DNA of 64,000 bases from an uncultured Fibrobacter sp. (lineage in GTDB: Bacteria > Fibrobacterota > Fibrobacteria > Fibrobacterales > Fibrobacteraceae). The stretch lies in the NCBI GenBank assembly GCA_946414075.1, contig CAMKNA010000006.1, positions 1 to 64,000 on the forward strand, given 5' to 3'. This document shows, piece after piece, positions 1-64,000 of this stretch (position 1 is the first letter of the stretch; the number at the start of each line of letters is the position of its first letter). The notes below the pieces were generated by a model. That model was given only the letters and a program-made list of their open reading frames with translations, did not search any database and had not been told where the DNA came from. The translations under genes and the position numbers were made by a program.

Positions 1-75
1 TTTTTGACCGCTCGGGCTAGAATAGGGAAAACAGGTACAGGGCTGGCCCTCGCTCCCACCTAAAGGTGGCCATGT

Positions 76-101
76 ACACTAAGCACTAAAGTGCTAAGTG
101 T
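76..101. repeat. near-perfect inverted repeat
   Basis: Twelve-base arms (76-87 and 90-101) around an AA loop, with a single mismatch. The first ~170 bases hold no gene that I can support. This hairpin and the next one lie directly upstream of the promoter of the first gene. It has no T-run, so it is not an obvious terminator. Confidence 0.6.
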
Positions 102-116
102 CCAAAGCTCGCCTTC

Positions 117-140
117 GGCGACTCGTCAATACGAGTCGCC
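117..140. repeat. perfect 10-bp hairpin, CAAT loop
   Basis: GGCGACTCGT (117-126) pairs perfectly with ACGAGTCGCC (131-140). It may be a 3' end of a gene lying before the window or an intergenic palindromic repeat. The sequence shows the structure only; its role is unknown. Confidence 0.6.
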
Positions 141-153
141 TACGGCTCACCTT

Positions 154-163
154 TTTGTATATT
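154..163 (+). promoter_or_regulatory. TTTGTATATT promoter box
   Basis: An exact TTTGTATATT, one of five in the window that each precede a gene. The TATATT part resembles a sigma70 -10 element and ends 8 nt before the ATG at 172, so the transcript may start at or near the start codon. Confidence 0.55.
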
Positions 164-171
164 CTAGAAGT

Positions 172-1059
172 ATGGAAAATGATTCTTTGAATATGGACGC
201 CGGCACTGTGGACAGCGCCGGCGTGAGTATGGATTCTGTCGCCGAAGTCGCTATGCCCACCCCCGAGCAGTTGGGCATTTCTATAATGTCGGGACCCGAG
301 GGCGGGTTGCCTGCGGTTACCGTGGGCGACACCTTTGAGTTTCCGGTGACGGTGAGCTGGAGCGTTCAGGGGAGCGCCTTGTTGGTGGTGCCCACGGGGT
401 CTGCCAATGCGAAGGGCCTTACCCAGGTGGGCGTGTCCCAGGAGTCCGCCCGCTCTGTGAAAGACGGTGCCGAAATTGCCTCCATCACCTTTACTTATAA
501 GATTGTGGCTGAAGATACGGGTAGCCTGAATGTGCCGGCGCTTAGGTTCGAGATTCCTACGCAGGTGGGCCGTCCGCTGGATCTGCGCAGCGAAAGCGTG
601 CCTGTGCGGGTGAACGAACCGTTCAATCCGTTGCCCATTGTGGTGGGAATCGTGGTGGCCTTGTGCGTTCTGTGTGCAGGACTCTGGCGTGCAAAGCGCA
701 GGGCCCATGCCCGTGCGGCTACCGCTGCAAGGAATGCCGCTGCTGATGCCTTGCGGGAGCAGATGATGGTTTTGAAACAGCGGGTGAATACGGCGGATAG
801 TCGGGAATGGCTTTTGGAGCTGGAGAGTGTATGCAAGGGTTATGTGGCCCGGCACCTTGGGATTGCCGATGGCTCCGGGGATGTTGCCGCCGCCGCTGTG
901 AACCTTGACGCCCTGGTAAAAGATGGCCGGCTAGAAGGTTGGGAAACTCTGGTCCAGGAATTCGCCCACGCCCGCTACGGCGGCGGCAAGCGTGACGGTT
1001 TCGAGAACAAGGAAACCTGGAAGGCGGCCATGCGCCTTATGGGCGTGGAGGAGTCTTGA
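172..1059 (+). CDS. BatD-like membrane protein (oxygen-tolerance type)
   Basis: A 295-aa protein with an N-terminal extracytoplasmic beta-type domain, one membrane helix near residues 151-172 (PIVVGIVVALCVLCAGLW), a basic stretch and a helical cytoplasmic tail. The layout and the pattern of the beta domain recall BatD proteins of Bat (aerotolerance) clusters, but it is much shorter than a full BatD. The track starts at GTG 91. I prefer ATG 172 because the upstream 27 codons run through two hairpins and because a TATATT box lies 8 nt before this ATG. A MoxR ATPase, the usual partner of Bat clusters, lies 3 kb downstream but is not adjacent. The 3' end overlaps the convergent next gene by 23 nt. 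Function is inferred from architecture only. Confidence 0.5.
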   Translation: MENDSLNMDAGTVDSAGVSMDSVAEVAMPTPEQLGISIMSGPEGGLPAVTVGDTFEFPVTVSWSVQGSALLVVPTGSANAKGLTQVGVSQESARSVKDGAEIASITFTYKIVAEDTGSLNVPALRFEIPTQVGRPLDLRSESVPVRVNEPFNPLPIVVGIVVALCVLCAGLWRAKRRAHARAATAARNAAADALREQMMVLKQRVNTADSREWLLELESVCKGYVARHLGIADGSGDVAAAAVNLDALVKDGRLEGWETLVQEFAHARYGGGKRDGFENKETWKAAMRLMGVEES

Positions 1060-2143
1060 CCCTGGCCCCGTTCAGCCTGTAGTAGCGGGGGTTCCGTTTG
1101 GAATGGTTGACAGCGCCACGGTGCCTTGTTATAGAAGATGGCGTGGAACTTTCGGGGACTTCTGTCTTCAAGTTCCACTTTTCCAGGGAGTCGAGCCCTG
1201 CGTTTCCGAGAACCGCCAGGTCGTAGACGATGACCTTTGTGGCGCCTGCCGCACGGGCCGTATCCAGCTGGGCCGAAAGCCTTGCGCTGTCGGCCAGGGC
1301 GTGGGAGTCGTCGGTGCGGAACAGTTCCATGTCAATCCAGAATTCGATTCCGTATTTGGAGCATGCCTGCGCAAGGGCCCGCTCGTAGTTGCCGACGGTC
1401 GCGATGTCGGCGTGGGCGTTACCTGCGTCGCTTGCGCCTACGCCGTCTTGGGGTGCCAAAATGTCGGGCTGGAATCCTGCGGCAAAGAGACTCTCGAAAA
1501 AGGTCTGTAGCTTTTCGGGAGTTTCCAGGTTCTTGTTGTAGAAGGGGGCGGCCATGACCTTCCAGCCCTTGGCCTTTGCCGCCTGGGTGATGGGTTTCAG
1601 GAAATGTTTCGACAGGGAATCTGCGGTGGCGTCGTTCCGAAGGCCATCCCAGTAGTAGCGGGCCACCTCTTGAGGGATGTACACGCCCTCCACCACAGAT
1701 TCGTTTCCGTAGAGAGTATAGAGCTCGTCCAGGACTTTCTGGTTTCTCGCGGCGAGAGTGTCTAGTTGAATTGTTGTGGGTGGCGTATACCAATCGGTTC
1801 CGTTATAATAAAGGCCAAGATAAATCCGGGTTCCCGTGGCCTTGGCGGCCTCGATGCTTTTTGGGAAAAGTTGGTTGTTCTTGTATTGGGTATCTTGGAG
1901 AAAGTCCAGTTGCGAAGGGTAGTAAAGCTGGGTCGCTTCGACAGCGGCATATTGCAGCACCACATAGTCCATGCCGAGAGCGTGGAGTCTCTGGTGCATG
2001 TGGGTGATGGAATCCTGCGAATAGTAGGCGGTGGACCAGCCCGCATCGAAAACGCCATCCATGCCCACGGTGGCCGCAGACGAAATGCCGTTCCACAGGA
2101 GTGTCAACAGGGCGAGTCGAAAAATGAGACGAGAACAGGGCAT
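1037..2143 (-). CDS. DUF4434-type glycoside-hydrolase-like secreted protein
   Basis: A 368-aa protein with an N-terminal signal peptide (LALLTLLWNGISSAA) followed by a TIM-barrel-like sequence. The pattern 'LHALGMDYVVLQY', 'GTRIYLGLYYN', 'VEGVYIPQE' and 'GWKVMAAPFYN' fits DUF4434, a family related to glycoside hydrolases. A cluster of acidic and aromatic residues (for example FWIDMELF) lies on the C-terminal side of the barrel. The substrate cannot be read from the sequence; in this organism a plant or self polysaccharide is plausible. The start codon lies 6 nt after a TATATT box on the minus strand with no Shine-Dalgarno, so this may be a leaderless gene. Confidence 0.7.
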   Translation of the reverse strand: MPCSRLIFRLALLTLLWNGISSAATVGMDGVFDAGWSTAYYSQDSITHMHQRLHALGMDYVVLQYAAVEATQLYYPSQLDFLQDTQYKNNQLFPKSIEAAKATGTRIYLGLYYNGTDWYTPPTTIQLDTLAARNQKVLDELYTLYGNESVVEGVYIPQEVARYYWDGLRNDATADSLSKHFLKPITQAAKAKGWKVMAAPFYNKNLETPEKLQTFFESLFAAGFQPDILAPQDGVGASDAGNAHADIATVGNYERALAQACSKYGIEFWIDMELFRTDDSHALADSARLSAQLDTARAAGATKVIVYDLAVLGNAGLDSLEKWNLKTEVPESSTPSSITRHRGAVNHSKRNPRYYRLNGARVKTPPRP

Positions 2144-2149
2144 ACCAGA

Positions 2150-2155
2150 AATATA
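2150..2155 (-). promoter_or_regulatory. TATATT box 6 nt before a start codon
   Basis: On the minus strand TATATT ends 6 nt before the ATG at 2143, the same spacing as at the genes starting at 3756, 5839 and 49058. Confidence 0.5.
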
Positions 2156-2184
2156 ATCTGTTTCTGGCTGGATAGCTAAAAAAG

Positions 2185-2973
2185 ATGATTTTTTATATTT
2201 GGGGCATGTTCTGCCTTAGAAAAGCCTTTTTAGGAATGCTTGTCGGTGTCGCTGCTGTTTGTGCTGGCGACTATTCGGCGCCGACGCGTACGGCTTTTCT
2301 GCAGGATTGTACCCGGGAGGCTAGCGAGAAGGAATGCCTTTGCGTGCTGGATAAGATGCAAAACCAGTATAGCGAAAAGGCGTTCCAGAATTATTACGCC
2401 GGCATGAGAAACGGAACGGGCAATGAGGATTTTGTCACCTTTATGGTGAGTGCCGCCACGGGATGTGTTCTTATGAGTAGCGATGCGGGCGAAGTTTTTA
2501 ATACTGCCGTCAAGGAACTTTCCGATGAAGAAATAAAGCTGCTTTTCAACACCATAAAGCAGGAAATGCCCAAGAAGGATTTTGTGCAGGACTGTGCTCC
2601 CGAAGCGAAGGACGTAATCGGTGACAAGATGGCCCGGGAGGTTTGCGGTTGCGCTTACGACCGGATGGTGGCCGACTATGACCGCTTTGTAAAGATTGTC
2701 AAGGAAGAGGGTATGCCGGGAGCCTCTGAAACATGGGGTGCGGATTACATAATTGATTGCGTTCCCGAGAAATTTACGCCAGATGTGGAGCAGAATCTGA
2801 TAAAGTATCTGAATCACGAGGGTATTCCCCTGTCTACAGGTAAGTGCCTGTTGGATGTGCTGAAAAAGGAATATACCCTCAGGGCGTTTATGGCGGCTTC
2901 TGTCAAGAACAGTGAATCGTTCCAGATGATTCTCATGGGACTTGCATCCAAGTGCATGGGCGCGACTTATTAA
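2185..2973 (+). CDS. secreted cysteine-rich hypothetical protein
   Basis: The protein begins with a signal-peptide-like segment (FLGMLVGVAAVCAG). The body appears to repeat a module that starts with 'F.QDC' and contains a CxC motif (ECLCVLDKM, then EVCGCAYDRM), with a degenerate third copy (CVPEKFTPDVE). Paired cysteines suggest disulfides outside the cytoplasm. I do not recognise the family. The start could be 2185 or the in-frame ATG at 2206, which gives a cleaner signal peptide (MFCLRKAFLG). It is followed 8 nt later by the GNAT gene, so the two are probably co-transcribed. Confidence 0.65.
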   Translation: MIFYIWGMFCLRKAFLGMLVGVAAVCAGDYSAPTRTAFLQDCTREASEKECLCVLDKMQNQYSEKAFQNYYAGMRNGTGNEDFVTFMVSAATGCVLMSSDAGEVFNTAVKELSDEEIKLLFNTIKQEMPKKDFVQDCAPEAKDVIGDKMAREVCGCAYDRMVADYDRFVKIVKEEGMPGASETWGADYIIDCVPEKFTPDVEQNLIKYLNHEGIPLSTGKCLLDVLKKEYTLRAFMAASVKNSESFQMILMGLASKCMGATY

Positions 2974-2980
2974 GAGAATT

Positions 2981-3421
2981 ATGAAAATTATCCGGGTAAC
3001 AAGGGAATGCGAACGGGCTGGCACTTACTATGTGCGCATGGCTGCGATGATGCACAAATACCAGATTCCCTTGGATGCTGAAGTTGATTCGCATGATGGC
3101 GAGAACTGCCATTATATTTTGGCATTGGATGGTATTTATCCGGTGGCTACATGCCGCTGGTTTAGCGTGGGCGATGCAGCCGATGGTGTTGCCGAAATCG
3201 GGCGTGTCGTGGTGCTGCCGGAGTACCGGGGTAAGCATTTAGGCCAGGCCGTTGTCGCTGAGGCTGAAAAGTGGATGCGCGAAGCTGGAATTAAGAAGGT
3301 CGAGATTTCGAGTCGTGAGGATGCCGCAGGTTTCTATGAAAAAATGGGCTACCGTTTTAACGAAAACGGCAAGCCTCATCACGATACGTTCCAGTGCGTG
3401 TACATGGAAAAGGTTCTGTGA
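2981..3421 (+). CDS. GNAT family N-acetyltransferase
   Basis: A 146-aa single-domain acetyltransferase. The acetyl-CoA loop is visible as 'LPEYRGKHLG', preceded by the beta4 strand 'AEIGRVVV' and followed by 'AAGFYEKMGY', typical of the fold. The track start at TTG 2942 lies inside the preceding gene; ATG 2981 gives a normal-length protein beginning MKIIRVT. The acceptor substrate is unknown. It lies 7 nt after the stop of the cysteine-rich protein, suggesting an operon. Confidence 0.85.
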   Translation: MKIIRVTRECERAGTYYVRMAAMMHKYQIPLDAEVDSHDGENCHYILALDGIYPVATCRWFSVGDAADGVAEIGRVVVLPEYRGKHLGQAVVAEAEKWMREAGIKKVEISSREDAAGFYEKMGYRFNENGKPHHDTFQCVYMEKVL

Positions 3422-3423
3422 AC

Positions 3424-3756
3424 CTAGTGGATTTCCATCTTTGAAAAGAGATTCAGTACGGCCACTCCTGAGATAATTAGGATAAGCCCGATGATGGCGC
3501 CTAAATCAGGTATTTGCTTGAAAAAGAAGATGCCGCTTATGGTGATGAGCGCGATGCCCAGTGCCGACCAGGTGGCGTACGCGATTCCGATGGGGATGGT
3601 GCGCAGGCAGAGGCTCAGCAGATAGAGCGATGCCACGTAGCAGACGAGCGAGGCAATGGAAGGGACGAGCTTGGTGAACTGTTCCGACATCTTGAGAAAT
3701 GTGGTGCCGGCGGCCTCTGCGATAATGGCAAGTAACAGGAATAGGTAATTGAGCAT
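3424..3756 (-). CDS. SMR-family multidrug efflux transporter (EmrE-like)
   Basis: A 110-aa protein of four membrane helices, the same length as EmrE. The key acidic residue of TM1 is present in 'LLLAIIAEAAGTTFLK', and 'IPIGIAYATWSALGIALI' matches the TM3 signature of the proton-coupled small multidrug resistance family. It should exchange cationic hydrophobic compounds for protons in the inner membrane, probably as a dimer. I chose ATG 3756 over TTG 3771 because it matches family length and lies 6 nt after a TATATT box. It is divergent from the TfoX-N gene and convergent with the GNAT gene (2 nt apart). Confidence 0.9.
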   Translation of the reverse strand: MLNYLFLLLAIIAEAAGTTFLKMSEQFTKLVPSIASLVCYVASLYLLSLCLRTIPIGIAYATWSALGIALITISGIFFFKQIPDLGAIIGLILIISGVAVLNLFSKMEIH

Positions 3757-3762
3757 GGTGGG

Positions 3763-3786
3763 AATATACAAAATAATTTGTATATT
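3763..3786. promoter_or_regulatory. back-to-back promoter palindrome
   Basis: AATATACAAA (3763-3772) and TTTGTATATT (3777-3786) form a perfect 10-bp inverted repeat with a 4-nt spacer. Read on each strand it is the same TTTGTATATT box seen elsewhere, so it most simply represents two face-to-face promoters, one for the SMR gene (gap 6 nt) and one for the TfoX-N gene (gap 23 nt). A regulator operator is an alternative reading. Confidence 0.55.
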
Positions 3787-3809
3787 ATGAAAATCGCCGA
3801 GGGGTGTAT

Positions 3810-4130
3810 ATGCCGAGTTCTGAAAAGTTTCGTGACCATGTGTTGCAGCAGTTCAAGGGTGAACTGCGTGTAACGACCCGCAAGATGATGGGCGAGTACA
3901 TTCTGTATGCCGACGGGAAAATCTTCGGCGGAATTTACGATGACCGCCTGCTGGTGAAGCCCGTGCCCGCGGCTGTGGCGATGCTCCCCGGCGCGAAAAA
4001 GCAATTGCCTTACGACGGCGCCAAACCCATGCTTCGTGTGACCAACGAGCAGATAGAAGATAGCGGCCTGCTGGTGCGCCTGCTCGACGCCATGCTGCCG
4101 GAATTGCCTGCTCCGAAGAAGAAAAAGTAA
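3810..4130 (+). CDS. TfoX N-terminal domain protein
   Basis: A 106-aa protein made almost only of the TfoX N-terminal domain: 'VTTRKMMGEYILYADGKIFGGIYDDRLLVKP' is characteristic (shown here in part as RKMMGEYILYADGK). TfoX regulates competence in some Gammaproteobacteria, but free-standing N-domains are widespread and of unknown role. ATG 3810 is preceded by GAGGGG, which decides it over GTG 3804. The tail is lysine-rich (PAPKKKK). Confidence 0.8.
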   Translation: MPSSEKFRDHVLQQFKGELRVTTRKMMGEYILYADGKIFGGIYDDRLLVKPVPAAVAMLPGAKKQLPYDGAKPMLRVTNEQIEDSGLLVRLLDAMLPELPAPKKKK

Positions 4131-4194
4131 GGTGATTTGCCTTTTTCCGTGGAATTTTGTATCTTAATTCGCGAAAACAGAAGAGGTTAACTAA

Positions 4195-5178
4195 ATGGAT
4201 ATTCAGGAACTTTCGGAAAAGGTTAGACAGCAGAGTGCTTTTTGCATGAATTTGCTGCGTGAAGTGGAAGGTACGGTTATTGGCCAGAAGGCGTTGGTTG
4301 AAAGCATTCTGACGGGCATTTTGGCGGACGGTCACGTGCTGCTGGAAGGCCTGCCGGGCCTTGCCAAGACGACTGCGGTGAAGGCTTTTGCCGATGCCGT
4401 GTCGCTGGATTTCAAGCGCATCCAGTTCACTCCCGACCTGTTGCCGGCCGACTTGCTGGGTACCACGATTTACAACGCGAAGGAAGCGAAGTTCGAGACC
4501 CGCAAGGGCCCGCTCTTTACGAACCTGGTGCTCGCTGATGAAATTAACCGTGCTCCGTCGAAGGTGCAGAGCGCCTTGCTCGAAGCCATGCAGGAACGCC
4601 ATATCACCATTGGTGACGAGACGTTCAAGCTCGACGAACCGTTCTTGGTGCTTGCCACGCAGAACCCGATTGAGCAGGAAGGTACGTATCCGCTGCCCGA
4701 AGCCCAGGTGGACCGTTTCCTCTTGAAGGTGAAGGTCAGCTACCCGAACAAGGCCGACGAAATGAAGATTTTGGATGCCGTTGCCGGTGCGGGACTCCGT
4801 CAGCCGCAGGCTGTCGCCACGAAGGAAGACATTCTGGCCGCTCGCCAGCTGGTGAAGCAGGTGTACGTGGACGAACGCGTGCGCGAATACATCGTGAACC
4901 TGGTGCTTGCGACCCGCGATCCGGGCAGCATCAAGCGCAGCGACCTGGTGGGCTTTGTGGAAGTGGGCGCCTCTCCGCGTGCATCAATTGGCCTTGCCCA
5001 GGCTTCGAAGGCCCATGCGTTTATCCAGGGCCGCGCCTACGTGACGCCCGAAGACGTGAAGGCCGTCGCCATGGAAGTGCTCCGCCACCGCATTATCTTG
5101 AGCTATGAGGCCGAAGCGGAAGAAGTCTCCGCCGAGACCGTGGTGCAGAAGATTCTCGACAGCGTCGAAGTGCCGTAG
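4195..5178 (+). CDS. MoxR-family AAA+ ATPase
   Basis: A 327-aa AAA+ protein. The Walker A motif is 'GLPGLAKT' (about residues 46-53), Walker B is 'LVLADEINR', and 'NPIEQEGTYPLPEAQVDRF' is the MoxR signature. MoxR proteins act as chaperones that mature or activate partners with VWA domains. Here no VWA or DUF58 gene is next to it; the following gene is on the opposite strand. Upstream is a TTTGTATCTT promoter-like box near 4155 and an AGAGG element before the ATG. The BatD-like gene at the start of the window is the only possible Bat-cluster relative in view. Confidence 0.9.
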   Translation: MDIQELSEKVRQQSAFCMNLLREVEGTVIGQKALVESILTGILADGHVLLEGLPGLAKTTAVKAFADAVSLDFKRIQFTPDLLPADLLGTTIYNAKEAKFETRKGPLFTNLVLADEINRAPSKVQSALLEAMQERHITIGDETFKLDEPFLVLATQNPIEQEGTYPLPEAQVDRFLLKVKVSYPNKADEMKILDAVAGAGLRQPQAVATKEDILAARQLVKQVYVDERVREYIVNLVLATRDPGSIKRSDLVGFVEVGASPRASIGLAQASKAHAFIQGRAYVTPEDVKAVAMEVLRHRIILSYEAEAEEVSAETVVQKILDSVEVP

Positions 5179-5200
5179 TCGCGGGTGCCGCAACCAACAA

Positions 5201-5839
5201 TTACACAAGCCGGGCCTTGAGCTCGGCTTTCACTTTTTTTAGGTCGCTGCAGGTGAGGATAGGCAAAAGCTTGTTGATTTCGTCGATAGGCTTGTCCCAC
5301 CATTTGAATTTGAGTAATAGCCTGGTGAGTTCTTCGTCGAAACGCTTGCGGAGCGGTTTGGCCGGATTGCCTACCACGATGGTGTAGGGTTCGACATCGC
5401 TGCCCACGACTGTATTCGCCCCGATAATCACGCCGTCGCCAATGTGAACTCCAGGGAGGATTGTGGCGTTCTGACCAATCCATACATCGTTCCCGACGAC
5501 CGTATCGCCTTTGAGCGGCAGGTCCTTTTGGGCCGGGGCGTTTTGCTCCCAGGTGCCAAAAATGTAGAAGGGGTAAGTGGTAGCCGCGTTCATTTGGTGA
5601 TTTGCCCCATTCATTATGAATTCCACTCCTGCGGCAATTTGGCAGAACTTGCCGATAATGAGTTTGTCTCCAATAAAGTCATAGTGGTGGGTGACATGTT
5701 TTTCGAAATCGGTATCGGCAAAGTAGGTGAAATCACCGACGATAATGTTTGGGTTCTTGACGGCGGGCTTGACGAAGGTCAATGCCTCCACGTTGGCGAT
5801 AGGCTGGATGACGCTTGGGTCGGGAGTCTTTGCTGGCAT
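5201..5839 (-). CDS. CatB/Vat-type xenobiotic acetyltransferase
   Basis: A 212-aa left-handed beta-helix acyltransferase. The motif 'FIMNGANHQMN' contains the expected catalytic histidine of type B chloramphenicol and streptogramin acetyltransferases, and hexapeptide repeats follow (VVGNDVWIGQNATILPGVHI). The C-terminal 'VVGNPAKPLRKRFDEE' is also typical. The real substrate is unknown: many chromosomal members do not confer antibiotic resistance. The start lies 6 nt after a minus-strand TATATT box without a Shine-Dalgarno. Confidence 0.85.
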   Translation of the reverse strand: MPAKTPDPSVIQPIANVEALTFVKPAVKNPNIIVGDFTYFADTDFEKHVTHHYDFIGDKLIIGKFCQIAAGVEFIMNGANHQMNAATTYPFYIFGTWEQNAPAQKDLPLKGDTVVGNDVWIGQNATILPGVHIGDGVIIGANTVVGSDVEPYTIVVGNPAKPLRKRFDEELTRLLLKFKWWDKPIDEINKLLPILTCSDLKKVKAELKARLV

Positions 5840-5978
5840 AGAAGGAATATAGATTAATTTGCGGATTTCTATCCGTAGGCTATATTTTTATTGTGTGCAG
5901 TTTTTGGGAAAAACTTGCTATCATTTACGGCATGGATGAAGTGTTTATGGAGTGTTTTTGCACTTGCAGGGTGTTCTT

Positions 5979-7166
5979 GTGAAAAAATTTAGACTTGTCG
6001 CTCTCGGCCTGATTTTTGTGGTGGCCGTTTTGTTCCACATCGGGTTTGCCAATGGGGTTTTGAAAGAGGAGCGCACACTTGATTCCGGCGTCAAGGTTTC
6101 GGTGAGCGCCCATGACGTGTGGCAGGCTTATGCGGGTGGTATCGACGATGTGGCGCTGGGAGCGCCCTTCCGTCAGTATGCGATGCACACGAATGTGGGC
6201 GGAAAAGAATTCCGTTCGACGCTGGTAGAATTTCCTTTCGGGAGCTCGGCGGTTGATTCCGTTGAGGCTGATTCCGCAGCCGGTGCCAAGCCCGCGCGGG
6301 GGATAATCCTGTATGTGCATGGTTACAACGATTATTTTTTTCAGAAGGAAATGGCTCAAAAGGCGGATTCGGCGGGCTACGCCTTTTTTGCGATAGACCT
6401 GCATTATTGCGGGCGCTCCTTTGCGCCTGGGGACCGTCGGGGTGACCTGCGAAACATGCGGGAGTTTTTTCCGGAGCTGGATTTTGCGGTGGAGCTTGCG
6501 CGGGTGATTACGAAGGAGCGTACAGGGCATGCGCATTCGCTGCCGCTGGTCTTGATAGGGCATTCCCAGGGCGGCTTGCTGGTGTCGTTTTATGCGGAGT
6601 CCCGTCCAGCCGAAAAGTTTGCGGCTCTTGTCTTGAACAGTCCTTTCTTTGATTTCAATTTCAACTGGCTTGTGCGCAATGTCGCGATTCCGGTCATTTC
6701 GGAGCTGGCCATGTACCTGCCCGACTTTTCGATTGGGTCCAGCGGGAATCCGAATTACGCCTACGCGATCAACAGGGAGCGTTATGGCGAGTGGCAATAC
6801 AATACGGAATGGAAAAGGGAAGAACGGCCGGAGCAGTTTTTGGGGTGGATACGCGGGGTTCATAGGGCCCAGCTGGAATTGCACAGGGGATTTCATATAA
6901 ATTCACCGGTGCTTGTGATGCATGGAGACTGTAGCGAAAATGACGATGAGTGGTCAGATGACCAGATGCATTGCGATGGCGTGCTGGATGGGGAGCATAT
7001 AGAGATGTGGGCGCCGAAAGTCGGGACGAAGGTAACGACGGAAACGGTGGCGGGCGGCTTGCACGACTTGTACCTTTCCCGCAAGGATGTGCGTGACGAA
7101 GCCTACGCAAAGACATTTAGCTTTATAGACGAAAGCCTGCGAGAGTTAGAACGCGCCGACGATTAG
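5979..7166 (+). CDS. membrane-anchored alpha/beta hydrolase
   Basis: About 395 aa with an N-terminal hydrophobic anchor or signal (VALGLIFVVAVLFHIGFANG). The catalytic serine is in 'GHSQGG', the oxyanion region is 'LYVHGYNDYF', and likely acid and histidine are in 'VMHGD' and 'GGLHDLYLS'. It belongs to the serine aminopeptidase S33/monoglyceride-lipase-like group. The track start is GTG 5952; the in-frame GTG 5979 gives MKKFRL and a cleaner signal sequence, so I use it, but the start is uncertain. It probably acts outside the inner membrane on an ester or lipid substrate. Confidence 0.8.
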   Translation: MKKFRLVALGLIFVVAVLFHIGFANGVLKEERTLDSGVKVSVSAHDVWQAYAGGIDDVALGAPFRQYAMHTNVGGKEFRSTLVEFPFGSSAVDSVEADSAAGAKPARGIILYVHGYNDYFFQKEMAQKADSAGYAFFAIDLHYCGRSFAPGDRRGDLRNMREFFPELDFAVELARVITKERTGHAHSLPLVLIGHSQGGLLVSFYAESRPAEKFAALVLNSPFFDFNFNWLVRNVAIPVISELAMYLPDFSIGSSGNPNYAYAINRERYGEWQYNTEWKREERPEQFLGWIRGVHRAQLELHRGFHINSPVLVMHGDCSENDDEWSDDQMHCDGVLDGEHIEMWAPKVGTKVTTETVAGGLHDLYLSRKDVRDEAYAKTFSFIDESLRELERADD

Positions 7167-7335
7167 CCTGCGGTGTTTTAGCCGGAGCGTTTTCTAGCCG
7201 TTTTTGCCGCATTGCTAGCCCTTTTCAGTCCCGCATTCCGCCCACTTTTTTATCTTTATGGCGAAAAAGGGCGCAGGGAAGGCCTCTGCGCTTGAATTTT
7301 CGTGTTTAACCAGAAAGACAAAAAACGAAGGATAT

Positions 7336-8619
7336 ATGGCAAATCGTGTTGTAATCGGTTCCCAGTGGGGTGACGAAGGCAAGGCCAAGGTTGTTGATTT
7401 TCTGACGCTGGACGCAGACTACATCGTGCGTTTCCAGGGCGGCGCAAATGCTGGCCATACCGTGGAAGTGGGCGACAAGAAGTTCGTGTTCCACCTGATT
7501 CCCTCGGGCATTATGCATGATGACAAGATTTGCGTGATCGGTAATGGCGTGGTGCTTGACCCGGTGCAGACTTTGGCCGAAATCGCCGACCTGCACACCA
7601 AGGGTATCAATCCCGAAGGTCGCCTGTTCATTGCCGACAACGCACATGTGGTGCTCCCGTACCACTCCACCCTCGACAAGGCCAAGGAAAAGAAGGCTGG
7701 TAAGGGCGCTATCGGTACGACTGGCCGCGGCATTGGCCCCTGCTATAGCGACAAGGTGAACCGTATCGGCGTTCGCGTGGGCGACCTCATGGACGAACGC
7801 GAACTGCGCCCCCGCGTCGAAGCGATGGCCAAGGTTCACAACGAAGAATTTAAGGTGATGTACGATGTTCCCGAAATTGATCCGGAACAGGTCATCAAGG
7901 ACTACCTCGAACTCGGTCAGAAGATTAAGCCGTTCGTGCGCGACGTGAGCGCCATGCTCTATGCTGCCGTCAAGGCCGGCAAGCGCTTGGTGTTTGAAGG
8001 TGCCCAGGGTACCATCCTCGACGTGGACCAGGGTACTTACCCGTTCGTGACCTCCAGCAACACGGTCGCAGGCTATGCTAGCTGCGGCGCAGGCATTGGC
8101 CCCACGGCCATCGACCAGGTGGTGGGCGTTGTGAAGGCTTACACGACCCGCGTGGGTAACGGTCCGTTCCCGACTGAACTTTTGGACGAAACGGGCGATG
8201 TGCTCCGTAAGATTGGTAACGAATACGGCGCCACCACGGGCCGTAACCGCCGTTGCGGCTGGTTCGATGCCCCGGTGGTCCGCAAGGCTGCCGTGGTGAA
8301 CGGACTCACTCACCTGGCCATTACCAAGCTCGACGTGCTGGACACTTTTGACACCATCAAGATTTGCACTCACTACGAATGCGACGGCGAAAAGATCGAA
8401 AACTTCCCGAACCAGCTTTCCAAGGTGGGCCGCTGCGTGCCGGTCTACGAAGAAATGCCGGGCTGGAAGTGCGATACCACCAAGTGCCGCAAGCTGGAAG
8501 ACCTGCCGGAAAATGCCCGCAAGTACCTGAACCGCATGGCGGAACTGGTGGGCGTGAAGATCGGCATGATTTCTATCGGTGCTAAGCGTGACCAGAGTAT
8601 CATTGTAGATTTGGACTAA
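7336..8619 (+). CDS. purA: adenylosuccinate synthase
   Basis: A 427-aa enzyme that joins IMP and aspartate using GTP, the first committed step to AMP. Recognisable elements are 'QWGDEGKAK' at the N-terminus, 'GGANAGHTV', 'TTGRGIGPCYSDK', 'VFEGAQGT' and 'TGRNRRCGWFD'. ATG 7336 matches family length and has GAAGGA 6 nt upstream; the track start at 7258 would add 26 foreign residues. The GTP-binding loop reads GDEGKAK where the family normally has GDEGKGK, an uncommon substitution. A TATCTT box upstream near 7250 is a possible -10. Confidence 0.97.
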   Translation: MANRVVIGSQWGDEGKAKVVDFLTLDADYIVRFQGGANAGHTVEVGDKKFVFHLIPSGIMHDDKICVIGNGVVLDPVQTLAEIADLHTKGINPEGRLFIADNAHVVLPYHSTLDKAKEKKAGKGAIGTTGRGIGPCYSDKVNRIGVRVGDLMDERELRPRVEAMAKVHNEEFKVMYDVPEIDPEQVIKDYLELGQKIKPFVRDVSAMLYAAVKAGKRLVFEGAQGTILDVDQGTYPFVTSSNTVAGYASCGAGIGPTAIDQVVGVVKAYTTRVGNGPFPTELLDETGDVLRKIGNEYGATTGRNRRCGWFDAPVVRKAAVVNGLTHLAITKLDVLDTFDTIKICTHYECDGEKIENFPNQLSKVGRCVPVYEEMPGWKCDTTKCRKLEDLPENARKYLNRMAELVGVKIGMISIGAKRDQSIIVDLD

Positions 8620-8658
8620 CCTGTTTGGGGACAGGGGTGGACAAGAAGAGAGGAAAAC

Positions 8659-9369
8659 ATGGATGCTAGCGTTTTGGAATTGCTGAAGGGCGTGGAGCTG
8701 TTCTCGGAACTGAGCGACGAGCAGCTGAAGCTTCTGGGCGATTTGGTCGAAGTGCAGAACTTCAATCGTGACGAAACCGTGGTACTGGAAGGCGACGACT
8801 CCGTTCAGGCGCTGTACCTTATTGCCTCGGGTTCTGTCCAGGTGTACATGACCGGTGCCGATGGCCGCGAGACTATCCTTAGCTTCTTGGAACGGGGAGA
8901 CTTCTTTGGAGAGATGTCTCTCATTGATGGTGAGCCCAGGTCCGCTTCGGTTCGCACGGTCTCGGATTCTCAGCTGATGATTATCTATCGTGATGCGTTC
9001 CTGGACCTTCTTCGCAAGTACCCCGAACTGGCTATGTCTCTCCTTTCCGAAATGTGTAAGCGTCTCCGCAAGGCCAACAGGCAGATTGGTTCACTTTCCA
9101 CTATGTCGGTCAGTGGTCGTGTGGCGGGCACCCTCCTGAATCTCATGGAAGAGCGCGGTGTTCGCATCCATACCGAAAACGGCAAGATGGTTACCGTCAT
9201 CCACAACCGCCCGACCCAGCAGCAGCTGGCAGACATGTCTGGCACCACCCGCGAGACGGTGAGCCGCATCAGCTCCATTTTGGTGAAGGCCGGTGCCATC
9301 GCCATCACGGGTAAGGACATCGTGATTTTCGACGAGGAATCTTTGCAGGAGAAAGCTGCAAAGGGGTAA
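8659..9369 (+). CDS. CRP/FNR-family transcription regulator
   Basis: A 236-aa protein with a cyclic-nucleotide-binding-like domain (about residues 15-125; 'FGEMSLIDGEPRSASVRTV' is the phosphate-binding cassette region) and a C-terminal helix-turn-helix (QQQLADMSGTTRETVSRI). The intact cassette with the R-S-A run suggests it may bind cAMP or a similar nucleotide. There is no FNR-type N-terminal cysteine cluster. It is 39 nt after purA and 11 nt before the PASTA gene, so it sits in a plus-strand run. Confidence 0.9.
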   Translation: MDASVLELLKGVELFSELSDEQLKLLGDLVEVQNFNRDETVVLEGDDSVQALYLIASGSVQVYMTGADGRETILSFLERGDFFGEMSLIDGEPRSASVRTVSDSQLMIIYRDAFLDLLRKYPELAMSLLSEMCKRLRKANRQIGSLSTMSVSGRVAGTLLNLMEERGVRIHTENGKMVTVIHNRPTQQQLADMSGTTRETVSRISSILVKAGAIAITGKDIVIFDEESLQEKAAKG

Positions 9370-9380
9370 TTTTTTAGAGA

Positions 9381-10142
9381 ATGAACAAGATAAAGAAGTT
9401 TTTTACATGGCTTAAGACATCACCGTTTATCAAGGCGGTCATCGCCTGGGTGGTGATTCTCGTAGTTTTCGCGCTAGTCGTAGACAAAATGGCGCTGCCT
9501 ATTTTTTCTGGACAGTTCACTAGCACCGCCGAAGTTCCCAAGCTGGAGGGCATGACGGAGGCTGAAGCCGAAGCGGCCCTTGCCAAGGCGGGCTTCAAGG
9601 CCAAGTGGCTCGAAGAGGGTCGCTACAATGCCCAGGTGCCTGCGGGCCGCATGCTGGTGCAGATGCCTGCCGCAGGGCGTATGGCCAAGATTGGCCGCAC
9701 CGTGCAGATTACCAAGAGTCTCGGGCTCCGTCAGGTGGAAATTCCAGACCTGCGCGGAAAGAGCCAGAAGCAGGCGACCATCACCTTGACCCGCGCAGGG
9801 CTTGTACAGGGCCAGATTATCAAGGGCGCCCACAAGAGCATTCCCCGTGGGGTTGTTATCCGTACGGACCCGATGGCTGGCGATACCGTGCGTGTAGGCG
9901 ATACCGTCAATGTCATTATTTCGGCAGGCGAGACTCTCGGTCGTGTGCTTTTGCCCTCCTTTGCCGGCGAAGTCATTGACGATGTCTTTGTGAAGGTGGA
10001 ACAGCTGGGATTCAAGGTGGGCAACGTGAAGCGCGTGAAGGCTGAAAACGGCGAGGCCCCGAACACTGTTTTGGAAACATCTCCCAAGGAAGGCGACTAC
10101 CTGTTGCCCGACACCAAGATTGACTTTGTCATTGCAGACTAG
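9381..10142 (+). CDS. PASTA-domain membrane protein
   Basis: A 253-aa protein with a short cytoplasmic tail, one membrane helix (about residues 18-38, AVIAWVVILVVFALVV) and three extracytoplasmic PASTA repeats, each starting like 'VPKLEGMTEAEAEAAL' or 'IPDLRGKSQKQATITL'. PASTA domains bind peptidoglycan fragments or organise division complexes. No kinase or transpeptidase domain is attached, so it is a stand-alone PASTA protein. It is followed 2 nt later by the TPR lipoprotein. Confidence 0.88.
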   Translation: MNKIKKFFTWLKTSPFIKAVIAWVVILVVFALVVDKMALPIFSGQFTSTAEVPKLEGMTEAEAEAALAKAGFKAKWLEEGRYNAQVPAGRMLVQMPAAGRMAKIGRTVQITKSLGLRQVEIPDLRGKSQKQATITLTRAGLVQGQIIKGAHKSIPRGVVIRTDPMAGDTVRVGDTVNVIISAGETLGRVLLPSFAGEVIDDVFVKVEQLGFKVGNVKRVKAENGEAPNTVLETSPKEGDYLLPDTKIDFVIAD

Positions 10143-10144
10143 TT

Positions 10145-12061
10145 ATGTTTCGTGGCGGTCTTTGGTTCATCTTGAGTTTGGCGCTGGCCGTATTCTTTAC
10201 GGCTTGTAGCTCTGCGCCCCGCAAGGATGCTGGTGGTGCTCCGCTGACCGCTGCCGATTCCGCCGCCATCAAGGGAGCTCTCCAGAATAGCGAGAAATCG
10301 CAGGCCGCCCCTGTGCAGAATCTGGATATCGCCCACGAATCCTTTATCCGTGCCATGGAAATGGAACTTCGGGGTGAAAAGTCGCTGGCTGAAATCTTTT
10401 GGCAGCGGGCTTTTGAGGCGGACCCTGAAAGCCGTTACCTTTCCTTTGCTGTGGCGGAACGAGTAGCCGCCCATGGTGAAGATTCTGCGGCGCTGGTGCT
10501 GGCCCAGCGTGCTAACCAGCTGAAGGGGAAAATAAACCCTGGACAATATGAGCTACTGGCCAAGTTGTATGTGAAGGCGGGAATTGCGGACTCTGCCCGC
10601 CGTTATTTCAATCTGGCGCTGGATTCTTCTCGCTATCAGGATATGACGCTCCTGTACGATTACAGCCTGTTTTTGGAAGCCGTGCAGGATAAGAAAGAGC
10701 TGATCCGTGTCTACGATTTGCTTTTACCGCAGGTGAATTACATCTCTTCGTTGTTCCAGAGACAATTGAATCTACTTATCGATGCGCAGAAGGACTCCGC
10801 CGTGGTGGAACTCTTTGCGAAGGGCTACGAGGCTACCGGCGACAAGAAGATGCTGCTCCAGCAGGTGCAGGGGCTTATTATCCAGAAGCGCAACGCCGAG
10901 GCCCGTGCCATTGTGGATACGCTCAGTGCGGTTTCGGAGTACGAAGAGAATATGATAAACCTGGTGCTCCTGGTGATTGCAAAGGATAGCCGTGCCGATG
11001 CCCTGGCGTTTCTGCGAAAGAAAATCTATACCGACCACCTGGAATCCCCAGTGCTGTTCTATTTCTTGGCCAATTATGAATACGCCCAGAATGAGGTGGA
11101 TAGCGCCAAGGTCCATTACAGCAAGGCGCTGGAAGGCCTTACCAGCAAGCCTTTTGCCGCCCAGGCTTGCCGGGCTTTGGCCGGAATTGCCCTGGTAGAA
11201 AAGAAAAAGGACGAGGCTGTTGCCTATGCCCAGCGTGCCGACTCTACTTTGGAGGGTGGCGACAAGGATTTCTTGGCTATGACCTACGGTTTTGCTGGCA
11301 GGTACCAGCAGGCGTATTATCTGCTGGATTCCTTGCTGGGGGTATGGAGCAATTGGACGCCTATGATGGGTATCGCCGATTCCGCTTCCGTGGCTCAGGT
11401 GAACCAGGAAGCACAAAGAAATTATAGGCACCTTCAGCACACTTACGCCAAGATATTGGTGGTGCAGGCGCAGGAGATCGAGAATGATGGCAAGGCAGAT
11501 TCCTTGAAATTGTTCCAGGCAAAAGAAGCCCGCTCCAAGGCGAACCTGTTCTGGGAAAGCATGCTGATGGGGGACTCTACGAGCTTGCTTATCCGTTTCA
11601 ACATGGCCATGAACCTGGAGCGGATGGGAGAATACGACGAGTCCTTCAAGCTGTTCGAATACCTGCTGACGGCCCCTGACAGGGGCGAGCTGGATCGACC
11701 CGAGATGTACAACTACTATGGCTATTCGCTTATCGAATTGAACCGCAATGCCGAAGAACTGGACAAGGGCATTATGTTGGTGGACAAGGCCCTTTCTTTA
11801 GAAAAGGGCAAGGCTCCTTCGGAAGCATTCCTGGATTCCAAGGCCTGGGGACTTTACCGCAAGGGAAAATTCGAGGAAGCTCTTTCCGTGATGCAGCAGA
11901 TTAAGAGTGAAAGTTTCAAGGACGATCATGTCTACTGGGAACACATGGGCGCCATTCAGGCGGCAGCGGGCAAGACGGGCGATGCGGTAAAATCTTACAA
12001 GCAGTTGCTCAAGTTGAGACCGAATAACGCCACCGCCAAGGAATTCCTGAAGAAGCACTGA
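10145..12061 (+). CDS. TPR lipoprotein
   Basis: A 638-aa lipoprotein: signal peptide and lipobox 'FFTAC' near residue 20, then helical repeats rich in A-x-x-Y/F-x-x-A-L patterns consistent with tetratricopeptide repeats throughout. The best repeats are near the C-terminus (HVYWEHMGAIQAAAGKTGDA). It probably acts as a scaffold at the outer or inner membrane. Its stop codon overlaps the ATG of the next gene (TGATG), so the two are translationally coupled. Confidence 0.8.
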   Translation: MFRGGLWFILSLALAVFFTACSSAPRKDAGGAPLTAADSAAIKGALQNSEKSQAAPVQNLDIAHESFIRAMEMELRGEKSLAEIFWQRAFEADPESRYLSFAVAERVAAHGEDSAALVLAQRANQLKGKINPGQYELLAKLYVKAGIADSARRYFNLALDSSRYQDMTLLYDYSLFLEAVQDKKELIRVYDLLLPQVNYISSLFQRQLNLLIDAQKDSAVVELFAKGYEATGDKKMLLQQVQGLIIQKRNAEARAIVDTLSAVSEYEENMINLVLLVIAKDSRADALAFLRKKIYTDHLESPVLFYFLANYEYAQNEVDSAKVHYSKALEGLTSKPFAAQACRALAGIALVEKKKDEAVAYAQRADSTLEGGDKDFLAMTYGFAGRYQQAYYLLDSLLGVWSNWTPMMGIADSASVAQVNQEAQRNYRHLQHTYAKILVVQAQEIENDGKADSLKLFQAKEARSKANLFWESMLMGDSTSLLIRFNMAMNLERMGEYDESFKLFEYLLTAPDRGELDRPEMYNYYGYSLIELNRNAEELDKGIMLVDKALSLEKGKAPSEAFLDSKAWGLYRKGKFEEALSVMQQIKSESFKDDHVYWEHMGAIQAAAGKTGDAVKSYKQLLKLRPNNATAKEFLKKH

Positions 12062-12813
12062 TGCGGGCGGCGGGATCCATACTTACGGTTCTTGTATTGG
12101 CCCTTCTGGCGGGCTGTGCCGGGAGCCGTGGCGTTTCGGGCGGCGCCTGCGACGCTTCTGCGGGTTGTGTGCAGGAAGCTCCCCTTGATAGCTTGCGGGC
12201 GAAATTCCAGCTGAACATCACCCAAGAAGATGGTAAGGTCCAGGAATTCGACGCTGTGCTTTTCTCTGTGCCGGGGAAGCGTTACCGCCTGGAATTGACA
12301 GGCCCCTTGGGAATCGGCGTTGCTTCCATGCTCTGGACGGAATCTGGATGGCAGATGGTGTTCCCAACGGAAAAGCTATATGTGAAGGGGAGCGGCTACA
12401 TGGTAGGGCTCCTGAACGACAACACGCTCCCGTTGGTGCATATCCACCAGGTCGCGGCCCTGTTCGAAGGCAAGCTTTTGCCGGAGCGCTTCGAGAAGGA
12501 AGGCTCGGCGGATTCGGCAGGCGTGACTGTGGTGAAAGCGAAGGAATCCACTGGACGGCTCTTTACCTATGGCGAAAAAGACGGACGCGTCCAGTGGCTC
12601 TTGCGCCAGGGCCGCGACGGAAAGCCTGAGAAGATTGTCTTCTCGGATGTCGGGACTCTCGAGGGTCGCGAGATGCCCAAGAATATTCGCTTCGAGCGAG
12701 ACGGAAAGCCTTTCCTGGAAATCCGTATCAAGAAGGTGACCCTCGGCAAACCTTTCAGCCTGGGCACCTGGCGCCTGAACATTCCCAAGAGCTACAAGGC
12801 CGTCGGGGAATAG
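12061..12813 (+). CDS. LolB-like lipoprotein
   Basis: A 250-aa lipoprotein with lipobox 'LLAGC' and a central region ('FQLNITQEDGKVQEFDA', 'KRYRLELTGPLGIGVA', 'VFPTEKLYVKG') that has the pattern of the LolA/LolB half-barrel fold, also found in DUF4292 proteins. A role in lipoprotein insertion at the outer membrane is plausible but inferred from pattern only. It is coupled to the upstream TPR gene and ends 7 nt before the convergent alcohol dehydrogenase gene. Confidence 0.6.
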   Translation: MRAAGSILTVLVLALLAGCAGSRGVSGGACDASAGCVQEAPLDSLRAKFQLNITQEDGKVQEFDAVLFSVPGKRYRLELTGPLGIGVASMLWTESGWQMVFPTEKLYVKGSGYMVGLLNDNTLPLVHIHQVAALFEGKLLPERFEKEGSADSAGVTVVKAKESTGRLFTYGEKDGRVQWLLRQGRDGKPEKIVFSDVGTLEGREMPKNIRFERDGKPFLEIRIKKVTLGKPFSLGTWRLNIPKSYKAVGE

Positions 12814-12820
12814 CTAGGTC

Positions 12821-13981
12821 TTACAAAGCGATTTTCAGGATTTCCTTGATTGCGGCGGCATCCAGCGGTACGTAATGCCCGACCTTGCCATTGCGTGTAG
12901 CGCGGGCCGCCATGGCGTCAAAGTCCTTGTCGCCGATCTTCAGTTCCGCAAGCGTCGTCGCAAGCCCAAGCTTCTTGAAGAATGCAGCGAGTTTTTCGGA
13001 CAAAATGAAAGCCCTTTCGGTTTCGCTATAGTTGAACGAATCTACGCCGAAAACTCTGCTGGCAAGGAGCGCAAGACGCCAGGGCTTCTGCACCGCCATG
13101 TACTTTGTCCAGGCCACAGTCACCACGGCCATGCCTTCTCCATGGGTGATGTTGTACTGAGCCGAAAGTTCATGTTCAATTCGGTGCGAGCCCCAGTCCG
13201 CCCGGCGTCCTGCATCCAAGAACCCGCCGTGTGCCACACTGGCGAGCCACTGGATTTCTCCACGGGCATTCACGTCTTTCTGGTTGGCAATCAGCTTGTC
13301 CGCGTTCACGAACAGAGACCTGATTGCTCCCTCAATCAGGTAATCTGTCGTGTCGGAATACTTCTCGTCCGAGAAATAGCGTTCCAGCAAGTGCGAAAGC
13401 ACATCGGCAATTCCCACGAAAGTCTGGTACGCCGGCAGGCCCACCGTATATTTCGGGTTCATGATGGCGAACTTCGGAATGATTCGGTCGTCTTCAAAAC
13501 CGAGTTTCCACTGCCCGCTAGAAAGAATAGCCGCATTCGAAGTTTCGGAACCGCTCGAAGCCGTAGTGGCGATTACGCCAATCGGCAAAACCTGTTTGGG
13601 CGAGACACCTTTTTCAAAGAAGTCCCACACATCGCCATCGTAGGGAATACCAAGCGCCACCGCCTTTGCGGTATCGATGGAACTTCCGCCTCCGACAGCA
13701 AGCACAAAGTCTACTCCGTTTTCTTTACCTTGCTTCACCAGTTCGCGCACAAGATCAATGGAAGGGTTTGGCACCACGTTCCCGTTTTCCGAAAAACGAA
13801 TCCCCAGTTCCGCAACCGCATCTTTGATTACGTCGTAAATGCCCAGGGTCTTGACAAAGTCACCGCTGTACACAAGCTGGAGCGACTTCACGCCGTATGC
13901 GGCCAAAAGCGATTTCAGTTTCTGTTCACTGTGTTCGCCAAAAACAATCTTTGCCGGGTTATAATATTCGAAGTCAATCAT
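12821..13981 (-). CDS. iron-containing alcohol dehydrogenase
   Basis: A 386-aa group III dehydrogenase of the BdhA/YqhD type. 'LAVGGGSSIDTAKAVA' is the cofactor-binding loop, and metal ligands are expected in 'ADVLSHLLE' and 'RIEHELSAQYNITHGEGMAVV' (spaced histidines). It reduces aldehydes or ketones with NAD(P)H. It lies downstream of metY on the same strand but is separated by an intrinsic terminator, so it is probably a separate unit. Confidence 0.9.
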   Translation of the reverse strand: MIDFEYYNPAKIVFGEHSEQKLKSLLAAYGVKSLQLVYSGDFVKTLGIYDVIKDAVAELGIRFSENGNVVPNPSIDLVRELVKQGKENGVDFVLAVGGGSSIDTAKAVALGIPYDGDVWDFFEKGVSPKQVLPIGVIATTASSGSETSNAAILSSGQWKLGFEDDRIIPKFAIMNPKYTVGLPAYQTFVGIADVLSHLLERYFSDEKYSDTTDYLIEGAIRSLFVNADKLIANQKDVNARGEIQWLASVAHGGFLDAGRRADWGSHRIEHELSAQYNITHGEGMAVVTVAWTKYMAVQKPWRLALLASRVFGVDSFNYSETERAFILSEKLAAFFKKLGLATTLAELKIGDKDFDAMAARATRNGKVGHYVPLDAAAIKEILKIAL

Positions 13982-14016
13982 GTAATACTCTCCGTTTCCG
14001 CCTTGGTGGCGGTTAT

Positions 14017-14077
14017 AAAAAAAAGAATCCAGTCTGACGATCGTTTCCTAATGGTGAAAACGCCGTCGGAACTGGAT
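14017..14077 (-). terminator. intrinsic terminator after metY
   Basis: On the minus strand ATCCAGT (14077-14071) pairs with ACTGGAT (14033-14027), with further pairing inside, and is followed by eight T's (14024-14017). It lies just past the metY stop codon. Confidence 0.75.
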
Positions 14078-14099
14078 ACTTAACGTAATAGAAGTTTCT

Positions 14100-15386
14100 T
14101 TAGATTGCGTTCAGTGCCTGGTCGAGGTCGTTAATGATGTCCTCGTAGTGTTCCGTACCGATGGAGAGGCGGATCGTGGCGGGGCTGATGCCTGCGGCGG
14201 CGAGTTCTTCCGGAGTGAGTTCGGAGTGAGTCGTCGTGTACGGGTGAACCACAAGGCTCTTCACGTCGGCAACATTAGCGAGCAGGCTGAAGATCTTGAG
14301 GCTGTCGATGAACTTGAAGGCTTCGGCCTGGCCACCCTTCACATCGAAGGTGAAGATGGAACCACCGCCGTTGGGGAAGTAGCGTTCGTAAAGCTTGTGG
14401 TCCGGATGGTCCTTGAAGCTCGGGTGATTGACCTTCGCGACCTTCGGGTGCTTCGAGAGAAATTCCAGAACCTTCTTGGTGTTTTCCACATGACGGTCGA
14501 GGCGGAGCGAAAGCGTTTCGGTGCCCTGGAGCAGCAGGAAGGCGTTGAACGGGGAAATCGCAGCGCCTTCGTCGCGGAGGAGGATTGCGCGGATATAGAC
14601 GATATAGGCAGCGGCGCCAGCAGCGGCAGTGAAGGGCACGCCGTAGCTCGGGTTCGTTTCGGTGAATTGCGGGAACTTGCCGCTTGCAGCCCAGTCGAAC
14701 TTGCCTCCGTCAACAATCACGCCACCGAGGGTAGTGCCATGACCGCCGATGAACTTCGTTGCGGAGTGAACGACGATGTCGGCACCGTGTTCAATGGGGC
14801 GGATCAGATACGGCGTACCGAAGGTATTGTCGATCACGACCGGAATCTTGTGCTTGTGGGCAATCTCGGAGATGGCCTCGATGTCCGGGATGTCGGAATG
14901 CGGGTTGCCGAGCGTCTCGATGAGCACGAGCTTCGTATTTTCCTTGATGGCGGCTTCGACTTCCTTGAGGTCGCGGGTATTCACGAACGTGGTGTCTACG
15001 CCGAACGGGCGGAGCGTATGTTCCAGGAGGTTGTAGGTACCGCCGTAGATGGTGCGCTGGGCAACCACATGGTCACCCTTGCGGGCGAGAGCCGTGATGG
15101 CGTAGGTGAGGGCTGCGGCGCCAGAAGCGACGGCGAGACCTGCGATACCGCCTTCGAGAGCGGCGATGCGCTTCTCGAAAACATCCTGCGTGGTGTTGGT
15201 GAGTCGGCCGTAGATGTTGCCGGCATCCTTCAGGTGGAAACGGTCGGAAGCATGCTGTGCGCTGTGGAACACGTAAGAGGTGGTCTGATAAATAGGAACG
15301 GCGCGAGAATCGGTTGCGGGGTCTGCCTGTTCCTGGCCAACATGGAGCTGAAGAGTTTCAAAGTGGAGCTTGTTCTGTGTAGTCAT
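14100..15386 (-). CDS. metY: O-acetylhomoserine sulfhydrylase
   Basis: A 428-aa PLP enzyme of the Cys/Met metabolism family, the usual length for MetY. The PLP lysine is in 'VVHSATKFIGGHGT', and 'QTTSYVFHSAQHASDRF' and 'GNIYGRLTNTTQ' are typical of this branch. It makes homocysteine from O-acetylhomoserine and sulfide in the cytoplasm. The ribosome binding site AAAGGA precedes the ATG. Upstream are a 240-nt leader with strong secondary structure, a TTGACA/TATCTT promoter and a MET-box-like palindrome shared with the mccB operon. Homocysteine made here would feed methionine synthesis and the mccB-mccA route to cysteine. Confidence 0.93.
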   Translation of the reverse strand: MTTQNKLHFETLQLHVGQEQADPATDSRAVPIYQTTSYVFHSAQHASDRFHLKDAGNIYGRLTNTTQDVFEKRIAALEGGIAGLAVASGAAALTYAITALARKGDHVVAQRTIYGGTYNLLEHTLRPFGVDTTFVNTRDLKEVEAAIKENTKLVLIETLGNPHSDIPDIEAISEIAHKHKIPVVIDNTFGTPYLIRPIEHGADIVVHSATKFIGGHGTTLGGVIVDGGKFDWAASGKFPQFTETNPSYGVPFTAAAGAAAYIVYIRAILLRDEGAAISPFNAFLLLQGTETLSLRLDRHVENTKKVLEFLSKHPKVAKVNHPSFKDHPDHKLYERYFPNGGGSIFTFDVKGGQAEAFKFIDSLKIFSLLANVADVKSLVVHPYTTTHSELTPEELAAAGISPATIRLSIGTEHYEDIINDLDQALNAI

Positions 15387-15412
15387 TGTATAAATTCCTT
15401 TTAGGTTGCAGC

Positions 15413-15626
15413 AAGCAACGGGGTTTTTCGCTGACCCTTGCTTACTAAAATTTTTTCTGGGGTGTCCTTTAGGCTTGTTTTTCTAACCTGTAAAGCCTTA
15501 AGGACGTAAGACTTTCGGCTAGTTCGTTCTCAGAATGCCTCGCGGCATTCGACAGTCACTTATCATAGGCGCTCCTTCGAATGCTTAGGGTTCACAAACC
15601 ATTTTGTTTTCCCTATCAATCTTGTA
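15413..15626 (-). promoter_or_regulatory. structured metY leader, candidate riboregulator
   Basis: The predicted 5' leader (start of transcript near 15626) contains several hairpins on the minus strand. (1) GGCATTC (15544-15550) can pair either with 15533-15539 (GNRA-type GCGA loop) or, within an 8-bp stem, with 15577-15584; the two are mutually exclusive. (2) A 13-bp stem with one mismatch joins 15493-15505 and 15464-15476. (3) A bulged stem lies at 15413-15443 near the ribosome binding site. There is no T-run, so any control would be translational or of another kind. I could not match it to the SAM-I, SAM-II or cobalamin consensus. This 320-nt stretch holds no gene. Confidence 0.5.
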
Positions 15627-15632
15627 GGGTTT

Positions 15633-15661
15633 AAGATAGAATAAGAAAACGGGCCTGTCAA
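15633..15661 (-). promoter_or_regulatory. metY promoter (TTGACA-17-TATCTT)
   Basis: On the minus strand, a perfect -35 TTGACA (15661-15656) and a -10 TATCTT (15638-15633) are separated by 17 nt. The same spacing and -10 are found at mccB. Confidence 0.75.
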
Positions 15662-15672
15662 GGCATAAATCA

Positions 15673-15711
15673 ATACTATTTAACTATTGCTTGTTATAGG
15701 TTTAAGCTATA
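15673..15711 (-). promoter_or_regulatory. MET-box-like palindrome plus second motif, metY
   Basis: Minus-strand TATAGCTTAAACCTATA (15711-15695) followed 13 nt later by AAATAGTAT (15681-15673), itself 11 nt upstream of the -35. Fifteen of 17 palindrome bases and all nine bases of the second motif recur upstream of mccB with the same 13-nt spacing. The palindrome resembles the MET-box of LysR-type methionine regulators. It overlaps the stop codon of the upstream ORF6N gene. Confidence 0.65.
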
Positions 15712-16861
15712 ACAATGCTTCATTTTCCGATTTTGGCTGTATGGTCCGAATCATGTGGTGTCTGTCATACAATTCATCAAACATGCTACGGTATGCCTCA
15801 ATATCATCCAATTGAACGATAGTCGTAATCTTGTTCCCGGCATCTTTGCTTGAAGCTCCGCAATGGTACAGTTTTTCGCTTTTGGTCTTAAAGTCAACAA
15901 GAATGTAGCGGTCGTGAAACTTGTGCGCGGCAGAAACTTTGTCAATCGAAACACCCGGCATTACGCCTCGGAAATCGTTGAGCATATCGTCCGTTATGCG
16001 AGCGTATTGGTCACTTGCTATCAAGATGGAAACGCCTTTGCGTGCGTACCGAAGCAAATTTAGGGTCTTAATGTCGACATAGTTGTCGACAATCAACAAC
16101 TTTTTCTTAGCTATGCTGTAAATCTGCGCGTAGGCGACATCGGCCTCCAACTTCTGCCCGTTCAGAATCAAGAAGTGCCTATAGGTTGAGGGATCGACGA
16201 AATTTTCCATGACCATCTGGAGGTCCACATTGAATTTTCCCAAATCGCTCCGGATATCGCGAACTTCGCCGGAAAGTTCCTTAACTTCGGCAGAAACCAC
16301 TGCGATTTCATGTGTATTTTGAGCTGTTTGCGCTGCAATCTGTGCAATTCCCGCAGTCCCGAGCAATTGCTGATTTTCTGCGACGATATAGTCCTTCATC
16401 TGCTTGAAAAGGCGGATAAGGGCCTTACTTTGGGCAGTTGCCCGCTCACCCTTGAGAACAGTCATGAGCATATAGATGCCCTGTTCGGTAAAGGCAAATG
16501 GCATCTTTCTTAAACCACCCCAACTTGAAGTCAAAATTTTTGACTTCAAGTTGTCTTTTTTGTAAAAATTGTCGAAATTCGACGAATTTTCGCATCTTGA
16601 GGTCGATTTTTTCGATTTCAAGATTTCAAATTCATCTGAAGTCAGCTGAAATCGAAAATCTTCGTCGAATTTTTCGATATTGTTTTTTACCTGTTGGTTA
16701 AAGACCTTTTTCTCATACCCGTAGATTTCAGCCAAATCGGCATCCAGCATCACCTTGACCCCGCGAATCGTGTATATCCGCGATTTGAGCAGGTTTTCGT
16801 CTATCAGGGATATTCCCGGCTTGACTGGCGTAACCGCCACATCTTTCTTCTTTTTAGCCAT
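15707..16861 (-). CDS. ORF6N domain protein with PLD-like C-terminal domain
   Basis: A 384-aa protein. Residues ~25-150 are an ORF6N-type DNA-binding domain ('YTIRGVKVMLDADLAEIYGY', 'MPFAFTEQGIYMLMTVL') as found in phage antirepressor-like proteins. A helical linker follows. The C-terminus has 'KLLIVDNYVDIKTLNLL', 'FHDRYILVD' and 'YHCGASSKDAG', the pattern H-x-R-x4-D then G-A-S-x-K, which resembles half of a phospholipase D/nuclease HKD site with arginine replacing lysine. The same C-terminal domain is present in the proteins at 24328 and 41057. The gene lies behind a terminator-like hairpin (16939-16972). The reading of the C-terminus as a nuclease is inference. Confidence 0.75.
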   Translation of the reverse strand: MAKKKKDVAVTPVKPGISLIDENLLKSRIYTIRGVKVMLDADLAEIYGYEKKVFNQQVKNNIEKFDEDFRFQLTSDEFEILKSKKSTSRCENSSNFDNFYKKDNLKSKILTSSWGGLRKMPFAFTEQGIYMLMTVLKGERATAQSKALIRLFKQMKDYIVAENQQLLGTAGIAQIAAQTAQNTHEIAVVSAEVKELSGEVRDIRSDLGKFNVDLQMVMENFVDPSTYRHFLILNGQKLEADVAYAQIYSIAKKKLLIVDNYVDIKTLNLLRYARKGVSILIASDQYARITDDMLNDFRGVMPGVSIDKVSAAHKFHDRYILVDFKTKSEKLYHCGASSKDAGNKITTIVQLDDIEAYRSMFDELYDRHHMIRTIQPKSENEALL

Positions 16862-16875
16862 GTTTGCCTCCTTTT

Positions 16876-16891
16876 AGCCGTGAAAGCGGCT
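16876..16891 (-). repeat. RBS-proximal hairpin of the ORF6N gene
   Basis: AGCCG/CGGCT arms lie next to the AGGAGG element before the ATG at 16861. At the same place before the toxin gene lies a different palindrome (17755-17769). The structure is kept while the sequence changes, which suggests that the hairpin matters. Confidence 0.45.
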
Positions 16892-17032
16892 GGTTGATGT
16901 TAGAGGCGTTCTTGCAAAATTGAAAACTCAATTGAAGCAAAAACGCACCTCGCCTTTGTACAGCGAGATGCGTCGGACGGTAATGTACCTAATATTCAGA
17001 AACCTGGCAAGAGGGGGAAGAAAATTTTACAA
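16888..17032. repeat. direct repeat, copy 1 (flanks toxin-antitoxin pair)
   Basis: About 145 bp that recur at 17767-17983, where a ~70-bp segment is inserted near the far end. The inner ~60 bp, including the terminator hairpin, are nearly identical. The pair brackets the higBA-like module. Confidence 0.8.
16939..16972 (-). terminator. terminator-like hairpin in leader of ORF6N gene
   Basis: On the minus strand CGCATCTCGC pairs with GCGAGGTGCG (one G-U) and is followed by five T's. It lies downstream of the antitoxin gene and 78 nt upstream of the ORF6N start, so it could end the toxin-antitoxin transcript, attenuate the ORF6N gene, or both. Confidence 0.7.
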
Positions 17033-17449
17033 TCAGAACTTGAAATACATTTCGGGTGGGACTCCGAAAACTTGGGACAATTTCGTGGCCATTTTCTTGG
17101 ATACTGGGCGACGATCATGTTCCATGGCAGAAAGGTTCTGTATGGAAATGCCGAGCTTTTGCGCAAGGACGCTTTGCGTCCATCCACGGAGTCCGCGGTC
17201 GGCACGGATTGCCTTGCCCGAAGTCATCTCTGTAGCCGTCTTCTTGTACCAATCGGTACTTTCAAGCGCGACCGACTCCTCATCCATATTGTGGGGTTTC
17301 TTGACCGGAACATCGTAAACCCTGAGACATTTCGGGAACATGTACTTGAGCATTCCCAAAACGAAATCGGGAATTTGTTCGCCTTCAATCTTGAAGGAAA
17401 CGGGCTTCTTAGTGCCGTGCGTAGGGGGCGCTTTCACGACTGCCAACAT
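17033..17449 (-). CDS. XRE-type HTH antitoxin (HigA-like)
   Basis: A 138-aa protein whose C-terminal ~60 residues form a lambda-repressor-type helix-turn-helix (SVLAQKLGISIQNLSAMEHD). It follows the RelE/HigB-like toxin remnant on the same strand, and its start overlaps the original 3' end of that toxin frame by 41 nt, the usual toxin-first HigBA arrangement. The N-terminal half contains 'KPVSFKIEGEQIPDFVLGML', probably the toxin-binding part. The gene itself looks intact although its toxin is broken. Confidence 0.8.
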   Translation of the reverse strand: MLAVVKAPPTHGTKKPVSFKIEGEQIPDFVLGMLKYMFPKCLRVYDVPVKKPHNMDEESVALESTDWYKKTATEMTSGKAIRADRGLRGWTQSVLAQKLGISIQNLSAMEHDRRPVSKKMATKLSQVFGVPPEMYFKF

Positions 17450-17729
17450 AGTAGACCTCTATAGTTAATGTTCCTGACTCATTTTTCTAGCATGCAACCC
17501 ATTTCCTTGACAAATGGCAATGGTACATGTTTACACCGAGTTTAGAATAATTCATAAATGAGGGTTGATCCGGACCACTTGTTTCCAACGCTGTCTTCAG
17601 ACGGAAAAACTTTTCCTGTTGTAGCTTAGGCATTTTGTCAAGGTTCTTTAAAGCCCTATGAGTTATTCTTACAGTGTATCGTTTTACAATATACTCAATT
17701 TTTGACAAGTTGTCAATATTTTCTTTCAT
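17409..17729 (-). pseudogene. RelE/HigB-like toxin with in-frame TAG
   Basis: The ORF in the track (17487-17759) ends at 'YHCHLSRKWVAC' followed by TAG. RelE/HigB-like toxins continue here with tryptophan (WVACW). Reading through the TAG in the same frame gives 'KNESGTLTIEVYYVGSRESA' and then PYARH before TAA at 17409-17411, which is the normal C-terminus of the family. So a TGG-to-TAG change has removed the last ~26 residues, including the conserved EVYYVGSHE-like end. I place the start at ATG 17729; ATG 17759 is also possible. Either the toxin is dead, or a suppressor or read-through would be needed. Confidence 0.82.
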
Positions 17730-17754
17730 AACGGGTGATTTTAGCCTCCATATG

Positions 17755-17769
17755 GCCACAAATTGTGGC
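17755..17769. promoter_or_regulatory. GCCACAAATTGTGGC palindrome at the toxin gene start
   Basis: A perfect 7-bp palindrome with one central base, just upstream of the toxin start. It may be an operator for autoregulation by the XRE antitoxin, or an RNA hairpin equivalent to the one at 16876-16891. Confidence 0.5.
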
Positions 17770-17983
17770 TGGTTGATGTTAGAGGCGTTCTCGTAAAATC
17801 GAAAAGTCGATTAACACAAAAACGCACCTCGCCTTTGTACAGCGAGATGCGTCGGACGGTAATGTACCTAATATCTAAAAAGTTGGCACAAATGCGTAAG
17901 GCGAGAGTCGCAGACATGCTTGCATGGATATGACCGAGCCTAGCATTTGGCGCTTGCGCCAGAGGGGGAAGAAAATTTTACAA
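17767..17983. repeat. direct repeat, copy 2
   Basis: Homologous to 16888-17032, with a ~70-bp insertion (about 17886-17958). It forms the 5' leader of the toxin gene. Read on the minus strand both copies contain GGTACATTACCG (a possible -10 region), then the terminator-like hairpin. Confidence 0.8.
17818..17851 (-). terminator. terminator-like hairpin in leader of toxin gene
   Basis: Identical stem to 16944-16972 followed by T's on the minus strand. The next gene upstream is divergent (18171, plus strand), so this hairpin cannot be explained as the terminator of a preceding gene; it lies inside the toxin leader. Confidence 0.7.
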
Positions 17984-18075
17984 GGCGTTTCCCGCGCTAC
18001 CGCGCGGGCCGGGCTTTACTCGCTACGCTCCCGGAGCCTGTAGTCTCCGCCCTTACGGGTAACAATCCCTGACGC
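17984..18075 (+). repeat. dispersed palindromic element, copy A
   Basis: Begins GGCGTTTCCCG, has a GC hairpin (CCCGCG..CGCGGG), then GGGC and ACTCGC, and ends ATCCCTGACGC. A second element with the same ends and layout lies at 46550-46658 in reverse orientation. The 411-nt gap between the toxin and the helicase gene holds this element, the direct repeat and the helicase promoter. Confidence 0.55.
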
Positions 18076-18156
18076 AAAAGTTAACGAAAAACACCTGATT
18101 TAAGTCTTTTCTTAAAATATTTCAAAACCAACATATCTCTTATGCTTAAATTCATA

Positions 18157-18162
18157 TATATT
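18157..18162 (+). promoter_or_regulatory. TATATT box, helicase gene
   Basis: TATATT ends 8 nt before the ATG at 18171, in an AT-rich stretch with no Shine-Dalgarno. Confidence 0.5.
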
Positions 18163-18170
18163 TCAAGTGA

Positions 18171-21100
18171 ATGCCCGATTTTAGCAAATTCTTATTTTTT
18201 GATTTGGAATATAATCCCGAAACGCAGAAAGTTCGGGAATATGGCTATATATTGGGTGAAGAGAAAGTTCGCGACAAGAACCCTGCTAAATTAGAGTCTG
18301 CTGCCTCAAAAGCAAAGTTTATCGTTGGTCATAACGTGATACGTCATGATGCTCCGATACTCCGGCAGTATTTCTCCATTGATTTCCCGAATATCAAGGC
18401 TCTTGACACCTTAATGCTGTCATCGTTGCTATTCCCACGCAAGCCTTATCATAAATTGCGCAAGGAATACCTGCACAATGAAGATGATCCATCGGATCCC
18501 TTGGAAGATGCCAAACTCTGCAAGAAATTGTTAGAAGATTGCATCGAAAAATGGAAGAGTTATCCGTGGCAACTCCAATACCTACTTTTCCAGTTTTTAA
18601 AGAACGAGCCTGGATTCGCTCCTTTTTTTGAATTAGTTGGCGTTCCTGATTCGCAGAAACTTCGCCAAAATATATCGGAAATACAGCGTTGGTTTAAATC
18701 TAATTACGAAAAAAACATTTGCTTGCGTCAAGATTTTCAGAATGAATGGAATGCGTACCGTGCAGAATGGTGTTTTCTCCTGACATTATTTCATGAAGAA
18801 GGCCCAAGTGATTATGTGCCTTATTGGGTTCGCTATCAATACCCGCATCTTGAAAATATTTTGCATCGCAGACGCCTTGTTCCTTGCGGAGATTCCCAAT
18901 GTCCATACTGTTCCGAACAATTAAGTTCGACGAAACAATTGAAAAAATGGTTTGGCTTTGATAGTTTCCGCTCTTTTAATGGGGAGAAGATACCTCTTCA
19001 ACAGCAGGTTGTTGAATCAGCGATGCGTGGAGAGTCCCTATTGGCGGTATTTCCAACGGGTGGCGGAAAATCAATGACTTTCCAGCTACCAGCTTTAATT
19101 GCTGGTACGCAAGTTGGAGCATTGACTGTTGTGATATCCCCGATTGTCGCCTTGATGAAGGATCAGGTTGACGTTTTGGAAAAACGAAGGCAAATAGGGG
19201 ATGCTGCCTATATAAATTCCATGCTTTCTCCCGCAGAACGAAAAGATGTTATTGAGAAGGTTAACAATGGCGAAAAGAACATTCTTTACATTTCTCCGGA
19301 ATCGTTGCGTTCAAACACAACGTTCAATATATTGAAGCATCGGCGTGTGGAACGTATCGTTGTAGACGAGGCGCACTGTTTTAGTGGTTGGGGCCACGAT
19401 TTCAGAGTCGATTACCTTTATTTGGCCGATTTTTTGAAAGACCTGCAAAGGGAAAAGAATCTTGAATCTCCTATTTCTGTGAGCTGTTTTACGGCAACAG
19501 CAAAACAATCCGTTGTAGATGATATATGCAGTTATTTCAAAGAACGCTTAAATCTTGAATTAGTGAAATTCATTAGCCCAGCAAAGCGCACAAATTTGAC
19601 GTATAAGGTCATCGAATCTTCAGAATCCCCTAACGAACGGCGCAAGCAGCTGGTAAATGTTCTTCGCGAATATAATGGGCCCAAAATTATATATGCGTCC
19701 AAGGTGAAAACGACGGAATCCTTAGCTGAGGAATTGTACAATCGTGGTTTCGCTAGTGCCTGTTATAACGGCAAAATGGAATCTGAAAAGAAAATGACCA
19801 TTCAGGATCAATTCCAGAATGGCGAAGTGGATACCATGGTGGCGACAACTGCGTTCGGAATGGGGGTTGACAAGGATAATGTGGAGCTGGTCGCTCATTA
19901 TGAGATATCAAGTACGCTAGAAAATTATGTACAGGAAGCGGGCCGTGCTGGTCGTGATCCAAAATTACAAGCTAGCTGTATTGCACTTTTCAATCCTAAG
20001 GATCTTGACACTAATTTTCAAATTCTCCAGCAGTCCAAACTTTCTGCGCAAGAAATCTCTGCTGTTTGGAAAGTTTTGAAAAAAATGGCAGGCAACCAGA
20101 ATCGCGTTATCATGTCGGCTCTTGAAATTGCTGATTTATGCGGATGGACCGAAAAAGAAACTGATGCCAGTGTCAATACGACAAAAGTCAAGCTTGCCAT
20201 TCTTGTTTTGGAAGAGCAAGGTTTCTTGAAACGCAAACGAAATAGAACTCAAATGTATGGTTCATCAATCTCGGTTGATTCTGCCGAAGAAGCTCGAGAA
20301 AGAATCGGTTCAGATAAGATTGAAATTACCAATTCTGTTGAAGGTGTTGCATATCGCATAATACATCATATCATCAGTAAACGATGGACCCGTTCTCCAG
20401 AATGCGCTCTTGACGAACTTACTGTAAATTTGGGTTTGACTCGCGAGCAAGCTAATGATGGATTGCGACTGCTGCGAGCGCTTAATCTTTTGAACGAAGA
20501 GAATGATTGGAGTGCCCGATTGCAGAGAAAGGGCAATGATACTCCGCGTTCACTTCTGAAGGCCGCTTACGAATTACAGGACGAGCTGTTGAAAGCGTGC
20601 GAAGGCAAGGGTGTTAATGATCGATTTGTCTTGGACATGACCAAACTCAATTCCCAGTTGAATCAAAGAGACGGTTCAATTGGGGCTTCTACATCTAGAC
20701 GGAATTTGTTTATTTTTCGCGGTATTCTGCGCTATTGGGCTCATGAAAGTGTCGCTGAAATCCATTTGGTGGAGGCTGGGCATCAAGTTTATCAGATAGA
20801 GTTTCTTGTCTCTCCGGAAAGTGTCAAGGAAAACCTCAAGAAACAATGGCAAATATTTGACAAAGTCATTGATGCATTGACTGGCATGCAAAAAGAACAG
20901 GCGCGTAAAACTGGAAATATTGTTTGGTTCTCCTTAAATAGTTTGATGAGAAAAATGTACGATGAGAAAGCTGTTCGCCGTGTTGAGATGCAAAAGCAAC
21001 TGGAATACGCGCTTCTTTTCTTGCACTTAGTCGGATCTATTACACTGGATCATGGCCTTGTCGTTTTCTATACCGGCCTTGTCTTGGAGCTGAACCCAGA

Positions 21101-23117
21101 AGCAAAACAACGCAGTTTTACTCCTAAAGACTTCGAAATGCTTGATGCTCATTATAAGCATAAAGCTGAATCGATTCACATTGTTGGTGAATATGCGAAG
21201 ATGATGCTTACCAATGAGCAAATGGCTCAGCAGTTGCTAGAAGATTATTTTGTAATGGATATTGCAGATTTCCGTTTGAAGTACATGCAGGGCGTCGCCC
21301 AAACGGATTCTGTATCCGATGAGCTAAAACGAAAAATTGAGAAAGTCAATGACGAACAGCGTAAGGTCATAAAAAGCCGCAAGAAACATATCCTTGTCGG
21401 TGCTGGCCCTGGTTCAGGAAAAACGCACCTGCTGGTTCATAAAGTCGCATCACTTTTGTGGATTGAAGAGGCAAAACCCGATTCAATTTTGTGCCTTACA
21501 TACACCCGCGCGGCATGCCGTGAACTCAGAAAACGACTGTTTGATTTAGCGGGGCCATTAGCTGCAAAAGTAACTATCACCACATTCCATTCGCTCGCGT
21601 TCTCCATACTTGGCGTGCAGGGGAATAAAAAGGCGCTTGAAAATGCTGACGATGTTGTTTCAAAGGCGGCTGAACTTCTTGAATCCGGAGAAGATGTTGG
21701 CGTGGGAGCCCCGGGGGTCATTCTTGTTGATGAATTCCAGGATCTGTCTGCAGGTGAATATCGTCTATTACAAGCTCTTTATGATTTAGGGGAAAAAGAC
21801 CCCCGCGTTATCGTCGTTGGCGATGACGATCAAAGTATTTTTGCTTTCCGTGGAAGTTCTTCTCAGTATTTCCAGAAATTTGCCGACGAATTTCCAAATA
21901 CAGAGAAATTCTATTTAACAACGAATTACCGTTCTGTAGCGGGGCTTGTCCGTGCAAATGCAAAATTACTTGATTTGATGACAGAACGAGTAAAAGAAGG
22001 TTCGCAACAATTTGCATTAAAACAAGACAAGGCGTCGCTAGCATTCTATGAAGAAAGCGACAAGGCTACAGCGGCTTTTGCAGCAGCAGAAATTCTGGCA
22101 AAAAGATTTTCATCAAATTCAACAGAGTCCTATTGTATTTTGACAAGGGATAACGCGGAAGCCTTTTTGGCTGCTGCTAAATTAGAGGAAAAGAATGTTC
22201 CATATCGTCTTCTTAAGGGGCGAGACAAGGACAAATGCCCCATTGAGAAAACGCGAGAAATTTTAGGATTCAGTAAAATCCTCCAAGAGGATCCACGGGT
22301 AGGTGAATTCCCGTGGAGTGCGAAAGAATTTAAGCGACTTGCGGATGATTATAAAACGAATCATAAAACAGAAAGTTCTTTTGAATTATTGGACGCCTTA
22401 GTAAATGATTTTATAGAGACAGAAACAGCTTGTGGCGAAGACGAAATAACATTAGGTGATTTTAACCAATATCTAAGTGAAGTATCGTATAGCGACTTTG
22501 CAACAAAAAACATGGGTGCTGTTTCTATAGGGACAATGCATAGCGCAAAAGGACTTGAATGGGATAATGTAATCCTTGCGCTAGGTTCATGGGCGTTGAA
22601 TGATGCCGACGAGAAAAAAGCACAAGAAAATTATCGTCTGCTTTATGTCGCGGCAACACGTGCAAAGAAGTCGCTAACCATTATCGGTGCTGAGAAAATG
22701 TTGCCTCAAGAATGGCTAAGTCATTTTGTCAAGCAAGGTAAAATCAATGATGTGGCCATCCCGAAGATTTTGCATATCGAAACGGGACTCAGTGACATGG
22801 CTTTGGGACAGTATCTGAAAAAAGGTGATTCTAGCGATGTTTTTGTTGAAAAGCTACAACAGGTGTTAGAAAAAGAATCGATAGGAACATCCCTTTCTGT
22901 AGAACTTCATACCAAAACAGGAAACTACTGTATAAAACAAGGTTCACTTTATTGGGCATGGTTCGCAAAGGATTTTACTGGCGGCCTTGTGAAAAGCCTG
23001 GCAAAGAATATCCTTGTTCCACAAAAGGCTATTCTTTCGCAAGTTGTTCGCTGGACATCTGAAGACGGGCAAGATACTTGGGTTCCATTATTCAGGGTGG
23101 AGTTCGGAAGGACGTAA
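18171..23117 (+). CDS. exonuclease-RecQ-UvrD fusion helicase
   Basis: A 1,648-aa multidomain protein. Residues ~1-125 look like a DEDD exonuclease: 'FFDLEYN' (D-x-E), 'VGHNVIRHDAPIL' and 'DPLEDAKLCKKLL'. A cysteine cluster (CGDSQCPYC) follows near residue 240. Residues ~270-620 are a RecQ helicase with 'PTGGGKS', 'VDEAHCFSGWGHDFR' and 'QEAGRAGRDP', then winged-helix-like segments. From ~1070 there is a second, UvrD/Rep-type helicase with 'GAGPGSGKT', 'VDEFQDLS', 'VVGDDDQSIFAFRGS' and 'HSAKGLEWDNV'. Two helicases of different superfamilies with a nuclease in one chain suggest DNA-end processing, perhaps anti-phage defence. The gene is AT-rich against its neighbours (32% and 37% GC in two sampled 60-nt lines, 58% in a line of metY), suggesting transfer. 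Confidence 0.88.
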   Translation: MPDFSKFLFFDLEYNPETQKVREYGYILGEEKVRDKNPAKLESAASKAKFIVGHNVIRHDAPILRQYFSIDFPNIKALDTLMLSSLLFPRKPYHKLRKEYLHNEDDPSDPLEDAKLCKKLLEDCIEKWKSYPWQLQYLLFQFLKNEPGFAPFFELVGVPDSQKLRQNISEIQRWFKSNYEKNICLRQDFQNEWNAYRAEWCFLLTLFHEEGPSDYVPYWVRYQYPHLENILHRRRLVPCGDSQCPYCSEQLSSTKQLKKWFGFDSFRSFNGEKIPLQQQVVESAMRGESLLAVFPTGGGKSMTFQLPALIAGTQVGALTVVISPIVALMKDQVDVLEKRRQIGDAAYINSMLSPAERKDVIEKVNNGEKNILYISPESLRSNTTFNILKHRRVERIVVDEAHCFSGWGHDFRVDYLYLADFLKDLQREKNLESPISVSCFTATAKQSVVDDICSYFKERLNLELVKFISPAKRTNLTYKVIESSESPNERRKQLVNVLREYNGPKIIYASKVKTTESLAEELYNRGFASACYNGKMESEKKMTIQDQFQNGEVDTMVATTAFGMGVDKDNVELVAHYEISSTLENYVQEAGRAGRDPKLQASCIALFNPKDLDTNFQILQQSKLSAQEISAVWKVLKKMAGNQNRVIMSALEIADLCGWTEKETDASVNTTKVKLAILVLEEQGFLKRKRNRTQMYGSSISVDSAEEARERIGSDKIEITNSVEGVAYRIIHHIISKRWTRSPECALDELTVNLGLTREQANDGLRLLRALNLLNEENDWSARLQRKGNDTPRSLLKAAYELQDELLKACEGKGVNDRFVLDMTKLNSQLNQRDGSIGASTSRRNLFIFRGILRYWAHESVAEIHLVEAGHQVYQIEFLVSPESVKENLKKQWQIFDKVIDALTGMQKEQARKTGNIVWFSLNSLMRKMYDEKAVRRVEMQKQLEYALLFLHLVGSITLDHGLVVFYTGLVLELNPEAKQRSFTPKDFEMLDAHYKHKAESIHIVGEYAKMMLTNEQMAQQLLEDYFVMDIADFRLKYMQGVAQTDSVSDELKRKIEKVNDEQRKVIKSRKKHILVGAGPGSGKTHLLVHKVASLLWIEEAKPDSILCLTYTRAACRELRKRLFDLAGPLAAKVTITTFHSLAFSILGVQGNKKALENADDVVSKAAELLESGEDVGVGAPGVILVDEFQDLSAGEYRLLQALYDLGEKDPRVIVVGDDDQSIFAFRGSSSQYFQKFADEFPNTEKFYLTTNYRSVAGLVRANAKLLDLMTERVKEGSQQFALKQDKASLAFYEESDKATAAFAAAEILAKRFSSNSTESYCILTRDNAEAFLAAAKLEEKNVPYRLLKGRDKDKCPIEKTREILGFSKILQEDPRVGEFPWSAKEFKRLADDYKTNHKTESSFELLDALVNDFIETETACGEDEITLGDFNQYLSEVSYSDFATKNMGAVSIGTMHSAKGLEWDNVILALGSWALNDADEKKAQENYRLLYVAATRAKKSLTIIGAEKMLPQEWLSHFVKQGKINDVAIPKILHIETGLSDMALGQYLKKGDSSDVFVEKLQQVLEKESIGTSLSVELHTKTGNYCIKQGSLYWAWFAKDFTGGLVKSLAKNILVPQKAILSQVVRWTSEDGQDTWVPLFRVEFGRT

Positions 23118-23143
23118 TTTCCCAGTTGTCGCAAATTTTGTAA

Positions 23144-23170
23144 CAACTCCTCGAAATTTTCGAGGAGTTG
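23144..23170 (+). terminator. long hairpin after the fusion helicase
   Basis: CAACTCCTCGAA and TTCGAGGAGTTG form a near-perfect stem 27 nt after the stop. The run following it (GGGTTATT) is a weak T-tract, so it is a possible but not typical terminator. The rest of the 340-nt gap holds a short hairpin (23264-23284) and the promoter of the FISUMP gene. Confidence 0.5.
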
Positions 23171-23263
23171 GGTTATTAAGGGTTCCTTGACAACTCAAAA
23201 TGCGGTCAAGCGGGGCGTTGCGGGGGTATCCCTGCTAGAAGGGGTAGCGGATGAATCGGCTAG

Positions 23264-23284
23264 ATTCCGGGTCAAGCCCGGAAT
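23264..23284. repeat. intergenic hairpin ATTCCGGG..CCCGGAAT
   Basis: A perfect 8-bp stem with a TCAAG loop, of the kind found as dispersed intergenic repeats. No role can be read from this window. Confidence 0.5.
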
Positions 23285-23386
23285 GGCGACGAGTCAGGAG
23301 CGAGGGGAAGGCTTTCCCCTGCCATATTTCGCCCATTTTTTATTCATACATCAAAAACATTTATCATTTTAATAAAAACAATATAT

Positions 23387-23415
23387 TTGACATTATGAAT
23401 CCTTGAGGGTATATT
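23387..23415 (+). promoter_or_regulatory. TTGACA-17-TATATT promoter
   Basis: A perfect -35 (23387-23392) and TATATT -10 (23410-23415) at the optimal 17-nt spacing, about 43 nt before the FISUMP start. It is the clearest evidence that TATATT serves as a -10 element in this genome. Confidence 0.75.
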
Positions 23416-23457
23416 AGTGGTGTAAAACCAGGATAACCCTTAGAAAAGGAGTTCATC

Positions 23458-24198
23458 ATGAAAACCGAGAATCGTGCAACGCCGTTATTTACCGCTACTG
23501 CATTTGTAGCTATTTCTGCCGCCTTGTTTTTCCTTTCGGGCTGTTCCGCCGACACCAGTGTCGCCGGGGCCTCGGAAGAGGAGTCTGCTGTGAGTTATGA
23601 AGTCGTGAATCAGGGGACAGCCCTTGCCAAGAGTAAGGTGTCGCCGGAATCGGTGGAGCATGGGGAATTTACCGACCCTCGCGACGGTCAGAAGTATCGG
23701 ACCGTCAAGATTGGGAATAACACATGGTTTGCCCAGAACTTGAATTTCGAGACGGCCAACAGTTGGTGCTACAACGATGAGGAGGCCAATTGCGAGGAAT
23801 ATGGAAGGCTCTATACCCATGCCGATGCGGCGAATGCTTGCCCCGAAGGTTGGGATTTGCCTTCTGCGATAGAGTATGTGGGTTTGTACATGAATACAAC
23901 AACTTCTTTCAACGGGCAGATTTCCAACGTGGCGATGCTCGTTGCTAGCGGAACAGTAGATGCCAAGGCAAAGGACGAGTTCGGGTTCTCCCTCTTGTTT
24001 GCAGGTGCACGGACTGGCGACGGCAAGTTCGAATCTGCCGGGTCGGAAACGTTCTTGTGGACCAGTACGGGCAAGGATACCGCCGGTAGGTATGTGGCCC
24101 AGAAGATCGGTTTCTGGTCCGATAGAAGATCATTGGTGGAGCATAATTGGGCCCCCAAGGGCAATGCCGCCTTGTCTGTGCGGTGCATCAAGCGCTAG
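23458..24198 (+). CDS. FISUMP-domain lipoprotein
   Basis: A 246-aa lipoprotein: lipobox 'FLSGC' near residue 29, a short linker, then a Fibrobacter major paralogous domain. Family marks are 'FTDPRDGQKYRTVKIGNNTW', 'AQNLNFE', 'CPEGWDLPSA' and the terminal 'LSVRCIKR'. These domains are abundant in Fibrobacter surface lipoproteins and resemble C-type-lectin/sulfatase-modifying folds; their ligand is not established. A good AAGGAG site precedes the start and a canonical promoter lies upstream. Confidence 0.92.
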   Translation: MKTENRATPLFTATAFVAISAALFFLSGCSADTSVAGASEEESAVSYEVVNQGTALAKSKVSPESVEHGEFTDPRDGQKYRTVKIGNNTWFAQNLNFETANSWCYNDEEANCEEYGRLYTHADAANACPEGWDLPSAIEYVGLYMNTTTSFNGQISNVAMLVASGTVDAKAKDEFGFSLLFAGARTGDGKFESAGSETFLWTSTGKDTAGRYVAQKIGFWSDRRSLVEHNWAPKGNAALSVRCIKR

Positions 24199-24232
24199 GA
24201 GTCGGCAGGCTTTCCAATCCCAGCGCAAAAAT

Positions 24233-24242
24233 TTTGTATATT
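24233..24242 (+). promoter_or_regulatory. TTTGTATATT promoter box
   Basis: An exact copy of the recurrent box, 31 nt before the terminator-like hairpin and 85 nt before the start of the ORF6N gene. Confidence 0.5.
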
Positions 24243-24273
24243 GTGCCCCAACACCAGAAAGGGTGATATTAAA

Positions 24274-24309
24274 AGATCGCTATCCGCGCAGGCGGGGCGG
24301 TCTTTTTTT
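24274..24309 (+). terminator. terminator-like hairpin in leader of second ORF6N gene
   Basis: AGATCGC (24274-24280) pairs with GCGGTCT (24297-24303), with CCGC/GCGG pairing inside, followed by seven T's. It lies between the TTTGTATATT box and the ribosome binding site. It could also end the preceding FISUMP transcript. Confidence 0.75.
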
Positions 24310-24327
24310 ATGCCCAAAGGAGTAAAA

Positions 24328-25272
24328 ATGGCGAAAAAAGGCGAAATTGTAGTGACAAACCCGCTCGTGGAGTCGGGGGTCGAAAAGATGATTCGGGTTA
24401 TCCGTGGCAAGCAGGTCCTACTTGACCGCGATATTGCGACGCTGTATGGCGTTGAAACTAGGGCTATAAATCAGGCTGTAAAACGTAATATTGAACGTTT
24501 TCCAGAGCGGTATTGCTTTCAGTTGGTAAAGGGAGAATTGGAAAACTTGAAATCACAAAATGTGATTTCAAGTTGGGGTGGAGACCGGTTTATGCCCTAT
24601 GTTTTTACTGAACAAGGGTTTGCAATGCTTTCATCCGTTTTGAAAAGTAGAGCCGCTGTGAATGTTTCCATAGCGATTATGGATGCATTCGTCGCCATGC
24701 GGCAGTATTTATACCAGAATGGGGGGATTGTCAATCGTCTTTCTAATGTGGAAGCAAAGGATTTAGAGCAGGATGCCCGCCTTCTTGATCATGACAAAAA
24801 AATAGATTCGATTTTCGAGGCGATGGACCGCGGCGAACTGCAGTCGAAGGGGCTGTATTACAACAACCAGATGTTCGACGCTTATGTGTTCGTGTGCGGG
24901 CTAATCAAGCAGGCGAAAAGGCGGATTGTCCTTGTGGACCGATTCGTGGACGAGAAGGTGTTTGTGATGTTGCTCAAGCGCGGCAAGGGTGTGTCAGCGA
25001 CCATCTACACCTACGACAAAAGCAAGGCACTCAAGGTGGACCTGGCAACTTACAATGCGCAGTATGGCGACTGCCCGCTCAAGGTTCTGCCGAGCTACGG
25101 AATGCACGACCGTTTCCTGTTTATTGACGATACGGCATACCATTTCGGTGCCTCACTGAAAGACTTGGGCACAAACACGTTTTTCTTCACGAAGGAGGAT
25201 TTCACACTAGAAGAGGTGCTGAAGAAGTCGGAAGAAAAACGGAAGGAACTGGAGAGCCTGAAAGGTGGATGA
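24328..25272 (+). CDS. ORF6N domain protein with PLD-like C-terminal domain (second)
   Basis: A 314-aa protein. The N-terminal ORF6N domain is clear: 'VIRGKQVLLDRDIATLYGVE', 'NQAVKRNIERFPERYCFQL', 'SSWGGDRFMPYVFTEQG'. After a linker the C-terminal domain reads 'RRIVLVDRFVDEKVFVMLL', 'GKGVSATIYTY', 'MHDRFLFIDD' and 'YHFGASLKDLG'. This matches the C-termini at 15707 and 41057. I chose ATG 24328 because AAAGGAG lies 6 nt upstream; the track start at 24241 would run through the hairpin. The gene ends 15 nt from the convergent mccA gene. Confidence 0.8.
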   Translation: MAKKGEIVVTNPLVESGVEKMIRVIRGKQVLLDRDIATLYGVETRAINQAVKRNIERFPERYCFQLVKGELENLKSQNVISSWGGDRFMPYVFTEQGFAMLSSVLKSRAAVNVSIAIMDAFVAMRQYLYQNGGIVNRLSNVEAKDLEQDARLLDHDKKIDSIFEAMDRGELQSKGLYYNNQMFDAYVFVCGLIKQAKRRIVLVDRFVDEKVFVMLLKRGKGVSATIYTYDKSKALKVDLATYNAQYGDCPLKVLPSYGMHDRFLFIDDTAYHFGASLKDLGTNTFFFTKEDFTLEEVLKKSEEKRKELESLKGG

Positions 25273-25286
25273 GGTGCTGAAGAAAG

Positions 25287-26198
25287 TTACTCGTACAGCC
25301 CCTTGCTGAAGTAACGGTCGCCGCGGTCGGGGGCTACGAACACGATATTTCCGCGGGCACCTGAGGCGATGAGCTTTTTGGCTGCGGTGAATGCCGCGCC
25401 CGAAGAGGAGCCCGCAAAGATTCCTTCTTTCTGGGCGAGTTCGCGAGAGCCGGTAAAGGCGTCGTCATCGTTGATTTTGATGACCTGATCCACCAGCGAC
25501 ATGTCCATGGTATCGGCGATAAAGTCGTTGCCGATTCCTTCGATGTTGTAGTCGCCATGTTCGCCGCCGCCCATGGTAGAGCCGATGGGGTCTGCCAGCA
25601 CGCCCTTGATGCTTGGGTTGCGTTCCTTGAGAGCCTTGAGAATGCCGCTGTAGGTGCCGCCGCTGCCTGCGCCTGCCACCACATAATCTACATGCCCGTC
25701 TAGGTCTTCATAGATTTCGGGGCCGGTGGTTTCGTAATGGGCGAGGGGGTTGGCCATATTGTGGAACTGCCGAAGCGAAACAGAATCGGGAATCTGTTTC
25801 AAAAGTTCTTCGGCCTTCTTTTCGGCACCGAGCATGCCTTCTTCGCGCGGGGTGTTGATGAGTTCAGCACCGAGAGCACGCAAGAGGGTCTGCTTTTCTT
25901 GGGAGAACTTGGTGGGCACCACGAATATCACGCGGATGCCGCGGTTGAGGGCAGCGAAGGCAATGCCGAGGCCGGTGTTACCTGCAGTCGCTTCGATAAT
26001 GGTTCCGCCCGGTTTGAGCGTGCCCTTTGCGAGGGCGTCGTTCACCATGTAAAGGCCGGTGCGGTCTTTCACGCTACCCGAGGGGTTCCAGAGTTCCAGT
26101 TTGGCAAACAGGTTCACGCCTTCGGGGAGGCCTACATGGGTGAGTTTTACCAGCGGAGTCTTGCCGATTAAAGATTGCATTGATTCGTAATAATGCAT
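25287..26198 (-). CDS. mccA: PLP-dependent cystathionine beta-synthase/cysteine synthase (MccA-like)
   Basis: A 303-aa fold-type II PLP enzyme. The PLP lysine is in 'PSGSVKDRTG' and the phosphate loop is 'GSGGT'. The substrate loop reads 'ATAGNTGLG' rather than the TSGNTG of standard CysK, and the end 'PDRGDRYFSKGLYE' also recalls MccA (YrhA) of Bacillus, which makes cystathionine from homocysteine and an activated serine. It follows the MccB/MetB-like gene by 11 nt on the same strand. Together they would form a reverse transsulfuration route to cysteine, consistent with the cysteine leader peptide upstream. Plain cysteine synthase is the alternative. Confidence 0.8.
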   Translation of the reverse strand: MHYYESMQSLIGKTPLVKLTHVGLPEGVNLFAKLELWNPSGSVKDRTGLYMVNDALAKGTLKPGGTIIEATAGNTGLGIAFAALNRGIRVIFVVPTKFSQEKQTLLRALGAELINTPREEGMLGAEKKAEELLKQIPDSVSLRQFHNMANPLAHYETTGPEIYEDLDGHVDYVVAGAGSGGTYSGILKALKERNPSIKGVLADPIGSTMGGGEHGDYNIEGIGNDFIADTMDMSLVDQVIKINDDDAFTGSRELAQKEGIFAGSSSGAAFTAAKKLIASGARGNIVFVAPDRGDRYFSKGLYE

Positions 26199-26209
26199 GT
26201 TAGGCCTCG

Positions 26210-27367
26210 TTATGCTTTTGCGGCGTTAATGCCGGCGTTCAAATCCAAAATGATGTCATCGACTTTTTCGATACCCACGGACAGGCGGATCAGTCCGTCG
26301 GTAATGCCCACCTTCTCACGGATTTCCTTCGGAATGGAGGCGTGGGTCATGGTGGCCGGATGGCATACGAGGCTTTCGACGCCGCCTAAGCTTTCGGCAA
26401 GCGAAATCAGCTTGAGGCCCTTGAAGAATTTCTTGATGTCATAATCTTCGCGTAGTTCGAACGAAATCATGGCGCCACCGTTCTTGGCCTGTTTCTTGTT
26501 GATTTCGTAACCCTGTGCGGTCGGAAGGCCCGGATAATAAACATGCTTTACAGCCTCGTGGCTCTCTAGGTAGCGGGCGATGCGTTCTGCATTTTCGGTA
26601 TGGCGATCGAGGCGCACGCCAAGAGTCTTGATACCGCGAATCAAGAGGAAGGAATCAAAGGGGCCGAGTACAGCGCCAACAGCGTTCTGCGTGAAGGCGA
26701 GGCGTTCCGCAATTTCTTTGTTGTTGGTCACTGCAAGGCCCGCCACAAGATCGCTATGGCCACCCAGATACTTGGTGGCGCTATGCACAACGATATCGGC
26801 TCCCAGCTCTAGCGGGCGCTGCAGATAGGGAGTCATGAAGGTATTGTCCACAATGGTCAAAATTCCATGTTTCTTGGCAATAGCGGCAACGCCGGCCAAG
26901 TCCGTCACCGTCAGGAGCGGGTTTGCCGGGCTTTCCACAAAGAACGCCTTCACATCGGGAGTCACCTTGGTGTCAAGCGTCGCCAAGTCGGTGGTATCTT
27001 CGATGGAATAGGTAATGCCCAGGTTCTTGAAAACCTTGTCCAGAACGCGGAAGGTTCCGCCGTACACATTGCTGGAAATAATAATCTTGTCGCCCTTGTT
27101 AAACAGGGCAAGTACCGTCGAGGTGGCCGCCATGCCGCTAGCAAAGGCGAAGCCCGCCACACCGCCTTCCAGTTCTGCAATCAGGGCTTCTAGGGCTGCG
27201 CGTGTGGGGTTGCCTGTGCGGGAATATTCCCAGCCGGTATTTTCGCCAAGGCCCGCCTGCTTGTAGGTGGAAGTCTGGTAGATGGGTACGTTGACAGCTC
27301 CCGTGACCTTGTCGCCATCGATGCCGCCGTGAATGAGTTTTGTTTCGATATACTTAGAAGTTGACAT
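26210..27367 (-). CDS. Cys/Met metabolism PLP enzyme (MccB/MetB-like)
   Basis: A 385-aa PLP enzyme of the cystathionine gamma-synthase/lyase family. The PLP lysine is in '[12 protein letters not shown]', and 'QTSTYKQ', 'YSRTGNPT' and '[12 protein letters not shown]' are typical. Gamma-synthase (MetB) and gamma-lyase (MccB) cannot be told apart with certainty by eye. The MccA-like neighbour and the cysteine-codon attenuator upstream favour gamma-lyase, which releases cysteine from cystathionine. I chose ATG 27367 (AAAGGA upstream); the track start at 27436 lies inside the terminator region. Confidence 0.88.
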
Positions 27368-27410
27368 TTTGAAATCCTTTAGCGCGTCGCGCTGTCTTAA
27401 AAGTTTGAAT

Positions 27411-27446
27411 AAAAAAATCCCGCTCCGGAGACACAACCGAGCGGGA
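27411..27446 (-). terminator. attenuator terminator before mccB
   Basis: TCCCGCTC (27446-27439) pairs with GAGCGGGA (27425-27418), followed by seven T's (27417-27411). It lies between the cysteine leader peptide and the mccB start. Its left arm can instead pair with GGGCGGG (27486-27480) next to the cysteine codons. Confidence 0.82.
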
Positions 27447-27472
27447 ATCTGTTTTAGATAAAAGCCTAGAAA

Positions 27473-27535
27473 CTAGTCGCCCGCCCGACATCGACAATGA
27501 CACCAACAGCATATGTTTGCAAAGTTTGTAGTCAT
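27473..27535 (-). CDS. cysteine-rich leader peptide (attenuator)
   Basis: A 20-codon ORF too short for the track: MTTNFANICCWCHCRCRAGD, then TAG. Five of eight consecutive residues (9-16) are cysteine. It begins about 38 nt after the predicted transcript start of the mccB-mccA operon. GGGCGGG, starting 2 nt after the last cysteine codon, can pair over 7 bp with CCCGCTC of the downstream terminator. A ribosome stalled early in the cysteine run would leave this antiterminator free; one that reads on to the stop codon would cover it and let the terminator form. This is the classical attenuation layout, here for cysteine. No expression evidence is available. Confidence 0.75.
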   Translation of the reverse strand: MTTNFANICCWCHCRCRAGD

Positions 27536-27579
27536 AATTGTATTTGTTTTTATTGTTTCCTATTATTTCGGTAGGAAAT

Positions 27580-27608
27580 AAGATAGATAATTCTTTTTCC
27601 TTTGTCAT
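27580..27608 (-). promoter_or_regulatory. mccB promoter (ATGACA-17-TATCTT)
   Basis: On the minus strand -35 ATGACA (27608-27603) and -10 TATCTT (27585-27580) are separated by 17 nt, as at metY. An inverted repeat TTTCCTA/TAGGAAA lies just downstream of the -10. The 313-nt gap before mccB is filled by the attenuator, this promoter and the activator site. Confidence 0.7.
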
Positions 27609-27630
27609 CCGGTTTTGCCGTTATTCGGTT

Positions 27631-27669
27631 ATACTATTTTCTTGTAACGGGCTATAGGTTTAAACTATG
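27631..27669 (-). promoter_or_regulatory. MET-box-like palindrome plus second motif, mccB
   Basis: Minus-strand CATAGTTTAAACCTATA (27669-27653), then 13 nt, then AAATAGTAT (27639-27631), then 22 nt to the -35. The metY site has the same two motifs and 13-nt spacing but 11 nt to the -35. Confidence 0.65.
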
Positions 27670-27680
27670 GCGCACATTTT

Positions 27681-28220
27681 CTACAGCGTGCGCTCGAATT
27701 CCGCCAGGAACTTGCGGCCCTGTTCCCATTCACCCAGGTTGCAATCCGAATTGATGTGGCCAAGGGCCCCTGCGTTGAACAGCTTGGCTCCCCACGACTT
27801 GGCAAAGAATTCTGCACGAGCGTAGGTCATATACGGGTCGTTTTCACTACCCACGATGCATGTGGGTACCGGAAGCTTGCCTAAGGGCATGGGGGCAAAG
27901 TTGCTGATGGATTCCACCTCGTCGGTATCGGCGGGGGCTACCAAAAACGCTCCCTTGATGTTTGCGGGAAGTTCGTGCTTTTCCTGTGCCCGCAAGAGCC
28001 AGAATACGGTGGTCACGCTGCCCAGGCTGTGGGAGACCAGAATGGTGTCGCCTTTCAGCTGCTTGATGGTTTCGCCAAGGGTTTCTACCCATTCTTCTTT
28101 TTGCGGTTTGTCCCAGCAACGCTGGTAAACACGGGATGCGTTGGGCAGGCTTTTTGCCCAGAAGGTCTGCCAGTGGCTCGGACCGGAATTATTCAATCCA
28201 GGGACTATCAAATAGTTCAT
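27681..28220 (-). CDS. RBBP9/YdeN-type serine hydrolase
   Basis: A 179-aa small alpha/beta hydrolase beginning 'MNYLIVPGLNNSGPSHWQTF'. The nucleophile is in 'LVSHSLGSV', the acid is probably in 'GSENDPYM' and the histidine in 'GALGHINSD', all typical of the RBBP9/YdeN family. Substrate unknown. The track start at 28364 passes through the terminator of the upstream gene; ATG 28220 fits the family. Confidence 0.88.
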   Translation of the reverse strand: MNYLIVPGLNNSGPSHWQTFWAKSLPNASRVYQRCWDKPQKEEWVETLGETIKQLKGDTILVSHSLGSVTTVFWLLRAQEKHELPANIKGAFLVAPADTDEVESISNFAPMPLGKLPVPTCIVGSENDPYMTYARAEFFAKSWGAKLFNAGALGHINSDCNLGEWEQGRKFLAEFERTL

Positions 28221-28248
28221 GTTGGACCCCTTTTCACAAGTGAAAAAT

Positions 28249-28295
28249 AAAAAAAGGCGCTCCCGAAAAAGGACTTCAAATCTCTCGGGAACGCC
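28249..28295 (-). terminator. intrinsic terminator after the CMD-family gene
   Basis: GGCGTTCCCGA pairs with TCGGGAGCGCC (one G-U) and is followed by seven T's on the minus strand. It lies between the CMD-family gene and the RBBP9-like gene. Confidence 0.85.
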
Positions 28296-28317
28296 AGCTT
28301 GTACGGAGAGTACAAAC

Positions 28318-28875
28318 TTACTTGATGTCTTTTCTCCAGGTGGCGGGCTTGAACTCGCCAACAATGGGGAGCAGACGCTGGTCCACGTCGATTTTCAGTA
28401 CTGAGTTGAAGTTGTTGGTGGCGATCATCTGGGCCGCAAAGCCTACGATGGCCACAATCTCGGAATCGCTGTAGAACTTGCGCAGTTCATCGAAGTAGGA
28501 ATCCGGCACGGCGGTGGGGTCCTTCACGATTTGCCTTGCAAGCTTCACGAGAATCTCTTCGTTCTTCTCGTATTCAAAGCCGTTCGGGTCGATACCAAGA
28601 GCCTTCAGGTCGCTGATGAAGAACAGCGAGCAGAGCTGGCAGCTGTTGGTGGTAGAAACGGCGTGGGCGTACACAGTGGCGGCACGCTGGCCGATGATTT
28701 CCACAAGGCGCCCCCAGCTGGTGTACCAGCCCATGAAAGCGTCAAATGTTGCGTAGTCCTGCAGCAGCGCACGCTTCATGTTGGTAATCTTGCCGGTAGA
28801 GACGAGCTTTTCATAGGCTTCCTTGGCCTTGCCCTGAGCTTCGTCAACAGATTCGATAAATTTTACTCTTGCCAT
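28318..28875 (-). CDS. carboxymuconolactone-decarboxylase/AhpD-like protein
   Basis: A 185-aa helical protein with the redox motif 'CQLCSLFF' in the position of the AhpD CxxC pair, in a peroxidase-related (CMD) family fold. It may act as a thiol-dependent peroxidase or disulfide reductase, useful to an anaerobe exposed to oxygen. I chose ATG 28875 (MARVKF) with GGAG upstream. A hairpin GGTGC/GCACC lies in its leader, and a TATATT box at 28923-28928. Confidence 0.82.
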   Translation of the reverse strand: MARVKFIESVDEAQGKAKEAYEKLVSTGKITNMKRALLQDYATFDAFMGWYTSWGRLVEIIGQRAATVYAHAVSTTNSCQLCSLFFISDLKALGIDPNGFEYEKNEEILVKLARQIVKDPTAVPDSYFDELRKFYSDSEIVAIVGFAAQMIATNNFNSVLKIDVDQRLLPIVGEFKPATWRKDIK

Positions 28876-29024
28876 ATTTTGCACTCTCCGTTGGTGCGAT
28901 TGCACCGTTTTTTGTTGCGCAAAATATAGAAGCGGTTTTTCGCTCTGTCCAATATTTAATTCTTATGCGGAGTTATCAGTTTTTTTTATAGTGTCCGTGG
29001 CTGGCGGGCCCGATTTGGCGCCTT

Positions 29025-29270
29025 TTACGGTTCGCGGCCGAGTACTGCTCGGGCCAGCTGGTCGGCACAGGAGGTAGGCTTGCTGCCGCAGGTGTTGCCC
29101 AGGAGTTTTGCCGCGATATCTTCGGCGCTCATGCCTTCGCAGAGTTTTGCGATGGCCTTCAGGTTGCCGTTGCAACCGCCTGTGAAGCGGATATTGCGGA
29201 TCTTGTCGCCATCACGGGTGAACTGGATGGTGGTGGCGCAAGTGCCTTTTGTCTTGAATGTCTCTTCCAT
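29025..29270 (-). CDS. TSCPD-domain protein (TIGR03905-like)
   Basis: An 81-aa protein with 'GTCATTIQF', 'FTGGCNGNLKAIAKL' and 'GNTCGSKPTSCADQLA', the pattern of small free-standing TSCPD proteins related to the C-terminus of class II ribonucleotide reductase. Four conserved cysteines suggest metal binding or redox activity. Function is not established. GAGGTACC upstream provides a ribosome binding site; TATATT lies 17 nt before the start. Confidence 0.88.
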   Translation of the reverse strand: MEETFKTKGTCATTIQFTRDGDKIRNIRFTGGCNGNLKAIAKLCEGMSAEDIAAKLLGNTCGSKPTSCADQLARAVLGREP

Positions 29271-29311
29271 AAGGTACCTCTGGCCAAAATATAATTTGTA
29301 AATTATGACTC

Positions 29312-32300
29312 ATGAAGTTAAATGCGGTTTTCTTTGCATTTGTTTTGGGGCTTTTGTCTTTGGCCCAGGCAGCGGACACCTTGGAGGTGTTCGTATTGCT
29401 GGTGGATTTTAAGCAGGAAAAGCCCGACAATTCGCTGACGACGGGCGATGGCAGGTTTAATTCCGATACCAAGGTGAACTACAAGCTGGACCCTTCGGGG
29501 GTTCGCGCCAACCCCAACTATTGGCTTAGGCATTTCGAGTTTGTGAACGCTTTTTACCAGGCGGCTAGCGGAGGCAAGCTGGCGGTTCGGGCTCGTGTTT
29601 TCCCGGAAAACTCTCTTTACACCTTGGATAAGCCCATCATGGGTTACAATAGGACGGCCAAGAGCAAGGGTGAAAAGACAGCGGAATATGACGAGGACCG
29701 CAGCAGGCTTTACCTGAACTTCATTTACGATGCGGTGGCCAAGGCCCATTCTTCTAGCGAGTCGCCTTTCAAGGTTCCCCTTTCAAAGAACCCGAATGTG
29801 AAACGCTCCTACATGATTGCCCACGCAGGGGCGAGCCGCCTGCTGGATGGCGGGAGCATGGGCACCCGTAATGCGGATACGCCGGGTGACTTTTTGGACA
29901 TTTATGTGGATAAGGACGCTTGGATGTACCTGATGCCCGATTCGGCGAAGGTGAAGAGCGTGCAACCCGTGATGGGCGTGGGCGAGAACGGCGATACGGT
30001 GACGACGGCCCTTGCTCTGGAAGGTGCAACGGATACCCTGCGCTCTATCATGGTGGTGTCGGAGACGGCATCCCAGGATGGGCTGAATTGGGGTATCAAC
30101 GGAATCATCACGAACCAGGTGGGGCGCGAGCTTGGGCTCCCCAACACCTACGATGTGGTGAAGGGCATTAGCCGCCTGGGTTATTTTGACCTGATGGATT
30201 TTGCGGGTTACAATGCAGGTAATGGATTTTTCCCTGCGTTGCCCGCAGCTTGGGACAGGCTCTATATGGGTTGGGGCACGGTAAAGGAAGTTCGTCCTAC
30301 GGCGGGTCACCCGGTGACGGTGGAGATCGCTGCTGCGGGTAGCGGTCTCGGTACTGAAATCGTGAAAGTCCCCCTGAACGGTAGCGAATACCTGTTGATC
30401 GAGAACCGTCAGCGCAGCTGGAACAAGGATGGTACGGTAGAAGTGGCCCATGTTCGTGATGCCGGTGCCCAGACAGAAACGCAAAAGATTACAGTGCCGG
30501 CGGATAGCATTTCCAAGCTTTTTGAGGATAGCGTTTGTGTGAAGGACAAGTGCAAAGCCAATGCGAAGCAGCTGAGCGGATTTATCTTGGCCCCCAGTTC
30601 CTTTGATGCGGGCCTGCCAGCCAGTGGCATTGCGGTTTGGAAGGTGAACGACTGGTATCTTCGTGAAACGCTGAAGTACGGTATCGCCAACTTCTGGGGC
30701 GGCGATACGCTGCGTGACCACCAGTTCGGAATTTCGCTTGTAGAGTCCGACGGAATCCTCAGCATAGGCAAGTCCTTCAAGAATGCCTTGGGCGAAGATA
30801 CCTATGATTACGGCTCCGGAACAGATTTGTTGCCACACTTGCGCATTCCCGCAAAGGATTCCAAGCAGAAGTTCGATACGGTAAAGACCATTGCCCCTAC
30901 GGGATATGCCAACACCATGACCACCCAGGGTGGCTACACGGGAATCAAGATTACGGTGAATGTTCCCAAGGGTGCTCGCAAGGAAAAAACATCCAACGCC
31001 TTCATGGGCGACAGTGTGCTGAACTTTGCAGCCCCCATTATCAGCGTGACCATCAGCATTGATGACGGCAGTATCGAAGGGAGCAAGTTCCCCCGCGAGA
31101 TTGGCCTAAATTCGGCGGTGCGCGGCGCGGTGTTCGTAGATGACCCGGAACACGATGGGCAAAAGATTATCGTGGTGGGCGCTGAAGATGGAACCCTGCA
31201 GGCCTTCAATGCCCTGGGCGACACGCTGTTCGTGGCGGATACGGTGATAACCAAGAAGTCCCTGACCCGCGACAGTGCGAAGGTCGAAGTGCCGTTGTAC
31301 CGCGTGGGGCCGAGCAATGGAGCGCTGGTGGGCATGGCCAGCGATGGCAAGGATGTTTACAGCCTGCACAGGAACAAGCTGGTAAAGACCCGCTTTGTAG
31401 GCGGCATCCCAATACAAGATGAAATTGCGGTAGATTCCGCTACGGCAGGGCCTGTCGTTCACGATGGAAAAATCTGGATTGCCAGCCGCGAAGGCGTGGT
31501 GACCTACGATGCAGTCAAGTTTGAAAAGAAGTCGACAATAAACGTTCATGAGTCCAATTCGACAGCGTCAAAAATCTATACCGATATGGCTTATTGCAAG
31601 CAAGATGCCGGCAAGGGTATCGAGAGTGTACAGGTGTCTAGCGATGGCGAGCTCTTTACGACACAGGGGTGGATTAAGCTGAACGGAAAATCTGGTGAGA
31701 CATTCCGCATTGCCTGTACCGATATGGATCGGGATGACAAGGTGGATATTATCGCTGTGGGCAGTCGCGGGACCGTTGTGGCTGTGAATTATGATGATGC
31801 CAAAAAGGGCCTGGTGACCCGCTGGACAAAAAGCTACAAGCGTGGCGCCGCAGGCACAAGCGGCCTGAAGGACGAGACTTCGGGTATTGCCATCGGCGAT
31901 ATCAACGGAGACAAGTATCCTGAAATCGTCTTCTTGGGCGACAATCTGGTTTATGCCCTGGACCGTTCGGGCTTGCCTATCGCTGGGTTCCCCGTAAAGA
32001 TTAGCCGCGGGACCCCGATTTATGGATTCTTTAGCGACCCGGTTCTTGTGGATGTAAATGGCGATGCTGACCCTGAAATTCTAGTGCCCAGCAACGATGG
32101 CCTGGTTTATGCCTACACCGGCAAGGGTAAGGCCCTGACTGAAAAAGACGGGTTCCCGCTGGCGGCCGGCAGCTTTGAGTACGTGGAGTCCACAAAGCAG
32201 CTGAAGCCCATGAGCATCTTCGTGACAGATGCCGTTCCCACGGCAAAGTCGGCCGGGCCCGAGATTTACGCTTTGCATCGTGACAAGCTCTCGGCGTTCC

Positions 32301-32716
32301 GCTTGCGGAAGGCCACCACAGGGGCGGCTGAATCTCTGGCGGCCTGGACGCTCCCTGCTGGCGGAAACGAAAGGACGGGATACTTTGACGCTTCAAGGCT
32401 GGGTACACCCGAGGCCTCCAAGCAGAAAGACGAGATCCGAGAATTCTTCGTGTACCCGAACCCCGTGCGGGGTGGAAACGCCAAGGCCCGCTTTGAAATC
32501 GGGAACAGTGCCAAGACGGTCACTCTGGAAATTTACGACATTACGGGCTACTGCGTCTACCAGCAGAAAATGTCTGGGGTAGAGGCGGGTCGGAACCAGT
32601 TCGAGAACTTGGACCTGAAGGCTTTGGGTAGCGATGTCTATACGGTCCGGCTACAGGTGAAGTTCAGTTCCGGCAAGACCAAGCAGAAGCTTTACCGCAT
32701 TGGGGTAGTGAAATGA
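29312..32716 (+). CDS. T9SS-exported M6-like pseudoprotease
   Basis: A 1,134-aa secreted protein. After a signal peptide (FVLGLLSLAQAA) comes an M6 (immune-inhibitor-A-like) metalloprotease region with 'YMIAHAGASRL' and 'NQVGRELGLPNTYD'. In active M6 enzymes the second site reads HExGHxLGLPDxYD, so both zinc histidines and the catalytic glutamate are replaced (N, Q, R). Three FG-GAP/VCBS-like repeats follow (DMDRDDKVDIIAV, DINGDKYPEIVF, DVNGDADPEILV). The last ~85 residues (VYPNPVRGG ... LYRIGVVK) are a type A T9SS sorting domain. It is probably a surface-anchored binding protein. The stop overlaps the next ATG (ATGA). Confidence 0.82.
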   Translation: MKLNAVFFAFVLGLLSLAQAADTLEVFVLLVDFKQEKPDNSLTTGDGRFNSDTKVNYKLDPSGVRANPNYWLRHFEFVNAFYQAASGGKLAVRARVFPENSLYTLDKPIMGYNRTAKSKGEKTAEYDEDRSRLYLNFIYDAVAKAHSSSESPFKVPLSKNPNVKRSYMIAHAGASRLLDGGSMGTRNADTPGDFLDIYVDKDAWMYLMPDSAKVKSVQPVMGVGENGDTVTTALALEGATDTLRSIMVVSETASQDGLNWGINGIITNQVGRELGLPNTYDVVKGISRLGYFDLMDFAGYNAGNGFFPALPAAWDRLYMGWGTVKEVRPTAGHPVTVEIAAAGSGLGTEIVKVPLNGSEYLLIENRQRSWNKDGTVEVAHVRDAGAQTETQKITVPADSISKLFEDSVCVKDKCKANAKQLSGFILAPSSFDAGLPASGIAVWKVNDWYLRETLKYGIANFWGGDTLRDHQFGISLVESDGILSIGKSFKNALGEDTYDYGSGTDLLPHLRIPAKDSKQKFDTVKTIAPTGYANTMTTQGGYTGIKITVNVPKGARKEKTSNAFMGDSVLNFAAPIISVTISIDDGSIEGSKFPREIGLNSAVRGAVFVDDPEHDGQKIIVVGAEDGTLQAFNALGDTLFVADTVITKKSLTRDSAKVEVPLYRVGPSNGALVGMASDGKDVYSLHRNKLVKTRFVGGIPIQDEIAVDSATAGPVVHDGKIWIASREGVVTYDAVKFEKKSTINVHESNSTASKIYTDMAYCKQDAGKGIESVQVSSDGELFTTQGWIKLNGKSGETFRIACTDMDRDDKVDIIAVGSRGTVVAVNYDDAKKGLVTRWTKSYKRGAAGTSGLKDETSGIAIGDINGDKYPEIVFLGDNLVYALDRSGLPIAGFPVKISRGTPIYGFFSDPVLVDVNGDADPEILVPSNDGLVYAYTGKGKALTEKDGFPLAAGSFEYVESTKQLKPMSIFVTDAVPTAKSAGPEIYALHRDKLSAFRLRKATTGAAESLAAWTLPAGGNERTGYFDASRLGTPEASKQKDEIREFFVYPNPVRGGNAKARFEIGNSAKTVTLEIYDITGYCVYQQKMSGVEAGRNQFENLDLKALGSDVYTVRLQVKFSSGKTKQKLYRIGVVK

Positions 32717-33618
32717 ATAAAAGCATATGCAGAGTGATTCTGGCATTTTTAATTACCGCCACCCTTGTCGCCTGTTCAGCAGGTGGTGGTGAACAGACTT
32801 TTGAACCGCTGCGTCCTGATGAGAATGCCGACACTGTCAATTCTTCAGACGGCAAGGGCTCTTCTGATTCGGCTGCTCCTGAATCTTCTAGCGGAGCGGT
32901 CGAAGATTCTACCTGGGCGCCCCTTATGGAGTGGGCCGTAATTCCTGCGACTAGCATTATTCGTGGTACGGCCACCTATTCTATTTCCGGCTTTGAAATT
33001 ACCACTACCGAAGTGACTCGGGATGTTTACAGCAAGGTTATGGGTGATATTCCCCAGCAGGTAAACGATGGCGCGGATTTCCCGGTGGAAAATGTGAACT
33101 GGTACCAGGCGGTTCTCTTCTGCAACGCCTACTCTAAGCTGCTTGGCCGCGATACGGCCTATGTCTATACTTCTGTTGGTGATGAATTCTATTTGAATGA
33201 TCTTTCTATTGATTATGCTGCCAAGGGCGCAATTCGCCTGCCCACAGAAAACGAGTGGGAAGTTGCCGCCCGCGGCGGAACCACCAGCACCTATTACTGG
33301 GGCACGGAGGAAGCCAAGAATTACGCCTATTACGCACAAAGTAAAGGCCCCGTGGCGGTAGGTCAGTACTTGCCCAATGAATATGGTCTCTACGACATGG
33401 GTGGGAATGTGGCCGAGTGGGTAAACGACTGGTATGGTACCTACGAGAATAAGGATATGGAGGACCCTACCGGTGCAGAAAAGGGGACAAACCGGGTTGT
33501 GCGCGGGGGCGGTTGGAGCGACAAGGTGTCGGCCCTTGCTTCTAGTGAACGCGCAAAGAAGGCTCCCCTGTATAAGGGCCACAGTTTGGGCTTCCGGATA
33601 GCTCGATCCGCAATGTAA
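32713..33618 (+). CDS. SUMF1/FGE-sulfatase-domain lipoprotein
   Basis: A 301-aa lipoprotein (lipobox 'TLVAC') with a Ser/Glu-rich linker and a formylglycine-generating-enzyme-like domain: 'FEITTTEVTRDVYSKVMG', 'PVENVNWYQAVLFCNAYS', 'RLPTENEWEVAARGG', 'MGGNVAEWVNDWYG' and 'RVVRGGGWSD'. The active-site cysteine pair of true FGE cannot be identified, so it may be a binding or structural paralogue. It overlaps the upstream T9SS protein by 4 nt, suggesting a shared surface complex. Confidence 0.9.
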   Translation: MNKSICRVILAFLITATLVACSAGGGEQTFEPLRPDENADTVNSSDGKGSSDSAAPESSSGAVEDSTWAPLMEWAVIPATSIIRGTATYSISGFEITTTEVTRDVYSKVMGDIPQQVNDGADFPVENVNWYQAVLFCNAYSKLLGRDTAYVYTSVGDEFYLNDLSIDYAAKGAIRLPTENEWEVAARGGTTSTYYWGTEEAKNYAYYAQSKGPVAVGQYLPNEYGLYDMGGNVAEWVNDWYGTYENKDMEDPTGAEKGTNRVVRGGGWSDKVSALASSERAKKAPLYKGHSLGFRIARSAM

Positions 33619-33646
33619 AATAGGCAAAATTTTTAGATTTGGTGTT

Positions 33647-34153
33647 ATGAAGTATATTGGCTGGATTTTCCTGTTTGTGGTTCTCTTGTTCCTTGGGTGT
33701 TCCAAGGAAGAACCTGCGCCATTGCCGCCCTTGAAAAAGATTGATGTCCCCGAGGGAGTGGTCGGTCTTTATTCGGGTAGGCTTCCTTGCGAAAATTGTA
33801 GGGCGAACATTGTCAAGGTTCAGCTTAAAGAGGACAGTTCGGTGGTGTTTGTCCAGAATATCGTCAGGGGCTCCACTCCCGATTCCATCGATACGGATAC
33901 CCTGTTGGGGCGGTTCTCCTTGACTGGCGACAAGATGCTCGTAGATCTTTCCGAGGGGAAGGTCCGCTATAATTTCCAACGAGAACCTTACGGTTCGTTC
34001 GCGTTGCTTACGGGAGCCGGCACGGTCTACAGGGATCAGGACGATATGAAGGCGGAGCTTGTCAGGATCTATGTCAATCCTTTGAGAACGCCTGCTGATA
34101 CTGCGACTGGCGACAGTGTAAAGAAAGATTCTGCGGTGGCAGGAGAAAAGTGA
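33647..34153 (+). CDS. NlpE-like lipoprotein
   Basis: A 168-aa lipoprotein (lipobox 'LFLGC') with 'GLYSGRLPCENCRANIVKVQL', the signature of the NlpE N-terminal domain with its CxxC pair. In Enterobacteria NlpE signals surface contact and copper stress to the Cpx system; no CpxAR pair is seen here, but the next gene is a LytTR regulator that overlaps it (TGATG). A TAGATT box lies 7 nt before the start. Confidence 0.82.
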   Translation: MKYIGWIFLFVVLLFLGCSKEEPAPLPPLKKIDVPEGVVGLYSGRLPCENCRANIVKVQLKEDSSVVFVQNIVRGSTPDSIDTDTLLGRFSLTGDKMLVDLSEGKVRYNFQREPYGSFALLTGAGTVYRDQDDMKAELVRIYVNPLRTPADTATGDSVKKDSAVAGEK

Positions 34154-34920
34154 TGCGGTGTACGGCTCTGATTGTAGATGACGAACCGCTTGCACGCGTA
34201 CGCATGCGTTCTCTGCTGGAGCCTTTTTCTTCCGAAATAGAGATTATAGGGGAGGCATCTTCCGGGGCGGATGCTATTGAAAAAATAACCCAGCTTTTGC
34301 CCGATGTGGTGTTTCTGGATATTCAGTTGAACGACATGGATGCTTTCGAAGCGCTTAGATCCTTGGAAGACGACATGCCCCTGATAGTCTTTACCACGGC
34401 CTACGATAATTTTGCCTTGCGTGCCTACGAAGAGAATACGGTTGATTACCTGCTGAAGCCCGTTGAACCCGCCCGCCTGGAAAAGACGGTGGAAAAGTTG
34501 CGGAAACGACTGGAACAGTCGGCATCGGAAAACCAGTTGCCCGAAAATTTCTCCTGGGATTCATTCCGGCAGATGATGGGCTCTGCAAACAATTACCTGC
34601 AGCGCCTTCAGGTGAAAATAGGTGACCGGATTCTGCTTGTGAATGTGGACGAGATTGTCCGTTTCCAGAGCGAGGAGAAATATACGACGGTCTATGCCCT
34701 GAGTGGACAGTATGTAATTGATATGCCCCTTGTGGATTTGGAAAAGAAGCTGGACCCGCGGCAGTTTGTGCGGATTCACCGGGCACACCTGGTGGCTATC
34801 GACTACATCGCTGAAATCAGGAAAAGCGACATGAGCCGGCTGAATGTGGTGTTGCGGGACAAGGACCATACCCAGCTGCTGGTAAGTAGGAATTTTGTGA
34901 AAAGGGTGCGTAGCCTTTAA
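34153..34920 (+). CDS. LytTR-family response regulator
   Basis: A 255-aa protein. The receiver domain (1-125) has 'LIVDDEP', the phospho-acceptor region 'DVVFLDIQLND' and 'DYLLKPVEP'. The C-terminal LytTR DNA-binding domain has 'DEIVRFQSEEKYTTVYAL' and 'FVRIHRAHLVAIDYI'. The start GTG 34150 or ATG 34153 both overlap the NlpE-like gene. No histidine kinase is nearby. The coupling with NlpE suggests an envelope-stress connection, which is inference. Confidence 0.9.
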   Translation: MRCTALIVDDEPLARVRMRSLLEPFSSEIEIIGEASSGADAIEKITQLLPDVVFLDIQLNDMDAFEALRSLEDDMPLIVFTTAYDNFALRAYEENTVDYLLKPVEPARLEKTVEKLRKRLEQSASENQLPENFSWDSFRQMMGSANNYLQRLQVKIGDRILLVNVDEIVRFQSEEKYTTVYALSGQYVIDMPLVDLEKKLDPRQFVRIHRAHLVAIDYIAEIRKSDMSRLNVVLRDKDHTQLLVSRNFVKRVRSL

Positions 34921-34931
34921 TTGAGTCTTGT

Positions 34932-36320
34932 ATGGAAAATTCACCGAAACATTTTTCGACGAAGAAGTTTTTGAAGGGCCTGACCCGGGAAATTATCGTC
35001 CCGGTAGTGCTTGCGCTGATTGTCATCCAGTATGTGATTCAGGCGTTTCAGATTCCCAGCGGCTCCATGGAAGACTCCCTGCACACGGGAGATTTCTTGC
35101 TGGGGCTCAAGTTTACCTACGGGTCGCCCATACCTTTCAGCAACCAGCATTTCCCTGGCTACACATTACCCGAGAAGGGCGATGTGGTAATCTTCCGTTA
35201 TCCAGGTGAACCTGAATATCCGGACAACAATCCTGGGCGTTATACCCATCTTTTTAATGCCCTGATGCTTGGGAATTTCTACTGGGACCACGAACCTGAG
35301 GAAGGTCAGCCCCACTTGATTCACTATGCCGATGGCCCGAAGGACTACATTAAGCGCTGTGTTGGCGTGAGCGGCGATACCCTGGCGGTTCACGAGGGAA
35401 AACTCTATCTGAACGGCGTCCGCCAGGATACGCTTCCGGGGCATGGTAAGTACACGGCCACATTCCGGAGCAAGTCTCCCAAGGACGAGCGGGAGACCTT
35501 TGTGGTTCCGTCGGTGGGGGATGTGTTCTATGTGGATTCCCTACCGTTGGAAAAGTTGTGGTGGCTCCGCTCCCTGGTGCTGCAGGAAAATCCTGATAGC
35601 CATGTGGAATTGGACCTTTCTCTTTGGCGTGATGGCGTAGAAGACAACAACTACGAATTCGAGAATTTCTTCATTCCGGTGGAAAACGACCGTAGCCTTT
35701 TAATAAACGACATGTTACGCTACAACCGTACCGTATTGCAGCAGCATCTGGTCCAGGGCGATACGATTTACGGTACCATGAGTTTTGCCTATTTCAAGGA
35801 GCTTTCGAGAATTGGGTTCTTGCCCATGCTGGATCCCCACCAGAAGGGTGGCATGACCCGCCAGGTGAGCTATATCGGGCTTGAAGCTTCGGTGTTGCGG
35901 GATTTGGAAGGGAATGTGGCTTTGCTGAACAAGTCGGCTGATACTCTGGTCGTAGACAGTCTCGTTGGGGATTCTGCGACGGTGGATACGACTGCAATTG
36001 ACACATCGGTAGCCTCTGCGGAAAAGGTTGCTTCGAAGTTTGAGATTCGGCGTCGCCTGTTGGTAGATGGCAAGCCCATCGAGAGCTACACCGTCAAGAC
36101 TCCGCAGTTCTTTATGATGGGGGACAACCGCGACAATTCCGCCGACAGCCGCTACTGGGGTTTTGTTTCGTTACGCAATGTTCGTGCGAAAGCGTTTGTG
36201 ATTTATTTCTCCTTCGAAAACGAAAACCAGAAATTCGCCCTGGGCAACCCCTTCACCTGGTGGCGCATTCCCTTCAACATCCGTTGGAGCCGTATAGGCA
36301 AGATTATACCCCTGATTTGA
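34932..36320 (+). CDS. lepB: signal peptidase I
   Basis: A 462-aa membrane protease (S26). One membrane helix (IVPVVLALIVIQYVIQAF) is followed by the catalytic serine in 'QIPSGSMEDSL', the catalytic lysine in 'DYIKRCVGVSGD' and the C-terminal box 'GDNRDNSADSRYWGFV'. It cleaves signal peptides on the outer face of the inner membrane. The protein is much longer than typical LepB because of an insertion of roughly 200 residues between the lysine box and the C-terminal box. It ends 1 nt before the next gene. Confidence 0.94.
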   Translation: MENSPKHFSTKKFLKGLTREIIVPVVLALIVIQYVIQAFQIPSGSMEDSLHTGDFLLGLKFTYGSPIPFSNQHFPGYTLPEKGDVVIFRYPGEPEYPDNNPGRYTHLFNALMLGNFYWDHEPEEGQPHLIHYADGPKDYIKRCVGVSGDTLAVHEGKLYLNGVRQDTLPGHGKYTATFRSKSPKDERETFVVPSVGDVFYVDSLPLEKLWWLRSLVLQENPDSHVELDLSLWRDGVEDNNYEFENFFIPVENDRSLLINDMLRYNRTVLQQHLVQGDTIYGTMSFAYFKELSRIGFLPMLDPHQKGGMTRQVSYIGLEASVLRDLEGNVALLNKSADTLVVDSLVGDSATVDTTAIDTSVASAEKVASKFEIRRRLLVDGKPIESYTVKTPQFFMMGDNRDNSADSRYWGFVSLRNVRAKAFVIYFSFENENQKFALGNPFTWWRIPFNIRWSRIGKIIPLI

Positions 36321-36321
36321 T

Positions 36322-38118
36322 ATGAAGTTTAGGACTGTTGCATATTGCCTCTGGATTATCCTTGCGCTTGTCTGTGCGGGATTTGTGGCCTGTGCAACCC
36401 AGGTGGCGCCGGGAGGCGGTCCTGAAGACAAGCTGCCGCCCCGGATTGCGGCGGTCTACCCGGCTCCGGGTACCACGAACCACCCCAACGAGCTTTACAT
36501 CAAGCTGGAATTCGACGAGTGGATCAACCCCAGCATCCCGCGAAACGCCGTTTCCATATCGCCGCCCATCGAAAAGAAGATGCGTTTCGAAGTCAGTGGC
36601 AAGACTCTGGAGCTCACATCCCGCGGGCTTTTGGATACGGGCACTACCTATACGGTGACTTTTGCTAGCGGCATCAAGGACCTGCATGGTAACGCTCTCG
36701 CAAAGCCTTTCCAGGTGGTGTTCTCCACAGGCGCGCATATTGACTCTTTGAGACTTCCGGGCCGTGTCATGGTGCATGATTCCATGACGAAGAAAAAGCT
36801 GTACCCCAGTGTCGGCTTATTCCTGATGGGTTCGGAACGCGAAGGCATCCGCTACCTGCAAAAGTACAGGGATACGACTACGAACCTGCTGGATTCGCTC
36901 CCTATGCTTACGAAAGAACCGCCCCTGTTCACCACCCTTGTGGATAGCGCCGGCAATTTCGAGCTGACGGGGCTTAAGCCAGGCCGTTACCGCATAGCGG
37001 CATTCTTGGATTTAAATGGAAACCAGAAAATCGAACCGTCTGCAGAACTGGTGGGTTTTTGGGGAAGGGATATCGTGCTGACAGAAGGAACATTGGATAC
37101 ATTGTGGATCCCCCTGGCAGATCAGGACACCAGCCGTTTGGAGTTGGAATCGGTGGCACAGCCTAACGCCAATATTCTGGAAGCGACTTTCACGAGACCT
37201 GTCTACTTTGATTCCCTTTTCAGGGACACGACCAACTGCTCTCTCACTTCTAGCACCGATGGAAAAACCATGTTCCCCTCTAAGGTGTACCTGGGCGCAT
37301 CTTCCAAGAAGCCGCTGTTCTACTTTAACGAAAAACCCAAGAAGGAAACAGTTTACAAGTTTGCCTGCCGCGAGGCGAAGGATTCCCTGTTCCGTCCGTT
37401 GGACACGCTCCGCAATTATGTGGAATGGGAATGGCAGGAAATGGCGAAGGATACCGCGGCGCCCAAGGTTGTGGCCGCAAAATTCACATCCAGGACCAAG
37501 GCGGTTTTCCCTCACGATTCCTTGATTATATCCTATGACAAGCCCTTCGGAGATTCTTTGACCCAGGCTTTCTATATCGCCATCAACAAGGATACGGCCC
37601 TGATGCAGGTGGAGCCCATAGATCCTGTTCGCTTGCTGGTGAAACATGATGAGGAATGGCCTACCGATGTTGCCATCGAGGTTCTGGAAGGTTATAACGA
37701 CACGACGCTAGCCAAGGCGGACAGCAACGGCGTGCGCGATACGGTGGTTACGCTCAAGTACAGGCGGTTGAGCCGTGTGGAATCCGTGTCCAAGTTGAAG
37801 CTGGCATCTCTTAGGGGCTCCATTCCCGGTGGAAACGACCAGGTGGCGGTACGCCTCACTTCCATCGAGACGAAGATGACGCAGGTGGCAAAGTGCGACG
37901 GCTCTGGAAACTTTACTTTCCCCGACCTGGAAGAGGGCGGTTTCTTCATCGAGTATTACTATCCCGAAGAGGGTAGGGACACGCCCGATGCGGGCAAGCT
38001 TGCGCCATTCAGGTTTGGACAGCCCTGGCGTGCACCGAACGATACACTAAAGATTTCCAAGGGCGAGAATGACTTGAACAAGTTGATTCCCGATTTGCCG
38101 ACATTGTCAAAAAAGTGA
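36322..38118 (+). CDS. Ig-like (Big_5) lipoprotein
   Basis: A 598-aa lipoprotein (lipobox 'GFVAC') with an N-terminal SbsA/Big_5 Ig-like domain: 'PPRIAAVYPAPGTTN', 'LEFDEWINPSI', 'GKTLELTSRGLLDTGTTYTV'. Later segments look like beta-sandwich repeats, and the C-terminus ('CDGSGNFTFPDLEEGGFFIE') resembles a carboxypeptidase-regulatory-like domain. Such proteins are common in Bacteroidetes/Fibrobacteres beside cell-envelope genes. Function unknown. Probably in an operon with lepB and the DinG-like gene. Confidence 0.82.
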   Translation: MKFRTVAYCLWIILALVCAGFVACATQVAPGGGPEDKLPPRIAAVYPAPGTTNHPNELYIKLEFDEWINPSIPRNAVSISPPIEKKMRFEVSGKTLELTSRGLLDTGTTYTVTFASGIKDLHGNALAKPFQVVFSTGAHIDSLRLPGRVMVHDSMTKKKLYPSVGLFLMGSEREGIRYLQKYRDTTTNLLDSLPMLTKEPPLFTTLVDSAGNFELTGLKPGRYRIAAFLDLNGNQKIEPSAELVGFWGRDIVLTEGTLDTLWIPLADQDTSRLELESVAQPNANILEATFTRPVYFDSLFRDTTNCSLTSSTDGKTMFPSKVYLGASSKKPLFYFNEKPKKETVYKFACREAKDSLFRPLDTLRNYVEWEWQEMAKDTAAPKVVAAKFTSRTKAVFPHDSLIISYDKPFGDSLTQAFYIAINKDTALMQVEPIDPVRLLVKHDEEWPTDVAIEVLEGYNDTTLAKADSNGVRDTVVTLKYRRLSRVESVSKLKLASLRGSIPGGNDQVAVRLTSIETKMTQVAKCDGSGNFTFPDLEEGGFFIEYYYPEEGRDTPDAGKLAPFRFGQPWRAPNDTLKISKGENDLNKLIPDLPTLSKK

Positions 38119-38125
38119 GATTCCC

Positions 38126-40843
38126 ATGAATATTCCTACTTTTATCGCCATCGATCTGGAAACCACGGGTCTTGAATTCGACAAGGACGAAATTATCGAA
38201 GTGGCCCTGATGCGTTTCCAGGACGGAAACCCTGCGGAATCTCTGGATTATCTCGTCCGTCCGGCATCGGTGAAATTGCGTCCCTTTATTGAGAGCCTTA
38301 CGGGAATATCCCAGAAGGAACTGGACGAGTCCGAAGACTTTGCGGCTCTTGCCGGAAAGATCCGTAGTTTTATTGGTGACAGCCCCATCGTGGCCCACAA
38401 TGCCAGTTTTGACGCCCGTTTTCTGAAAAGTGCATTTGCAAAAGTTGGGATAGATTTCGAGAATCACCCTGTATGGGATTCCCTGACCCTTTCGAGAATC
38501 GCCTTCCAGGATGTTCCCAACCACCGCCTGGATACGCTGGTGGCGTCTCTCGGGATTGAGCATAGCCGCGCCCACCGGGCGCTCCCCGACGCCGAAGCCT
38601 GCGGCAAGCTTTTCGTGAAGGCTTTCGAGAAGATTGCGTCTATGGATTCTTGGCTCATGAACGCTCTCACCAAGGTCAGTGCCGAGACTCATTGGGAGCG
38701 TCTTTTTGGACCTGCCGCCGGCGCCGTAGAATTTTGCCCTTCTTACAAGATTCCCGAGGTTTCTGGTGAACAGGGTGTGCCTTTACCAATGAGTGGTAAG
38801 CAGGTCTCCGAATTTTTTGACGAGGGTGGAATTCTTTCTAAGCAGATTCCGGAATTCACCTACCGCAAGAACCAGGCGGAATATGCCTCCATTGCCGAAC
38901 GCAATATGTATAAGGGTGGCCTCTGTGTTATAGAGGCTCCTACGGGTTCTGGAAAGTCCATGGCCTACCTGGTTGCCGCCGCCAACAAGGCAGTGGCAGG
39001 GGAGCGCGTGGTCATCAGTACCGCTACCCGTGCGCTCCAGGAACAGCTTTGGAATCACGATATCCCGCAGATAGAGCCTTTGTTTGACGGCAAGCTGAAG
39101 GTGGCTATTTTGAAGGGTCGGGACAATTACCTGTGCCTACGCAAGTTCGAACAGCTCCTGGAATGTTCCGCCGGCCTTTTGCAGAGCGAGGAGCGGGATT
39201 CCTTTATGGCGCTGCTCCCCTGGGCAGAACAGACTACCACCGGCGACATCAACGAATGCACCTCGTTTAACCACAACCGCAATCGCGTACTGTGGTCCAA
39301 GCTTTCCAGCAGTGCATCTACTTGCGAAGGCGAGAAGTGTACTCATTATGCCCACTGCCCTGCCATGGTGGCGAAGCGTCGCGCAGCCGCTTCCAACATG
39401 CTGCTGGTGAACCATGCTCTGTTCATGGCGGACCTGAAGCTGGATTTCGCCCTGCTGCCCACTTACGAGCATATCGTTTTTGACGAAGCCCACAGGCTTC
39501 CGGAAGTCAGTAACCAGGCTCAGGGCCGGCTGGTGTCCTTCTTCGGTTATAGGAACATCGCAAAGACTCTGGTGCCTTCTCGTATGCGTAAGGATGGCCT
39601 TATCGCCGAAATAGAAAGTCGGATTCCTGCCGAAGAGACGGCACTCATCGCTGCCTGCGAAGAACTGATTAACGCTTTGAACGAAACGGAAAAGTGTCTG
39701 CACCGTCTCTTCATGAAGATAGGTAAGCGCATTGGTAAGCTCAAGACGGATAAGACGGGCCTTATTTACAGGAACGGGATTCTGGCAGAATACGATGCAG
39801 ACCCCAAGCCCTTTGTAGACCAGTTCCTGGTATCGAAGGTCCAGGCCGACAAGCTGTTCGATTCCCTCGCAGCGGTACCTGCGACAAAGGGCCTTGTGAA
39901 GGATGCCCGTGGTGCCATGGAAGACCTGTCTCGCTTTATGACGGATTTTGAATTCCTGGTGAAGGCGGGTCGGGTGGATTGGGTGTTCTATCTGGAAGAG
40001 CCTTTCAATCCGCATACCCTCAAGATGCACGCCTATCCGCTTCATTCCGGCGATACCTGGAAGGAGAAGTTCTATCCCTGGATCAAGTCGGCGTTGTTCA
40101 CCTCTGCCACCTTGGCGGTCCAGGGCGACCTTTCCTACTTCGTCCAGAAGATGGGCATGTCCAGCGAAGGCCCGGGCAAGCGGCCCTTCCTCAAGGTGTT
40201 CCCCGACGAACAGGCCCGCAACTCCCGCACCTCCGTCATCGTGACGAAATACCTGCCTAAGCCCTCTACGGCGGAATTCGGCGAAGCCCTGAACGAAACC
40301 CTTTTGCAGGTCTTGCCCAAGACCGACGAAAACACCCTGGTGCTCTTTACCAGTGTTGCTACCATGATGAAGGCCCAGGCTGCACTTGCCCCCGCTTTCG
40401 CTGAAAAGAACAAGCTTCTCCTGTGTCAGCATGTGGACGGTTCCCTGGATGGTCTTGTCTCTATGTTCCGCAAGTCGCGCGGTGCATGTCTGCTGGGTTG
40501 TCAGACCCTGTGGGAAGGAGTGGATTTTCCGGGCGATGCGTTGAAGCTTCTGGTGATTACCAAGCTTCCGTTCCCCAATCCTTCTGATCCGCTGGTGGCG
40601 GGCATTTCCGCCGACATGAAATCCCGGGGCGAAAACACCTTCAAGAGCTACTTTGTGCCCGAGGCCTACATGGAACTGCGCCAGGGCCTTGGCCGCCTTA
40701 TCCGCACGGAATCGGACTCCGGAAAAATCCTGATTCTCGACAACCGCGTGGTGAATGAGGCTTACGGAAAAACCTTCATGCGTATCTGGAACAACAAACA
40801 GCAGGTGGCCACCAGCTCCGAAGAACTGGACGCCCTTCTGTAA
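38126..40843 (+). CDS. dinG: DinG-type helicase with DEDDh exonuclease domain
   Basis: A 905-aa protein. Residues 1-170 are a DnaQ-like exonuclease ('FIAIDLETTGLEF', 'VAHNASFDARFL', 'HRALPDAEAC'). The helicase core has Walker A 'EAPTGSGKSMAY', the DEAH box 'VFDEAHRLPE', and C-terminal motifs 'LGCQTLWEGVDFPGD' and 'QGLGRLIRTESDSG'. Cysteines in 'CEGEKCTHYAHCPAM' and an upstream cysteine could hold an iron-sulfur cluster as in XPD/DinG. It acts on DNA during replication or repair. It follows the Ig-like lipoprotein by 7 nt. Confidence 0.92.
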   Translation: MNIPTFIAIDLETTGLEFDKDEIIEVALMRFQDGNPAESLDYLVRPASVKLRPFIESLTGISQKELDESEDFAALAGKIRSFIGDSPIVAHNASFDARFLKSAFAKVGIDFENHPVWDSLTLSRIAFQDVPNHRLDTLVASLGIEHSRAHRALPDAEACGKLFVKAFEKIASMDSWLMNALTKVSAETHWERLFGPAAGAVEFCPSYKIPEVSGEQGVPLPMSGKQVSEFFDEGGILSKQIPEFTYRKNQAEYASIAERNMYKGGLCVIEAPTGSGKSMAYLVAAANKAVAGERVVISTATRALQEQLWNHDIPQIEPLFDGKLKVAILKGRDNYLCLRKFEQLLECSAGLLQSEERDSFMALLPWAEQTTTGDINECTSFNHNRNRVLWSKLSSSASTCEGEKCTHYAHCPAMVAKRRAAASNMLLVNHALFMADLKLDFALLPTYEHIVFDEAHRLPEVSNQAQGRLVSFFGYRNIAKTLVPSRMRKDGLIAEIESRIPAEETALIAACEELINALNETEKCLHRLFMKIGKRIGKLKTDKTGLIYRNGILAEYDADPKPFVDQFLVSKVQADKLFDSLAAVPATKGLVKDARGAMEDLSRFMTDFEFLVKAGRVDWVFYLEEPFNPHTLKMHAYPLHSGDTWKEKFYPWIKSALFTSATLAVQGDLSYFVQKMGMSSEGPGKRPFLKVFPDEQARNSRTSVIVTKYLPKPSTAEFGEALNETLLQVLPKTDENTLVLFTSVATMMKAQAALAPAFAEKNKLLLCQHVDGSLDGLVSMFRKSRGACLLGCQTLWEGVDFPGDALKLLVITKLPFPNPSDPLVAGISADMKSRGENTFKSYFVPEAYMELRQGLGRLIRTESDSGKILILDNRVVNEAYGKTFMRIWNNKQQVATSSEELDALL

Positions 40844-40946
40844 AGTTTTCCCTCTTTACCTTGGCGGGGGGAAGCCTCCCCCTCGGCAAAGCCTTGCCCC
40901 ACCATGTCATGCCCGCCTTGAGCGGGCACCTCCGACCTTGACCAGC

Positions 40947-40978
40947 GTCATCCTGGAGCGCAGCGACGGGATCCATAC
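40947..40978. repeat. dispersed CGTCATCCTGGAG repeat, copy 1
   Basis: CGTCATCCTGGAGCGCAGCG followed by ACGGGATCC. A related but diverged copy lies at 49103-49138. The ~210-nt gap also contains GC-rich hairpins (for example around 40866-40884) but no gene that I can support. Confidence 0.5.
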
Positions 40979-41056
40979 TTTTCATACCAGCAATTTTCAG
41001 GGGCAAGTCTTTGCCTACCCCCTCTCCTAAGGGGCTCCGCCCCTTAAAAACCCTCT

Positions 41057-42031
41057 TCACCCCTTCGTGCTTTCCCTCACTTTCTCAATGACTTCTTCCG
41101 GTGTCACAAAATCCAGCACGCTGAAAGCCGTCATCTCGTTACCCATGTCCTTGAAACTTGCGCCAAAATGATATACAGTGTCATCGACCAGAAGAAAACG
41201 GTCGTGAATCGTGCGCATGGTCTTCAGTTCTAAATTTGGGTACTGCTTTTTGTGCAATTCTGCTGCAGCTTGGAATTCGGGTGTAATTCTCGGGGAGTAG
41301 ATTGTTGCCGAGACACCTTTCGCCCGCATGGCCGCGAATTTTAGCACCTCGACGGTGGCATACGGGTCGATGAATACTACGGATTTTTTGGCGGTTTTCA
41401 CAAGATCCGAAATCAGTATAAACCCGTCAAACCGCGTTCCAGTCGCAAGAATTCCACCCGTTGGAGTTTGTGCCGCATTCACGAAAAAGTCTATACGTTG
41501 TTCGACTGCGGAAAGCCGAGTATCAACATTTGCGAGTTTGACGCCTTGGCCTTCGATGAGTTGCCGCTGTTCGTGCAGACGGTCCGCAATCTGCAAATCG
41601 GTCGATAGCTTTCGCTGGTTTATGGCGTAACCCTTGAGCATGAATTCCTTGAGAACTCCCAATGCCCACTGCCGAAAACGCGTTCCCGCAATAGACTTGA
41701 CTCGATATCCGACGGATATGATAATGTCCAGATTATACCATAGGACCTTACGAGAAACCTCTCTTTTCCCTTCTTTTTGAACTGTCAAGTATTCCTTGAC
41801 AGTTCGATTTTGCATGAGTTCCCCTTCTTTGAAAATGTTTGAGATGTGCAGACTCACGTTTTGCTTTGACGCATGAAACAGTTCCGCCATCTGTGCCTGT
41901 GTAAGCCATACGGTCTCGTTTTCTACACGAACTTCTAACCGCACTTCGCCTTCCGGCTGGTAAAGCACGATTTCGCCCCTGTTTTCGTTCCCGACCTGGT
42001 CGGGAATCTCAATTTTATCCTTTTTGCTCAT
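41057..42031 (-). CDS. RhuM-type protein with PLD-like C-terminal domain
   Basis: A 324-aa protein. The N-terminal two thirds of the first 150 residues match RhuM virulence-type proteins: 'WLTQAQMAELFHASKQNVSL', 'NIFKEGEL', 'VLWYNLDIIISVGYRVKS' and 'GTRFRQWALGVLKEF'. In place of the usual RhuM C-terminus there is the same domain as in the two ORF6N proteins: 'KSVVFIDPYATVEVL', 'AKGVSATIYSPR', 'IHDRFLLVDD' and 'YHFGASFKDMG'. I chose ATG 42031 with GGAGG upstream; the track start at 42235 would cross the leader hairpin and promoter. It is divergent from the FISUMP gene at 42278. Confidence 0.82.
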   Translation of the reverse strand: MSKKDKIEIPDQVGNENRGEIVLYQPEGEVRLEVRVENETVWLTQAQMAELFHASKQNVSLHISNIFKEGELMQNRTVKEYLTVQKEGKREVSRKVLWYNLDIIISVGYRVKSIAGTRFRQWALGVLKEFMLKGYAINQRKLSTDLQIADRLHEQRQLIEGQGVKLANVDTRLSAVEQRIDFFVNAAQTPTGGILATGTRFDGFILISDLVKTAKKSVVFIDPYATVEVLKFAAMRAKGVSATIYSPRITPEFQAAAELHKKQYPNLELKTMRTIHDRFLLVDDTVYHFGASFKDMGNEMTAFSVLDFVTPEEVIEKVRESTKG

Positions 42032-42042
42032 TTTACCTCCAT

Positions 42043-42109
42043 AAAAAAAGTCGTATTTCCATAGCCCGCAGCCGATTTTAGCTGCTATGGGATATGGAAA
42101 CACGACTTT
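42043..42109 (-). terminator. terminator-like hairpin in leader of RhuM-PLD gene
   Basis: A long imperfect stem (AAAGTCGTGTTTCCATA against TATGGAAATACGACTTT) followed by a T-run on the minus strand, right after the TTTGTATATT box and 12 nt before the ATG. The gene upstream is divergent, so this is not the terminator of a preceding gene. Confidence 0.78.
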
Positions 42110-42117
42110 CGCGGGGT

Positions 42118-42127
42118 AATATACAAA
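42118..42127 (-). promoter_or_regulatory. TTTGTATATT promoter box (minus)
   Basis: Exact box on the minus strand immediately upstream of the RhuM leader hairpin. Confidence 0.55.
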
Positions 42128-42205
42128 ACAGAACCAGGAAAGGGCAAATTTATTACAAATTGCGGGGAACCGCCCCCCCTTAGTTTGTTTATGAAATTTT
42201 ACAAT

Positions 42206-42214
42206 GGGGGGGGG
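42206..42214. repeat. poly-G(9) tract in a divergent promoter region
   Basis: Nine G's between the RhuM gene and the FISUMP lipoprotein gene, just upstream of the position expected for the -35 of the TATATT box at 42240-42245. A C7 tract lies at 42173-42179. Such tracts can change length by slippage. Confidence 0.6.
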
Positions 42215-42239
42215 TATGGACTTTGGCAGGGGCACTACC

Positions 42240-42245
42240 TATATT
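42240..42245 (+). promoter_or_regulatory. TATATT -10 box, FISUMP gene
   Basis: A TATATT about 32 nt before the ATG at 42278. No good -35 is visible at 17 nt; the region just above is the poly-G tract. Confidence 0.45.
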
Positions 42246-42277
42246 TCACAAGATAAACTATAGACGGGGATGTTTTT

Positions 42278-44182
42278 ATGAAGAAGTCTTTCCAGCGTGT
42301 CATTGCGACCCTGAACTTGTTTCAGGGGAAGCAATCTCTAACCATCTGTTTATTTGCGGCAATCTTCGCCCTTTCCGCCTGCGGAAGCGATTCCTCTAGT
42401 TCTCCCTACGAAACATCTGCCAAGGATGCCAACGAACCCTTTTCTGGAGATGTTTCGGGAATTGCGCAGGTGGGGCCCTTTGTGGAAGGCAGCAACATTG
42501 TCATTCAAGGGCTAGATTCAACCTTCATTATGGTCTTTGAGGAATTCACCGGTGAGGTTGCCGACAATGATGGGGCATATTCCATAAAGGAAGTCTCCTC
42601 GGAAACCAACTATGGTTATGCAAAGGTAACTGGTAAATTTTACAATATCGTTACAGGCTCCATTTCTTCATCGGAATCATCGCTAAAGGGCGTCATAAAC
42701 CTAAAGCAAAAAAACAGTGCGAATATCAATGTTGCAACATCCTTGGTTTATAGCCGTATCGAAGAGTTGGTGGATTATGGAGCGTCTATCTATGATGCCA
42801 AAAAGCAGGCCGAACAGGAACTTTTCAAGACCTTTGGCTTTGAAGGAAACTTTGACGAATTGAACAAACTGAACGTTTACTCCGATACCGATGGGGGAGC
42901 GGCACTGCTGGCTATGACGATCCTTATGCTGAATGAATCGGAAACTGGTTTTGATTATCGCCTACAGATGTTCGCTCTTGACTTTAAAAAGGATGGAGAA
43001 TGGAACGATTTGGATAATCGTGCGGATGCAGCAGACTTTGCAGTGGACCAGGATTTCGTACAAGTGCGAAAGAATATCCAGGAAAGTGGTGGCGTTGAAA
43101 AAATCCCAGACTTTGAATCCTACATAAACTCCTTTGTTGCCGCAGAGTACAAACTGGGCGAGTGTTCTGACAACTTCGATAAGAAGATTGTTGCTGCCCG
43201 AAATACTTACAGTAAAAATGATGGGGTCTACTTTATTTGCGATAATGGAATGTGGCGAAAGGCGACAGCCTTGGAGCAGAACACCCATGGCCTCAAGTGC
43301 GACGCTGACGGAAGTGTTTTAGCGGGTGCTGTCGATACGAGTTCTTTTTATGTATGCGAATCCGGAGCATTTAGGGAAGCCTCCTCATCTGAAATAGAAC
43401 TTAAAAAGGGGTGTGGCTCATATAATGAAGGGGCGTCCGTAACACAACCCGTCAGTAAGTTTTGGGTATTGTCTTATACGTGCAGGGACAAAGAATGGCT
43501 GGCTAACGGGGTGTTGCAAAATATGGACGCCTATGAAATCTTGACAGACTCAAGGGACGGGAAAAAATACCCGATTACAACCATTGGCGACCAGACCTGG
43601 ATGGCAAAAAATTTGGAATATGACTGTCAACCGAATAGTGCGTATGATGATAGTACCTACGGTTGCTACTATTCCTGGGAAAAAGCCGTTGTTGACACAA
43701 CGAATTTAACCGAACCTGTCCGTGGGGTATGTCCTGTAGGATGGCATATTCCAAGTGTTGCAGAATTTAAAAAACTTTTTGAGACGGTCGGGGCGGATTC
43801 GCTACACTCAAGCATGTTGTTCGCTCCACCGGCATGGGATACTGAAGGGACGATTAATGACGTTGGCTATTTCCGCAAGAGTGGCAAGACCGATGTCGAG
43901 GTAATGCAAGCCAACGGATTTAAAGATGAGTATGGATTTTCCCTTTTACCGGGGGGTGGCGATGATTTCGTGGACAGAAATCGAAATAGATATAAGGCTG
44001 TGCTTTTGACTTCTTTAAAAGATGATATAACAGATTATATTTGTACTGGCGGGAATTGTAGACCTTTAAGACGCGGTATATTTGTGGAATTCCAGATGGG
44101 TCTGGCAAAAAAAAATTCTCCAATGAAATTTAAATCAGGACTTGGTGGCCTCACATACAATCTCCGTTGCTTGAAAGATTGA
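42278..44182 (+). CDS. large FISUMP-domain lipoprotein
   Basis: A 634-aa lipoprotein with lipobox 'ALSAC'. Residues ~45-300 are an uncharacterised domain with the opening 'GVAQVGPFVEGS'-like pattern (here GIAQVGPFVEGSNIVI), seen in Fibrobacter surface proteins. The C-terminal ~200 residues are a FISUMP domain ('LTDSRDGKKYPITTIGDQTW', 'CPVGWHIPSVAEF', 'LPGGGDDF', 'LRCLKD'). The signal peptide is unusually long because the segment 'RVIATLNLFQGKQSLT' is encoded by a palindromic repeat inserted in frame. The gene is more AT-rich than its neighbours. Confidence 0.88.
   Translation: MKKSFQRVIATLNLFQGKQSLTICLFAAIFALSACGSDSSSSPYETSAKDANEPFSGDVSGIAQVGPFVEGSNIVIQGLDSTFIMVFEEFTGEVADNDGAYSIKEVSSETNYGYAKVTGKFYNIVTGSISSSESSLKGVINLKQKNSANINVATSLVYSRIEELVDYGASIYDAKKQAEQELFKTFGFEGNFDELNKLNVYSDTDGGAALLAMTILMLNESETGFDYRLQMFALDFKKDGEWNDLDNRADAADFAVDQDFVQVRKNIQESGGVEKIPDFESYINSFVAAEYKLGECSDNFDKKIVAARNTYSKNDGVYFICDNGMWRKATALEQNTHGLKCDADGSVLAGAVDTSSFYVCESGAFREASSSEIELKKGCGSYNEGASVTQPVSKFWVLSYTCRDKEWLANGVLQNMDAYEILTDSRDGKKYPITTIGDQTWMAKNLEYDCQPNSAYDDSTYGCYYSWEKAVVDTTNLTEPVRGVCPVGWHIPSVAEFKKLFETVGADSLHSSMLFAPPAWDTEGTINDVGYFRKSGKTDVEVMQANGFKDEYGFSLLPGGGDDFVDRNRNRYKAVLLTSLKDDITDYICTGGNCRPLRRGIFVEFQMGLAKKNSPMKFKSGLGGLTYNLRCLKD
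42298..42342 (+). repeat. palindromic repeat inside the signal-peptide codons
   Basis: GTCATTGCGA, CCCTGAA-CTTG-TTTCAGGG hairpin, then GAAGCAATCTC. The outer arms (ATTGC/GCAAT) and inner arms are both palindromic, like dispersed intergenic repeats. It is in frame and extends the n-region of the signal peptide. Confidence 0.5.
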
Positions 44183-44214
44183 CTAAGGGGTAAAATTTTG
44201 TAATGGGTGTTTTT

Positions 44215-45375
44215 ATGAAAAAATTTATTTTACTGTTGGCAATCTTTGCCCTTTCCGCTTGTGACGATTCTTCGTCGGCGGGGGGTGATGGCGGTAGCGG
44301 CGGGAATCGTGGTGGAATTCCTGACACCGTCGAGACATTCATGGAACTGTCGGACTATGACTGCGGCAAGAGTCAGAAGTGCGTTGCCACCTACCTGACG
44401 GAATACCATGACATGGCTGTGTGCGATGGTAACAACGGCTGGGTCATCGGGACTCTCATCGAGAAGATGGACTGCGATTTCTCTTCATCGAGTGACAAGT
44501 CGAGCGACAGCAAGGGCAATCCTTCTTCGGCAGGAACATCGACCAAGTCAAGCAATTCCAATTCGTCTGGAAATGGCACAAAGTCAAGCAACAGTTCTGC
44601 GAGCAAGGTTGAATCTTCTTCAAGTTCAGACGAAGTTCCGAAAAGTTACGCCGAAGCAAAGGTCATGCCGTCGGGAACATACGATTGCACGAAGTATAAG
44701 TGTGTTACGACAGAATACCTGAACCAGGAATTCCTTGAAACGGGTAAGTATGGCGAAATTCTCGATGAACGCGATGGTCAGGTTTATAAGACTGCTCAGA
44801 TTGGCGAGCAGATATGGATGGCACAGAATTTGAACTATGCCGACAGTATTAAAACGCCTAGTTTGTTGGAACGTAATTGGTGCTATGAATACAATGAAGA
44901 AAAATGTGCGTATGGCGGTCGGCTTTACACCTGGGCCGCGGCGATTGACTCAATCGCACTTTACGACAGCGGCAATGGAGTGGACTGTGGCAGAAAAAAG
45001 ACCTGCTCTCTACCTTCAAAAGTTCAGGGCTTATGTCCGATGGGGTGGCATCTGCCTGATACAACCGAATGGAATGTTTTGATTGATGAAGTTGGCGGAA
45101 CAGATGATGCGGGTAAGGCTCTCAAATCTCAGACGGGATGGACTAATAATCGTAACGGTACGGACGCATACGGTTTTGCGGCGTTGCCTGTGGGCTCGAG
45201 ACCAACCGATGGTTTTGTCAATGCTGGCGATTATACAGACTTTTGGAGTTCTTCTGAAATTGATGGCTATTATGTATATGGCGTGAATATGTATTATGGA
45301 CGTCCGAGTGCACTCATGGTTAATCGCAGTAAGGTCATTGCAGTGAGCGTCCGTTGCATCAAGGACTCTGAATAA
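44215..45375 (+). CDS. FISUMP-domain lipoprotein (tandem copy 1)
   Basis: A 386-aa lipoprotein, 'MKKFILLLAIFALSAC' then a Gly/Ser linker. A unique Cys-containing module (ELSDYDCGKSQKCVATYL ... GTLIEKMDCDF) is followed by a Ser-rich linker and a FISUMP domain ('LDERDGQVYKTAQIGEQIWM', 'CPMGWHLPDTTEWNVL', 'SVRCIKD'). The first ~100 codons are about 94% identical in DNA to the next gene while the FISUMP parts differ. I prefer ATG 44215 over 44203. It follows 32 nt after the previous FISUMP gene. Confidence 0.9.
   Translation: MKKFILLLAIFALSACDDSSSAGGDGGSGGNRGGIPDTVETFMELSDYDCGKSQKCVATYLTEYHDMAVCDGNNGWVIGTLIEKMDCDFSSSSDKSSDSKGNPSSAGTSTKSSNSNSSGNGTKSSNSSASKVESSSSSDEVPKSYAEAKVMPSGTYDCTKYKCVTTEYLNQEFLETGKYGEILDERDGQVYKTAQIGEQIWMAQNLNYADSIKTPSLLERNWCYEYNEEKCAYGGRLYTWAAAIDSIALYDSGNGVDCGRKKTCSLPSKVQGLCPMGWHLPDTTEWNVLIDEVGGTDDAGKALKSQTGWTNNRNGTDAYGFAALPVGSRPTDGFVNAGDYTDFWSSSEIDGYYVYGVNMYYGRPSALMVNRSKVIAVSVRCIKDSE
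44248..44555. repeat. 308-bp duplicated 5' coding segment, copy 1
   Basis: Aligns without gaps to 45454-45761. By hand I count 17 mismatches in 308 positions, with an uninterrupted identical stretch of more than 100 nt in the middle. Confidence 0.85.
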
Positions 45376-45393
45376 ATTCCAAAAGGTTTCGCT

Positions 45394-46494
45394 ATGAAAA
45401 ATACATTCTCTAGAAAGTTTACGGTCTGTGCCCTTGCTGGGGTGCTCGGTTTCGCCCTTTCCGCCTGCGACGATTCTTCGTCAGCGGGGGGTAATAATGG
45501 TAGTGGCGGGAACCGTGGTGGAATTCCCGACACCGTCGAGACATTCATGGAACTGTCGGATTACGACTGCGGCAAGAGTCAGAAGTGCGTTGCCACCTAC
45601 CTGACGGAATACCATGACATGGCTGTGTGCGATGGTAACAACGGCTGGGTCATCGGGACTCTCATCGAGAAGATGGACTGCGACTTCTCTTCATCGAGTG
45701 TCAACTCCAGCGACAGCAAGGGCAATCCTTCTTCGGCAGGAACATCGACCAAGTCCAGCAACTCTAGTTCTTCGAGAGTCACCTCGAGCGATGTTGAGGG
45801 GTCTAGCAAAACCGCCTGGGATTACTTGAATCCGGACATTAACTATGGCGAGTTTACCGATGAACGTGATGGACAGATTTACAAGACGGTGACCATCGCC
45901 CCCGCGGGCACTGGCTATTCCGAGGTGTGGATGGCCGAGAATCTGAACTTTGAGACGGAAAACAGCTGGTGTGGTGGTGGAATCGGAACTACAGAAGGCG
46001 ATTGTTCTGTTTACGGTCGTCTTTATACCTGGGCTGCTGCAGTGGGCAGGGCGGAGGACGAGTGTGGTATTGATCATGCATGCAACCTTGGTGAGGGAGA
46101 TATTCGTGGTGCATGCCCCAAGGGCTGGCATTTGCCCAGTCAAAGCGAATGGGATGCCCTGATTGTGGCCGTTGACGGTTCCATTACGGAATATACGTCT
46201 TCAAATACGGCGGGTTCCAAGCTCAAGTCCGCGGCTCGCTGCTGGTCGTCGTACAGCGGCATCACCATCGAGGATGCCTTCGGGTTCTCGGCGCTTCCTG
46301 CCGGCTTCAGGAACGACGGCATTGGGAATTACAACTCCAAGGGCTATGGCACGGTCTTCTGGAGTTCTACTGAGGAAACCATCTACTACGCGTACGCCAT
46401 GGAGTTGTATTACCGCAACGACGGTGCGGACCTGTTCAACGACGGCAGCAAGAACAGAGGGTTCTCCGTCCGTTGCGTCAAGGACTCAGAATAG
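45394..46494 (+). CDS. FISUMP-domain lipoprotein (tandem copy 2)
   Basis: A 366-aa lipoprotein with lipobox 'ALSAC', the same N-terminal Cys module and Ser-rich linker as its upstream neighbour, and a clearly different FISUMP domain ('FTDERDGQIYKTVTIAPAGT', 'CPKGWHLPSQSEWDAL', 'GFSALPAGFRNDG', 'SVRCVKD'). It starts 18 nt after the stop of copy 1, so they share a transcript. The pattern suggests tandem duplication with selection or gene conversion acting differently on the two halves. Confidence 0.92.
   Translation: MKNTFSRKFTVCALAGVLGFALSACDDSSSAGGNNGSGGNRGGIPDTVETFMELSDYDCGKSQKCVATYLTEYHDMAVCDGNNGWVIGTLIEKMDCDFSSSSVNSSDSKGNPSSAGTSTKSSNSSSSRVTSSDVEGSSKTAWDYLNPDINYGEFTDERDGQIYKTVTIAPAGTGYSEVWMAENLNFETENSWCGGGIGTTEGDCSVYGRLYTWAAAVGRAEDECGIDHACNLGEGDIRGACPKGWHLPSQSEWDALIVAVDGSITEYTSSNTAGSKLKSAARCWSSYSGITIEDAFGFSALPAGFRNDGIGNYNSKGYGTVFWSSTEETIYYAYAMELYYRNDGADLFNDGSKNRGFSVRCVKDSE
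45454..45761. repeat. 308-bp duplicated 5' coding segment, copy 2
   Basis: Partner of 44248-44555; covers the end of the signal peptide, the Cys module and the start of the Ser-rich linker. Confidence 0.85.
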
Positions 46495-46549
46495 CCCGCC
46501 GATAAACAATCATTCCACATTCCACACTACACACTTCACACTCGCGTCT

Positions 46550-46658
46550 GCGTTAGGGGACGTCGCACCGCCACGCGGTGGCGAGACGCGCAAGCGGCTC
46601 GATGAGCCGAGCGCGCTCGGCGAGCAGCACCCGACCCGTCCTGTGGACGGGGAACGCC
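46550..46658 (-). repeat. dispersed palindromic element, copy B
   Basis: Read on the minus strand it starts GGCGTTCCCCG, has a hairpin (CCCGTCC..GGACGGG), then GTCGGG and GCTCGCC, several GC stems, and ends CCCCTAACGC. Layout and ends match copy A at 17984-18075. The ~220-nt gap before the next gene holds this element and a TAAATT box near 46684. Confidence 0.55.
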
Positions 46659-46715
46659 CTTTGACGGCAGGCTCATTTTTTGCTAAATTTGCGTCCCTAT
46701 TTGAGGGGATGCACT

Positions 46716-48611
46716 ATGATGGATTTGACTGTATTTTTTGATGGAATGTCCAAGCCTATGTTGCGTGATGTTCATGCCTTGGCTTATGGCAAGAAGGGCT
46801 TGCTGAACAACGCCTTGATACAGTCTGAAGTTCTGTCTTTTTATTCTAGTTTGGAACGACTGCAGTCCATCCGCCAGAAATTGGAACCCTGGCAGCGCCA
46901 TTGCCTGGACTTGATCTACCTGAGCGGTTCCCGCGGACTTTCTTACAACGAGCTTAGACTTTCTGTTCCTGCGGCGAAGAGCGCCGAACTCCAGAAGTTT
47001 CTGATTTCCCTTTGCCGTCAGTTTTTGGTGTGGCGTTCATCTGTATCTAATACCGTCGTCTATTACGGTTTTCGCAATTTCGAGGAATGTATCAGGTTCG
47101 TTCCCGAACCGGTGGACCCTTCCAAGGGGACTCATGTGGGCTACAGTACATTGCTGGACTGGCATGTCTGTAAGGTACTTGGGCTTGCCCAGCGTGGTGA
47201 ACTGAAGATTAACGGCAACGGGAGTCTTCATCGTCGGGGCAGGCAGCTTTGCCTGGATTCCTTTACATCGGCTTCCAAGCTGTGGATGAATGCTGCCGAG
47301 ACGGAACTGGTTTTGATCTTTAGCTTCTTGACCCAGAACCGCTGGCTGGAACTGGTGGGTACGAACCTGTATCCGTCGGCCAAGGCGCTGGAGTTCCTGA
47401 AGAAAAACAGCTTCCGCCTGCATCAGGATATTCTGTCTTGGTGGCTTTGTGCCCGGTTCCAGAAAGACCGCAGGCTCTGCAAGAGCATCTTCAAGAACCT
47501 CTCGACGGTCACTTCCATCCAGGATGCCGCTCAGATTTTCTGGGTGCTGGACCCCACCTTCCGTATACTGGATAAGAGCAAGCATTTGGGCTGGGACAAC
47601 TTGCCAAGACCCCTGAAGGAAGCCTGGCTTTTGGGCCTGGTGGACTTCACGCTTTCCGACCAGAAGGGTGCCCGCAAGGTGGAGCAGGTGGCCTTGAATG
47701 CAAACGGTCTGGAGTGGTTGGAGTCCTCTGTGATGCCAATACCCGAAGCATCCGTTTCTGTGCTTCCCAATTTCGACATTGTGGCTTCTGTGGGAACATC
47801 GCCGAGAATCCTGTTCGTGCTTTCGACCCTTGCCACATCCAAGAACGACGAGACCTTCCTTTGCTTCAACCTGGACAAGGAGACATATCTTTCCGGCTTG
47901 CGGAGCGGTTTTCCCGAATCGGAAATCGAACACTTCCGCAATTGCGTCAAGACGCCCAGTAACGTGTCTGCGACGCTTGACGAATGGAACGGCTCTTTTT
48001 ATGGGGCTCGCATCCGTACGGTTCGCCTGTTGAAGATTGACGATGGGAAGGCGCTGCACGAGCTTTCCTCCTTCCCGCAGTTCATGGAAAATGTGGAAGA
48101 ATTTATTCCCGGTTACGGGTTCTTGATAAAGCCGGAACAGGAAGCGAATGTATTCAGCATTCTGGAAAGCTATGGGTTCTGCCCCAATGCCTCTCGCGCG
48201 TCGGAAAATGCAGAAAAGGCTCCTGTGGAGGAATGGCGCAAGGAGTTTTCCATTCCCCGCTACGAGATGGGCGCTCCAGACTACGAGCTTCGCAGCGGCC
48301 AGGACGAATCGTCCCTACAGTCTTCGTTGGATGCCACCAAGTATGGAAGCCTTTACCGCAAGCTTGACACCTTCGACCTGGTGAAGGTCCTGCGCTATGC
48401 GAAGATGACGGGAACCATGCTAGGCGCCCAGGTAAAGGACCCTGCCAAGCGTACCGACAGGATGAGAGAAATCACTTTTTATGTCCATTCCCTGCACCTG
48501 TCCAAGCCGCCCTTCAATGCGGAAATCCAGGAAGTGGGCAGCGAGACGGATCATTCCTTGCTTCTCTCCTTTATCCAAGAAGTCAAGGTTATGCAGAAAA
48601 AGTCGGTTTAG
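46716..48611 (+). CDS. helicase-associated (Helicase_C_3/XPB-like) domain protein without helicase core
   Basis: A 631-aa protein. The segment 'SVLPNFDIVASVGTSPRILF' followed by 'ETYLSGLRSGFPESEIEHF' and 'VSATLDEWNGSFYGARIRTV' has the pattern of the XPB/Ssl2-like helicase-associated domain found in large bacterial proteins; winged-helix-like segments lie before it. No Walker A motif or DEAD box is present, so it is not itself a helicase. ATG 46716 has GAGGGG upstream; the track start at 46680 is less likely. It may bind DNA or partner with a helicase encoded elsewhere. The assignment is by pattern. Confidence 0.6.
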   Translation: MMDLTVFFDGMSKPMLRDVHALAYGKKGLLNNALIQSEVLSFYSSLERLQSIRQKLEPWQRHCLDLIYLSGSRGLSYNELRLSVPAAKSAELQKFLISLCRQFLVWRSSVSNTVVYYGFRNFEECIRFVPEPVDPSKGTHVGYSTLLDWHVCKVLGLAQRGELKINGNGSLHRRGRQLCLDSFTSASKLWMNAAETELVLIFSFLTQNRWLELVGTNLYPSAKALEFLKKNSFRLHQDILSWWLCARFQKDRRLCKSIFKNLSTVTSIQDAAQIFWVLDPTFRILDKSKHLGWDNLPRPLKEAWLLGLVDFTLSDQKGARKVEQVALNANGLEWLESSVMPIPEASVSVLPNFDIVASVGTSPRILFVLSTLATSKNDETFLCFNLDKETYLSGLRSGFPESEIEHFRNCVKTPSNVSATLDEWNGSFYGARIRTVRLLKIDDGKALHELSSFPQFMENVEEFIPGYGFLIKPEQEANVFSILESYGFCPNASRASENAEKAPVEEWRKEFSIPRYEMGAPDYELRSGQDESSLQSSLDATKYGSLYRKLDTFDLVKVLRYAKMTGTMLGAQVKDPAKRTDRMREITFYVHSLHLSKPPFNAEIQEVGSETDHSLLLSFIQEVKVMQKKSV

Positions 48612-48617
48612 GGGCGA

Positions 48618-49058
48618 TTAGGGGAGCGTCTGGGCGTAGCCGGCGATGTCCACCATTTCGTCTAGCTCTATTTCATCATAATAGGCCTGCATGCCCTCGC
48701 GGCTCTCATCGCCAAAATTCATCTGGTACCAGAAAGTGGGCATGTCGTAACGAGCCCTTTGCCCCATGTAGGTGGCTTTTCCTTCCGTTGGGGTAAAATT
48801 GATATGCCTGCCGTCTACTCCGTGGCATCCCTTGCAATTCTGGTGGAACAGTTTTTTGCCCCGTTCCAGATTCGCCCCCTTGATTTTCCCATTCTCGTCT
48901 AGGAGGTTGTAGACCAGGTAGGCCATGCGCTTGTCCTCTTTGGTAAGGGTGTCCCCTTCGGACCCTGGGTTGGGCGCGGTTCCAGCAGGTGCGGGATCGC
49001 CAAAGACCAGGCCGTAGCCTGCAAGAAAAAAGGCAATCAACGGAAACCGATGGAACAT
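48618..49058 (-). CDS. secreted monohaem c-type cytochrome
   Basis: A 146-aa protein with a signal peptide (FPLIAFFLAGYGLVFG), a short Pro/Gly linker and a cytochrome c domain. The haem site is 'LFHQNCKGCHGVDGRHINF' (CxxCH), and a methionine in 'MGQRARYDMPTFWYQMNFGD' could be the sixth ligand. It would carry electrons in the periplasm. This is noteworthy because known Fibrobacter are strict anaerobes. The start lies 6 nt after a TATATT box (49065-49070). Confidence 0.88.
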   Translation of the reverse strand: MFHRFPLIAFFLAGYGLVFGDPAPAGTAPNPGSEGDTLTKEDKRMAYLVYNLLDENGKIKGANLERGKKLFHQNCKGCHGVDGRHINFTPTEGKATYMGQRARYDMPTFWYQMNFGDESREGMQAYYDEIELDEMVDIAGYAQTLP

Positions 49059-49064
49059 ACGGGG

Positions 49065-49070
49065 AATATA
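49065..49070 (-). promoter_or_regulatory. TATATT box 6 nt before the cytochrome start
   Basis: Minus-strand TATATTCCCCGT then ATG; no Shine-Dalgarno. Confidence 0.5.
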
Positions 49071-49102
49071 GATAAATGTGGGGTGTGTGATGTGAGAAGA
49101 AC

Positions 49103-49138
49103 GTCATCCTGGAGAGGTGAAACCCCGACGGAATCCAG
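49103..49138. repeat. dispersed CGTCATCCTGGAG repeat, copy 2
   Basis: CGTCATCCTGGAG followed by GACGGAATCCAGG, related to 40947-40978 but diverged in the middle. Confidence 0.45.
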
Positions 49139-49222
49139 GAAGTAAGATGTGGAATGTGGGGTGAGAGATGCGAGGACTGTTCTTCGTTTATCTGTAAATA
49201 TGTTTATATTTCTAATCAACAC

Positions 49223-50305
49223 ATGACTACAAAACACGCCCATATTCCTTTTGCCGTCGCCTTGCTTTTGGCTTTCGGCTTTTTTACCCTCTCCTTCGGA
49301 GCTACAATGAACCATCCCCTTCTTGAAAATGTCCTCTTGACAGGTCGCTGGCAGGTGACCTCTCAAGCGCTTGTCGCCAGCGCTCCCGGTGTCATGGTCC
49401 AGTTTTCCGCCTCCACTTCGGAGCTGTCTTTTGACCTGGAAGGGGAGGCCCGCTACCGCCTGGATGTCGACGGCAAGGAGACGGAGCACTTTACTATCGA
49501 TGGCCGGGAGACCCACAAGGTGAAGGTTGCAGGCGACGGGGTCCACCAGTTCCGCCTGATAAAGATTAGCGAGTCCAACCCCGGAAAGATTAGTCTCTAC
49601 GGTATAGACCTGGGAAAGGGTGGCAAGTTCGGTCCCAAGCCCAAGGCGTCCAACCGCCGTATCGAGTTTATCGGCGATTCCTTCAGTGTGGGTTATGGTA
49701 ATATGGCGGGTGGTCCCGAAGACGGGACGGTCTTTGAAAAGACGGACGCCTCCCGTGGCTATGCCTTCCTGCTGGCAGATGGCTACAAGGCCGATTTCCA
49801 GATTAACGCGGTGAGCGGGCGGGGCCTGATCCGCAATTACGATTGGATCGTTCCTGACTGGACCCTGAGCAAGCTCTACGACTATACAATCTTTGGCGTC
49901 ATGGAGCTTGGCGAAAAGTCCGAGCTCTGGGATTTTGAGTCCTTCCACCCGCAGGTTATTGTGATTTTCGTGGGCATTAACGATTTTCAGGGGAATCCGC
50001 CCCATGCGGACCCCACTGCATTTAAGACGGCATACGCCGCCCTGCTGGACAAGCTCCGCAAGTTGCACCCGGGCGTGAAGTTCTTGCTGGTTTCCACCAA
50101 GACCTGGCCTGACGACTCTATGACTCCCGCGGTGCAACAAGTCTTTGAAGACCAGAAGGCCAAGGGATTTAAGGACCTGGAATACAAGCTTGTCTTTACG
50201 GAGAATACCGCTCTCCATGGTCACCCCTCAGCTCATTCCCAAGAAGACTTGGCTCAGACGCTCCGCTTTACGGTGGGACGATTAGGGGGATTTTTGAGCA
50301 GGTAA
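49223..50305 (+). CDS. CE2-type carbohydrate esterase (SGNH hydrolase)
   Basis: A 360-aa secreted protein: signal peptide, an N-terminal jelly-roll-like domain ('FSASTSELSFDLEGEARYRL', 'VHQFRLIKISESNPGKISLY'), then an SGNH hydrolase domain with the serine in 'EFIGDSFSVGYGN', glycine in 'VSGRGL', asparagine in 'VFVGINDFQG' and histidine in 'GHPSAHSQEDLAQTL'. This two-domain order is that of CE2 acetyl-xylan/acetyl esterases, which remove acetyl groups from plant polysaccharides. ATG 49223 is chosen because it starts a signal peptide; TATATT lies 12 nt upstream. Confidence 0.85.
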   Translation: MTTKHAHIPFAVALLLAFGFFTLSFGATMNHPLLENVLLTGRWQVTSQALVASAPGVMVQFSASTSELSFDLEGEARYRLDVDGKETEHFTIDGRETHKVKVAGDGVHQFRLIKISESNPGKISLYGIDLGKGGKFGPKPKASNRRIEFIGDSFSVGYGNMAGGPEDGTVFEKTDASRGYAFLLADGYKADFQINAVSGRGLIRNYDWIVPDWTLSKLYDYTIFGVMELGEKSELWDFESFHPQVIVIFVGINDFQGNPPHADPTAFKTAYAALLDKLRKLHPGVKFLLVSTKTWPDDSMTPAVQQVFEDQKAKGFKDLEYKLVFTENTALHGHPSAHSQEDLAQTLRFTVGRLGGFLSR

Positions 50306-50365
50306 ATAATTGTTTTCGGAATAGTTTTGTATTATTTTTAGAGAAGGTTTAATGGAAATTTCTAG

Positions 50366-51703
50366 ATGTCTTGGTTGATGGAAAAGATATACGCCCTGTT
50401 CAGGATGAACATCCTGATCTTCTTGCTCCTGGCCGCTACGGTCATTGCTTTGACGGCTCACCAGAAAGGGCTGAATGACATACAATTCCTGAACTTGTCG
50501 GATTACCCCTATATCATCGCTCAGACGGATTCGACGGATGGAGGCAATTCTGCCATCAAGCTGATGCGTACGGATTCCTCGGTGGTGGTGGATTATGAAT
50601 TGCGGGAGGGGTATCCTTACCCCTATGCTGGTATCAAGATTTTGTTGGGCGATGGCAAGACCAAGGGCTGGGATCTTTCCCATTACGATAGCGTTTTCGT
50701 GTGGGTAAAACCCCGTGGTGAAGGAACGGTCCGCCTGTACCTTCGCGCCTACGACGCCTCTTTCTACCGTGAAGGGGATGAAACATCCCTGAAGTTCAAC
50801 GAGGTGGAATTCTTCCCTCTGGAGGAGACCTACCCGGCGGTGTTTGTACCCCAGGAATTCCGCGTGGCTAGCTGGTGGGTGGCCCAGAACGAAATCAATG
50901 TCCACAAGGCCCGTGTCGACCTGTCCAATGTGCCCCTGATCGAAATCCAGACGGGAACCAACGCTCCCCTGGGCTATGGCACCATGGAAATCCGGGGCCT
51001 GTGCTTCAAGGGGAAGAAGATTGCGAAGCTGGATTTGGTGACCATCATTGTCGCCATCTGGTTTGTGACCTTCTTGATCATCCTGATTATCCGCTTCTTT
51101 GATTACAGCCGTGAACGCGCTGCCAACAAGAAGAAGCGCGAAGAGTTGGAAAAGAACCTGCGGGCTCTGGAAATTGAGAAGAGCGAATACGAGAAGTCCA
51201 GTAAGGAAGACCCGCTTACCGGTTGCCTGAATCGTGCGGGCTTTAGCAGCGTGCTCATGCGGGAGCAGGAAAACCTGGTGAAGAACGGAAGTCCTGTTTC
51301 CTTCGTGATTCTGGATATCGACCACTTCAAGGATGTGAACGATACCTGGGGGCACAATGTTGGTGACGAAGTGCTGGTGAATCTTACCAAACTCATTCAG
51401 GGTAAGATCCGTAATACCGATGCCCTGGTCCGCTGGGGTGGCGAAGAATTCGTAATTCTGTGCGGCGACACGCCTATCCAGAATGCCCAGTTCTTGGCTG
51501 AAAAACTCCGCCATGCCATCGAGTCGACCCAGCTTATCAAACAGCAGGTGGTTACCTGCTCCTTCGGTATCGCCGAAATGGTTGCTGGCGAAGATCCAAA
51601 GCGCCTGTTCGACCGTGCGGACAAGGCCTTGTATGCCTCTAAGCAGGGTGGCCGTAACCGCGTTACCAGCGCCACGTTCAAGAAGTCCGAGTCCAAGAAC
51701 TAG
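50366..51703 (+). CDS. membrane diguanylate cyclase (GGDEF)
   Basis: A 445-aa protein: N-terminal membrane helix (MNILIFLLLAATVIALTA), an extracytoplasmic beta-rich domain (~residues 35-225) resembling a carbohydrate-binding or CIA30-like fold ('SDYPYIIAQTDSTDGGNSAI', 'WDLSHYDSVFVWVKP'), a second helix (VTIIVAIWFVTFLIILII), a coiled coil and a GGDEF domain with the active-site 'RWGGEEFVIL'. It should make cyclic-di-GMP in response to an outside signal. The RxxD inhibitory site is not obvious. A TTTGTATTAT box lies near 50326. The start could also be ATG 50381. Confidence 0.88.
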   Translation: MSWLMEKIYALFRMNILIFLLLAATVIALTAHQKGLNDIQFLNLSDYPYIIAQTDSTDGGNSAIKLMRTDSSVVVDYELREGYPYPYAGIKILLGDGKTKGWDLSHYDSVFVWVKPRGEGTVRLYLRAYDASFYREGDETSLKFNEVEFFPLEETYPAVFVPQEFRVASWWVAQNEINVHKARVDLSNVPLIEIQTGTNAPLGYGTMEIRGLCFKGKKIAKLDLVTIIVAIWFVTFLIILIIRFFDYSRERAANKKKREELEKNLRALEIEKSEYEKSSKEDPLTGCLNRAGFSSVLMREQENLVKNGSPVSFVILDIDHFKDVNDTWGHNVGDEVLVNLTKLIQGKIRNTDALVRWGGEEFVILCGDTPIQNAQFLAEKLRHAIESTQLIKQQVVTCSFGIAEMVAGEDPKRLFDRADKALYASKQGGRNRVTSATFKKSESKN

Positions 51704-51723
51704 GACTCAACAACCTGCCATAG

Positions 51724-54090
51724 CTAGAACAGGAATCCGCCGAAGCGGACAATCACTCCCGCAAACACCACGCTCACCATGGTCATGAGCTTTATTAGGA
51801 TATTCAGGGAAGGCCCTGCGGTGTCCTTGAACGGGTCGCCTACGGTATCGCCGACGACGGCGGCCTTGTGTGTATCGGAGCCCTTGCCACCGTAGTTCCC
51901 TTTTTCCACGAACTTCTTCGCGTTGTCCCAGGCACCGCCTGCGTTGTTCAGCATGGTGGCGAGGGCGAACCCGCACGCAAGGCCGCCTACTAGCAGGCCG
52001 AACACGCCAGCCACTCCCATGAACAGTCCCACCAGCACGGGGACAACAACCGCCAGGAGCGATGGGATGACCATCTCGTGCTGGGCGCCTACGGTGGAAA
52101 TTTCCACGCAGCGGGCGTAGTCGGGCTGGGCGGTTCCTTCCATGATTCCCGCGATCTCCCGGAACTGGCGACGGACCTCTTCTACCATGGCGCTGGCGGC
52201 ACGGCCCACCGCCTTAATGGTTAAGGCGCAGAATACGAATGCCATCATGGCGCCGATGAAGATGCCCCCTAGCAGGAGCGGGTTCATCAGGTTCAGGTTG
52301 TAGATGTTCATAAAGTCCACATAGTCCGCCTTGCTGGCCACAAGCCCGATAAGCTCGCCGCTGGCAGAGACGGCACGGTTCCCGCCGTCGAGAATTTTTG
52401 CACCGTCGACACCCGCGACGGCGTTCACCAGGTCTTGGCTGTGGTTTGCGAAAGTGACGGAGCCTACATTCCAGAGTCCCTTGGCAGATGAGGCCAGGTG
52501 CCCAATCCATATCTTGATTTCTTCGACATAGGATGCCAGCAGTGCCATGGCGGTAAGGGCCGCCGAGCCGATGGCGAATCCCTTTCCTGTAGCCGCAGTG
52601 GTGTTTCCCAGCATGTCCAGCTCGTCGGTACGGGCACGCACGCTGGCGTCCAGCCCCGCCATTTCGGCGTTGCCACCTGCGTTGTCGGCGATAGGCCCAA
52701 AGGCATCCGTTGCAAGGGTGATGCCCAAAGTGCTGAGCATGCCCACGGCCGCAAAGCCCACGCCGTAAAGGCCCATGGCCATGTTCTCGAAACCGCCGGC
52801 ACACCCAAATGCCGCGATGATGCCTATCACGATGGTCACCACGGGGAGCCCGGTAGAGAACATGCCCACCGAAATGCCGTCGATGATGGTGGTGGCCGGT
52901 CCAAGCTTTGCCTGGCCCGCAATGCCCTTGGTAGGCTTGTAGGCGTCGGAGGTGTAGTATTCCGTGAACTGCCCGATAAGCACGCCTGCCGCAAGCCCAG
53001 AAAGTACGGCGCCAAAGATACCCAGCTCGATAAAGCCAAGCTTTACCATGACGAGCAGGGCAATGAGAATCATGATAGAAGAACCCAGGGTTCCCGTAAG
53101 CAGGGAATGCAGCAGGTTCTTGGTAGTGGCATCTTCTTTAGTGCGAACCATGAAGATGCCGATAACCGAAAGTACAATGCCGATGGCTGCCACCACCATG
53201 GGGGCGAGCACATAGTTGAGCCCTCCGGGGAGGGCCGCCCCCAAGGCCGCCGTCGCCAATATGGAACCGCAGTAAGATTCGTAGAGATCGGCTCCCATAC
53301 CCGCCACGTCGCCCACATTGTCGCCTACATTGTCGGCGATGGTGGCCGGGTTCCTGGGGTCGTCTTCGGGAATGCCCGCTTCCACTTTGCCCACGAGGTC
53401 GGCACCCACATCGGCCGCCTTAGTGTATATCCCGCCGCCCACACGGGCAAATAGGGCCTGCAGGGAGGCTCCCATCCCGAATGTCAGCATGGTTGTAGTG
53501 ATTTCCACAGTCTTGCCGTGGAGCCACACGTCATTTTGCAAGAGCGATTCGCTCCATCCGCCTAATGCTAGTTTGTTTGCAATGCTAGCCCCAAACCCGA
53601 AGACATTGTGGTCGTAGATGTAGTTCAGAAGAATGAACCAGGCGGAAATATCTAGCAGGCCAAAGCCCACCACCACAAGGCCCATGACGGCCCCACTACG
53701 AAATGCGATGACAAGCCCCCGGTTCAGGCTGCTCATGGCGCCCTGCGCCGTTCTGGAGCTGGCGTAGGTCGCCGTCTTCATTCCCAGGAATCCGCACAGG
53801 CCGCTAAAGAAACCGCCGGTAAGGAATGCCACTGGTACAAAGGGGTTCTGGATGCCCATGAAGGCGAGCACCACAAACACGGCGAACAGCACTGCAAAAA
53901 CGATGGAGACGGTTTTGTATTGGCGTCTCAGGTAGGCAAAGGCCCCCACTCGCACAAAGTGGGCGATGGCCTTCATTTTATGGTTGCCGTCAGGGGCCTT
54001 TTTCATGGCCCTGTAGAACAGGTAGGCCGTAACGAGAGCGAAAAGGGCGGCAACGGGAACAAGGAACCAAAAACTGGGAATCGTAGTCAT
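51724..54090 (-). CDS. hppA: membrane-bound pyrophosphatase (ion pump)
   Basis: A 788-aa polytopic protein that couples pyrophosphate hydrolysis to H+ or Na+ transport. The substrate site shows '[20 protein letters not shown]' and '[20 protein letters not shown]', and late motifs '[20 protein letters not shown]'. The stretch '[18 protein letters not shown]' carries alanine at the position that separates K+-dependent enzymes (Ala) from K+-independent ones (Lys), so it is probably K+-dependent and possibly a sodium pump. GGAGG lies 5 nt before the ATG. Confidence 0.95.
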
Positions 54091-54210
54091 GGGAACCTCC
54101 TATCGGAAATCTACCTTCAAAAAAAGAAAAAAGCACATGGCGCCCTATTTATTTGCGATGAAATGGGGAAAATAGGGATAAAATGCGGATTTTGCGTCTA
54201 CTGATTTAAG

Positions 54211-54216
54211 TATCTT
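54211..54216 (+). promoter_or_regulatory. TATCTT box 7 nt before the ispA start
   Basis: TATCTT, the same -10 as at metY and mccB, ends 7 nt before the ATG at 54224, suggesting a leaderless transcript for the ispA-dxs-trmH-pyrF run. Confidence 0.45.
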
Positions 54217-54223
54217 TGTGCGT

Positions 54224-55111
54224 ATGCAGTCTATTGAGAAAGAAGCAGCTGTTGCTCAGGACTATTTGTCCAAGATTTCTGTTCAGGCGGAAGCCTTATT
54301 TGACAAGTACCTCCCACCGGTGACGGATCAGCCCTGCCGGTTGCACGAGGCCATGCGTTACTCCATGCTTGCGGGTGGTAAACGCCTGCGGCCCGCCCTT
54401 GTTAGGGCTACTTTTGACATGTTTGGCGGCAAGGGCGATAATGTCGAGCTTGCCATGGTCGCCCTGGAGATGATACATACCTTCTCCCTGATTCACGATG
54501 ACCTGCCCTGTATCGACAACGATGATTTCCGCAGGGGCAAGCCCACTAGCCACAAGCAGTTTGGCGAGGCTACGGCGGTGATGGCTGGCGATGCGCTTTG
54601 CGTCTTGGCTTTCGAACTTATGGGTAAGACGGGTAATGCCCGTGCCATCGAGGTCCTGGCCCACCTGCTTAGCACCTACGGCCTTATTGGTGGCGAGATG
54701 ATCGACATCGAATGCGAAGGCAAGGAAGTGGACCTGGAGACGGTGGACTACATCCATTACCACAAGACGGCGGCCCTTATCGAGGCGGCTCTCCAGGTAG
54801 GCGCCATGCTTGCCGGTGCAAGTGACAAGGATATCCAGGTTATCCGCCAGTACGGTAGGGCTATCGGCCTTGCGTTCCAGATTGTTGACGACATTCTGGA
54901 TATTGTGTCTACTACCGAGGAACTGGGCAAGGATGCCGGTTCCGATATCGAGAAGGGTAAGGCTACCTATCCCTCTGTGATGGGGCTGGACAAGTCCAGG
55001 GAAAAAGCCAAGGAACTTTACGAAGAATCCATCCGCGCATTGGATGGGCTCTCTTGCGATACGAATGTCCTTCGGGCCATGGCCGCATTCATCATTACTC
55101 GGGTTAAATAA
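54224..55111 (+). CDS. ispA: polyprenyl (farnesyl/geranylgeranyl) diphosphate synthase
   Basis: A 295-aa class I prenyltransferase. The first aspartate-rich motif is 'LIHDDLPCIDNDDFRRG' and the second is 'QIVDDILDIV'; 'GGKRLRPALV' is the IPP-binding region. It condenses isopentenyl diphosphate with allylic primers in the cytoplasm. Chain length cannot be fixed by eye. ATG 54224 is preferred over GTG 54218. Its stop overlaps the dxs start (TAATG), so it is translationally coupled to dxs, which makes the precursors. Confidence 0.92.
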   Translation: MQSIEKEAAVAQDYLSKISVQAEALFDKYLPPVTDQPCRLHEAMRYSMLAGGKRLRPALVRATFDMFGGKGDNVELAMVALEMIHTFSLIHDDLPCIDNDDFRRGKPTSHKQFGEATAVMAGDALCVLAFELMGKTGNARAIEVLAHLLSTYGLIGGEMIDIECEGKEVDLETVDYIHYHKTAALIEAALQVGAMLAGASDKDIQVIRQYGRAIGLAFQIVDDILDIVSTTEELGKDAGSDIEKGKATYPSVMGLDKSREKAKELYEESIRALDGLSCDTNVLRAMAAFIITRVK

Positions 55112-56979
55112 TGGAACTGAAGAACATAAAGTCTCCGGAGGACATAAAGCATTGTTCTGTGGAGGAACTTTATAACCTGGCGTCCCAGGTCCGTGAGGCC
55201 ATCATTAGTCAGGTGGCTAAGCATGGTGGGCACTTGGCGTCCAGTCTCGGGGTGGTGGAACTGACCATCGCCCTCCATTACGTGTTTAACGCTCCCGAGG
55301 ACAAGATCGTGTGGGATGTGGGCCACCAGGCCTATGTGCACAAGCTTTTGACGGGCCGCTACGACCGGTTCGACACGCTCCGCCAGCAGGGCGGCATTTC
55401 GGGATTCTTGAAGCGCTGCGAAAGCGAGTACGACTGCTTTGGGGCGGGGCACGCTACCACCTCTATTTCTGCGGCTCTCGGCTTTGCCGTGGCCCGTAAT
55501 CATTTCAACCGCAAGAACAATGTGGTGGCAGTCATCGGTGACGGCTCCATGACCGGCGGTATGGCTTACGAAGCATTGAACAATGCTGGCATATCGAAGC
55601 AGAACATGACCATCATCTTGAACGACAACAAGATGAGCATCGCCCCTAATGTAGGGGGGTTCAGCAAGTACCTGAACAGGGTCATTTCGGATCCGGTCTA
55701 CAACAAGATGCGTTCTGACCTGGACCGCCTGATGACAAGGCTCCCGGGTGTGCTGGGAAGCCGGTTCCGCGACCTGTTCTTGCAGGTGGAGAATGCGGCG
55801 AAGAACGCCGTGAAGCCTGGCGCCTTCTTTGAAGACTTGGGTGTTCGCTATTTCGGGCCTATCGACGGCCACGACATCAACGAACTCATCATGATTTTGG
55901 AAAGGGTCAAGTCCCAGCCGGGCCCCTGCCTGGTGCATGTCTTGACCGAGAAGGGCCGTGGACTGAACGCTGCCGAGAAGAACCCGACCAAGTTTCACGG
56001 AACAGGACCTTTCGATCCCGAAAGTGGCTTGCCCCTTTCGCCGGGCAGCCCGAACCCTTCCCTTACCAGCGTGTTCGGACACACCTTGCTGGAGCTTGCC
56101 AAGAAGGACGATCGCATTATCGGCATTACGGCCGCCATGCCTACGGGTTGTGGGCTGGATATTGTGGCCAAGGAACTGCCCGACCGGGTAATCGATGTGG
56201 GCATTGCCGAAGAGCACGCGGTGACCTTTGCCGCGGGCCTTGCCTGCGATGGGGTGGTGCCTGTGGTGGCCATCTACTCCAGCTTTATGCAGCGAGCCTA
56301 CGACCAGATTATGCACGATGTGGCCCTGCAGAAACTGCATGTGGTGTTCGTGCTTGACCGTGCTGGCCTTGTGGGTGCCGACGGCCCCACCCATCATGGG
56401 ACTTTTGACCTGTCGTTCCTGCGGACTGTGCCCGGCATGACCATCCTTGCGCCTTCCAATGAGAACGAGCTTCGGGATATGCTGAAGGCCGCCATCGGCA
56501 TGGAAGGCCCTGTGGCCATTCGCTACCCACGCGGCACGGCTCTTGCCGAAAAGCTTTTGGAACTGCCTGCGACTGTGGATGTGAAACTTCCGAAGGTTTT
56601 GGAACAAGGTAAGGGGATCCTGCTTTTGGGTGCTGGCTTCATGACCAACGAGCTCAAGAAGACTGCCGAAGTGCTGCGGGCAGCGGGACATACCCCCACT
56701 CTCGTGGACGCCCGCCTGGTGAAGCCCCTGGATCCCGAGTGCTATAGAGATTTGTTCGAGAAGCACGATATCATCGTCACTCTTGAAGACAACACTGTGG
56801 TGGGCGGTTACGGCTCTGCCGTGATGGAGCTTGCCGCAGATCTTGGATATTCAGGCAAGAAATTCTTCCGGTTCGGAATCCCGGATAATTTTGTGGAGCA
56901 AGGTGAAATCAAGAACCTTTACAAACTCTTGAAGATCGATGGCGAGTCTGTCGCCAAACAACTGATGGAAAAACTATGA
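55111..56979 (+). CDS. dxs: 1-deoxy-D-xylulose-5-phosphate synthase
   Basis: A 622-aa thiamine-diphosphate enzyme making DXP from pyruvate and glyceraldehyde-3-phosphate, the first step of the MEP isoprenoid pathway. The early histidine is in 'KHGGHLASSLGVVEL', the ThDP/Mg motif is 'VIGDGSMTGGMAYEALNNAG', the activating glutamate is in 'VGIAEEHAVTFAAG' and 'DRAGLVGADGPTHHG' is typical. It overlaps ispA upstream and the SpoU methyltransferase downstream (ATGA). Confidence 0.97.
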   Translation: MELKNIKSPEDIKHCSVEELYNLASQVREAIISQVAKHGGHLASSLGVVELTIALHYVFNAPEDKIVWDVGHQAYVHKLLTGRYDRFDTLRQQGGISGFLKRCESEYDCFGAGHATTSISAALGFAVARNHFNRKNNVVAVIGDGSMTGGMAYEALNNAGISKQNMTIILNDNKMSIAPNVGGFSKYLNRVISDPVYNKMRSDLDRLMTRLPGVLGSRFRDLFLQVENAAKNAVKPGAFFEDLGVRYFGPIDGHDINELIMILERVKSQPGPCLVHVLTEKGRGLNAAEKNPTKFHGTGPFDPESGLPLSPGSPNPSLTSVFGHTLLELAKKDDRIIGITAAMPTGCGLDIVAKELPDRVIDVGIAEEHAVTFAAGLACDGVVPVVAIYSSFMQRAYDQIMHDVALQKLHVVFVLDRAGLVGADGPTHHGTFDLSFLRTVPGMTILAPSNENELRDMLKAAIGMEGPVAIRYPRGTALAEKLLELPATVDVKLPKVLEQGKGILLLGAGFMTNELKKTAEVLRAAGHTPTLVDARLVKPLDPECYRDLFEKHDIIVTLEDNTVVGGYGSAVMELAADLGYSGKKFFRFGIPDNFVEQGEIKNLYKLLKIDGESVAKQLMEKL

Positions 56980-58223
56980 GCGAAGAAAACAAGACCCCGC
57001 GTACCATAAGGAAGACTTTGGACCGCAAGTTTGGCGTCAGCGAAAGTCGTGAAGAACGCCGTCCCCGCCGCGATGACAAGACCGGCGATGATAGGGAATT
57101 TGGCCGTGGCCCTCGTGGGGATCGCCCCCGTGGACTTCGCGAAGACGGGAGCAGGCGCGAAGGCCGCCCTGGCGAGCGGGGTTTTGACCGTGAACGCCGC
57201 CCCTTTGATCGCGAACGCCGTCCCCGTCGCTTTGACGACAAGCCTTTTGGACGTTCCGAACGCTTTGGTCGGTCCGACCGGCGTCATGATGGCGACCGTC
57301 CTTTCCGCGGGTTCGACAAGGTCAATAAGCCCATTTACCGTCAACGCCCGGAGCAGAAGTCCGAAATCAATGGCGACGAGACTTTGGATGAATCCGTATT
57401 GGAAGCCCGTGTGGCGGCTTCCGAAGCTCCCGAAGCTACGGCTTCCAATCCTCCCTGGTTCAAGAAGCTTTTGGCTCTCACCACGGAAAAGGGTCGTGAG
57501 CGCGAAGGTCGTTTCTTGGGCGAGGGCGTCCATGTAGTGAACGAACTGGTGACCAACCACCGCGAGCTGGTCATTGCTGTTTACGCCGTAGAAGGCTTTG
57601 AGGACAAGTCTTTGATGGACACCATCAACGAGGCGGGAATCACAGTCCATGAGATGTCTGCAGAAATGATGAAGCAGATTAGCTCTACGGTGACGCCCCA
57701 GGGCATTATAGCCCACTGCCGCATTGCCAATACCAAGCCTAATTACGAGTCCAGCCGCAGCGTGCTTACGCTGGTGGATGCCGTGCAGGATCCAGGTAAC
57801 TTGGGCACGCTGTTCCGTACCAGCCTTGGCTTTGGCTCCAATGGCATGATTCTCGGTCGTGGTACCGTCAGCCCCTTCAATCCGAAGGTGGTACGAGGCT
57901 CTTCGGGAACATTCCTGCGTGTTCCCTTTGAGTTTGATGTGGATCTGGTCGACCAGATTAACTTCTTGCGTAGCAAGGGCTACACGATTATTGCGACGGA
58001 CTTGCATGCCAAGCAGTCTCTGCGCCAGATTCCAGAACGCAAGCTCCGCAAGATGGCGTTCCTGGTGGGCAACGAGGGCGCTGGTACCAACCCCTACTTC
58101 ATTGAACTTGCCGACGAGACGGTGAAGATTCCCATGAGCAGCGAACTGGAGTCCCTGAATGTGGCGGTGGCACACGGCATTCTCAGCTACGAAGCGGCTC
58201 AGATTCAAGAGGATTTGAAGTAA
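56976..58223 (+). CDS. SPOUT (TrmH/RlmB-type) RNA methyltransferase with long Arg-rich N-terminus
   Basis: A 415-aa protein. The first ~135 residues are highly charged and low-complexity (RGDRPRGLREDGSRREGRP), probably disordered and RNA-binding. The rest has a substrate-binding domain and a SpoU domain with 'VQDPGNLGTLFRTSLGFG', 'LVGNEGAGTNPYF' and 'ELESLNVAVAHGILSYE', the three SPOUT motifs. It methylates a ribose 2'-OH in rRNA or tRNA. Coupled to dxs (ATGA) and pyrF (TAATG). Confidence 0.9.
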   Translation: MSEENKTPRTIRKTLDRKFGVSESREERRPRRDDKTGDDREFGRGPRGDRPRGLREDGSRREGRPGERGFDRERRPFDRERRPRRFDDKPFGRSERFGRSDRRHDGDRPFRGFDKVNKPIYRQRPEQKSEINGDETLDESVLEARVAASEAPEATASNPPWFKKLLALTTEKGREREGRFLGEGVHVVNELVTNHRELVIAVYAVEGFEDKSLMDTINEAGITVHEMSAEMMKQISSTVTPQGIIAHCRIANTKPNYESSRSVLTLVDAVQDPGNLGTLFRTSLGFGSNGMILGRGTVSPFNPKVVRGSSGTFLRVPFEFDVDLVDQINFLRSKGYTIIATDLHAKQSLRQIPERKLRKMAFLVGNEGAGTNPYFIELADETVKIPMSSELESLNVAVAHGILSYEAAQIQEDLK

Positions 58224-59119
58224 TGAACTTTCATGAGCTTCTAGAACAGCGTATCGCCAAGTGTGGTAATCCGGTCTGTCTGGGCATGGATCCAGTTTTA
58301 AAGCTTATCGATCCCTGCTGCCCTGATGGCTCTGCCGAAGACAAGATCAAGCGTTTCTATTCTGAGATTCTGGAATGCGCCATTAAGCGTAATGTGACGC
58401 CTGCGGTGGTCAAGCCCAATAGTGCCTACTATGAATGCGTGAGCGTGCAGGCCATGCTTGTGTTGCAGCAGTTGATTGCCGATTACAGGAGCGCTGGCAT
58501 CCCGGTGATTCTCGATGCCAAGCGTGGCGACATCGGCAAGTCCAGCGCGGCTTACGCTACCGCCGCCTATGATGTGTACAAGGCTGATGCTGTGACGGTT
58601 TCTCCCTGGATGGGCTCTGATTCGGTTGGCCCCTTCATCCGTGAGAATTCCGAAGGAAACGGCGCCTATGTGTTGCTCCGTACAAGCAACAAGGGTGCCC
58701 ACGATTTTCAGGACATGAGCGTTGTCCGCAGTGATGACCCTCGCGACAAGGCGGAGGCATTCTATTCCGTTGCCGATAAGATTATGGAATGGGATGGAAA
58801 CCTCGGTTACCTGGGTGCTGTCGTTGGGGCTACCCACCCCGAGGAATTGGAAAAGATTACGGCCTACTGTGCCGCCAACAAGCACGAGATCCCCTTCTTG
58901 ATTCCAGGAGTGTCCATTCCGGGCGTGCCGGGTGGTCAGGGTGGCGATGCCAAGACGGTTCTGACTGCCATTGCAAACGGCGGTGGCAAGCGCAAGTTCC
59001 ATGTGCTCAACAGTTCCAGCGGGTTGAATTTTGCCTACCAGCGTAGCGGCAATCCGGCAAACTTTGCCAGCGACTGCATCGAGGCTCTGGAAAAGCTTGC
59101 GGAGTCCTGCGTCTTATAG
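58223..59119 (+). CDS. pyrF: orotidine-5'-phosphate decarboxylase (long form)
   Basis: A 298-aa enzyme that converts OMP to UMP. The catalytic motif is 'VILDAKRGDIGKSSAAYA', and 'TVSPWMGSDSVGPF' and 'PGVSIPGVPGGQGGD' are typical of the larger (type 2) bacterial group. It overlaps the methyltransferase stop by one nucleotide and is followed 4 nt later by an anchored protein. Confidence 0.95.
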   Translation: MNFHELLEQRIAKCGNPVCLGMDPVLKLIDPCCPDGSAEDKIKRFYSEILECAIKRNVTPAVVKPNSAYYECVSVQAMLVLQQLIADYRSAGIPVILDAKRGDIGKSSAAYATAAYDVYKADAVTVSPWMGSDSVGPFIRENSEGNGAYVLLRTSNKGAHDFQDMSVVRSDDPRDKAEAFYSVADKIMEWDGNLGYLGAVVGATHPEELEKITAYCAANKHEIPFLIPGVSIPGVPGGQGGDAKTVLTAIANGGGKRKFHVLNSSSGLNFAYQRSGNPANFASDCIEALEKLAESCVL

Positions 59120-59123
59120 AGTT

Positions 59124-59987
59124 ATGCGTTACCTGATTTGTCTCATCTTGGCTGTTGCGGTCATTGCATTTGCGTTCCATTACGCGAAACCCTTGCCCAG
59201 TACCAACTTTGATGAGTCGTTCTTGCCCAAGGCCGACTATGTGAAGTATATCGCTGCGGGTAATGACGCGTCGGTGGCGGGATTGTTTTGGATTAAGGGT
59301 CTTACGGAATTAGGTGATAGCTTTCTGTCGGGCAAGGAATATGCCTACCTGAGTCATGTGGCCAACCTCTGTACGGAACTAGATAGCCTATTCTATACGC
59401 CTTATTATTTTGTGAGTGCCGTGACCCCTATGGATACCAGGGACACGACGGATTATGCGGTAATGCGTCGTGCGCTCAGGATTTATCCGGAACAGTGGAG
59501 GCTTGCAGTGGCGCACGCCTTGCGCTTGTCAAAAGGGCCGTTCCCCAACAAGACGGCCGCGGCCAATGTAATGCGGCCTTATTTTGATAGCCCCGACACG
59601 ACGATTCCTTCTCACATCCGCACCATATACAGGACTTTCGAGCTGGATACCATGCAGACGGAGATGGCCGTAGAGATGGTGCTGAACGATGTGATGCAAC
59701 CTCGCTTCAAAAAATTCCGTGCGAGCTTCTATAACAAGACATATCGCGTTCTCGGTTATCGGGGGAGAAAGACTGGTGCGGATTCAACGGTGTTTAATGA
59801 GATATCCAGAACCATCGACTTGTTTGCCGATGGAAAGATTGCACCAGCCCAGGCATACAACCACCTGCTTCAGCTGAAAAAGCCCGAAGAAGTTAAGCCC
59901 GCCTCCGATTCTACGGCGACGACCCTATCCGCCGCAGATTCATCTGCAGTTGCTGACACATCTGCGACGATTTCGGCGCCGAATTAA
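59124..59987 (+). CDS. membrane-anchored hypothetical protein
   Basis: A 287-aa protein with one N-terminal hydrophobic segment (LICLILAVAVIAFAF) and a mostly helical body ('AVMRRALRIYPEQWRLAVAH' recalls a TPR-type helix pair), ending in a Ser/Thr/Ala-rich low-complexity tail (DSTATTLSAADSSAVADTSA). The family is not recognised. The track start at 59031 lies inside pyrF; ATG 59124 begins the signal or anchor. It is the last gene of the isoprenoid/pyrimidine run. Confidence 0.75.
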   Translation: MRYLICLILAVAVIAFAFHYAKPLPSTNFDESFLPKADYVKYIAAGNDASVAGLFWIKGLTELGDSFLSGKEYAYLSHVANLCTELDSLFYTPYYFVSAVTPMDTRDTTDYAVMRRALRIYPEQWRLAVAHALRLSKGPFPNKTAAANVMRPYFDSPDTTIPSHIRTIYRTFELDTMQTEMAVEMVLNDVMQPRFKKFRASFYNKTYRVLGYRGRKTGADSTVFNEISRTIDLFADGKIAPAQAYNHLLQLKKPEEVKPASDSTATTLSAADSSAVADTSATISAPN

Positions 59988-60001
59988 ATCCTTGCTCTGA
60001 A

Positions 60002-60772
60002 TTATTTACCGCAACGCTTCGCGTTATTCGGGAGACCCATCAATTCAAAGGCGTTCCTGCAACGGAGCCTTAGGTCATCTTTTTCTTTCTGCGGAGTGCT
60101 CTTGAGTAGGGAGCGTTCCCAGAGGATGGTGGCCGTCATGTAGGGGTAGTTGCCCTTGATGGATTTTTCTTCTGCTGCTTTATAGAAAGACTCTGCGTCG
60201 GAATTCCCTAGCAGCCTGGAAACATTTGCGGCCGTATAGGCGTAAAAGCCCGCATCGTCGTCACTGTTCTTTGCGGTCATCTTTAGTGCCTGCTTGGCGT
60301 CGTCTTCACGCTTGTTGGCGGCATAGGCGATGGCACAGCTTGAATAGAAAGAAGCCTTCAACGCTTCGTCGCATTTTTTTATGTCGGAATCACCAAGGGA
60401 CCTGCAAATTTTTTCGCCGTCACTGAACTTTTCCCTTGCGTTGGCCAGGGAAATCTTATTGATGTTGAACATCAGCTTTGTATTCTCGTCCATCGCTTCC
60501 TGACGGATGACGCTGAGCAGGGAATCTGCGAAGTCTAGGTCCAGGCTCATGATTCGGATTTTCGCCATGGAGTTGAGAACACGCCCTTCGGCAGCCAAGT
60601 CTGCTTCCTTGCGGCTGGCCAGGAGAGCACGCTCCAGCTGGCCGTAGCCCTTGGCAAACTTTCCTTTGGTAAGGGACTTTTGGGCGCGGAAGGCCAACAC
60701 CGAGGACTCGGAAGCAAGGCTCACTCCCGAGAAAACAAGGATAAGGATCAGGGCGAAGAGTCTATTTACCAT
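60002..60772 (-). CDS. secreted TPR-like hypothetical protein
   Basis: A 256-aa protein with a signal peptide (LFALILILVFSGVSLAS) and helical repeats ('FAKGYGQLERALLASRKEAD', 'AIAYAANKREDDAKQALKM') of TPR type. It starts inside the 3' end of the MCE gene (ATG at 60772 overlaps its TAA at 60766), so the two are coupled, and it may serve the same lipid-transport system. A family name cannot be given. Confidence 0.75.
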   Translation of the reverse strand: MVNRLFALILILVFSGVSLASESSVLAFRAQKSLTKGKFAKGYGQLERALLASRKEADLAAEGRVLNSMAKIRIMSLDLDFADSLLSVIRQEAMDENTKLMFNINKISLANAREKFSDGEKICRSLGDSDIKKCDEALKASFYSSCAIAYAANKREDDAKQALKMTAKNSDDDAGFYAYTAANVSRLLGNSDAESFYKAAEEKSIKGNYPYMTATILWERSLLKSTPQKEKDDLRLRCRNAFELMGLPNNAKRCGK

Positions 60773-61773
60773 AGGGTCTCCACCATGAAGGGTATGCTGT
60801 CGCGGTTGGGCATGTTCCGGTTGACAATCCACATGTTGGAAACACCTTCCATCAGCTCGTCCGCGTTCTGCAGGGTGTTCTCCGTACTTTCCATGAAGTC
60901 CGAAAGCCCAATGGTGATTTTCCCGAGTTCGGTAATCATGTCGTCTGCGCGTCCCACTGTACCATCAAGCTTGCCCATGAGAGCGTCCACCTTTCCGGGC
61001 AGGGGCTTCAGTTCCGTCATCATGCCGGAAACATCGTCCATCATGCCGGAGACATTGCTCATCACATTGTCCATCCGGTTTATGAGGGGCGGGACGGTCA
61101 ACTGCAAGGTATCCATCAGGTCCGAAACCTTGTGAATGGCTCTTGTTCCGCTAAGAGTGATGTCGTCCAGACGGACAAGCTGTCGGTTCAAGTTGTCGTA
61201 GAGGGTGCGGGAACCGAACAGGGCGCCGATAGTGGTTCCCGTATCCATGGCCATGGATACCAGGGTATCGGCGGCATCGATAAGCTGGTTCACGCGGCCC
61301 AGCAGTTCGTTGGCCGTCTCCAGCACGGTCTCGATATCCTGGGCCTTGCCTGGCGGCAAGAAATCCCCGTTTTCCAGCACACGGCCTTTCCCGCGCTTGA
61401 CATCGATGTTGACCACACGGGCCGAAATCACGTTCTGGTCGCGGATGGCGTACACCTGGGCGCTGTCGGTAATCCAGTTCTGGAACTGCTTCCGGAGGGT
61501 GAATTCCATATAAACGCCATCGCCCTCGATCTTCATGTCCGAAATCTGCCCCACGTCCACACCGCTAATCTGCACGCGGGTGCCGGGCCTAAGACCCAGG
61601 GCCTTGTCGAAGGTACTGTGGAGCTTGTACTCCTCCACGCCGATCATTCCGCTGGTAAAAAGCTTCGTATAGAGCACAAGTCCGAACACCATCACGGCAA
61701 CCGTAAAGAAGATACCGACCAAAAGGCCGGACATCTCCATCCAGTTTATCTGCTTGATGGGCTTGAACTTCAT
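60766..61773 (-). CDS. MCE/MlaD-family lipid transport protein
   Basis: A 335-aa protein with one N-terminal membrane helix (GLLVGIFFTVAVMVFGLVLY), an MCE domain ('FDKALGLRPGTRVQISGVDVGQISDMKI'-type pattern, shown as GLRPGTRVQISGVDVG) and a long helical C-terminus ('NVSGMMDDVSGMMTEL'). It probably binds phospholipids between the membranes as part of an Mla-like ABC system, whose ATPase and permease are not in view. The start lies 7 nt after TATATT. Confidence 0.9.
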   Translation of the reverse strand: MKFKPIKQINWMEMSGLLVGIFFTVAVMVFGLVLYTKLFTSGMIGVEEYKLHSTFDKALGLRPGTRVQISGVDVGQISDMKIEGDGVYMEFTLRKQFQNWITDSAQVYAIRDQNVISARVVNIDVKRGKGRVLENGDFLPPGKAQDIETVLETANELLGRVNQLIDAADTLVSMAMDTGTTIGALFGSRTLYDNLNRQLVRLDDITLSGTRAIHKVSDLMDTLQLTVPPLINRMDNVMSNVSGMMDDVSGMMTELKPLPGKVDALMGKLDGTVGRADDMITELGKITIGLSDFMESTENTLQNADELMEGVSNMWIVNRNMPNRDSIPFMVETLW

Positions 61774-61780
61774 GCGAAAA

Positions 61781-61786
61781 AATATA
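61781..61786 (-). promoter_or_regulatory. TATATT box 7 nt before the MCE start
   Basis: Minus-strand TATATT, then a 7-nt gap and ATG. Confidence 0.5.
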
Positions 61787-61840
61787 GAAACAGGTAGGCC
61801 GGCCCCCTTGTTCTTGGAATCCAAAACCTAATTTTGGAAT

Positions 61841-63028
61841 ATGGATTTTCTTGAATTTTTGAACAAATCGGTTACGCCGTACCATACGGTAGAGTGTCTC
61901 AGGCAGATTTTGGCTCCTGCTGGTGACAAAATAAGGCTTTTTGCCCGTGGTGGCGCCCTTATTGCGGTTAGGCCTCCTCAGGCTATAGACGGGGAATCCA
62001 GATTTAGGATTGCCCTTGCCCATACGGACTATCCGACCCTAAAGATTACCCCCAATCCGGACGGCTCGGCGGCTGGGGTGCGGACGCTCCATCCTGAAAT
62101 CTACGGAAGCCCCCTATTTACCAGCTGGCTTGACCGGGATCTCGGATATGCAGGTCTCTTGGCCTTTGAACAGGATGGCAAGGTGCAGACCACGCTGGTC
62201 CGTGGTGACAAGCTATTCCGCATTCCGCAGCTGGCGGTTCACTTGAACCGGAATGTGAACCAGGATGGTCTCAAGGTAAATCCCCAGACGGACCTGAATG
62301 TTCTATGGACCGCCGTAAGCGGGAAGGAGCTTTTTGTGGAGGCCTTGCAGGGGGCACTGCCAGATGGCGCCAGACTCCTGGATTTCGATATTCAACTGTT
62401 CGATGCCCAGCCGGCCCAATACGGCGGCTTTGAAGACGAGTGGATTTATTCGGGAAGGCTTGACAACCTGAGTAGTTGCCATGCCATCGTAGAGGCTTTC
62501 GCCGCCGCGGAACCTTCGAAAAGAGATTTCCAGGTGGCGGTCTTTTTCAATAACGAGGAAGTGGGTTCTACCACCCGCGAAGGGGCTGCCGGCAATTTCT
62601 TGAAAAGTGTATTGGATTCTTTAACTCCGGATTCCGAGTTCCGAACTCCAAATTCACTCGCCCTTTCCATTGACATGGCCCATGCCTGTCATCCAAGCTT
62701 TGGGAACAAGCATGAACCGAACCATGCCCCCGTTCTGGGCGGCGGTGTTGTGCTAAAGGCCAATTCTCAAAAAAGATACGCCAGCGATGTATATTCCTGC
62801 GCTCAATTCAAATTACTTTGCGAACAAAGTAATATCCCATACCAAGTCTTTGTTTCCCGCAACGACATGCCCTGTGGCTCAACGGTAGGCCCTGCGGTTT
62901 CGGCTAGTCTCGGAATCCCGACAGTAGATATCGGCGAACCTATGCTCAGTATGCACAGTATCCGCGAAATGACAGCGGTAAAGGATCACGGGGATATGAT
63001 ACGGCTCGTTTCGGCCTTGTTCCACTAA
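61841..63028 (+). CDS. M18-family aminopeptidase
   Basis: A 395-aa zinc aminopeptidase. Metal and catalytic residues are expected in 'IALAHTDYPTLKI' (His), 'GRLDNLSSC' (bridging Asp), 'FFNNEEVGSTT' (Glu pair), 'SIDMAHACHPSF' (Asp) and 'MLSMHSIREM' (His). It trims N-terminal residues, often acidic ones, from cytoplasmic peptides. A short segment 'LTPDSEFRTPNS' is encoded by a repetitive stretch of the CCGAATTC/AACTCC kind and looks like an in-frame insertion. Confidence 0.92.
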   Translation: MDFLEFLNKSVTPYHTVECLRQILAPAGDKIRLFARGGALIAVRPPQAIDGESRFRIALAHTDYPTLKITPNPDGSAAGVRTLHPEIYGSPLFTSWLDRDLGYAGLLAFEQDGKVQTTLVRGDKLFRIPQLAVHLNRNVNQDGLKVNPQTDLNVLWTAVSGKELFVEALQGALPDGARLLDFDIQLFDAQPAQYGGFEDEWIYSGRLDNLSSCHAIVEAFAAAEPSKRDFQVAVFFNNEEVGSTTREGAAGNFLKSVLDSLTPDSEFRTPNSLALSIDMAHACHPSFGNKHEPNHAPVLGGGVVLKANSQKRYASDVYSCAQFKLLCEQSNIPYQVFVSRNDMPCGSTVGPAVSASLGIPTVDIGEPMLSMHSIREMTAVKDHGDMIRLVSALFH

Positions 63029-63062
63029 TAGGATTGTATGAAATAGTTACATTTGCTAGTGC

Positions 63063-63512
63063 ATGTCTGCTACTAGGTTAAGAAAGCTTCTCGATGCATC
63101 TTCCCGTAATCGCTTACTGGGACAATTTTTGCGGTACATGGTAACAGGCGGCCTTGCGTTTGCCGTTGACTTTGGATTGTTTGCTGTTTGTCTTTATACC
63201 ATTGAATGGCACTATCTGGTTGCAAATTTGATGGGCCTTGTGGCGGGGCTGATCGTCAATTATGTTCTGAGTGTTGTGTGGGTCTTTGTCGCCTGCAAAA
63301 GGACATTGGAGAAGAATAGAGGCCTTGAATTTTTCCTATTCACTCTTGTGGGTATTGCTGGAATAGGCATAAATCAGTTGCTGATGTATTTGATGGTTGG
63401 CCAATTTGGTTGGAATGAGATGATGTCCAAGATAATAGCCGCGGGTTTGGTGTTAGTGTGGAATTTTGGTGCGCGAAAGTTCATGCTTTTTCGCGGAAAA
63501 AGAACGGCATGA
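63063..63512 (+). CDS. GtrA-family membrane protein
   Basis: A 149-aa protein with four membrane helices ('FLRYMVTGGLAFAVDFGLF', 'VANLMGLVAGLIVNYVLSVV' and two more). GtrA proteins move or hold polyprenyl-linked sugars for surface polysaccharide or O-antigen modification. It is followed 15 nt later by an FAD-dependent oxidoreductase, a pairing that suggests a surface-polysaccharide locus continuing past the window. Confidence 0.9.
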   Translation: MSATRLRKLLDASSRNRLLGQFLRYMVTGGLAFAVDFGLFAVCLYTIEWHYLVANLMGLVAGLIVNYVLSVVWVFVACKRTLEKNRGLEFFLFTLVGIAGIGINQLLMYLMVGQFGWNEMMSKIIAAGLVLVWNFGARKFMLFRGKRTA

Positions 63513-63527
63513 TTGGAGTCAGGGTCT

Positions 63528-64000
63528 ATGGCTGAAATGAAAAAAATCGCGGTCATTGCTGGTGCGGGTCCTGCAGGCCTGACGGCGGCTCTGGAACTGT
63601 TGCGCACGACCGATGTTAAGCCCGTAATTTTTGAGGCCGAGAATGTTATTGGTGGAATCTCCCGTACGGCACGCTATAATGGGAACCGCATGGATATCGG
63701 CGGCCACCGCTTCTTTAGCAAGAGCGATACGGTAATGGACTGGTGGCAGGGGATTTTGCCCCTGCAAGGTTCTGCAAGCAAGGACGACATCGCCATCGGG
63801 CGCAGCGTTCCGCTGGTACAGGGCGGACCGGATCCCGAGAAGACGGATTATGTGATGCTTTGCCGTAGTCGACTTTCCCGAATACTCTTCTTGCGAAAGC
63901 TTTTCGATTACCCGGTAAGCTTGAATGGCGACACCATCCGGAATCTGGGTCTGTGGCGCATGTTCAAGATTGGCATGAGCTATCTCAAGGTGCAGCTCTT
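63528..64000 (+). CDS. FAD/NAD(P)-dependent oxidoreductase (partial)
   Basis: Not in the track because it runs off the window. The N-terminus translates as [20 protein letters not shown], a dinucleotide-binding GxGxxG, then '[20 protein letters not shown]' and '[10 protein letters not shown]', typical of the amine-oxidase/UDP-galactopyranose-mutase-like group found in polysaccharide loci. 157 codons are visible. The exact reaction is not determinable from this part. Confidence 0.85.

Follow-up and report, generated by a model that had tools for sequence, protein, structure and literature searches.

A conserved two-dyad site, very probably LysR-type, at sulfur gene promoters of Fibrobacter and its recurring distances from the −35 element

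The promoters of metY and of an mccB-like gene, both located in a 64,000-nucleotide stretch of DNA from an uncultured Fibrobacter sp. (the window), share a two-part element that lies at a different distance from the −35 hexamer in each. What is this element, and why does its distance to the promoter differ? According to an initial annotation, a 17-bp palindrome, identical in 15 of 17 bases between the two promoters, is followed after exactly 13 nt by AAATAGTAT and then by a promoter with a 17-nt spacer and the −10 hexamer TATCTT, the sole spacing change being 11 nt (metY) versus 22 nt (mccB) between AAATAGTAT and the −35. We could confirm all of these features, the identity of the palindromes to the base (Table 1); counted from the end of the second dyad introduced below, the −35 distances are likewise 11 and 22 nt. 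The elements named in the initial annotation thus stand, but it had missed a further palindrome located just past both −10 hexamers. An Rfam search of the window returned no match, and thus no riboswitch or other known RNA in the metY and mccB leaders. The mccB-like gene and the cysteine synthase-like gene behind it are probably co-transcribed, judging from their spacing. Dyad 1 at metY overlaps the stop codon of an upstream gene on the same strand (15707-16861), which a gene at 24241-25272 resembles by eye.

Table 1. Features of the metY and mccB promoter regions in the window
Feature	Position	Strand	Remarks
Dyad 1 at metY, TATAGCTTAAACCTATA	15695..15711	-	core ATAG-N7-CTAT at 15710-15696; presumed LysR-type recognition site
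Dyad 2 at metY, ATAGTTAAATAGTAT	15673..15687	-	right part is AAATAGTAT, 15681-15673
metY promoter	15633..15661	-	−35 TTGACA 15661-15656, 17-nt spacer, −10 TATCTT 15638-15633
Imperfect dyad just past metY −10, ACCCTACAAGATTGATAGGGA	15610..15630	-	presumed Rrf2/CymR-like repressor operator
metY, O-acetylhomoserine aminocarboxypropyltransferase (O-acetylhomoserine sulfhydrylase)	14100..15386	-	TIGR01326 610.7 bits, cut-off 495.1
Dyad 1 at mccB, CATAGTTTAAACCTATA	27653..27669	-	core at 27668-27654
Dyad 2 at mccB, ACAAGAAAATAGTAT	27631..27645	-	left half degenerate; AAATAGTAT at 27639-27631
mccB promoter	27580..27608	-	−35 ATGACA 27608-27603, 17-nt spacer, −10 TATCTT 27585-27580
Dyad just past mccB −10, TTCCTACCGAAATAATAGGAA	27557..27577	-	exact TTCCTA-N9-TAGGAA; presumed Rrf2/CymR-like operator
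mccB-like gene, cystathionine gamma-lyase/gamma-synthase family, 385 aa	26210..27367	-	NCBIfam matches, none above its equivalog cut-off
Cysteine synthase-like gene directly downstream of mccB	25287..26198	-	cysKM 325.5 bits, below the cut-off of 344.15

Within the window, the core ATAGNTTNAANCTAT is found twice at up to 2 mismatches against 1.5 occurrences expected, which is not significant by the window alone. In the genome to which the window belongs (a 2.31-Mb assembly of 65 contigs, 82% complete), the exact core occurs in 2 places, the metY and mccB promoters, and in 6 places when one mismatch is allowed. It is the comparison between genomes, rather than the window count alone, that establishes the shared site as real: in a search of 80 genus genomes that accepted any distance of 4-34 nt between palindrome and TAGTAT, each of the 19 matches (in 18 genomes) had the spacing seen in the window, compared with 1 match for the reversed pattern. 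A looser palindrome with floating distance placed 97 of 100 matches at the regular spacing (3 reversed matches); the exceptions are a match in G012, which also carries a regular copy, one in G052, which has ATAATAT at the regular place, and one unrelated match. With the distance fixed, the composite pattern at up to 2 mismatches gave 162 matches versus 12 for reversed controls and was present in 64 of the 80 genus genomes, with none in the other 16. Outside the genus, one sister genus has the regular site in 5 of 6 genomes, and the only other matches among 167 genomes of the phylum are four, all at other spacings. A spacing shorter by 11 nt in genus g11 (G151, G152) was considered as another one-turn move and dropped, there being no sulfur gene downstream. 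The view that the palindromes and their shared spacing reflect chance or AT-rich similarity could draw on the 1.5 window occurrences expected for the palindrome, yet given 162 composite matches against 12 and a single spacing used of 31 possible, we regard its probability as negligible. Recurrence with a fixed partner upstream of sulfur genes also rules out that the palindrome is a terminator or a stray repeat.

We assigned target genes to 100 distinct sites, refound among 216 loci, in a non-random sample in which related genomes are counted more than once. From the matches listed, 86 were taken and 68 loci retrieved, omitting loci already in the set, most metE-type matches and several near-duplicates of the mccB type. 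As the initial annotation had anticipated, the sites found in the 80 genus genomes mostly lie upstream of sulfur genes: their targets are metE (17), metY1 (17), mccB (14), two other metY-like families (9), patB (4), cysK (3), LysR genes (4), tusA (2), a sulfite-reductase gene (1) and aprA (1), sulfur metabolism and LysR targets together making up 72 of the 100. The remainder are a CytX-like transporter (17), a short-chain dehydrogenase (1), a lipoprotein-like hydrolase (2) and 8 unassigned genes; the names sulfite reductase and CytX stand for matches below the NCBIfam cut-offs. One unassigned site (L180) is metY1 by its protein, and 3 of the 8 look like cytX, metY1 and mccB by sequence. At the cytX loci (L023, L149, L150 and others) the gene encodes a CytX-like NCS1 permease annotated, below cut-off, as a hydroxymethylpyrimidine transporter; either thiamine uptake is part of the sulfur regulon, or the permease carries another substrate. 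On this comparison of sequences, the element is a conserved sulfur-regulon site, very probably of the LysR type.

A profile in which 15 gene families were weighted equally resolves the element into two dyads. Dyad 1 reads ATAG-N7-CTAT, a core that contains T1-N11-A13, and dyad 2, ATA-N9-TAT, starts 23 bp further on, with ATA at +23..25 and TAT at +35..37. TAGTAT, which lies within AAATAGTAT, is the right end of this second, degenerate dyad. Since the search pattern included TAGTAT, part of its conservation is built in; ATA, the left half, was outside the pattern and is conserved at 0.73, 0.84 and 0.86. In 67 non-Fibrobacter loci, mostly from Firmicutes, dyad 1 is separated from a −35-like hexamer by 23 nt in 28 of 32 cases and in 0 of 2 controls, and a scan able to show displaced promoters at 34 or 45 nt found none among these loci. 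A whole-genome scan with 31 spacings allowed, covering 50 of 59 chosen loci, gave regular spacing for 31 of 31 matches in 28 of 50 genomes of these relatives (mostly Firmicutes; 6 reversed matches), with a pattern that fuses TAT to the −35, so that displaced promoters are invisible to it. The −35 follows dyad 2 at once in the Firmicutes relatives and in most Fibrobacter families, an arrangement that we call class 0. The second motif had been suggested to be an activation site, and it would appear to behave as one, being the conserved half of dyad 2 and abutting the −35 in the commonest promoter class.

Several palindromes lack TAGTAT at the fixed place. In L007, L011, L017 and L026 (positions 1501-1515), ATAGTTTCAAGCTAT abuts the ATG of a conserved predicted ORF of 499 aa. 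L016, L027, L031 and L032 have perfect dyads followed by TACTAAT or a similar flank; the dyads of L016 and L027 precede a further metY paralogue, and those of L031 and L032 are near the same sequence. The palindromes of L009, L024 and L033 either separate an Rrf2 gene from metY or precede a cysK-like gene, and by eye this group may be class 0 with its second half lost.

We determined promoter distances by a blind search for the best TTGACA/TATAAT pair with a spacing of 16-18, at offsets from −2 to 33 past TAGTAT (a wider range produced more ties). The set comprised 105 sites, the 100 distinct ones and five from the sister genus, with the 8 unassigned sites treated as one family. An offset of 0 was found for metE (17/17), patB (4/4) and the two other metY families (9/9), and also for tusA, sulfite reductase, aprA, lysR3, one lysR2 and one cytX (L110). 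The promoter is located at offset 11 in 10 of the 17 metY1 sites, at 11-12 in 13 of the 17 cytX sites and at 12 in one dehydrogenase. For mccB, all 14 sites of the genus have offsets of 21-22, and the sister-genus mccB has 12. Weighted by family, 18.0 of 21 units fall at 0, 11, 12, 21 or 22, compared with a mean of 2.9 and a maximum of 5.9 in 300 downstream shuffles; these ladder positions were picked after viewing the sequences by eye, and the shuffle test thus measures concentration and not prior prediction. A score of at least 8.5 was reached by 88 of the 105 sites, 82 on the ladder and 6 off it. The initial annotation had seen a shift by one helical turn between metY and mccB. This idea of a preserved phase is strengthened by the 0, 11-12 and 21-22 series, of which the single turn is one part of a three-step ladder.

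In 7 of the 17 metY1 sites and 2 of the 3 cysK sites, a TTCCTA-like operator (see below) is located 95-97 nt downstream, without a ladder promoter. A second promoter type, off the ladder and with an intact LysR site, is seen in L103, L104, L163, L186, L188, L190 and L195 (metY) and in L192 and L208 (cysK). Its likely −35 lies, by eye, about 101 nt away, a position that we found more credible than a ladder step of about 45 nt, which was dropped.

The ladder could alternatively reflect descent, the metY-type and mccB-type promoters each going back to a single insertion (of about 11 or 22 bp) that was then passed on. This would account for the finding that sites of the same family almost always have a common offset, and that class-0 promoters of several families are alike over their whole length. 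However, offsets of orthologues differ by about one turn (21-22 versus 12 in the sister genus for mccB, 11-12 versus 0 in L110 for cytX), several unrelated families sit at 11-12, and intermediate offsets are rare even though 1-nt changes occur (82 of the 88 strong calls are on the ladder). We therefore consider descent a possible but rather unlikely explanation. As class-0 promoters may share ancestry, there are few independent ladder steps; the reading in terms of helical phase is well supported by the sequences, but on the strength of only a handful of independent moves.

Which protein would bind these sites? In relatives, the LysR1 gene and metE are transcribed divergently on either side of the bipartite site, and thus a LysR gene with the same site at its own promoter, as sought by the initial annotation, exists in these genomes. 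LysR1 was not found in the 82% complete assembly of the window genome. The only close LysR homologue found there, besides a weak one, is lysR2 (G000:C9:31347-32261; 45% to LysR1), which makes its product the candidate binder. LysR2 matches both the LysR HTH (PF00126) and substrate-binding (PF03466) domains above cut-off and is 97% identical to a protein of an 'uncultured Fibrobacter sp.'. A tree of 62 selected rows separates LysR1 and lysR2 into two groups, each with a support of 100/100. The LysR1 group includes Enterococcus raffinosus, Priestia, Selenomonas, Roseburia and Streptococcus suis, several of them on long branches. The E. raffinosus gene is divergent from metE-metF, and those of Priestia and Selenomonas are located next to metE-like genes; the S. 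suis protein, encoded on a plasmid and 48% identical, sits on a long branch and may not be MtaR. The lysR2 group places Fibrobacter inside a set of gut Bacillota rows, along with others labelled Treponema, Spirochaetaceae and Succinivibrionaceae. This distribution is most simply explained by horizontal spread, though many rows are metagenome bins. Close LysR2 relatives in L252, L256, L280 and L293 come from bins labelled Spirochaetaceae, Treponema, Aeromonadales and Succinatimonas, reflecting either transfer among rumen bacteria or mis-binning.

The lysR2 promoter itself (TTGCCG-N17-TATATT) carries the dyad ATAGATTTTTCCTAT, with 2 mismatches to the TT-N-AA core, in the spacer between −35 and −10, followed by an exact TTCCTA-N9-TAGGAA after the −10. 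Among 25 upstream regions of lysR2 and lysR3, the dyad is present in 12 and the TTCCTA-like operator in 22. A dyad between the −35 and −10 is as expected for autorepression, and the palindromes at metY and mccB could by analogy be operators for repression by a LysR-family or other protein, given that sequence alone cannot separate activation from repression. At metY, mccB and the other targets, however, both dyads are located wholly upstream of the −35, which is the position of an activator, and the streptococcal relative of the motif is described as an activator site in the available part of PMC5359408. Repression through this palindrome thus appears improbable.

The palindrome past the −10, TTCCTA-N9-TAGGAA, is positioned by a different rule. 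The 2.31-Mb genome has only two exact copies, one past the −10 of mccB (27557-27577) and one past that of lysR2 (G000:C9:32318-32338), and the metY version (15610-15630) is degenerate. Measured from TAGTAT, the TTCCTA-like operator lies 42 nt away in 10 of 17 metY1 sites, the dehydrogenase and one cysK, 51-53 nt away in the 14 mccB sites and 29 nt away in one metY family (4 of 6 sites). Measured from where the −35 starts, it is about 29-31 nt away, whatever the distance to the LysR site. Among the distinct sites scanned, this operator was not found at metE, cytX, patB, tusA, sulfite-reductase or aprA. The pattern TTCCTAY-N7-RTAGGAA is present in 48 of the 80 genus genomes, and 30 loci with it lie before lysR2, mccB, cysK and a few other genes. 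At least one match, inside a coding frame (L348), looks like chance. In L328, L335, L338, L347 and L350 the operator is located between divergent genes, one of which is biotin synthase-like by eye.

A gene for an Rrf2-family protein (PF02082, 119.2 bits) is located near a contig end in the window genome, and in some relatives the Rrf2 gene neighbours cysK, metY or lysR2. The models scoring next after the superfamily model for the Rrf2 protein are IscR and CymR; for the protein of relative L009, the scores of 91.4 of 195 bits (CymR) and 114.1 of 207.55 bits (IscR) are both below the curated cut-offs. This gene neighbourhood suggests that an Rrf2-family repressor probably binds TTCCTA-N9-TAGGAA.

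From these observed positions, spacings and associations, we infer a binder, its ligand and modes of activation and repression. We consider it likely, with good confidence, that the metY and mccB sites are operators of a LysR-type activator of a methionine/cysteine regulon; the interpretation of the initial annotation is thus supported, as far as sequences go. A LysR tetramer would place one dimer on dyad 1 and the other on the degenerate dyad 2, and it would contact RNA polymerase under a shortage of sulfur amino acids. Assuming a transcription start 7 nt past the −10, the centres of the two dyads in the commonest class fall near −67 (dyad 1) and −44 (dyad 2). With displacements of 11-12 nt (metY) or 21-22 nt (mccB), the protein would still sit on the same side of the helix, and the displaced sites probably act as class-I upstream activator sites via the flexible alpha-subunit domain of the polymerase. 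An Rrf2/CymR-like repressor, bound to an operator that is fixed relative to the −10 and not to the LysR site, probably closes metY, mccB, cysK and lysR2 when cysteine is plentiful.

We are inclined, with some reserve, to the broader view that a rigid two-dyad LysR module, −35-adjacent in gut Firmicutes, passed into Fibrobacter, where it is re-used as a movable unit at 0, 1 or 2 whole helical turns from the −35, with an Rrf2-family operator fixed over the start, activator and repressor being combined by independent geometric rules. If this is true, a class I mode resembling that of CRP, acting at discrete and phase-locked distances, would exist among LysR-type regulators. The natural promoters at three phase-locked distances lend themselves to the study of how LysR-type activators contact the polymerase. 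For a phylum with little regulatory work, the sites offer a concrete sulfur regulon and a promoter rule, tied to the streptococcal MET-box.

We compared the Fibrobacter site to known systems. LysR-type regulators use a site pair, with a recognition dyad (RBS) upstream and an activation site (ABS) beside the −35. Class-0 promoters conform to this scheme in that a T-N11-A dyad lies upstream and a second, weaker site adjoins the −35, whereas at metY and mccB the pair has moved upstream by about one and two turns (11 and 22 nt), off the canonical position. In Escherichia coli, metR is a LysR-type gene divergent from metE with the site between them, the MetR site being TGAA-N5-TTCA; the Fibrobacter relatives share the divergent arrangement but have a different motif.

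OxyR recognises two tandem ATAG-N7-CTAT repeats 7-10 bp apart, according to the portion of PMC8787470 available. An OxyR-like peroxide regulator as owner of the site would fit dyad 1, which is ATAG-N7-CTAT and followed after 8 bp by the second repeat. A further point in its favour is that, among solved structures, the LysR profile hits just one at E < 1e-20, an OxyR, with the match covering the DNA-binding part. Yet the second repeat is ATAG-N7-GTAT at metY and without ATA at mccB, and the targets are sulfur amino acid genes; with its degenerate second dyad and these targets, the Fibrobacter site is thus not an OxyR operator. LysR1 and a LysR2 reach 54.8-56.2 bits where the OxyR families require 329 and 500, and they score better against other LysR families. 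We consider an OxyR-like regulator very improbable.

CymR, in the accessible passages of PMC3828012, is a repressor of cysteine metabolism working with CysK. Fibrobacter resembles CymR/IscR systems in having, in relatives, an Rrf2-family gene beside cysK, metY or lysR2, and a dyad just past the −10 of cysteine genes, but the Rrf2 protein of L009, below both curated scores, is by score neither CymR nor IscR. No CymR operator consensus was found in the literature passages searched, and the titles and abstract openings returned by searches of an open library gave no description of this sulfur regulon in Fibrobacter or of such a ladder for a LysR-type activator.

The closest known counterpart is the MET-box, to which the initial annotation had pointed. 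Its streptococcal form is the 17-bp palindrome TATAGTTTnAAACTATA in the text available from PMC2627894, and TATAGCTTAAACCTATA and CATAGTTTAAACCTATA each match 14 of its 16 fixed bases, a resemblance short of identity. The available part of PMC5359408 describes the motif TATAGTTTSAAACTATA of CmhR, a LysR-family activator, and reports that mutating the motif in a promoter lowers expression. Like the MtaR/MetR/CmhR systems, Fibrobacter has methionine genes as targets (metY here; also metE, metY-like genes and patB) and, in relatives, a LysR-type gene linked to metE. Unlike them, it has dyad 2 at 23 bp from dyad 1, a second part not described in the available text of PMC5359408 and PMC2627894; its targets include cysteine and sulfate genes; the promoter is displaced in two gene families; and a partner palindrome covers the start. 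A MET-box bound by a LysR-type activator is thus known from streptococci, as far as the available parts of PMC5359408 and PMC2627894 go, and the Fibrobacter sites add a second dyad, which indicates what the second half of a MET-box-like site may be, a reach over phyla, a whole-turn series and a fixed partner operator.
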